Origin: Treponemataceae bacterium
GTDB lineage: Bacteria > Spirochaetota > Spirochaetia > Treponematales > Treponemataceae
Assembly: GCA_024402455.1 (NCBI GenBank)
Contig: JAKSTS010000015.1
Location: 1-27,360, forward strand
Direction of reading: 5' to 3'
DNA length: 27,360 bases
Part shown: piece by piece, positions 1 to 27,360 of the stretch
How positions within the stretch are numbered: position 1 is the stretch's first letter
Layout of the letters: every line of letters starts with the position of its first letter
Notes under the pieces: model-generated
What the model was told of the DNA's origin: nothing
The model's input: only the letters and a program-made list of their open reading frames with translations
Databases searched by the model: none
Translations under genes and position numbers: made by a program

Positions 1-1029
1 CGGGAAAAATATGTGCCTCATGGTGGACCTGCCGGAGGCGACGGCGGCCGCGGCGGAGATGTTGTTTTTGTTGTAAAGCGCAATCTGCGCACTTTGGCCC
101 ATTTGCGCTATAAGCAGCAGTTTAAGGCACGAAATGGCGGCGACGGAGAAGGCCGCAACCGGTTTGGAAGGGACGGCGAAGATATCGTAATTCCTCTTCC
201 GCCAGGTTCAATTATTAAAGATGCCAAAACAGGCACGGTAATCAGGGAATTTACAACAGAGAGCGAGGACGAAAGATTTGTTTTCCTTGAAGGCGGCAAA
301 GGCGGCTGGGGAAACTGTCATTTTAAAACTTCTACAAATCAGGCGCCGCAATATGCTCACGAAGGAAAACCTGGCGAATCGCGCATGCTTTCTGTTGAGC
401 TGAATATTATGGCAGATATTGGGCTTGTAGGTTTCCCGAATGCAGGAAAATCTTCACTGCTTGATTTTTTTACGAATGCACGTCCAAAAATTGCGCCATA
501 TCCTTTTACTACAAAAATTCCAAATCTTGGTGTGCTTCATGTTGATAATGAACGGGATATAATCATTGCTGATATTCCGGGAATTATTGAAGGCGCTTCT
601 GAAGGTGCGGGACTTGGTTTCAAATTTCTAAAGCATATTTCAAGAACAGCCGGTCTTGCATTTATTATAGACTGTTCAGATGATGAATGTTTTGAGGCAT
701 TTGAAAAATTAAAGCTTGAGCTTAAGAATTTTTCGAAGGAACTTGCCGGAAAGCCGCGTATTGTTCTCTGCAACAAGCTGGATATAGAAGGTGCTTCAGA
801 AAGATTTGAAAAAATCAGAAAAGAGCTGAAAGGCGAAACTGTCCTTGGCATGTCTGTTTTTGCAAGAAAAGGTATGAACGATGTCAGAAAGGCTGTTATT
901 GCTCTTGTAGATGCAGTTGAAGAAAAGACTGAACAGAAAAAAGCAGAAGCACCTGCTGCAAAGAGTGCATTTATGGCAGGTCGTTCAGTCTGCGACAGCA
1001 TGGAAGTTCAGTATCCAGGGCAGGAATAA
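1..1029 (+). CDS. obgE: GTPase ObgE/CgtA, 5' end cut off by the window
   Basis: Obg-family GTPase that binds the large ribosomal subunit and acts in its maturation and in stress signalling. The reading frame is open from base 1, and the first codons already lie in the glycine-rich Obg fold (REKYVPHGGPAGGDGG), so the true start is roughly 30 codons upstream. The GTG at position 13 is an internal valine, not a start. The G domain shows G1 GFPNAGKSS (about 430-456), the switch I threonines of YPFTT, the G3 DIPG followed by the family signature GASEGAGLGFKFLKHI, and G4 NKLD (about 772-783). The tail after the G domain is short, about 30 residues ending in YPGQE, and I see no OCT domain. It is followed after 2 bases by nadD, whose ribosome binding site (AGGA) lies inside the end of this gene. 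Confidence 0.96.
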   Translation, partial: REKYVPHGGPAGGDGGRGGDVVFVVKRNLRTLAHLRYKQQFKARNGGDGEGRNRFGRDGEDIVIPLPPGSIIKDAKTGTVIREFTTESEDERFVFLEGGKGGWGNCHFKTSTNQAPQYAHEGKPGESRMLSVELNIMADIGLVGFPNAGKSSLLDFFTNARPKIAPYPFTTKIPNLGVLHVDNERDIIIADIPGIIEGASEGAGLGFKFLKHISRTAGLAFIIDCSDDECFEAFEKLKLELKNFSKELAGKPRIVLCNKLDIEGASERFEKIRKELKGETVLGMSVFARKGMNDVRKAVIALVDAVEEKTEQKKAEAPAAKSAFMAGRSVCDSMEVQYPGQE

Positions 1030-1031
1030 AA

Positions 1032-1616
1032 ATGAAGCTTGCTGTTTTAGGTGGTTCGTTTAACCCGCCGCACATCGGTCATCTGGCACTTGCAGAAGAC
1101 GTGCGTATTACGTTTGGTTATGACAAAAGTCTTTTTAGACCTGTGCACGTGCCGCCGCGTAAACAGCTTGCTTCTGGTGCTTCAGACGAAGACCGCCTTA
1201 ATATGGTTTCGCTTGCAGTTTCAGAAAATCCTTTTTTTGACTTGAGTGATTGTGAAATTAAAAGGGGCGGTGTTTCTTACACGATTGATACGCTGAAAAT
1301 GCTTAAAAATGTTTATAAAAATGAACTTGAAGGCAAAATCGGTTTTATAATTGGTGATGATCTTGCAGCCGGTTTTTCAAGCTGGCATTGCGCAGAACAG
1401 ATTCCTGAAGAAGCAGACTTGATCCTTGCCTGCAGAAATTGTTCTGACGTAACAAGGCTCGATTTTCCGTATAAGCATAAAACTATTTTGAATGATGTAA
1501 TTTCTGTTTCATCGTCTGAAATCAGGCAGAAAATTATACAGGGCAAAAGTTATCGTTATCTTGTTCCAACCAGTGTTTACCGTTATATTAACGAGAGGCA
1601 TTTGTATGAAAACTGA
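1032..1616 (+). CDS. nadD: nicotinate-nucleotide adenylyltransferase
   Basis: Converts nicotinate mononucleotide and ATP to deamido-NAD in NAD synthesis, in the cytoplasm. The 194-residue length is normal. The nucleotidyltransferase signature GGSFNPPHIGH occupies residues 7-17 and contains the HxGH ATP-binding motif. The C-terminal ISVSSSEIRQKI matches the family's ISSTxxR motif. The start ATG lies 2 bases after the obgE stop, with AGGA about 6 bases upstream, so translation is probably coupled. The end overlaps yqeK by 11 bases. The obgE-nadD-yqeK-LCP-rsfS order is a common bacterial cluster and supports the call. Confidence 0.96.
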   Translation: MKLAVLGGSFNPPHIGHLALAEDVRITFGYDKSLFRPVHVPPRKQLASGASDEDRLNMVSLAVSENPFFDLSDCEIKRGGVSYTIDTLKMLKNVYKNELEGKIGFIIGDDLAAGFSSWHCAEQIPEEADLILACRNCSDVTRLDFPYKHKTILNDVISVSSSEIRQKIIQGKSYRYLVPTSVYRYINERHLYEN

Positions 1617-2205
1617 AAATATAGAGTCAGTTCAAGCTGATTTAGACAGTTTAATAACGGTTGTGCGACAGTATGCACAGCAGCATGAATCACAGTATCG
1701 GTTTGAACATTCTGTAAGAACGGCGGAAACATGTGAAAAACTTTGCAGGCGGTTCGGTTTAGATGCACGCAAAGGTTATCTTGCAGGCATTGCTCATGAC
1801 ATCTGCAAGGAATTTTCAAAATTGGATCTTGTTTCGCTTGCAATAAAAGACGGTGCAGTTGTTTCGCCGATTGAACGTACAAAGATTTCTCTGCTGCATG
1901 GCAGGGCTGCAGCTGTTTTTTTAACAGAACAGTTTGGCATAACCGATGAAGAAATAATAGAAGCTGTAAGAAACCATATTTTTGGCAAAGCCGGCATGGG
2001 TGCGCTGGCAAAAGTTCTGTTTGTTGCAGACAAAACGGAACCTGCCCGCGAGCATGTTACAGAAGCTTATTTGAAAAAAATTGAAAATCTTGGGCTTGAT
2101 GAGCTTGTCGTTTTTGTGCTTTCTGAAAACATAGCTTATCTTACGAAACGCGGTAAAGATGTTGCACCAGCTTCACAAGAGTTTTTAGAATCTCTTGTCG
2201 GTTAA
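1606..2205 (+). CDS. yqeK: YqeK-type HD-domain phosphohydrolase (probable Ap4A hydrolase)
   Basis: HD-superfamily metal-dependent hydrolase of the YqeK family. Characterised members cleave diadenosine tetraphosphate symmetrically to ADP; that activity is inferred here from family and neighbourhood. Visible metal ligands are H35 (RFEHSVRTAE) and the H64-D65 pair (GIAHDICKEF), followed by later histidines in LLHGRAA and RNHIFGKAG. The frame extends upstream to 1561 inside nadD, but I chose the ATG at 1606 because GAGAGG sits at 1593-1598 and the protein then has the family's usual length (199 aa). It overlaps the nadD stop by 11 bases, which suggests translational coupling. Confidence 0.93.
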   Translation: MKTENIESVQADLDSLITVVRQYAQQHESQYRFEHSVRTAETCEKLCRRFGLDARKGYLAGIAHDICKEFSKLDLVSLAIKDGAVVSPIERTKISLLHGRAAAVFLTEQFGITDEEIIEAVRNHIFGKAGMGALAKVLFVADKTEPAREHVTEAYLKKIENLGLDELVVFVLSENIAYLTKRGKDVAPASQEFLESLVG

Positions 2206-2238
2206 TTTGACTAAAAGTACTTGTGGGAGGTTTTTTTG

Positions 2239-3426
2239 ATGGAGTCGCGTCACGAAAAAGGTTATTTATTCATAATTGGCATTCTGATAGTTCTTATTGC
2301 ACTGGTAGTTGTGCTGTTTTTTGCTTTGCAGACTGATCCGATTGCAAGTGTTCTTGAAAACAACCAGCTTTTAAATGTGCTTTTTGTGCTTCAAAAAGAC
2401 GGCAGTCCGCTTTTTACAGATGTTTTGATTTATTATCCAGAGTCTGAACGAGGTGCTCTGTTTAACATTCCGGGCGACACGGGCTTGATTATTAAATCAC
2501 TTGATCGTGTTGACCGTATTGATGCAGTTTATCGCGAAAAAGGCATTGAAGTTTATAAAAAAGAAATAGAAAATCTTACGGGAATCGAAATTCCTTTTAC
2601 AATAGAGATGAATGTCGATCAATTTTCTGTATTAACAGATTTGCTCGGCGGGCTTAATGTATTTGTGCCTTATCCTATAGATGTTGTAAATGATGATGTT
2701 CGGCACATTTTGCCGTCTGGTTCTGTGGATCTTGACGGTGAAAAAATGGTTTCTTATTTGTCTTTTTCGACACCGGATGAACTTGCAGACGATGTTCAGG
2801 ACCGCATGAAAAATGTTATGGTTGCGTTTCTTCATGCATTGAATAAAAAATCAACATTCGTACTGAATAAAAATGTATTTCCTGTTGTAACACGCTATAT
2901 GAAAGCGAATATTGATAATAAAGCTCTTTATAAGCTTATTTCGCTTGTTTCTGCGATTGATTCTGAGCGTCTTGTTCCGCAGACAATAAGCGGTAAACGC
3001 CGCGAAGTTGACGGCCAGACATTGCTTTTCCCGTCATATGACGGTCAGCTTATTCAGGAAGTATTTAAACAGACAATGATTTCCATTGCTTCAACTGGTG
3101 GAAATGCTTATGCCCGTGTTTATGTTCTTGAAATTCAAAACGGAACTTCTCAACAGGGGCTTGCGCGCAACACAGGCAGTCTTTTGCAAAGTTACGGTTA
3201 TGATGTTTTGTCTACTGTAAATGCAGATCATGATTACGACAAGACTGTTATAATTGATCATATCGGCAATGAAAAAGTCGCAGAATCAATTGCCGGCATT
3301 ATTCACTGTAAAAACATTGAAACAGAAGATGCCGCAAAAGACAATGCAAATGTTGAAAACGATGATTCGCTTGTTGATTTTACGATTATTCTTGGCCGAG
3401 ATTTTGATGGCCGTTATGTACGCTGA
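2239..3426 (+). CDS. LytR-CpsA-Psr (LCP)-type membrane protein with LytR_C domain, divergent
   Basis: 395-residue membrane-anchored extracytoplasmic protein. One transmembrane helix (about residues 9-30, IIGILIVLIALVVVLFF) follows a short charged N terminus. Residues about 45-210 resemble the LCP domain (FNIPGDTG, the region up to LTDLLGGLNVFVPYPID). Residues about 290-365 resemble the LytR C-terminal domain (VLEIQNGTSQQGLARNTGSLLQSYGYDV). LCP enzymes usually carry SIPRDT and a run of arginines; here the arginine is glycine (IPGDT) and the later arginine motif is poor, so transferase activity is doubtful. The start at 2239 is set by GGGAGG at 2225-2230. It probably belongs to the obgE operon, 33 bases after yqeK. 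Confidence 0.8.
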   Translation: MESRHEKGYLFIIGILIVLIALVVVLFFALQTDPIASVLENNQLLNVLFVLQKDGSPLFTDVLIYYPESERGALFNIPGDTGLIIKSLDRVDRIDAVYREKGIEVYKKEIENLTGIEIPFTIEMNVDQFSVLTDLLGGLNVFVPYPIDVVNDDVRHILPSGSVDLDGEKMVSYLSFSTPDELADDVQDRMKNVMVAFLHALNKKSTFVLNKNVFPVVTRYMKANIDNKALYKLISLVSAIDSERLVPQTISGKRREVDGQTLLFPSYDGQLIQEVFKQTMISIASTGGNAYARVYVLEIQNGTSQQGLARNTGSLLQSYGYDVLSTVNADHDYDKTVIIDHIGNEKVAESIAGIIHCKNIETEDAAKDNANVENDDSLVDFTIILGRDFDGRYVR

Positions 3427-3684
3427 TAAAAAGGTCAGATATTTGTATTGAAATTTGTATTTTTCTGCACTGTTGATGCTTGCAGTGCATTAAATGCGGT
3501 GCTGATTTTTTAGCGCCCGGAATACTGCTCAAATTTATCTGTAAGAAGGAAAACATTCTGCTGTTTATGGCGGAATGTGTTGGTTCTGTGAATTGCCGGA
3601 AATTCAGTTTCTGGCAATTTTATAAAGGACATCGTCAAAAATTGCAGAAACTGCCGTTTTTGGAGAAGCCCAAAAGTACTGATT
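3427..3684 (+). other. intergenic gap with five consecutive hairpins
   Basis: No convincing gene lies here. Inverted repeats with short loops follow one another: 3466-3489 (TGCACTG/CAGTGCA), 3498-3517 (GGTGCT/AGCGCC), 3553-3578 (ACATTCTG/CGGAATGT), 3591-3619 (AATTGCCGGAAA/TTTCTGGCAATT, loop TTCAG) and 3636-3662 (12-base arms with one mismatch, loop AAA). A sixth, terminator-like hairpin follows at 3685. The stretch could be a structured RNA leader or attenuator between the LCP gene and rsfS, or an accumulation of palindromic repeats. Confidence 0.6.
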
Positions 3685-3716
3685 AAAAGGCGCATCTTGT
3701 GTACTGCTGCCTTTTT
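3685..3716 (+). terminator. terminator-like hairpin just upstream of rsfS
   Basis: Arms AAAAGGC (3685-3691) and GCCTTTT (3709-3715), extended inward by GCA/TGC, and followed by more T. It sits only 20 bases before the rsfS start, where a full terminator would cut rsfS off from the operon. It may act as an attenuator. Confidence 0.45.
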
Positions 3717-3735
3717 GTGGAGAATAGAAAAGATT

Positions 3736-4083
3736 ATGAAAACTATGAAAGAAAAAGCTCTGGAAATTGCTCAGCTTATGGAAGATTATAAAGGTGAAAA
3801 TGTCAAAGTTATTGATGTTTCTCAGCTTAACAGTTGGACTGATTATTTTGTAATTGTTACGATTAACAGTGCAACGCATTGGAAAGGCCTTTATAAATAC
3901 ATAAAAGATTATGTCAAGGCTGACGATGTTCTTGAAATTCATGTTCCAAACAGAAAAACTCCAGATGGAGATGACTGGAATCTTGTTGATATTGGACCGA
4001 TTGTAGTTCATCTTATGTCAAAAGAAGCCCGTGAATTCTATGACCTTGAAAAACTCTGGCATGGCGGCGATATTTTAAAATAA
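3736..4083 (+). CDS. rsfS: ribosomal silencing factor RsfS
   Basis: RsfS (Iojap/YbeB family) binds uL14 on the large subunit and blocks subunit joining, lowering translation when nutrients are short. The 115-residue length is typical. Family features are WTDYFVIVTINSATH near residues 35-50, the central strand region VLEIHV and the C-terminal WNLVDIGPIVVHLMSKEAREFYDLEKLWHGG. The ATG at 3736 is preceded by GGAGA at 3719-3723, a rather long spacing. An in-frame ATG at 3745 is the alternative. The gene is the usual partner of nadD and yqeK, but here a 309-base hairpin-rich gap separates it from the LCP gene. Confidence 0.95.
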   Translation: MKTMKEKALEIAQLMEDYKGENVKVIDVSQLNSWTDYFVIVTINSATHWKGLYKYIKDYVKADDVLEIHVPNRKTPDGDDWNLVDIGPIVVHLMSKEAREFYDLEKLWHGGDILK

Positions 4084-4217
4084 CCCTGAATTAGAGTTTT
4101 AAAACAGCTGCACGAATTTGAAAAATCTAACGGTTTTTATTTGGTTTTACTTGATTTTCTGTTGAAAAATTGAATTTGCGTGGCATTTTTTTTAATTTTT
4201 ATAAAAATAATATTTTG
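4084..4217. other. AT-rich gap after rsfS, no gene seen
   Basis: Only short palindromes such as GTTTTAAAAC (about 4096) and ATTTTTATAAAAAT (about 4195) are visible. There is no reading frame with a ribosome binding site. Confidence 0.4.
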
Positions 4218-4265
4218 AAGCCTGTGCATCTGTTTTTTTGTATGCTTTTGTGCAGGCTTTAAATT
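4218..4265 (+). terminator. rsfS operon terminator
   Basis: Stem AAGCCTGTGCA (4218-4228) pairs with TGTGCAGGCTT (4249-4259), 11 pairs including two G-T, followed by TAAATTTTT. This is a standard rho-independent shape ending the + strand cluster. Confidence 0.7.
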
Positions 4266-4344
4266 TTTAAAACGAAACGACCAATAAATATCTTCTTATA
4301 AGAACGGTCAGATGTAATTTTGTTTGTTCAGTCATAAATTTCAG

Positions 4345-4378
4345 ATGCAAAAAAAAGACAGCGTTAAATACGCTGTCT
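4345..4378 (-). terminator. minus-strand terminator facing the hyperacidic gene
   Basis: Perfect 8-bp stem AGACAGCG (4356-4363) with CGCTGTCT (4371-4378), loop TTAAATA. On the minus strand the stem is followed by a run of eight T. It is placed to end transcription from the minus-strand gene at 4546-4800. Confidence 0.7.
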
Positions 4379-4412
4379 CCTTTGAGAAACTTTTTGACTG
4401 AAGTATATGGGC

Positions 4413-4533
4413 GGTTCCAAAAGCTCAAGCTTTTAGAACCAGCTGAAAACACGATGTTTTAAGTTGTTTAATTTTACGCCTTAAAACTCGCAGGCATTCC
4501 TAAAAAACTGTTTTACAGATTTTTAGAGATGCC
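4413..4533. repeat. three stacked inverted repeats
   Basis: 4413-4440 has 13-base arms with one mismatch around a 2-base loop (GGTTCCAAAAGCT/AGCTTTTAGAACC). 4456-4487 has GTTTTAAG/CTTAAAAC. 4493-4533 has GGCAT and CTAAAAA pairing with TTTTTAG and ATGCC. The last resembles the hairpin at 10708-10738 in its right arm and following bases (TTTTTAGA..TGCC.GTAAT). They lie between the minus-strand gene and its T-tract terminator. Confidence 0.65.
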
Positions 4534-4545
4534 CGTAATATGACT

Positions 4546-4800
4546 TTAGTTAAAGTCGTCGTAATCATCAAAATCGTCTTCTTCGTCAAAGAAATCATCA
4601 TCTTCTTCGTCAAAGCCGTCTAGATCATCGTCGTCATAATCTTCGTCGTCATAATCCTCATCGGCAAAATCATCGTCATCAAATTCGTCTAATGATTCAT
4701 CTTCATCATCAAAATCATCATCTTCATCGTCATCGTAGGCATCCATAAACAGGTAATCTGCCTCTAGAGTTTCGTCCAATAATTCGCTTTCACTGAGCAT
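4546..4800 (-). CDS. hyperacidic small protein, function unknown
   Basis: 84 residues, of which 38 are Asp and 14 Glu (62% acidic), with no Lys, Arg or His. After a mixed N terminus (MLSESELLDETLEADYLFMDAY) the protein is runs of Asp broken every 3-6 residues by single Phe or Tyr. I do not recognise the family. The gene looks real: AAAGGA lies about 10 bases before the ATG, a promoter TTGACA-18-TATGTT lies upstream and a minus-strand terminator lies downstream. The coding DNA is built of GAT/GAC/GAA triplets, so length variation by slippage is likely. It is the only minus-strand gene in the first 17 kb. It could be a DNA or basic-protein mimic, a chaperone-like tail or a cation binder; all three are guesses. 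Confidence 0.75.
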   Translation of the reverse strand: MLSESELLDETLEADYLFMDAYDDDEDDDFDDEDESLDEFDDDDFADEDYDDEDYDDDDLDGFDEEDDDFFDEEDDFDDYDDFN

Positions 4801-4834
4801 TTGAGCATGTCCTTTGATTAATCTTCATATGAAA

Positions 4835-4864
4835 AACATAGTTTAAGCAGTTGCTTTGTGTCAA
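4835..4864 (-). promoter_or_regulatory. promoter of the hyperacidic gene
   Basis: Read on the minus strand: -35 TTGACA (4859-4864, perfect), an 18-base spacer, and -10 TATGTT (4835-4840), about 35 bases before the start codon. Confidence 0.65.
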
Positions 4865-4870
4865 CTATTT

Positions 4871-4894
4871 AAACGCAAAAAATTGCGTTTTTTT
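4871..4894. terminator. short hairpin with T tract
   Basis: AAACGCAA (4871-4878) and TTGCGTTT (4883-4890) with a 4-base loop, followed on the + strand by TTTT. It lies just outside the -35 box of the minus-strand promoter, so it may instead be an operator or insulator. The rest of 4895-5060 is very AT-rich with no credible gene. Confidence 0.4.
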
Positions 4895-5060
4895 ACGGTA
4901 TTTATACATTTTCTGCATTTTTTATGAAGTAAAATCATATTTTTGTTTGATGCTGTACTTTTGTCAAAGTAAAAAAATGTGCGTTTTTTTTGAAACAATC
5001 ATTTTTATGTTTTTTTATAAAAAATCTGCATTTTTCTTTGAAGAAAAGACATTTAAGCAT

Positions 5061-5088
5061 TTGACAAACTCCAAGTTTTTAGTATAAT
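5061..5088 (+). promoter_or_regulatory. consensus sigma70-type promoter of ispE
   Basis: TTGACA (5061-5066), a 16-base spacer and TATAAT (5083-5088), both hexamers perfect, preceded by about 150 bases of AT-rich DNA that could act as an UP element. The ispE ATG begins only 9 bases after the -10 box, so transcription should start within a few bases of the start codon. Confidence 0.8.
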
Positions 5089-5097
5089 AGCCACGAT

Positions 5098-5958
5098 ATG
5101 TTGTCTAATGTTTTTGAACTTGCGCCTGCAAAGCTCAATTTGACTTTAAAGGTTCTTCCTAAAAGAGAAGATGGATTTCATAACATAGAAAGCATATTTC
5201 AGAAGATTCGTTTATGTGATGAATTGACTGTTTCGCGTTCTGAATCTGCTGGTTTTTCACTCCATGTCCAAGGAATGGAACTGCCGGAAGAAAACACAGT
5301 AAAAAAAGCATATACACTTTTTGCTGAGGCTGCAAAGATTCAAACAGGTGTTTCAGTTGATTTGGTCAAGCGCATTCCAAGTGGCGCTGGAATGGGTGGT
5401 GGTTCTTCTGATGCAGCTGCTATGCTTCGTGCACTTAATTCTTTGTTTTCAGCAGATGTTTCCCTGCAGGAACTTATAAAGATTGCTGAAAAAATCGGCA
5501 GTGACGTTCCGTTTTTTTTATACGGCGACTGTGCTGTTGTAAGTGGGCGTGGCGAAGTTGTTCGACCGTTTGATGGTCGAAGAGATCTATATTTTGTAAT
5601 AATTTGTCCGGATGTTCATAGCTCAACAAAAGAAGCGTATGCTCTTGTTGATGAGTGGAATATGAATGGTTCAGTTTCAAAAGTGGGTTGGCCTCTGCTT
5701 GAGGATCTTGAGGGTATTTATAGAAAACCTGTGGGTGAATGGAACTTTGCAAATAGTTTTACAGAACCGCTGGTTAGTAAATATACTGAGATTCGAGAAG
5801 CTTTGGCTGCAGTTACAGCTTCTGGAGCAGATTTCGTTGATATGACGGGATCGGGCTCAACTGTATTCGGGGTCTTTGAGACTCAAGAGAAAGCTCAAGG
5901 CGCGTATAACAGGCTTGCTTCGTGTTTTAAGCGTTGCTATTTATGTGATGCATTTTAA
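5098..5958 (+). CDS. ispE: 4-diphosphocytidyl-2-C-methyl-D-erythritol kinase
   Basis: GHMP-family kinase of the non-mevalonate (MEP) isoprenoid pathway; it phosphorylates CDP-methylerythritol with ATP in the cytoplasm. The 286-residue length is normal. LAPAKLNLTLKV at residues 8-19 and the glycine-rich ATP loop PSGAGMGGGSSDAA near residues 97-110 are diagnostic. MTGSGSTVFGVF near the C terminus is the third GHMP motif. The start at 5098 gives the usual short lead before APAKLNL. There is no Shine-Dalgarno sequence, and the perfect promoter immediately upstream implies a leaderless or nearly leaderless message. spoVG follows after 39 bases. Confidence 0.95.
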   Translation: MLSNVFELAPAKLNLTLKVLPKREDGFHNIESIFQKIRLCDELTVSRSESAGFSLHVQGMELPEENTVKKAYTLFAEAAKIQTGVSVDLVKRIPSGAGMGGGSSDAAAMLRALNSLFSADVSLQELIKIAEKIGSDVPFFLYGDCAVVSGRGEVVRPFDGRRDLYFVIICPDVHSSTKEAYALVDEWNMNGSVSKVGWPLLEDLEGIYRKPVGEWNFANSFTEPLVSKYTEIREALAAVTASGADFVDMTGSGSTVFGVFETQEKAQGAYNRLASCFKRCYLCDAF

Positions 5959-5997
5959 CACGAATTGTTCAGATATTGTTATATAAGGAGCAATCAA

Positions 5998-6282
5998 ATG
6001 CAAATCACCGAAATCCGTATCAGAAAAGTTGCTTCTGAGGGAAAACTCAAAGCTTACGTGACCGTAACTTTTGATGATTGTTTTGTCGTTCATAACGTAA
6101 AAGTTATTGAAGGCAAGACTGGATTATTCATTGCAATGCCAAGTAGAAAGACAAGAACTGGTGACTACAAAGATGTGGCTCATCCAATCAGTCCTGAATT
6201 TCGAACTGAATTGCAAGACAAGATTCTAGAAGAGTATGCTAAAGGTAATTTTGAAGAAACCGTAGCATACGAAGATGAGTAG
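5998..6282 (+). CDS. spoVG: SpoVG family RNA/DNA-binding regulator
   Basis: 94-residue SpoVG protein. In spirochaetes and Firmicutes this family binds DNA and RNA and modulates gene expression; in non-sporulating bacteria it has no sporulation role. The conserved body is complete: [11 protein letters not shown] at the start, [23 protein letters not shown], then FIAMPSRKT and [11 protein letters not shown]. The start at 5998 is fixed by a strong AAGGAG at 5985-5990 with a 7-base spacer. The gene sits 39 bases after ispE, probably read from the ispE promoter, and is followed by tRNA-Gln. Confidence 0.96.
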
Positions 6283-6347
6283 CTGTTTTAGTTTTGAACT
6301 TACTGGTTAGGCCAGAAAGTATAAAAAAAATGCACTAGCTGCATTAT

Positions 6348-6420
6348 TGGGATGTCGTCAAGTGGTAAGACAACGGCTTTTGGTGCCGTCATTTCGCAGG
6401 TTCGAATCCTGCCATCCCAG
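6348..6420 (+). tRNA. tRNA-Gln (anticodon TTG)
   Basis: Acceptor stem TGGGATG (6348-6354) pairs with CATCCCA (6413-6419), with discriminator G at 6420. The anticodon stem ACGGC/GCCGT encloses the loop TTTTGGT, which gives anticodon TTG. The T arm is GCAGG-TTCGAAT-CCTGC. CCA is not encoded. A 6-bp hairpin (AATGCA/TGCATT, 6329-6345) abuts the 5' end, and CTGG/CCAG (6303-6315) lies before it. The tRNA sits between spoVG and rplY. A TATAAA at 6320 could be a -10 box, but no good -35 is present, so co-transcription with spoVG is likely. Confidence 0.95.
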
Positions 6421-6494
6421 TGAATATAAGGAATGTGATTTAGTTCCTGTGTAAAAAATTGTGCAGAGATGCTGGAGAATAAGGAGTTCCTGAA

Positions 6495-7046
6495 ATGGAT
6501 AATTTAGTTTTGGCTGCAAAAGAGCGCAAAGAAAGCGGAAAAGCCGTTGCAAAGAAGCTTCGCAGTGCAGGTCGCTTGCCTGCTGTTATGTATAATTCTA
6601 AAGGCGAAGCAACAATGCTTGATATCGATGAACTTGAATTTACAAAATTGTGGAAAGTTGCAACACCAACAACATTGATTACACTTGATGTTAATGGCAA
6701 GAAATCATTGGCTTTTATTAAAGACACTGAATATGATATCAAAGCTGACAAGAATCTTCATGTTGATTTTCATGTTATTGATGAATCAAAAGTACTTAAA
6801 GCAACAATCAAAGTACAGGTTTCAGGAAGCCCGATAGGTGTTCGTGAAGGTGGTTTCTTTGAACTTGGTACAAAAGAAATTGTAATCGAATGTCTCCCAA
6901 AAGATTTGCCGGTTCGTCTTGTTGTTGATGTTACTGATTTGAAAATGGGTGCATCAATGGCTGTAAAAGACATTAACCTTCCAAAAGGTGTAAAAGTTGT
7001 TTCTGACAGCGAAGCAGTTATTGCTCGTGTTCGTAACATTCAGTAA
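6495..7046 (+). CDS. rplY: ribosomal protein bL25, long (TL5/Ctc) form
   Basis: 183-residue bL25 of the Ctc type, which binds 5S rRNA in the central protuberance. The N-terminal domain (about 1-90) has RKESGKAVAKKLRSAGRLPAVMYN, typical for 5S rRNA binding. The C-terminal TL5 domain (about 95-183) contains VREGGFFELGTKEIVIECLPKDLP and ends MAVKDINLPKGVKVVSDSEAVIARV. AAGGAG at 6481-6486 supports the ATG at 6495. A strong terminator follows at 7087. In many bacteria pth follows this gene; here tilS does. Confidence 0.95.
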   Translation: MDNLVLAAKERKESGKAVAKKLRSAGRLPAVMYNSKGEATMLDIDELEFTKLWKVATPTTLITLDVNGKKSLAFIKDTEYDIKADKNLHVDFHVIDESKVLKATIKVQVSGSPIGVREGGFFELGTKEIVIECLPKDLPVRLVVDVTDLKMGASMAVKDINLPKGVKVVSDSEAVIARVRNIQ

Positions 7047-7086
7047 TTGGCAGAATCTGTTTTTGTACGTTAGTAAGTTTATAAAG

Positions 7087-7128
7087 GATATTCTGAAGGC
7101 TAAAAGTTTTTAGAATATCTTTTTTTTT
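7087..7128 (+). terminator. rplY terminator
   Basis: GATATTCT (7087-7094) pairs perfectly with AGAATATC (7112-7119), with an inner CTAAAA/TTTTAG pairing, followed by nine T. A clear rho-independent terminator. Confidence 0.85.
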
Positions 7129-7163
7129 GTCTTTTAATCGTGCCTTTATATTCGTTGAATAAT

Positions 7164-8567
7164 ATGAAATCTGAAACATTTGATATCTTGAAAAAAACAT
7201 TAGTAAAGAAATGGGCTGAACTTGGCATAAAACGGATAGGTGTCGGTGTTTCGGGTGGTCCTGATTCAATGGTTCTGCTGTCTTTTTTGTGCAGTCTTTG
7301 CGAAAAAAATCCGGACAGCGGCATGCAGCTTTTTGTGCTGACAATCGACCATAATATGCGGCAGGGTGGTGTAAGTGCTGCTGATTCAGATTTTGTGCTT
7401 GACTGGGTTAAAGCAAAAAAAGCAGAAACACCGTTGCTGAAAATTTCTGCTGAAAAACAGACTTTTGAACCTGGACTTATTGCCGGAACTGCAGAAGAAC
7501 GTGGGCGCGGCCATGAAGAAGCTGCGCGGTTTTTGCGTTACAATGCTTTTGAAAAATTTGCTGCACATTATAACCTGGATGTTTTTTGTACTGCGCACAA
7601 CCAGAACGATGCAATTGAAACTCTTGTGCAGCGTTTTTTGCAGGGCGCGTCTCCATTAAGTTCCGGTGGAATTCTTGAAGAACGCGGCATTTTTTTTCGT
7701 CCGTTGCTTAACGTGCAGCGAAAAGAAATTCTTGCATATGCAGAAAAAAACAATGTACCTTTCAGAATTGATGCAACAAACAACGAAAACGTATATTTCC
7801 GGAATAAAATCAGAAATTGTCTTGTGCCTTTTTTGGACGAACATTTTTCTGGCTGGCAGACAGGTGTTCTGCATGGTGCAGAAAAAATGCAGGATTTTGC
7901 GCCGGCATTAAGGGCTGCTGCAAGTGCCGTGCAGATCGAAAAAAAAAGCAATACAGAAGTTTCTGTAAATTTGAACGATTTTAAAAATCTTGATACAGGC
8001 AGCCGCATTCAGGTTTTATGCAGTGCTTTTTTGTCTGTCGGTGTAAATTGCCGTGTGCCATATGCAGCTTTAAAAGAGTGTGCACTTTCGTTAAAAATGA
8101 ATGCATACGGCATTTGTGTTAAGTCTGACGGTCAGGGTCTTGTTATAAGTTTTGCTAGTTCAGAATCTAAAACCGAAGCAAAAAATGTACTTGCACAGAA
8201 TTCTTGCCTTGAACATGGTTTTTACATGCTGATAACCAGCTGCGGTCATTATGTTTTTCCTCAAGGTTTTCAAATTGATGTAAGCGAACAGAAAAATGAT
8301 GAATCATTTGGACCTTTTGCTTTTCCTTTAGTGATTAGAAACAGACAATCTGCCGATAAGATAAGAAGCGCAGACGGCTCTTTAAAAAAACTTTCAAGAA
8401 TTTTTTCTGATTGGAAAGTTCCGGAATCGTTACGTGATGACATTCCTGTTGTTGAAACGCAGAATACTGTCTGTGCTGTCATGGCTGCATGGTGCGGCTA
8501 TAAAGACTGGCTGGTTAATCTGCAAAATGAAAGCCGTGGTGTGTATATTTCTATGAGGAAAATATGA
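7164..8567 (+). CDS. tilS: tRNA(Ile)-lysidine synthase
   Basis: Modifies C34 of tRNA-Ile(CAU) to lysidine with lysine and ATP, so that AUA is read as isoleucine. The PP-loop SGGPDS is at residues 30-35 from the ATG, and FCTAHNQNDAIETLVQRFLQGA and RNKIRNCLVPFLDEHF are characteristic TilS segments. The C-terminal domain ends GCGYKDW-like (MAAWCGYKDWLVN). The length of 467 aa is typical. An in-frame GTG at 7140 would add 8 residues, but it lies just after the T tract of the rplY terminator. Neither start has a Shine-Dalgarno sequence. TATATT at 7147-7152 could be a -10 box giving a very short leader before the ATG. The stop overlaps the ftsH start by 4 bases (ATGA). Confidence 0.93.
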   Translation: MKSETFDILKKTLVKKWAELGIKRIGVGVSGGPDSMVLLSFLCSLCEKNPDSGMQLFVLTIDHNMRQGGVSAADSDFVLDWVKAKKAETPLLKISAEKQTFEPGLIAGTAEERGRGHEEAARFLRYNAFEKFAAHYNLDVFCTAHNQNDAIETLVQRFLQGASPLSSGGILEERGIFFRPLLNVQRKEILAYAEKNNVPFRIDATNNENVYFRNKIRNCLVPFLDEHFSGWQTGVLHGAEKMQDFAPALRAAASAVQIEKKSNTEVSVNLNDFKNLDTGSRIQVLCSAFLSVGVNCRVPYAALKECALSLKMNAYGICVKSDGQGLVISFASSESKTEAKNVLAQNSCLEHGFYMLITSCGHYVFPQGFQIDVSEQKNDESFGPFAFPLVIRNRQSADKIRSADGSLKKLSRIFSDWKVPESLRDDIPVVETQNTVCAVMAAWCGYKDWLVNLQNESRGVYISMRKI

Positions 8568-10588
8568 GCGAAATAAGCCCTGATAAAAAAAAACCTTCTC
8601 TTCCTAGTTTTCTAGGTCCAATTTTATGCTTTTTATTGATTCTTGCACTTATATGCTGTCTGATATTTGGTTCCATGCAGAAACCAAAAGCTGTAAGCCT
8701 GTCTTATTCAGATTTTCTTAATGCAGTCAAAAAAAATCAAGTTGAAGCTGTCGTTATTATTGATAACCAGCATATTTTTGGAACCTACGCAAAGGGAACA
8801 AATCTTTACGGAAATTTTTCAACGTTCATTCCATATTCAGATGCAGAGCTTATGCCGCTGCTTAAAGTTTATAATGTCAGCATCAGCGGAAAAAACAGGG
8901 AACGTAATTTTTTTAGCTATATTCTTGAAATTCTTCCTCTTGTTTTTATGTTTCTTATGGTCTGGTTTTTGTACAGACAGAATTCAAGACAGAACATGCG
9001 GAGCATGCAGTTTGGAAGGAGCCGTGCAAGACATTATGACGGTTCAAAGAAAATATTATTTTCTGATGTTGCAGGACAGGAAGAAGCGAAGCATGAACTT
9101 GCGGAAATTGTAGATTTTCTAAAAGCACCGCTTAAATTTATTTCAATGGGTGCCAAAATTCCTACAGGAGTGCTTTTAGTTGGAAGTCCTGGAACAGGAA
9201 AAACATTGCTTGCACGTGCAGTTGCAGGCGAAGCCGGTGTAAATTTTCTGCATATTTCCGGAAGTGACTTTGTTGAAATGTTTGTTGGTGTCGGTGCAAG
9301 CCGTGTCCGTGATCTTTTTGAGCAGGGCCGACGCCTTTCGCCATGTATAATTTTTATTGATGAAATTGATGCAGTCGGCCGTGCAAGAGGTGCAGGTTTT
9401 GGCGGCGGACACGATGAACGTGAACAGACTTTAAACCAGCTGCTCGTTGAAATGGATGGTTTTGAAGGTAAAGATGGAATTATCGTGCTTGCTGCAACAA
9501 ACCGCCCTGACGTGCTTGATCCTGCATTGCTTAGACCTGGAAGATTTGACCGTCAGGTTGTGGTTTCTCTGCCGGATATAAAAGAGCGCGAAGCAATTCT
9601 TGCAGTACATACTAAAAAAATTCAGCTTGACTCAGATGTTGATTTAAGAAAATTTGCGCGTGCAACACCTGGAATGAGCGGTGCAGATCTTGCAAATATG
9701 GTAAATGAGGCTGCTCTTTTTGCTGCAAGAAAATCAAAATCGCATGTTGATAACGAAGATTTTGAAGAAGCACGCGATAAAATCCTTATGGGTACAGCAC
9801 GCAAATCAATGATACTTCCACAGAAAGAACGTGCAATGACTGCTTGTCACGAAGCAGGTCATGCTTTGCCATATTATTTTCTCGAAAATGCAACACCGCT
9901 TCATAAAGTAACAATTATTCCACGTGGCCGTGCATTGGGACTTACAATCGGTTTGCCTGATGAAGATAAGCATTCGCAGTCAAGAAGTGCTCTTCTTGAT
10001 GAACTTGTAATAATGTTTGGCGGTTATGCTGCAGAATCTGTTGTTTATAATGACACGACAACTGGAACACAGAACGATATTCAGCAGGCAACAAACCTTG
10101 CGCATAGAATGGTTTGCGAATGGGGAATGTCTGAAGAAGTTGGTGCCGTATGCTATGGACAGGAAGATGAACCGATTTTTATGGGAAAAGAAATTGCCCG
10201 CCATAAAGATTATTCAGAAGAAACAGCAAAACGTATTGATGAAGCTGTAAGGCGATTGCTTGATGAAGCAAAAAAACGCGCAGTTGACATTCTTACAATG
10301 CACAGAAATGAACTTGATACATTGAGTGCTGCCCTGCTTGAATATGAAACTTTGAGCGATGCAGAAATTCGTGCACTGCTTCACATTGAGCCTGTAAGAG
10401 AACGGCCTGATGCAATTCCAGAAACAGGCTTTTTGCTTGACAAGGCAACAAAAGAAAGAAAACAAAAAAGAAAGGCTGCTGCAAAACCTAAGGCAAAAGC
10501 CAAAGATAAAGAGAAAGAGCTTCAGAAAGATTTGCTTTTCTCTCAAGAAGATGAATCAGATGATTCAGAAAAGAACGGTAAAAAATAG
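8564..10588 (+). CDS. ftsH: ATP-dependent zinc metalloprotease FtsH
   Basis: Membrane-bound AAA+ protease that degrades misassembled membrane proteins and short-lived regulators. The 674 residues contain two transmembrane helices (about 16-37 and 116-137) flanking a short periplasmic domain. The AAA module has Walker A GSPGTGKT (207-214), Walker B IIFIDEID (262-269) and second-region-of-homology [20 protein letters not shown] (311-330). The zinc motif HEAGH is at 429-433. Walker A has Ser where most FtsH proteins have Pro (GPPGTGKT). The tail (about 625-674) is rich in Lys and Ala and then acidic, probably disordered. The start overlaps the tilS stop (ATGA), a tilS-ftsH coupling seen in many bacteria. 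Confidence 0.97.
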
Positions 10589-10826
10589 CCGTAAATGTCT
10601 GAAATTAAAAGAAATTTCAGAGTTGTTTATAAAAAAGGCTTTAAAACTGCAAAGTTTATAGCCGCAATAAATGTGATTTTTTAACTTGTGATGTTACGAA
10701 AAAATCGCCGGCATCTTAAAACAATTTTTAGATGCCGGTAATGATTTGAATTAATCAGATTTAAGTTTTTGAGAAAACAAAAAAAGTTTTCTTGCAGCTT
10801 GTTGTTGATAACAACGGAGGAAGAAT
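10589..10826 (+). other. gap with five hairpins between ftsH and the next gene
   Basis: Inverted repeats are at 10599-10620 (CTGAAATT/AATTTCAG), 10636-10662 (GGCT...AGCC with an inner TAAA/TTTA), 10708-10738 (14-base arms with one mismatch, CCGGCATCT/AGATGCCGG, loop CAA), 10773-10791 (GAAAAC/GTTTTC) and 10801-10815 (GTTGTT/AACAAC). The last abuts the ribosome binding site GGAGG at 10816-10820. The 10708 hairpin resembles the one at 4493-4533. One or two of them presumably end ftsH transcription, and the last could affect translation of the downstream gene. Confidence 0.6.
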
Positions 10827-12905
10827 ATGACGTTAAAACCTGTAAAAATAGCTTATGTTGTTGCTTTATGTATTTTTGTGTTTTTCGCCATTATACCGGT
10901 TTCGGCTCAAAAGGCACAGTCAAATAAAAATGCAGAACCGCGTCTGGAAGCAGCAAATCGCCGTACTGCCCTTATTTGTCTTGATCAGAGTAAAGATGCA
11001 AAAGCGCAGAATCACTGGTTGGATGTTTTTGAAAAAGCTTCTTTAGGTGTGTCTTATGACAATCATATTCCAGACTTGTGGCTTTTGTGTGCAGAATCTG
11101 CTGTTGAGTTGAATCGTCCGAAATTTGAAATAATCTCTTATGTTGCAACAGCTTTAAATGAACCAAATTGGATTCAGGACAACACAGAGAAAGCCCGTCT
11201 TCTTTATGCAGATTTACTTTCTGATACTTGTGAGTGGCGTGATTCGCTGTCAATTCTTGATACAGAACCAAAATTAATTTCTAATGATGCAGATTTTGTG
11301 CGTGCAAAAGATTATTATCGTTCAGGCAATCTTGCAGAAGCCAGAAAAGTTGTGCGCAATGCAAAAACACTTTATCCGGATGACGGCAGATTTCAGCTTT
11401 TGTTTTTGGAACGTGAACGAAGAAATACATCAAACAGAGAAGTTGCAATTTATGCTGCTTCTTTGCTGAAGACACATACACTTTGGTCTGGAGAATTTCC
11501 AGAAATTCTTGTACAGGCTGCTAATTATTCAACTTCCAATGAAGAAAGAAGCAGGCTGTTAAAAGCATATGCAGCACAAGGTCTTGCAGATGAGCAGCAT
11601 ACTGTTCTTTCTCTTAAATATGGAATTATTTCAGATAATACTGCATTTGAACTTATGGTTGGTTTTGCAGAAAAAGGCTTAAATTACGAATATCTTCGTG
11701 AATTTGTTTCTTTGCTGAAAGATCCGGAAGTAAAAACAAAAGCAAAAGAGTGGCTCGGCGCTTTTGCCGGTGTGCTTATTTTTGACACAAACCATGACGG
11801 CATTACTGATTTGGCTGCAGAATATAAACGTGGTCGTGCTTCATTTATAAGATATGATGCAAATCAAGATGGACTTTCAAGCTGGCAGGCTTTCTGTGAT
11901 TTTGGTGTGCCTTTCAGTCTTGCACTTTCAGAAAGAAATCTGACAATTGATTATGGCATTTATCCGTCTATGAACCGCGTTTCTGATAATAATTCAGGCG
12001 TTGTTTATGAACTTACGGCAGATTCCACAATGTGGACACCTTTGAACATCGTTATGGCTCCGTTTGAAAATCTTGGAATTAAATTTTTTATTCCAAGTCC
12101 AAAAGAAAAGGTTGCTCTTCCTCAGGAAAATGTTATCCGTGCATTTGCAAGCAGCATGACGATTGCTACACAGGAAAGAGAAGAAGGAAGCATAAGATTT
12201 TCTTTGCTTGATGGTGTGCCACAGACTGCTGTTTATTATCAGAAAAACGTTCCATATGCTTATGGCTTTTTTGAAGATGGCAAACTGCAGTTCCGTACGG
12301 TTGACGTTGATGATGATGGTTTCTTTGAACTTACAGAAACATATGAATGCAATCCGTATAAAGTGGGGCAATATTTAAGCACGCTTGAACAGCAGAAACT
12401 CTGTAAAGATTTGTTTGGCGCACAAGATTCGCTTGTCGGCACTTATCGTACAAGAATGATTCATGACACCAATAAAGACGGTCGTTCAGACTCAACTATT
12501 GAATTTCTTGGTGCCGGTGAACGTGTAATTTCATGGGATTTGGAACCAGATGGTGCATGGGATATCCGTTCAATTATTCGTGCTGACAGCCAGATTGACC
12601 AGTTTATTCATCCGGTAACAAAAGAAGAAATAACAATAAAAAATTCAAAAGGAATTCCTGTTGCAATTATTTCACCTTTAGGGGAACAGGCTGTCATTCA
12701 AGATGAATTTTTTGCAAATCTTTTCTGGATTGAAGAAGCCCAAAGCTATGATATTTCACAGCAATTGATAAATTATTTTAACCTTTCACCTGATCCAGGT
12801 GTTTCTATCTTGGATTCAATTGAAGGCAAGAGGTTGCTTGCTGTGCATATCGGTGATTATTATTTTGGGGAAGTTTTTGATGTTGAAAAGAGTGTTGATA
12901 AGTAA
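10827..12905 (+). CDS. large exported protein with TPR-like N-terminal half and EF-hand-like Ca-binding loops
   Basis: 692 residues. The N-terminal signal peptide (VKIAYVVALCIFVFFAIIPVSA, about 6-27) suggests export to the periplasm or surface; there is no lipobox. Residues about 30-300 are helical and look like degenerate TPR-type repeats (for example SGNLAEARKVVRNAKTLYPDDGRF). Four DxNxDG-type loops follow: DTNHDG at 320, DANQDG at 344, DVDDDG at 493 and DTNKDG at 547, like dockerin or thrombospondin calcium loops, each next to an aromatic-rich beta segment. I do not recognise a named family. GGAGG at 10816-10820 sets the start. The last 26 bases overlap the HtrA-like gene, so the two proteins are probably made together and may act together in the envelope. 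Confidence 0.85.
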   Translation: MTLKPVKIAYVVALCIFVFFAIIPVSAQKAQSNKNAEPRLEAANRRTALICLDQSKDAKAQNHWLDVFEKASLGVSYDNHIPDLWLLCAESAVELNRPKFEIISYVATALNEPNWIQDNTEKARLLYADLLSDTCEWRDSLSILDTEPKLISNDADFVRAKDYYRSGNLAEARKVVRNAKTLYPDDGRFQLLFLERERRNTSNREVAIYAASLLKTHTLWSGEFPEILVQAANYSTSNEERSRLLKAYAAQGLADEQHTVLSLKYGIISDNTAFELMVGFAEKGLNYEYLREFVSLLKDPEVKTKAKEWLGAFAGVLIFDTNHDGITDLAAEYKRGRASFIRYDANQDGLSSWQAFCDFGVPFSLALSERNLTIDYGIYPSMNRVSDNNSGVVYELTADSTMWTPLNIVMAPFENLGIKFFIPSPKEKVALPQENVIRAFASSMTIATQEREEGSIRFSLLDGVPQTAVYYQKNVPYAYGFFEDGKLQFRTVDVDDDGFFELTETYECNPYKVGQYLSTLEQQKLCKDLFGAQDSLVGTYRTRMIHDTNKDGRSDSTIEFLGAGERVISWDLEPDGAWDIRSIIRADSQIDQFIHPVTKEEITIKNSKGIPVAIISPLGEQAVIQDEFFANLFWIEEAQSYDISQQLINYFNLSPDPGVSILDSIEGKRLLAVHIGDYYFGEVFDVEKSVDK

Positions 12906-14571
12906 AATCAGGTGGTTTATTTGTACATGCTGCTTTGTTTTTATGCTGCACAATGTGTGTGCTTCTGGTGCTTCAGAAAACGATAAAAACAAAGCAAAAC
13001 CTGTCAAGAATCAACCGGTTCCTTATCAAGATGCAGGCAAAAAAAACAGGGATATTGAAAATATAAAAAAACAGATTAATAAAAATCCTGTTGTGGCTTT
13101 ATGGCTTGCATATCTTTTATACAGCACTTCTCCAGAAGATTCTGATGTTATGAAAATTTGTATGGAAGCTCAGGATGCAGCTTTTTCTTTGTTCAATGCG
13201 TCTGTAGAAAAAGAAGACTGGGCTTCTGCCATGCGTGTTTATAATGCATTGAATGCATGTTCTGTTAAAAAACTTGCAGAAACACCATGGACATTAGAAA
13301 AAATTGAAAACAAACTGCTTTCGGCTGTTTCTCTTGACGGCGCAAAATCACAGACAGTAACAAAAATGTCTCAGTTTATTCGTGGTACAGTGACTGTCTG
13401 GGTTGATTTAGGCTTTAAAATTGAGGGTGGAGCCGGTTATGCAAACAAAGTGCTTGGTTCCGGCTTTTTTATTGATTCACGCGGTTATCTTCTTACAAAT
13501 CATCATGTCATAGAAAATATGGTCAACCCTGAATACGAAGGATATTCTCGGCTTTATATTACACTTGCAGACGACCCTGAACAGCGCATTCCGGCAAAAG
13601 TTGTCGGTTATGATAAAATGCTTGATCTGGCATTGATAAAAACAGAAATTACTCCGCCGTATGTTTTTTCACTTGGTTCTTCAGAAGATCTTGATGTCGG
13701 CGACAAAATCTATGCAATCGGTTCGCCGGTTGGTCTTGATAAAACTTTAACTTCTGGAATTATTTCTGCAACAGGGCGTCCTTTGCTTGCAACAACAAAT
13801 GTTCTTCAAATTGATGCAGCAATCAATTCGGGCAACTCTGGCGGACCGCTTATTGCACCAGACGGAAAAGTGCAGGGAATTGTTTTTGCAGGAATGCTCG
13901 ATTATGAAGGTTTGAATTTTGCCATTCCTGTTGAACATTTGAAAAAGATTTTGCCAAGACTTTATGCCGGTGGAAAAATAAATCATTTATGGATTGGTGC
14001 TTACGGTAAAACCAAAAAAGATGATTATTATCAGGATGCAGGACTTGAAGTGCTTTATGTTATGCCGGGAAGCCCAGCTGCAAGATCTGGCATGAAGAGC
14101 GGAGATGTTATTACTGCCATTGACGGTGCAAAAATCAAAACGCTTGATGAATATCAGAATCAGCTTTTGTGCAAATATTCAGATTCGATTATTGCTCTTG
14201 AGTGCATAAACAAGAACGGCAATAAAGTAAAACGTGTTGTATATACGCAAGTTCGCCCTGAATATCCTTCAAATGAAGTGTATCAGCGGGATACGATGGA
14301 AAACTATTTTCTGCCGATTTTTGGAATGCAGCTTAAACCTATCAGTGATTCTCTTGGAAAGAAAAATTATTATGTAGATAATGTAATTCCAAACAGCATT
14401 GCAGATGAAAATGGTTTTTCTTCTGGTGATAAAATTCAGGTTTCTAAATTTAAAGTTTATGAAAAAGAAGGCTATGTTACAGCCGAAATCTATGCAAAAA
14501 AACGAAAGAGCGGTTTTATAGATATTTTTATCGGGTTAGCTACCGACCTAGACAGTCCTGCTTATTTTTAA
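12880..14571 (+). CDS. HtrA/DegP-like trypsin-fold serine protease with PDZ domain, exported
   Basis: 563 residues from the ATG at 12880, chosen because GGGGAAG lies at 12867-12873 and it gives a clean signal peptide (MLKRVLISKIRWFICTCCFV, then MLHNVCASGA). Residues about 45-150 form a helical region before the protease domain. The catalytic triad is visible: H209 in TNHHV, D249 in LDLALIK and S320 in NSGNSGGPL. A PDZ domain follows (about 375-465; MPGSPAARSGMKSGDVITAIDG). The C-terminal section (about 470-563) has a second PDZ-like stretch (DNVIPNSIADENGFSSGDKI). It acts in periplasmic protein quality control by family; substrates are unknown. The start overlaps the previous gene by 26 bases. 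The helical insert before the protease domain is unusual for DegP. Confidence 0.9.
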   Translation: MLKRVLISKIRWFICTCCFVFMLHNVCASGASENDKNKAKPVKNQPVPYQDAGKKNRDIENIKKQINKNPVVALWLAYLLYSTSPEDSDVMKICMEAQDAAFSLFNASVEKEDWASAMRVYNALNACSVKKLAETPWTLEKIENKLLSAVSLDGAKSQTVTKMSQFIRGTVTVWVDLGFKIEGGAGYANKVLGSGFFIDSRGYLLTNHHVIENMVNPEYEGYSRLYITLADDPEQRIPAKVVGYDKMLDLALIKTEITPPYVFSLGSSEDLDVGDKIYAIGSPVGLDKTLTSGIISATGRPLLATTNVLQIDAAINSGNSGGPLIAPDGKVQGIVFAGMLDYEGLNFAIPVEHLKKILPRLYAGGKINHLWIGAYGKTKKDDYYQDAGLEVLYVMPGSPAARSGMKSGDVITAIDGAKIKTLDEYQNQLLCKYSDSIIALECINKNGNKVKRVVYTQVRPEYPSNEVYQRDTMENYFLPIFGMQLKPISDSLGKKNYYVDNVIPNSIADENGFSSGDKIQVSKFKVYEKEGYVTAEIYAKKRKSGFIDIFIGLATDLDSPAYF

Positions 14572-14583
14572 TATCATAGGCAA

Positions 14584-16389
14584 ATGGATTTATCTCTTAT
14601 TCGAAATTTCTGTATAGTTGCACACATTGATCATGGCAAGTCTACGCTTGCTGATCGTCTTATTCAAAAGGCAAAAATAATTGACGACCGTCAGTTTCAA
14701 AACCAGATTCTTGATTCAATGGACATTGAAAGAGAACGCGGTATTACGATAAAAAGTCAGGCTGTTACAATTCCGTATACTGCAAAAGACGGCAAGACTT
14801 ATGAGCTGAATTTTGTTGACACACCGGGACATGTAGATTTTTCTTATGAAGTTTCGCGTGCTATTGCATCTTGCGAAGGTGCATTGCTTTTAATTGATGC
14901 AGCACAGGGCATTGAGTCGCAGACATTGTCAAATATGTATCTTGCACTTGAACACGATCTTGAAATTGTTCCTGTTATTAATAAAATTGATTTGCCGTCT
15001 GCCGACATTCCGGCTGTAAAACAGCAGATTGAGCATGACCTTGGTTTAGACCCAGAAACAGCAGTGCTCGTTTCTGCAAAACAGGGAACCGGCGTTGACG
15101 AGCTTTTTGAAGCAATTGTTACACGCATTCCAGCACCAGAACCAGACGAAACAAAAAAAACTCGTGCATTGATTTTTGACTGCCACTATGATCCATATCG
15201 TGGTGTTGTTGTTCATGTGCGTGTTTTTGGCGGTTCTTTAAAAACTGGTCAGACAATCCGTTTTATGAGCAGTGGTTCAGAATATAAAATTGAAGACTGT
15301 GGAATTTTCAAAATTAAGCTTGAACCGACAGGAGAAATAAACGAAGGCAGCGTAGGTTATTTTATTGCCGGAATTAAAACAGTTTCTGATGTTCGTGTTG
15401 GTGACACTGTTACAGCAAGTGATGATCCGGCAGAAGAACCTCTGGCTGGGTTCAAGGAAGTAAAGCCTGTTGTATTTTCTTCAATTTATCCAATGGACAC
15501 AAATGATTATGATGAGCTGCGTGACAGCATGGAAAAATTGAAGCTGAATGATGCAAGCCTTATCTATGAAAAAGATTCTTCGATTGCTTTGGGACATGGT
15601 TTTAGATGCGGCTTTTTAGGTCTTCTGCATCTTGAAGTTGTGCAGGAGCGTCTTGAAAGGGATTTTGACCAGGCTGTAATTTTTACTGCTCCGTCTGTAC
15701 GTTATTGCGTTACAATGACTAACGGTGACGAGCTTTTTATTGATAATCCTGCAGATTACCCGGAACAGAGCCGCATTGAATCTGCAAAAGAACCTTTTAT
15801 AAAAGCTTCGATTATTTCTCCTGCTACATATCTTGGAAGCATTATTGCGCTTTGTACAGAAAAACGTGGTATTCAGACAAACATGCAGTATCTTGATACA
15901 AAACGCGTTGAGTTGACTTATGAAATGCCGCTTTCTGAAGTGCTTTTTGATTTTTATGACAGACTGAAAAGCTACAGCCGCGGTTATGCTTCTTTTGACT
16001 ATGACATAATTGGTTACAGACCGACTGAACTTGTAAAAATCGATATTCTTATTAATGGCAAACCTGTTGATGCGCTTTCTCAGCTTGCATATAAAGGAAA
16101 TGCTTACGACAGGGCGCGGCATGTTTGCGAAATGCTCAAAGATGAAATAAGCCGCCACCAGTTCAAAATTGCAATTCAAGGTGCAATTGGCAGTCAGATT
16201 ATTGCCCGCGAAACAGTCAACCCTGTGCGCAAAGATGTTCTTGCAAAATGTTATGGTGGAGATGTTACGCGTAAGAGAAAGCTTCTTGAAAAACAGAAAG
16301 AAGGAAAAAAACGCATGAAGATGATTGGTGAAGTTGAATTGCCGCAAAGTGCGTTTCTTGCTGTTCTTAAAACAAAAGATGAAAACTAA
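14584..16389 (+). CDS. lepA: translation elongation factor 4 (LepA)
   Basis: Ribosome-associated GTPase acting in back-translocation or initiation. The 601-residue length is standard. G1 AHIDHGKSTL is near residue 13, followed by ILDSMDIERERGITIKSQ, G3 DTPGHVDF and G4 NKIDLP. The LepA-specific C-terminal domain is complete (DILINGKPVDALSQLAYKGNAYDRAR, then GSQIIARETVNPVRKDVLAKCYGGDVTRKRKLLEKQKEGKKRMK). The start codon lies 12 bases after the protease stop with only a weak site (ATAGG), so translation may be coupled to the upstream gene. CTGCAG repeats at about 16414-16448 may form a weak terminator. Confidence 0.97.
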   Translation: MDLSLIRNFCIVAHIDHGKSTLADRLIQKAKIIDDRQFQNQILDSMDIERERGITIKSQAVTIPYTAKDGKTYELNFVDTPGHVDFSYEVSRAIASCEGALLLIDAAQGIESQTLSNMYLALEHDLEIVPVINKIDLPSADIPAVKQQIEHDLGLDPETAVLVSAKQGTGVDELFEAIVTRIPAPEPDETKKTRALIFDCHYDPYRGVVVHVRVFGGSLKTGQTIRFMSSGSEYKIEDCGIFKIKLEPTGEINEGSVGYFIAGIKTVSDVRVGDTVTASDDPAEEPLAGFKEVKPVVFSSIYPMDTNDYDELRDSMEKLKLNDASLIYEKDSSIALGHGFRCGFLGLLHLEVVQERLERDFDQAVIFTAPSVRYCVTMTNGDELFIDNPADYPEQSRIESAKEPFIKASIISPATYLGSIIALCTEKRGIQTNMQYLDTKRVELTYEMPLSEVLFDFYDRLKSYSRGYASFDYDIIGYRPTELVKIDILINGKPVDALSQLAYKGNAYDRARHVCEMLKDEISRHQFKIAIQGAIGSQIIARETVNPVRKDVLAKCYGGDVTRKRKLLEKQKEGKKRMKMIGEVELPQSAFLAVLKTKDEN

Positions 16390-16513
16390 AAATTGTGCAT
16401 AAAAGTGCATTTCCTGCAGTGTTTTTAGTTTAGGCTGTGCTGCAGATGTTTAATCTGACTTGAATTGCTAAAAGACAGAAACAATGTAATATTAAATTAT
16501 TTTGCTGTTTTTT

Positions 16514-16521
16514 ATTATATT
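16514..16521 (+). promoter_or_regulatory. -10 element of the candidate ncRNA
   Basis: TATATT (16516-16521) in an AT-rich stretch. The -35 region (about 16492-16498) is poor. Transcription would begin near 16528, just before the closing stem of the RNA. Confidence 0.4.
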
Positions 16522-16527
16522 GTTTTC

Positions 16528-16738
16528 TTGAAGAAAAATGTTCAACGTTGTAGTATGTGTAAACATCATTTGATTCGAGCGGAAGGTTTTGCACCTGCGA
16601 TTTTTAGGTTTCATAAAAAGGGATAAAACCCGACTGCGATAACTTATGAGAAAGAACGATTCATCTCGATGCTCTGCGCCGGGGGGTGTTCATTGGAAAT
16701 TTTTACTGAAACAGTATTAATAAATTCAGTTTTGTTTG
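16528..16738 (+). ncRNA. candidate structured non-coding RNA (6S-like or a leader of the next gene)
   Basis: The ends of this stretch pair: AAAAAT and TTCAA (16534-16545) with TTGGA and ATTTTT (16693-16704), enclosing about 150 bases of unusually GC-rich non-coding DNA for an intergenic region. Inside are small hairpins: ATGT-GTAA-ACAT (16555-16566), AGGT/ACCT (about 16584-16595), GGG-ATAAAA-CCC (about 16620-16631) inside TTTCATAA/TTATGAGAAA, and TCGAG/CTCGA. A -10 box sits 7-12 bases upstream and a weak terminator hairpin (ACTGAA/TTCAGT) follows. Size and long closing stem are like 6S RNA, but I cannot match conserved 6S bases. A riboswitch for the downstream gene is the alternative. Confidence 0.45.
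16705..16738 (+). terminator. weak terminator of the candidate ncRNA
   Basis: ACTGAA (16705-16710) and TTCAGT (16725-16730) with a 14-base loop, followed by TTTGTTTGT. The short stem makes it a weak or leaky terminator, leaving room for read-through into the next gene. Confidence 0.4.
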
Positions 16739-16762
16739 TCTGCATAAAATTTGGAGTGAGAA

Positions 16763-17233
16763 ATGGCAAAACAAAAGCAAAAACAGTTTCTTGATTATTG
16801 GTTTTCCGGCTTTTCAGATTATCTTGATGTGTTAGTTTTGCCAGAACGCCAGAAGCTTATGGCTCATTGTGGAAAAGCCTGTGCCGATTCTTATGTTATG
16901 CAGATTTATCAGGATGCATGGAAATCATCAAGTGGAAACATAACTGCGTGCATTCGACTTGTGCATGAAAAGCTTGCTCCTGATATTATTTATGAACCTG
17001 TTGATGAATCTGGAGTGCCATCTGGAAAAAGCTTTGATGTAATGTATACACATTGCCGCTGTGAACTTGTAAACAATAAATACATAAGTACGCCTCTTCA
17101 ATGCGAATGTTCTCGGCAGAATCTGCTTTATATCTGGGAAACTCTTTTAGGGAAGGGCAATGTAAGTGTGGAACGCAAAAAAACAATTTTGAGCGGCGAT
17201 TCCTGCTGTATTTTCCGTGTTACTTTCCGCTAG
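16763..17233 (+). CDS. cysteine-rich DUF6144-like protein
   Basis: 156 residues, cytoplasmic, with no signal peptide or membrane segment. Nine cysteines are arranged as CGKAC (near residue 39), HCRCEL (near 94), QCECS (near 112) and a C-terminal DSCCIFRVTF. This layout, with a final GDSCCIF beta segment, resembles DUF6144 and V4R-like small-molecule or metal-binding domains; recognition is from memory of the pattern, not a search. GGAGTGAG just before the ATG supports the start. It follows the candidate ncRNA and converges on the diguanylate cyclase gene 34 bases downstream. The function is unknown; metal or Fe-S binding is plausible. Confidence 0.75.
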   Translation: MAKQKQKQFLDYWFSGFSDYLDVLVLPERQKLMAHCGKACADSYVMQIYQDAWKSSSGNITACIRLVHEKLAPDIIYEPVDESGVPSGKSFDVMYTHCRCELVNNKYISTPLQCECSRQNLLYIWETLLGKGNVSVERKKTILSGDSCCIFRVTFR

Positions 17234-17267
17234 AAAATTTTCTTTGCGGAACATGAACTGTTCGGAA

Positions 17268-18350
17268 TCATTTAGCCGCTTGTTTTAGCAGTGCTTTGTT
17301 TTCGTACATTTTTTTATCAAGGTTTGAAACAACACTGTCAATATTATCTTTTGGCTTTAGTTCTTCTATGCCGCAGGCAACACGATATTCTGTTTTTTCA
17401 AGTTCTTTCTGAAACAAAGCAACGATATTTGTAACTTCTTCTAAATTTTTCTTAAAAAACACAGCCATAAATTCGTCTCCGCCAAAACGGTAAAGTGCAG
17501 CGCTTTTTGTAAAAATTTTTCTCATGCAGTCTGCAACAGTTACAAGTGCCTTGTCGCCTGCGCTGTGTCCGAAAGTGTCGTTATAATATTTCAGATTGTT
17601 TAAATCCATTTCTACAATAATTATGGTCTGGTTTAAATGACGGTTTAAATCAAGATAAAAGCATCTTCGATTTTCAAATTGAGTAAGTGTGTCTCTTTTG
17701 TAAACCTGCACGTTTAAAAACAGATAATAAAAGATAATTCCAATAATCATTGTCTGTGCAAGAATAAGATCCATTTTTGCAATTGATTCAATGAGGGCAG
17801 ATATAAAGCCGGCAATGTTAATAAGTGAAACTACGATAGTTTCGTAAGCATTAAAACGATAACTCTTTATAGAATAATAAATAAAAAGAAAACTATAGAA
17901 TAAACATGTAATATAAGGTATGTATGAAAATATTCCGCGTTGAAACACGTTGGAAGAATCAAAATAAAACATGATTCCTTTTGTCGGGCCAAAACAGCTT
18001 AAAAAAGAAATTGCTGCATTGATGCAGACTGGCAGGCAGATGATCCAGTTTTGGGTTTTGTAATGTCTTGCAGCAATGTATGTTAATACGAGCATAATTG
18101 CCGGTCTTATTGAATAACCCACGGCTGCAGATAAATATCTGAATATGTTTGGAGCAGATAGATGTGACGTGTAATATCTTGTGTTGTCAGATACAACAAG
18201 AATCATGCTTAAAACTAGCGAAATTATAAATTTGGCGGTGCTTTCATGTGAAAATGTGCGGTTGGTTTTTATAAAAACTATTAAAAAGAATATTAAAATA
18301 AAAGATGAATAATTAGATTGAAAAATAAATCTTGCCCACGAAAGATACAT
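17268..18350 (-). CDS. membrane-bound diguanylate cyclase (GGDEF)
   Basis: 360 residues. The N-terminal half (about 10-215) holds six or seven hydrophobic segments and is a membrane sensor of no named type that I recognise. The C-terminal GGDEF domain (about 215-360) has DTLTQFENRRCF, the metal-binding EMDLNNLKYYNDTFGHSAGDKAL and an intact FGGDEF (GGDEF at 290-294), so it should make c-di-GMP from two GTP. The RxxD inhibitory site five residues upstream is replaced by TKSA, so product inhibition is not expected. There is no Shine-Dalgarno sequence, and a TATAAT ends only 5 bases before the ATG, suggesting a leaderless message. It is the first gene past the convergent point with the DUF6144-like gene. 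Confidence 0.92.
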   Translation of the reverse strand: MYLSWARFIFQSNYSSFILIFFLIVFIKTNRTFSHESTAKFIISLVLSMILVVSDNTRYYTSHLSAPNIFRYLSAAVGYSIRPAIMLVLTYIAARHYKTQNWIICLPVCINAAISFLSCFGPTKGIMFYFDSSNVFQRGIFSYIPYITCLFYSFLFIYYSIKSYRFNAYETIVVSLINIAGFISALIESIAKMDLILAQTMIIGIIFYYLFLNVQVYKRDTLTQFENRRCFYLDLNRHLNQTIIIVEMDLNNLKYYNDTFGHSAGDKALVTVADCMRKIFTKSAALYRFGGDEFMAVFFKKNLEEVTNIVALFQKELEKTEYRVACGIEELKPKDNIDSVVSNLDKKMYENKALLKQAAK

Positions 18351-18355
18351 ATCTA

Positions 18356-18385
18356 ATTATACTTTTATAATATTGATTCTGTCAT
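18356..18385 (-). promoter_or_regulatory. promoter of the GGDEF gene
   Basis: On the minus strand: -35 ATGACA (18380-18385), an 18-base spacer and -10 TATAAT (18356-18361). The ATG begins 5 bases past the -10 box, where transcription itself would start. Confidence 0.6.
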
Positions 18386-18401
18386 CAGCAAAAGCCCTTC
18401 A

Positions 18402-18438
18402 ATTTGTAAAACGCAGATTAATTCTGTGTTTTACAAAT
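18402..18438 (-). terminator. long near-perfect hairpin between two minus-strand genes
   Basis: 16-bp stem with one G-T pair (ATTTGTAAAACGCAGA with TCTGTGTTTTACAAAT), loop TTAAT. It lies between the stop of the exported protein gene (18471) and the promoter of the GGDEF gene. No T tract follows on the minus strand, so it may be a processing site or 3'-end stabiliser rather than a classic terminator. Confidence 0.6.
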
Positions 18439-18470
18439 CTGTTTTCAATGGCTGTTTAATTTTGTGCCAG

Positions 18471-19280
18471 TTACATCTGTTTGTATGCTTTAAAATTGTA
18501 TGAATAAATGCCCATTTTATTGTCAACGTCTGTTATGGTCAAAATTACTGTAAGTGTATAAATTTCTGCCTGATAATTTTTGGGTTCTGGAATAATCGAT
18601 ACGATATAAGTTTCGCCTTTGCTAAGGTTGTGTCTGATTAATGCCTGATTTAAAAGCCAGTTTTCTTCTTTTGTAAGATTTTGCATTTCAACTGAAGTAC
18701 GACCGTTTTTCTTTGAAATGTCCAGCATTTGATTTTTTACGTTTTCAATTGATTCTTTTGTAAGGTTTTTGCCTGCAAGCGTTGCCGAAGCTCTGCCTTT
18801 ATAGCCTAAATCTGGGCTTGAATAAACGCCGTCTTCATGACTGTCTGTTTCTGCCTGATTTTCAAAAGAAACATATGTTTCATAAACATCCCAGAATTCA
18901 TATTTGTTGTTTTTTACTGTTATCAAGGCTGTTATAAAATAAAAAACAGGTTTTGAATCTTCTGGTACCGGCGTAATTCTGATTACATATGTCTGACCGT
19001 TTTTTGCTTTTACGTCCGCAAGTGCTTTTTTTAAGCCCCAGTTTACTTCTTTTGAAATTTTTTGAACCTTTTTAGTCGAAAGCCCTGTGTCTGCATTCCA
19101 GTCTGCAAGAGTTGCACGATATTCTTCAATTTTGTCATTTGGAATGTTTGCGCCAACGAAGTTTACTTCTGCAATGACATTGTAGCCTTTTTCTTTATTT
19201 ATGTATGTTTTTTGTTCTGCAGATAAAAAATTAAGTGAAATAAACAGAAAAAACAAAACAGATGCGGTTATTTTTTTCAT
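18471..19280 (-). CDS. exported protein with an internal tandem duplication, function unknown
   Basis: 269 residues. A signal peptide (MKKITASVLFFLFISLNFLS, cleaved near SAEQ) predicts export. Two homologous modules follow: residues about 35-145 and 165-265. Both contain a helix ending in KxxxxLTKEENW or KISKEVNW, a second helix with L..AL, a GxTYxxxIxPxP turn, and a strand pair ending LTxxxT. I do not recognise the family. The GGAGA site before the ATG supports the start. It sits between a HAD phosphatase and the GGDEF gene, all on the minus strand, with a long hairpin at its 3' end. Confidence 0.82.
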   Translation of the reverse strand: MKKITASVLFFLFISLNFLSAEQKTYINKEKGYNVIAEVNFVGANIPNDKIEEYRATLADWNADTGLSTKKVQKISKEVNWGLKKALADVKAKNGQTYVIRITPVPEDSKPVFYFITALITVKNNKYEFWDVYETYVSFENQAETDSHEDGVYSSPDLGYKGRASATLAGKNLTKESIENVKNQMLDISKKNGRTSVEMQNLTKEENWLLNQALIRHNLSKGETYIVSIIPEPKNYQAEIYTLTVILTITDVDNKMGIYSYNFKAYKQM

Positions 19281-19327
19281 ATTTTCTCCAGATAAGATTT
19301 TTGGGTTTTATAGATTAACAAAGTTGA

Positions 19328-19969
19328 TTACAGAATTGTTTCAACATCTTTTAAATTTTTGCATACTTTCCAGATTAAAGGCAGAAGTTCTGCTGTCGGT
19401 TCGACTTTGTCTGGCACCATAACTGCAGCAAGACCTGCTGCAAATGCGCTTTTTATGCCGTTCGGGCTGTCTTCGATTGCTGCACATTCTTCGGGTTTTA
19501 ATCCGATGGATTTGCACGAAAGCCTGTAAATTTCAGGATCTGGTTTGCTGTGTTCAACCATGTCGCCTGTTGTAAGCGTTTCAAAATAGCCGATTAGGCC
19601 GGCATTTTCAAGCTGCCTGCACACAGAAGCTTTTCTTGTAGAAGATGCAAGTGCAAGCTTGTATTTCGGTTTTAGATATTCAAGAATCTCTTTTGCATAG
19701 GGCATAAGTGGAATTCCATTTGTGTTTTCAATCTGATGAAAAAGTTCAGAAGAACGCTTCATAAATTTTTCTGCAGGAAAATCATGACCGTAAAGTTCAT
19801 AAAGAATTTTATAAGTGTCTTTTAGATTTGTGCCTCTGCATTTGTTTATTGCGTCTTTATCATCTTTTAAACCGGCTTCTTCAAGCGCAAGTTTCCATGT
19901 TCTGTCGCAGATTGATTCAGAATCGAGAATTACACCGTCCATGTCAAAAATTACGGCTTTTATGTTCAT
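19328..19969 (-). CDS. HAD-superfamily phosphatase, beta-phosphoglucomutase/phosphatase-like
   Basis: 213-residue cytoplasmic HAD enzyme. Motif I is FDMDGVILDSE (nucleophile D9, acid/base D11). Motif II is LASSTRK, followed by the motif III lysine in HSKPDPEIY and motif IV EDSPNGIKSAFAAGL. The four-helix cap after motif I places it in subfamily I with sugar-phosphate phosphatases and beta-phosphoglucomutases; the substrate cannot be told from sequence. AAGGAA about 6 bases before the ATG supports the start. It follows the TrmN6-like gene, whose hairpin at 20001-20016 separates the two. Confidence 0.9.
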   Translation of the reverse strand: MNIKAVIFDMDGVILDSESICDRTWKLALEEAGLKDDKDAINKCRGTNLKDTYKILYELYGHDFPAEKFMKRSSELFHQIENTNGIPLMPYAKEILEYLKPKYKLALASSTRKASVCRQLENAGLIGYFETLTTGDMVEHSKPDPEIYRLSCKSIGLKPEECAAIEDSPNGIKSAFAAGLAAVMVPDKVEPTAELLPLIWKVCKNLKDVETIL

Positions 19970-20000
19970 ATAATTTCCTTAATTTTGGCTTTTGCTTTTA

Positions 20001-20016
20001 GCGCACGACTGTGCGC
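20001..20016 (-). terminator. hairpin after the trmN6-like gene
   Basis: GCGCAC and GTGCGC with a 4-base loop, perfect and GC-rich. On the minus strand it is followed by TAAAAGC, so the T tract is poor. A likely transcript end between the methyltransferase gene and the HAD gene. Confidence 0.5.
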
Positions 20017-20064
20017 AGTTTCAATTGAGTGTTTAAACAGGCAGCGTGTTTAGAATATAGCAAT

Positions 20065-20802
20065 TTAAGCATTAAAGGAATGACTGCCCGAATAAATTGC
20101 CTGAACTTCATCTGTGTAAATGCCTTGTTCTTTATAAATGACTAAAGGCGGTTCTACTTTTAGATTTGGCTTTATGTTTTTGCGCGCTTCTATCAAAACC
20201 ATCGAAGGTGTACTTTCTGGCGTTGACTGTACAAAGCGCATTGCAGAGGCTTCCATTTTGAATTTGTTTAAACAGACGATTATTTCAGTGAGCCTTTCCG
20301 GTCTGTGTATCATAAAAAAATGTCCGTTTGGTTTTAAAAGATATTCTGCACTTTTTATAACGTCCTGTAGTGTGCATAAAATTTCGTGTCTTGCAATGGC
20401 TTTGGCACTGGTCGGGCTTTCTTTGCCGTGCATGGCTTTTGCATAAGGCGGGTTGCATATTACAAAATCAAAACTGTATTTTTCAAATAAAGCAGAAACG
20501 TTTTTTATATCGTCGTTAGTGATTTTGATTTTTGTTTCTAAAGAATTTAATTCTACAGAATGCTGCGCAAGTAAAGCTGCATTTTTCTGTATTTCGACGG
20601 CAGCAATTTCAGCTGGTTTTGCCGTTCCGTGGACGAGCAGCGGAATAATGCCGTTGCCGGTGCATAAATCAATGACTTTTGAATTTTTGCGTATTTTTTT
20701 TGACGCAAAATCTGCTAAAAGCACTGCATCTATTCCAAAGCAGAATTGAGTTTCATCTTGAATGATTTTGTAACCGACTTGAGACAGTGAGTCAATTTTC
20801 AT
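20065..20802 (-). CDS. TrmN6/YfiC-type tRNA1(Val) adenine-37 N6-methyltransferase
   Basis: 245-residue class I SAM-dependent methyltransferase. The opening QVGYKIIQDETQFCFGIDAVLLADF is the YfiC/TrmN6 signature. The SAM loop DLCTGNGIIPLL is at residues 45-56, and the catalytic NPPY at 117-120 marks methylation of an adenine exocyclic amine. By family it methylates A37 of tRNA-Val; the exact substrate is inferred. No Shine-Dalgarno sequence precedes the ATG. It is downstream of pspC with an 81-base gap, and a 16-base direct repeat flanks it (its own 3' end and just upstream of its start). Confidence 0.9.
   Translation of the reverse strand: MKIDSLSQVGYKIIQDETQFCFGIDAVLLADFASKKIRKNSKVIDLCTGNGIIPLLVHGTAKPAEIAAVEIQKNAALLAQHSVELNSLETKIKITNDDIKNVSALFEKYSFDFVICNPPYAKAMHGKESPTSAKAIARHEILCTLQDVIKSAEYLLKPNGHFFMIHRPERLTEIIVCLNKFKMEASAMRFVQSTPESTPSMVLIEARKNIKPNLKVEPPLVIYKEQGIYTDEVQAIYSGSHSFNA
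20071..20086. repeat. 16-bp direct repeat, copy 1
   Basis: ATTAAAGGAATGACTG lies within the last codons of the trmN6-like gene. The identical sequence occurs at 20825-20840, just upstream of the same gene. Confidence 0.75.
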
Positions 20803-20824
20803 TTATGGATTTTTGTGCAGTTTT

Positions 20825-20840
20825 ATTAAAGGAATGACTG
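20825..20840. repeat. 16-bp direct repeat, copy 2
   Basis: Identical to 20071-20086 and in the same orientation. This copy also forms the left arm of the hairpin at 20831-20874. Confidence 0.75.
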
Positions 20841-20874
20841 ATAAGTTACATATTGTAAATCTTTTAGTCATTCC
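20831..20874 (-). terminator. hairpin between pspC and the trmN6-like gene
   Basis: GGAATGACT (20831-20839) pairs with AGTCATTCC (20866-20874), and weaker inner pairing (GTTAC/GTAA) is possible. It is placed to act after pspC on the minus strand. Confidence 0.5.
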
Positions 20875-20883
20875 CCTGTTTAT

Positions 20884-21066
20884 TTATGAATTTGGCATTA
20901 ATAATGCTGCAATAAGATATGCAAGAAGTCCTGTGCCGGCGCAAAGAACCAAAACAAGCCATATAATGCGGACGATTGTTGGATCCATATCAAGATATTC
21001 TGCAATGCCGCCGCAGACACCGCAAAGTTTTTTGTCATTTGATTTTCTTAATCTTTTTCCGCTCAT
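20884..21066 (-). CDS. PspC-domain small membrane protein
   Basis: 60 residues. KRLRKSNDKKLCGVCGGIAEYLDMDPTIVR is the PspC signature (GVxxGIAxYL), followed by one transmembrane helix (IIWLVLVLCAGTGLLAYLIAALLM). Stand-alone short PspC proteins of this size are common and unstudied; full PspC works with PspA in envelope stress sensing, but no pspA is seen here. AGGAGC lies 5 bases before the ATG. It is the first gene of the minus-strand block. Confidence 0.92.
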   Translation of the reverse strand: MSGKRLRKSNDKKLCGVCGGIAEYLDMDPTIVRIIWLVLVLCAGTGLLAYLIAALLMPNS

Positions 21067-21234
21067 ATCAGCTCCTGTAAAACACTGTTGGCAGATTAGA
21101 ATAATTTCTATTCTGCATTTTTAGTATGAAAAGTATAATGAACAATACATTCATTTTTTCATTTTGTAAAGAACAGATTTTTTAAGATATATACGAATTT
21201 GCACAGGTTTCTTTATTTCAATGCAAAAAAGATG

Positions 21235-21240
21235 TATATT
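21235..21240 (+). promoter_or_regulatory. -10 box immediately before the flavin-reductase-like gene
   Basis: TATATT ends 6 bases before the ATG at 21247. The -35 region is weak (TTTATT near 21212). If used, transcription would start at the start codon. Confidence 0.4.
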
Positions 21241-21246
21241 GGTTTT

Positions 21247-21741
21247 ATGAAAGAAATAAAGATTGAAGAATGGAATGAAAACCCATTTAAATTGATTGGA
21301 AAAGACTGGATGCTTATTACTGCCGAAAAAGACGGCAGAACAAACATGATGACTGCAAGCTGGGGCGGTCTTGGCATTATGTGGGGAAAAAATGTTGCGA
21401 CTGTTTATATACGCCCGTCGCGTTTTACAAAAGAGTTTATAGATTCAGGCGAAAAATTTTCTATCTGCATAATGGACGACTCTTTTAGAAAGCAGCTTAA
21501 TTATTGCGGCAGCAAAAGCGGACGCAACGAAGACAAAGTTGCAGCCTGCGGTTTTTCTGTAGAAAAAGGCGAAGGTACTGTCTGGTTCAAAGAAAGCCGC
21601 CTTGTGCTTGTCTGCAGAAAATTATATTCGCAGCCAATGAATAAAGACAGCCTTAAAGACGAACAGCTTCGCAATGCATTCTGGAAAGACGACATTCACG
21701 AAATGTACATTGCAGAAATTGAAAAAGTATTTTCAAATTGA
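21247..21741 (+). CDS. flavin reductase-like / FMN-binding split-barrel protein
   Basis: 164 residues. The split-barrel pattern is visible: NPFKLIGKDWMLITAEKDGRTNMMTASWGGLGIMWGKNVATVYIRPSRFT, with TASW near the flavin phosphate region and RPSR+FT as the second binding segment, then FSICIMDDSFRKQLNYCGSKSGRNEDK. This layout is that of the flavin reductase-like family whose members bind FMN and reduce it or use it as cofactor. The ATG at 21247 starts the conserved part; an in-frame ATG at 21232 would add 5 residues. Neither has a good Shine-Dalgarno sequence. It is a single-gene unit, divergent from pspC. Confidence 0.88.
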   Translation: MKEIKIEEWNENPFKLIGKDWMLITAEKDGRTNMMTASWGGLGIMWGKNVATVYIRPSRFTKEFIDSGEKFSICIMDDSFRKQLNYCGSKSGRNEDKVAACGFSVEKGEGTVWFKESRLVLVCRKLYSQPMNKDSLKDEQLRNAFWKDDIHEMYIAEIEKVFSN

Positions 21742-21778
21742 ATCTTTCAGCTGTAATTGCAAAAAATATAACGGGATA

Positions 21779-21807
21779 TTCACAAAACCTGTTAAAAACT
21801 GTATAGT
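21779..21807 (+). promoter_or_regulatory. gltX promoter
   Basis: TTCACA (21779-21784), a 17-base spacer and TATAGT (21802-21807). The leader to the ATG would be about 64 bases. Confidence 0.65.
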
Positions 21808-21825
21808 AAATACTCGTATCATATG

Positions 21826-21855
21826 ATTATGGCAAGAATTAAGTATTGCCATAAT
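21826..21855 (+). promoter_or_regulatory. hairpin in the gltX leader
   Basis: Perfect 10-bp stem ATTATGGCAA/TTGCCATAAT with a 10-base loop, between the promoter and the ribosome binding site (AAGAGG, about 21866). No T tract follows. It could be an operator dyad or a leader structure affecting gltX expression. Confidence 0.5.
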
Positions 21856-21877
21856 TCATCTTTAGCAAGAGGTTTTT

Positions 21878-23473
21878 ATGGCAGATAAAGAAGTCCGAGT
21901 GCGCTATGCACCATCTCCAACAGGAATGCAGCATATTGGTGGTGTTAGAACTGCACTTTTTAATTATCTATACGCACGTGCAAACGGCGGCAAATTCATT
22001 CTTAGACTTGAAGACACAGACCGCACACGTTATGGCGAAGAATATGTACAAAATCTTTATGACACATTAGCCTGGCTTGGCATTGAATGGGACGAAGGCG
22101 GTCCAAAGGGTGGCGAATACGGCCCGTATGTTCAGTCTGAAAGATTTGATATTTATAAAAAATATGCAGAAGAGCTTGTTGCAAAGGGTCAGGCTTATTA
22201 CTGCTTCTGCGATGAAGAGCGCCTTGAAAGAATCCGCATGATTCAGACTAAAAACAAGATGCCTCCAGGATATGACCGCGAATGCCGTCATCTTACACCT
22301 GAAGAAGTAAAAGCAAACCTTGATGCAGGCAAACCGCATGTTATCCGTCTCAAAGTTCCAATGGAAGGTGAAACACGTTTCCATGATGCACTTCTCGGCG
22401 ACATTGAATGGAAAAACGAAGATGTTTCTCCTGACCCGATTCTGCTTAAAACAGACGGTTTCCCGACATATCACCTTGCAAATATTGTTGATGACCATTT
22501 TATGAAAATCAGCCACGTTATGCGTGCACAGGAATGGATTCCTTCAACACCAATGCATGTAATTATGTACAAGGCATTCGGCTGGGATTATCCTGATTTC
22601 TGTCATCTTCCTATGGTTATGGGAAAAGACGGACAGAAGCTTTCAAAAAGACATGGTGCAACAAGCGTAAACGAATTCCGCGCACGCGGTTATCTTCCAA
22701 AAGCTTTGATAAATTATGTTGCAATGCTCGGCTGTTCTTATGAAGACGGCCGCGATATGTATGAGCTTTGCGAACTTGAAAAATTGTTTAAGCTTGAACA
22801 TTTAAACAAAGCACCTGCTGTTTTTGACTATAAAAAGCTTGAATGGTTCAATGGTCAGTATATGCGCCTTATGAGCGACGAAGAACTTCTTGAAGCAACA
22901 ATTCCGTTCATTACAGGCACAGGTGACGCAGCAATTCCAATTAATGCAAGTGAAGAATTCCCGGCTCCTCATGTTGGACCTGAATATTCTGGCATTGCCC
23001 TTAAAGACGGAAAACTTTGCATTGCAGATTCTGCACTTGCTGCAGGAGCTGAAAACTTGAGCGATAAAGAAATCCGCGAAAAGCTTCTGGCTTTGATGCC
23101 GCTTATCAAAGAACGTCTGCATTTCCTTACAGATGCTGCTGAAATGGTCGGGTTCCTTTTCAAAAATGTTTCTGTTCCACCAGTTGCAGAAATTGTTCCA
23201 AAGCGTCTTGATGAAGCAAAAACAAAGGAAGTTCTTGAAGCTTCAAAAGAATTTATTGCAAAACTTTTTGAAATTGATGACCACGAAAAACAGGAAGAAC
23301 TTGCAAAGAGCATGGCAGAAAACCTCGGCATAAAGCTTGGTGATTTTATGATGCCTATAAGAATGGCCGTAACAGGCAGCAGAGTTTCTCCGCCTTTGAT
23401 GGGTTCAATTTTAATTCTCGGAAAAGAAAAAGCACTTGAGCGCACAAACCGCACAATTGCAACATTCAACTAA
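21878..23473 (+). CDS. gltX: glutamyl-tRNA synthetase
   Basis: Class I aminoacyl-tRNA synthetase charging tRNA-Glu. The 531 residues begin VRVRYAPSPTGMQHIGG, with the HIGH-type motif HIGG at 19-22 and RLEDTDRTR after it. The KMSKS-type motif is KLSKRHG at about residue 253. The C-terminal anticodon-binding region is alpha-helical and normal in length. AAGAGG about 7 bases before the ATG supports the start. Many spirochaetes use a non-discriminating GltX with GatCAB for Gln-tRNA; whether that holds here cannot be seen. A strong terminator follows directly. Confidence 0.97.
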   Translation: MADKEVRVRYAPSPTGMQHIGGVRTALFNYLYARANGGKFILRLEDTDRTRYGEEYVQNLYDTLAWLGIEWDEGGPKGGEYGPYVQSERFDIYKKYAEELVAKGQAYYCFCDEERLERIRMIQTKNKMPPGYDRECRHLTPEEVKANLDAGKPHVIRLKVPMEGETRFHDALLGDIEWKNEDVSPDPILLKTDGFPTYHLANIVDDHFMKISHVMRAQEWIPSTPMHVIMYKAFGWDYPDFCHLPMVMGKDGQKLSKRHGATSVNEFRARGYLPKALINYVAMLGCSYEDGRDMYELCELEKLFKLEHLNKAPAVFDYKKLEWFNGQYMRLMSDEELLEATIPFITGTGDAAIPINASEEFPAPHVGPEYSGIALKDGKLCIADSALAAGAENLSDKEIREKLLALMPLIKERLHFLTDAAEMVGFLFKNVSVPPVAEIVPKRLDEAKTKEVLEASKEFIAKLFEIDDHEKQEELAKSMAENLGIKLGDFMMPIRMAVTGSRVSPPLMGSILILGKEKALERTNRTIATFN

Positions 23474-23478
23474 AATAT

Positions 23479-23510
23479 AAAGCCGGTTCAAATCGAACCG
23501 GCTTTTTTTT
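23479..23510 (+). terminator. gltX terminator
   Basis: AAAGCCGGTTC (23479-23489) and GAACCGGCTTT (23495-23505), a perfect 11-bp stem, followed by T to 23510. A classic rho-independent terminator. Confidence 0.92.
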
Positions 23511-23520
23511 AATATTGATA

Positions 23521-23539
23521 TGCCAGATTCAGTCTGGCA
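23521..23539. repeat. small palindrome with TTCAG loop
   Basis: TGCCAGA-TTCAG-TCTGGCA. The loop and stem resemble the palindrome at 3591-3619 (TTGCCGGAAA-TTCAG-TTTCTGGCAA), suggesting a dispersed palindromic repeat. Confidence 0.45.
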
Positions 23540-23607
23540 GAAACTTGCTGTTTGTCATTAATGCAAGCAGATGTTTTAATTGATACAATAGCAGGGATGG
23601 TATTTAA

Positions 23608-23889
23608 ATGATTATTCTAAAAAAAATAGGATTAAAATTAACAATATTTAGTTTTTTAGCTTTTATAATTCAATCTTGTATTGTTAAGGATTTTGTAAAG
23701 ATTGACATATTATATACAATTTTGATGTTTTTAGGGGCTCTTCTTGAATTTTGTACGCAATATAAATTTATTAAAGAAAATAATGATGTTACACTGCAAG
23801 ATCGTAAATCTTTCATCGGTTTAATTGCTATGATGATATATAGCTTGTGTATGACAATAATTATTGTAAAATATTTTTATTTTCCTTAG
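23608..23889 (+). CDS. small AT-rich membrane protein, function unknown
   Basis: 93 residues with three hydrophobic stretches (about 9-27, 33-52 and 72-90), so an inner-membrane protein. A short charged loop (KFIKENNDVTLQDRKSF) separates the second and third. No family is recognised. GGGATGG lies about 10 bases before the ATG, and TACAAT at 23584-23589 may be a -10 box. Base composition is more AT-rich, with AT-ending codons, than its neighbours, and it sits beside a repeat array, so it may be a recently acquired or fast-evolving gene. Two good hairpins follow it. Confidence 0.65.
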   Translation: MIILKKIGLKLTIFSFLAFIIQSCIVKDFVKIDILYTILMFLGALLEFCTQYKFIKENNDVTLQDRKSFIGLIAMMIYSLCMTIIIVKYFYFP

Positions 23890-23953
23890 TTATTTTTAAT
23901 TTTATAAAGCTATTAAATTACATTCAAATAAATATCTGTTTTGTATCAGTCAT

Positions 23954-23984
23954 AACCAGTTTATGTAGCTCTCATAAACTGGTT
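23954..23984 (+). terminator. 12-bp perfect hairpin after the small membrane gene
   Basis: AACCAGTTTATG pairs perfectly with CATAAACTGGTT, loop TAGCTCT. It is followed at once by a second hairpin. Confidence 0.6.
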
Positions 23985-23985
23985 G

Positions 23986-24010
23986 CTAACGGCGTTAACA
24001 GTGCCGTTAG
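23986..24010 (+). terminator. second hairpin with short T tract
   Basis: CTAACGGC (23986-23993) and GCCGTTAG (24003-24010), followed by TCTTTTG. Together with the hairpin before it this probably ends + strand transcription ahead of the repeat array. Confidence 0.65.
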
Positions 24011-24122
24011 TCTTTTGCTGGATAAAACCAAAATATTTGGACAAACTAAATGCGAAATCATTATATAGAAGATACATCATTTGTGCCGCTTGAGCAGGCT
24101 GACGGCGGAATGTCTGTTTTTA
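24011..24122. other. lead-in to the repeat array, no gene seen
   Basis: TTGGAC (24037-24042) and TTATAT (24061-24066), 18 bases apart, could be a weak + strand promoter reading into the array. GCCG...CGGC around 24083-24106 is a possible small hairpin. Confidence 0.3.
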
Positions 24123-24457
24123 TTTAAAATACGGTATTTTAAAGCGGAGATCTTTTCCGTTTAAAATACGGTATTTATTGCGAGAAGACTTCTTTTTTGT
24201 TTAAAATACCGTATTTATTCTCAAAAAGATGTCTTTTTCATTTAAAATACCGTATTTATTTTCAAAAAGACGTCTTTTTCATTTAAAATACCGTATTTAT
24301 TTCCAAAAAGACTTCTTTTTCATTTAAAATACCGTATTTATCCACAAAAAGACTTCTTTTCATTTAAAATACGATATTTTAAAGCAAACTGCTTCCACGT
24401 TTAAAATACGGTATTTATGAGCGTCAAGAAATTCAGCTTAAAATACCGTATTTTAAA
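24123..24457. repeat. regularly spaced array of nine AT-rich dyads with interleaved second dyads
   Basis: Nine copies of TTTAAAATAC, one central C or G, then GTATTTA(T or TTAAA). Dyad centres are at 24133, 24170, 24210, 24251, 24292, 24333, 24373, 24410 and 24447, so the steps are 37, 40, 41, 41, 41, 40, 37 and 37. Copy 7 has one arm change (ATATTTT). In the core the intervening 20-22 bases are also conserved and palindromic (AAAAAGA-NN-TCTTTTT); the one centred at 24271.5 is a perfect palindrome exactly midway between its neighbours. Copies 1 and 9 are complete 10-1-10 or near-complete dyads. The array lies between convergent genes. It is not CRISPR: intervening sequences are alike and no cas genes are present. 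The likely role is a phased protein-binding array. Confidence 0.95.
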
Positions 24458-24598
24458 CTGAACAGAAAATGTTTGAACTGCTCTTTTTACTTTTTTGCTT
24501 TTCTGTTTTTGTCATTCTTGCCTTAATTATAGAATTTATCTTTTCAATTTCTGCTTCTACATTACGGGCAAAACTGCTGCATTAATTTTAAAGTGCAT

Positions 24599-24637
24599 AA
24601 AAAAAGACGCGTTCAAATTGAAGCGCGCCTTTTTTGT
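24599..24637 (-). terminator. bidirectional terminator at the pta 3' end
   Basis: AAG.CGCG.TTCAA pairs with TTGAA.GCGCG.CTT (24604-24632) with one mismatch and one bulge. It is flanked by A runs on one side and T runs on the other, so it works on either strand. It lies 20 bases past the pta stop and shields pta from the repeat array. 24458-24598 holds no visible gene. Confidence 0.8.
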
Positions 24638-24656
24638 TTTCTTGCTTTTCAGCAGA

Positions 24657-25688
24657 TTATGCCTGCAAAGCTGTAACAGCTACTGTAGCAACAATGTCGT
24701 CTACATTGCAGCCGCGAGACAAGTCGTTGAGTGGTTTTGCAAAGCCCTGGCATACAGGACCGATTGCCATCCAGCCGCCCATGCGCTGGCAGATTTTGTA
24801 GCCGATGTTACCTGCGTTGATGTTAGGGAAGATGAATACGTTTGCATGTCCTGCAACTTTGCTGCCTGGAGCTTTAAGCTCGCCAACTTCTGGAGCAACT
24901 GCTGCATCAAACTGGAATTCGCCGTCGATTGCCAGTTCTGGATGTGCAGCCTGTGTAATTTTGAGTGCTTCCTGCATTTTTGGAACAGATTTCAAATATT
25001 TGTCGTCGTTTCCGCTTCCCTTTGTTGAGAAAGAAAGCATTGCAAGACGTGGGTCAATGCCGCCGATTTTCTTTGCTGTGTCAGCTGTTGCAGCTGCAAT
25101 GTCGCAGAGTTCTTCTGCTGTTGGTTCAATGCAGAGTGCGCAGTCTGCAAACAATGCAACGCCCTCTGGAACATATTTATTGCCGCCTTCTGGAGCAACC
25201 ATGATGAAACATGAAGAAACGGTCTTAATTCCAGGTGCAGTTTTGATAACCTGAAGACCAGGGCGGATTGTATTTGCTGTTGAGTGGCATGCACCAGAAA
25301 CGAAACCGTCTGCGTCTCCTGCTTTCAAAATGAGTGCACCAAACATTGTGCGGTCTTTAAGGATATAAGCTTTTGCAGCAGCAACATCAGCGTATTCTGG
25401 AGCACCAGTTTTCTTGTTGATTTTGCCTTCGCGTGCTTTGAAAAGCAGTTCTGCATATTTGTCAGCATCTGCGCTTGTTGCCGGGTCAACAATCTTTACG
25501 CCAGACAGATCAACGCCTGGAGCAACTTTTTTGCATTCTTCTTCATTTCCAACCAGAATAATCTTTGCAATTCCGTCTTTTACAATTTTTGCAGCTGCTT
25601 CAACAACTCGTTTGTCTTCGCCTTCGCAAAGAACGATTGTCTTATTTGCAGCTTTAGCTTTTTTCAGCAAATCATCAATAAATGCCAT
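24657..25688 (-). CDS. pta: phosphate acetyltransferase
   Basis: Converts acetyl-CoA and phosphate to acetyl phosphate, the first step of acetate production. The 343 residues are the short single-domain Pta form without the N-terminal regulatory domain. Family segments are IVLCEGEDKRVVEAA at the start, ADGFVSGACHSTANTIRPGLQVIKTAPGIKTVSSCFIM in the centre, and DGEFQFDAAVAPEVGELKAPGSKVAGHANVFIFPNINAGNIGYK then RMGGWMAIGPVCQGFAKPLNDLSRGC at the end. The frame extends 13 codons further upstream, but AGGAAG just before the ATG at 25688 and the normal N terminus MAFIDDLLKKAK fix the start. It is transcribed alone; no ackA is in the window. Confidence 0.96.
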   Translation of the reverse strand: MAFIDDLLKKAKAANKTIVLCEGEDKRVVEAAAKIVKDGIAKIILVGNEEECKKVAPGVDLSGVKIVDPATSADADKYAELLFKAREGKINKKTGAPEYADVAAAKAYILKDRTMFGALILKAGDADGFVSGACHSTANTIRPGLQVIKTAPGIKTVSSCFIMVAPEGGNKYVPEGVALFADCALCIEPTAEELCDIAAATADTAKKIGGIDPRLAMLSFSTKGSGNDDKYLKSVPKMQEALKITQAAHPELAIDGEFQFDAAVAPEVGELKAPGSKVAGHANVFIFPNINAGNIGYKICQRMGGWMAIGPVCQGFAKPLNDLSRGCNVDDIVATVAVTALQA

Positions 25689-25747
25689 CGGTACACTTCC
25701 TAAAATGAAAAAATATATCAGCCGCACAGAATGCAGCCTGTTTCTAT

Positions 25748-25776
25748 AAAATACACCGATACCGCGCCATTTTCAA
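25748..25776 (-). promoter_or_regulatory. pta promoter
   Basis: On the minus strand: TTGAAA (25771-25776), a 17-base spacer and TATTTT (25748-25753). The leader to the pta ATG is about 53 bases. Confidence 0.6.
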
Positions 25777-25855
25777 GACGTTCATAAAAAAATCAACATA
25801 GCCCGCCTTGACGGGCGGATAAAATCTTTTGTCGCATTAACATTGTCGTGTAAAC

Positions 25856-25884
25856 TTGACAAATGGTTTTCATGTATATATGCT
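25856..25884 (+). promoter_or_regulatory. promoter of the GumN-like lipoprotein gene
   Basis: TTGACA (25856-25861), a 17-base spacer and TATGCT (25879-25884). A small GCCCG/CGGGC hairpin at 25801-25816 lies between this and the divergent pta promoter. Confidence 0.6.
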
Positions 25885-25949
25885 CAGGTTCAATTTAAAA
25901 ACAAGACAATTTTTGTTTTTAAGTAAAATAGTTTATATGGAGAACTCGA

Positions 25950-26918
25950 ATGGAAAAATTTAAGCGGATAGTAATTTTATTATTGATTACTTCCATGCTC
26001 TTTGTTTCGTGCGCTACAAGCGGAACTGCATCAAAAGCTCAGCTTGCTAAAACACAGGAACGTATGCTCTGGAAAATTTCTGGAACAGATAAAAATGGAA
26101 ATCCTTCAACAGTTTATCTTCAGGGAACAATTCATGTTGGAGATGAACGTCTTGTTGTTTCAAAAGAAGTTGAAAAGCTGTTTTTGAGTGCTGACCGCAG
26201 GGTCGGCGAAATTGCTTCAGATGATTATGCTGTAATTATTCAGAAAGTTTCTGAAATGATGATTGAAAGTGCAAAAGTTGCTGCAAACAGAGATTTTAGA
26301 AACGATTTGTCCAAAGAAGAAAATGATTTTCTTGCAGGTTCGATAAATGCAGAAATGCTTGAAAATTTTGCTAAATTTGAACCATGGGTTATCAATTCTG
26401 TTCTTTCTACATCAACACTGGCAGATTCAAAGCTTGATGGAAATAAAGCGCTTGATACTTATTTTGTAAATCTTGCAGCAGCAAACGGCTATAAAACAGC
26501 AGGTTTAGATGAATTAAAAACACAGCTTGATTTAGTCAGGTTTGGCGACTGGAATGATCAGCTTGAAGCACTTTCTGGAACAATTCAGATTTTCTTAGAC
26601 CAGCAAAAAAAGGCAGAAGCGTTAACCGAAATAAATGGTCTTTATAATGCATATATCAATAACGATTATGAAAAAATCGACCAGCTTATTGATGATTCTA
26701 AAAACAGTGCCGAAACGGACTATGAAAAACGGTACAACAGGTTTCTATGGCAGGCTCGCAACGAAGCATGGGCAAAAAAGATTGCACAATATATAAAAGA
26801 TGGCGGAACTACTTTTGTTTTTGTCGGTTGCGGTCATCTTGCAGGTTCAGAAAATGTTTTTACTGCAATGCAGAAAAATGGTCAGCTTAAACTTGCTGCA
26901 GAAACAGAAATTGAATAG
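25950..26918 (+). CDS. TraB/GumN (PrgY) family lipoprotein
   Basis: 322 residues. The N terminus (KRIVILLLITSMLFVSCATSG) ends in a lipobox-like LFVSC, so the protein is probably lipidated at C21 and anchored in the envelope. The GumN/TraB fold is shown by VYLQGTIHVGDERL near residue 55 with the conserved GTIHVG, the central GLDELKTQLDLV and the C-terminal FVFVGCGHLAGSENVF with the conserved GxGHLxG. These histidines suggest a metal-dependent peptidase-like activity, as proposed for the family; the substrate is unknown. GGAG about 9 bases before the ATG supports the start. It is divergent from pta and ends in a good terminator. Confidence 0.92.
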   Translation: MEKFKRIVILLLITSMLFVSCATSGTASKAQLAKTQERMLWKISGTDKNGNPSTVYLQGTIHVGDERLVVSKEVEKLFLSADRRVGEIASDDYAVIIQKVSEMMIESAKVAANRDFRNDLSKEENDFLAGSINAEMLENFAKFEPWVINSVLSTSTLADSKLDGNKALDTYFVNLAAANGYKTAGLDELKTQLDLVRFGDWNDQLEALSGTIQIFLDQQKKAEALTEINGLYNAYINNDYEKIDQLIDDSKNSAETDYEKRYNRFLWQARNEAWAKKIAQYIKDGGTTFVFVGCGHLAGSENVFTAMQKNGQLKLAAETEIE

Positions 26919-26957
26919 AAGTCTGTTTGTATAAAAACATTCTGTAAAACAATAGTG

Positions 26958-27008
26958 AACCCTGCGTTTTTTTTGAGATTTTTGAAAATATGCGCAGGGT
27001 TAATTTTT
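26958..27008 (+). terminator. terminator of the GumN-like gene
   Basis: AACCCTGCG (26958-26966) and CGCAGGGTT (26993-27001), a perfect 9-bp stem with a long AT-rich loop, followed by TAATTTTT. 27009-27130 holds no visible gene. Confidence 0.8.
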
Positions 27009-27130
27009 AGCTTTTTCTTGCCTGTTTCTGTTTTTTTTTAATTTTCCAAAAACTGTTTTCTCTAGTTTTCCGTGTCGTGTTTTCAGTTGAATTGCAAAAA
27101 AATCGGTTTGCTTGCAGAATTATGCATATT

Positions 27131-27157
27131 TTGCAAAATAAGCGAAAAGATTATAAT
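27131..27157 (+). promoter_or_regulatory. possible promoter of the last gene
   Basis: TTGCAA (27131-27136), a 15-base spacer and TATAAT (27152-27157, perfect). A second TTGACA at 27255-27260 lacks a clear -10 box. Confidence 0.4.
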
Positions 27158-27184
27158 AAAAATGCATTATTTTACGTAAAAAAA

Positions 27185-27204
27185 CTGCACAAGGGCTTGT
27201 GCAG
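27185..27204 (-). terminator. perfect hairpin with minus-strand T tract
   Basis: CTGCACAA and TTGTGCAG with loop GGGC. On the minus strand it is followed by TTTTTTT, a terminator shape facing away from the last gene. In the + direction it would be a leader hairpin. Confidence 0.55.
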
Positions 27205-27293
27205 AAAAGAAATATCGGGCATATTCATTAAATAATCAAAAACAAAAACTGCCGTTGACAGATTTGGTTCATCCCCAGTAATGGAGAAAGTAG

Positions 27294-27360
27294 ATGCTTG
27301 AGAAAAAGGGCACCAATCAGTATTACATTACCAGACAGGATTCCACTGAATCTAACGCTC
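27294..27360 (+). CDS. start of a protein-coding gene, cut by the window end
   Basis: ATG at 27294 preceded by GGAG (27283-27286, 7-base spacer), open to the window end, giving 22 residues (MLEKKGTNQYYITRQDSTES, then NA). The fragment vaguely recalls the N terminus of class III aminotransferases, but it is too short to name. The upstream ATG at 27281 stops after six codons and is not the start. Confidence 0.55.
   Translation, partial: MLEKKGTNQYYITRQDSTESNA

Follow-up and report, generated by a model that had tools for sequence, protein, structure and literature searches.

The locus and its neighbouring genes

The window, that is the whole stretch of 27,360 nt that was analysed, carries at 24123..24457 an intergenic row of nine near-identical 21-bp dyads, 335 bases in all and here termed the array. 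On its left lie gltX and an ORF of 93 amino acids, and on its right a phosphate acetyltransferase gene (pta), whose true start may be a few codons inside the ORF given, followed by a TraB/GumN-type gene. The features are as follows, with A denoting the repeated dyad and B the dyads of the linkers.

21878..23473, + strand: gltX, glutamyl-tRNA synthetase, upstream on the left
23608..23889, + strand: 93-aa ORF, left neighbour, without Pfam or NCBIfam match
24123..24457, no strand: whole array of nine A-dyads (pattern matches, tandem repeats, dyad scoring)
24123..24143, no strand: A-dyad 1, perfect 21-bp palindrome, centre 24133
24160..24180, no strand: A-dyad 2, 13-bp palindromic core, centre 24170
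24183..24198, no strand: B-dyad, degenerate
24200..24220, no strand: A-dyad 3, centre 24210
24223..24238, no strand: B-dyad AAAAAGA-NN-TCTTTTT, centre 24230.5
24241..24261, no strand: A-dyad 4, centre 24251
24264..24279, no strand: B-dyad, perfect 16-bp palindrome, centre 24271.5
24282..24302, no strand: A-dyad 5, centre 24292
24305..24320, no strand: B-dyad AAAAAGA-NN-TCTTTTT, centre 24312.5
24323..24343, no strand: A-dyad 6, centre 24333
24346..24360, no strand: B-dyad, less perfect, one base shorter
24363..24383, no strand: A-dyad 7, centre 24373, one central mismatch
24400..24420, no strand: A-dyad 8, centre 24410
24437..24457, no strand: A-dyad 9, centre 24447
24657..25727, - strand: phosphate acetyltransferase gene (pta), PF01515, right neighbour
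25950..26918, + strand: TraB/GumN-type gene, PF01963

The sequence-only reading placed the array between convergent genes, which holds in the window (the 93-aa ORF on + and pta on -) but is not general, as the setting of the related arrays described below varies. At gathering scores, Rfam found nothing in the array and only a tRNA in the window. Between 23400 and 26000, 14 promoter-like sites were called against 8.0 expected (sd 3.2), and the array overlaps eight of them, which lie on both strands and all have TAAAAT for their second hexamer. These sites match at 9 of 12 positions and arise from the repeated TAAAAT. None of the eight terminator-like sites called falls in the array. Elsewhere in the window, a very acidic low-complexity ORF was seen on the minus strand at 4546-4800, with a 15-bp tandem repeat at 4624-4681.

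For lepA, the best matches among 24 genomes compared were G016 (83%), G014 (82%), G015, G012 and G010 (81% each), G005 (80%) and G013 (76%). On sequence comparison the window, which is from a gut-type spirochete, belongs with the Treponemataceae genus represented by eight genomes, which is also the genus of G005, a metagenome-assembled genome (MAG) from horse faeces (Treponemataceae bacterium isolate Horse_feces312, locus L008). The Treponema-type origin read from the sequence thus holds. In G010, G014 and G016 a DNA homologue of the window's TraB-type gene stands beyond gltX, with ~0.9-1.4 kb of other sequence between the two genes, and no array was seen in that interval in these three genomes; G012 is also different here. 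As far as these comparisons go, the gltX-to-traB interval (window 23474-25949) is one that differs among genus members, like a variable insertion region. In G005, whose assembly may be incomplete, gltX was not found. The window pta (24657-25727) matches that of G005 at 81% (nt) and that of Candidatus Treponema caballi (L059) at 86%, with partial matches only, of 66-71%, in five other genus members. None of 80 pta loci carried AAAATACNGTATTT. The pta of the window was possibly acquired laterally.

Structure of the array

All nine A-dyads proposed from the sequence were recovered at the centres listed above, and the proposed spacings between them of 37, 40, 41, 41, 41, 40, 37 and 37 bp match exactly. 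With up to three mismatches allowed, TTTAAAATACNGTATTTWA has 14 matches on both strands of the window against 0.25 expected, 13 of which are inside the array (nine on +, four on -), and none of 100 shuffles reached 14. Period-41 rows were called at the array by Tandem Repeats Finder. The dyads are near-identical overall, but the seventh has GA at its centre and the ninth begins with C. Complete TTTAAA on both sides is seen only in the dyads starting at 24123 and 24363, and nearly so in that starting at 24437, the right flank being asymmetric in the remaining six A-dyads.

Five B-dyads of uneven quality lie between A-dyads 2 and 7. The one that had been described as sitting midway between two A-dyads, at 24271.5, is real (AAAAAGACGTCTTTTT, with 8-bp arms), and is the only perfect 16-bp palindrome among the five. 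The claimed near-symmetry of the two strands was borne out by alignment of the array with its reverse complement (69% identity, 343 bases aligned). The array is far from a chance product, and its dyads are confirmed at the positions described.

Arrays of the same plan in a sister species

Array sequence was found in G005 at seven contig places (C2, C17, C68, C113, C120, C128 and C148). The ends of C2 and C17 have 53 identical bases in common and the two are probably one locus; C148 and C120, both of which break off inside an array, may also be one locus. By this count G005 would have five or six array loci. The unit consists of a 21-bp dyad, mostly TTTAAA-N9-TTTAAA, and a linker of 15-20 bp, and the steps in the G005 arrays and the window are 36-41 bp. 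The linkers are similar to the window's, AAGAAGTCTTTTTCA in C68 being an example. C68 has the cores ATACCGTAT and then ATATTTTAT, to which those of C128 are related; C113, C2/C17, C148 and C120 have TCACCGTGA, varied at the centre. Cores vary between and partly within the G005 arrays, and the symmetric outer parts are kept. By reading, the C113 array terminates in inverted half-dyads.

Similarity between the G005 copies extends beyond the arrays: C113 and C148 are 87% identical over 370 bp, of which ~235 bp lie left of the array, and C113 and C120 are 94% identical over 109 bp, of which ~57 bp lie right of it. The neighbouring genes are unrelated. They are an HD-GYP-type gene and a second HD-like gene (co-directional) at one array, MATE-like and kinase-like genes (convergent) at another, and TetR-like and chemotaxis-like genes that are divergent if C2 and C17 belong together; a ruvA-like gene and rows of small genes on one strand are found at further arrays. 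The Pfam scan covered the HD-GYP-type gene, a UDG gene and three ORFs that had no match, the other names being given by sequence reading. The gene downstream of the C68 array has homologues in seven genus members, and the four of these regions that were inspected showed neither an array nor a clean empty site. Near several G005 arrays there is also another dispersed repeat, ~100-140 bp long and of the type CATTCCGAAC...GTTCAGCATGAC (L091:1706-1899 and L092:190-332).

Distribution

The two-dyad pattern matched in seven of 274 family genomes, with G005 carrying the arrays; a reversed control pattern gave scattered matches in 16 genomes. By reading of the match, those in G057, G141, G153, G202 and G250 are not arrays, and the seventh genome, G013, led to the 22-bp AATAG-N-CTATT rows described below. 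With a stricter pattern, two of 392 phylum genomes matched, G005 and G276, the latter being rejected as its match is not palindromic. The TTTAAA-N9-TTTAAA plan was therefore seen in no scanned genome of the family (274) or phylum (392) besides G005, these sets being overlapping and including many fragmented assemblies, and the patterns being such as would miss arrays with other cores or flanks. BLAST searches of the family with the array gave matches in 50 of the 274 genomes at E <= 0.01. Long ones were confined to G005, and the remaining listed matches span just ~22-78 bases and were put down to chance.

Two scans for palindrome arrays in general were also run, neither of which proves absence elsewhere. 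The strict one (154 sequences including the window, 1.49 Mb) found the G005 loci and L115 (G013), and missed the window's own array; the other (286 sequences including the window, 2.05 Mb) found the window only, and missed G005. In a viral collection the window-type pair had no match, and the general pair matched 18 stretches, none of them array-like on inspection. No match was found in plasmids, and those in phages were three short ones in Pseudomonas phages. The structure had been said to lack a named counterpart, and in the portions of the literature available to a search there was no named element that fits it.

The arrays thus constitute a dispersed, lineage-restricted family of tandem palindromes, whose unit plan is common to two species. 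The window array looks like one copy of this family rather than a unique landmark of the chromosome. A satellite at many sites had been named as a finding that would refute the sequence-only reading; G005 comes near to this, but the unit plan is conserved in two species.

AATAG-N-CTATT rows in other genomes

G013 has AATAG-N-CTATT rows at four places (C144, C150, C153 and C154), each with 7-8 dyads at two or fewer mismatches and steps of 22 bp or 44 bp. A scan of the 274 family genomes with an AATAG-type pair added three genomes, G030, G111 and G132, the last with a single pair 24 bp apart; the reversed control matched in one genome. The rows are as follows.

L233 2755-2930: row in G013
L234 6049-6225: row in G013
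L235 156-350: row in G013
L236 6597-6775: row in G013
L223:1455-1534: four AATAG-like dyads in 23-bp steps, G030
L224:1501-1580: four AATAG-like dyads in 23-bp steps, G111

One pair of G013 rows is copied (contigs C153 and C154, loci L233 and L234; 86-100% per unit), and the independent rows in this genome therefore number three. In 22-bp frames the G013 units have 67-76% mean identity and are in register throughout, and across the G013, G030 and G111 rows mean unit identity is 65-76% with the 22- or 23-bp register kept. The spacing of the G013 rows looks constrained, to judge from the units aligned. The window falls outside the definition of these rows, as its core is AATAC-N-GTATT and its steps are 37-41 bp; homology of the 41-bp and 22/23-bp rows is only suggested, by the similarity of that core to AATAG-N-CTATT.

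The G030 row lies immediately 5' of a gene coding for a Fic domain and a winged helix. In G013, integron-type integrase sequence adjoins two of the four rows, either as a frame-split gene or as a copy of its last bases. In L233 (1681-2714) the integrase gene is in two frames, both pieces below the curated cut-off, and the palindrome row is 3' of the gene; in L234, on a different contig, the last ~50 bases of the gene (~5955-6010) recur together with the row, beside small one-strand genes. Integrases over the integron cut-off are present in G014 and G016, and no row was seen behind either intact gene (~1.4 kb in G014 and ~260 bp to the contig end in G016). G005, a MAG that may be incomplete, had no match over this cut-off.

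Helical phasing, curvature and folding

The claim that all dyads face the same side of the helix is not supported over the array as a whole. Ten dyads above score (nine A, one B) were used in the phasing test, and for the whole array R was 0.38 at 10.5 bp (Rayleigh p ~0.24) and 0.47 at 10.4 bp (p ~0.11), because the 37-bp steps correspond to ~3.5 turns; nearness to phase is confined to the core with its 40-41-bp steps. Four dyads of the G005 C68 array, separated by three 41-bp steps, are phased (R 0.79 at 10.5 bp and 0.92 at 10.4 bp), with lower values in the remaining G005 stretches (R 0.26-0.64). In the window array the A-tracts show their strongest periodicity at 10.25 bp, which none of 200 shuffles reached, but this rhythm is due in part to the 41-bp tandem unit itself and shuffles were the only control.

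Calculated with wedge values, the predicted bend of the window array is 108 degrees per 105 bp against 46 +/- 13 in shuffles, none of 100 of which reached it; when one-unit tandems were compared with tandems of shuffled units, 11 and 4 out of 300 of the latter bent as much. From G005 and from G013 two arrays each were tested, none of them bent beyond shuffles, and curvature was therefore rejected as a property of the family. Self-folding of the + strand is strong (z = -10.8 as DNA and -12.1 as RNA), although a row of palindromes would give this in any case.

Interpretation of the arrays

Our preferred working mode, adopted tentatively and at somewhat less than even confidence, is that the arrays are bound by a dimeric protein. 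Copies come to rest at unrelated intergenic sites, as is the case in the sister species, and would then grow and homogenise through local tandem duplication. Each array, as double-stranded DNA, would offer a succession of binding sites to a DNA-binding protein that acts as a dimer, with one dimer per palindrome and, in the core, a dimer roughly every two turns of the helix. Candidate roles of such a bound row are nucleoid anchoring, titration of a regulator and control of a mobile element. A register of 22/23 bp kept despite 65-76% identity is what one would predict if a protein reads the row, and the intergenic site between the 93-aa ORF and pta, with no Rfam match, also counts for protein binding. 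Differing cores within one genome, which would be odd for one sequence-specific protein, count against it, as do the variable spacing in the window (37-41 bp) and the non-significant phasing of the whole array. No candidate binding protein was found.

The distribution of variable columns was compared between the arms and the rest of the unit, by a test that was devised after the units had been viewed and with arms picked from the same data. Variable columns numbered 0/30 in the arms against 5/11 elsewhere in four of the nine window units (p = 0.0006), and 0/16 against 14/25 in five of the eight C113 units (p = 0.0001), and this avoidance of the arms in the units compared counts for a protein-bound row. 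With A-arms alone the window gave p = 0.07. Applied across species, the test fails: p was 0.71 for G005 A-arms tested on the window, and 0.09 and 0.57 for the window A-arms and the window A+B arms tested on C113.

This failure favours a close rival that is distinctly possible, namely that the arrays are a neutral or selfish dispersed repeat, in which replication slippage and recombination multiply the units, template switching perfects the arms and units are copied to new intergenic sites, without bound protein or host use. Polymerase template switching can also make and keep such symmetry (PMC8794818). The unrelated neighbours and mixed gene orientations of the G005 arrays, the gltX-traB interval in which no array was seen in three relatives, the drift of cores between arrays and the copied G005 segments that take in flanking DNA (C113/C148 and C113/C120) are all in keeping with a neutral repeat. 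Against it are the unit plan conserved in two species and, if the AATAG rows are of the same class, the 22/23-bp register held despite 24-35% mean divergence.

The REP/IS200 and integron attC systems use single-strand hairpins, and the array could, though this is improbable, be the amplified recognition site of a hairpin-recognising recombinase or transposase. Such an origin would agree with the inverted half-dyads that end the C113 array, with the integrase sequence beside two of the four G013 rows and with the strong + strand folding, though any palindrome row would fold. However, no array was seen behind the intact integrases of G014 and G016, and G005, which bears the 41-bp arrays, has no integron match over the cut-off, with the caveat that this MAG may be incomplete.

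A single-site landmark, such as the centromere-like or terminus site that had been suggested, is very improbable, since G005 has seven contig places with array sequence and G013 has four, and the scans of other relatives did not show the plan. The layout does recall sopC of plasmid F, and GC skew weakens towards the array, from ~0.15 in the left of the window to -0.04 at 24001-26000, where gene strand changes too; but there is no clear switch, the last point is positive again (0.046) and 27 kb cannot reveal one. Least credible of all is a transcribed RNA element, terminator block or promoter cluster, since the stable folds and the eight overlapping promoter-like sites are offset by the lack of an Rfam match or terminator-like site in the array, by the origin of those sites in repeated TAAAAT and by a near-symmetry that implies no strand preference.

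Returning to protein binding, a broader and rather unlikely proposal would be that the Treponemataceae rows are a new class of chromosomal protein-assembly tracks, with a palindrome every ~two turns (20.5, 22 or 23 bp), along which dimers of a protein would assemble side by side. The core would be specified anew in each species and each array, which could reflect co-evolution of site and protein, or recognition of symmetry and spacing in place of sequence. If protein-bound, the arrays would be a chromosomal counterpart in spirochetes of plasmid centromere arrays, and their DNA could be used directly as bait for that protein. If neutral, they would offer a clean natural case of palindromes multiplying, diverging and staying symmetric, which would help to separate selection from template-switch repair of palindromes.

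Comparison with known systems

CRISPR arrays consist of a regularly spaced palindromic repeat with unique spacers. The array shares the regular spacing of a palindromic repeat, but its repeat is short, its core linkers are near-identical rather than unique and the eight window proteins scanned include no cas product. Nor was any parA/parB-like or integrase gene found among these eight.

Chromosomal integrons occur in Treponema, with intI transcribed towards attI, according to PMC3607928. Integrases are present in G014 and G016 and two G013 rows adjoin integrase sequence; the array differs from integrons in being made up of rows of dyads, not single recombination sites, and in the absence of an integrase from the window proteins scanned, and several arrays, compared with attC/attI, are without cassette-like surroundings.

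The sopC centromere of the F plasmid consists of 43-bp repeats in tandem, each of which contains an inverted repeat, and partition sites of the sopC/parS type are single or few, with cognate parA/parB nearby. Likeness to sopC lies in the tandem ~41-43-bp units with an inverted repeat, located outside genes. Unlike sopC, G005 has several arrays with different cores, spread over seven contig places, the window core has an interleaved second palindrome, and no par gene was found among the eight window proteins scanned. The 43-bp repeat of sopC is named in the title of a reference within PMC9499535.

The AATAG rows resemble the window array in being tandem AT-rich dyads of Treponemataceae with ~two helical turns per dyad, and their core is one base-pair swap from AATAC-N-GTATT. 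They differ from it in having one dyad type and a regular 22- or 23-bp step, without the 41-bp unit.

REP/BIME elements are dispersed intergenic palindromes that are multi-copy, clustered and lineage-restricted. The present dyads are AT-rich and almost loop-less, and stand in regular rows of up to nine with a core that varies by array, in which they differ from REP/BIME; the arrays are, however, like them in being intergenic, palindromic, multi-copy, clustered and lineage-restricted, and G005 carries several such dispersed intergenic palindromic copies in one genome.
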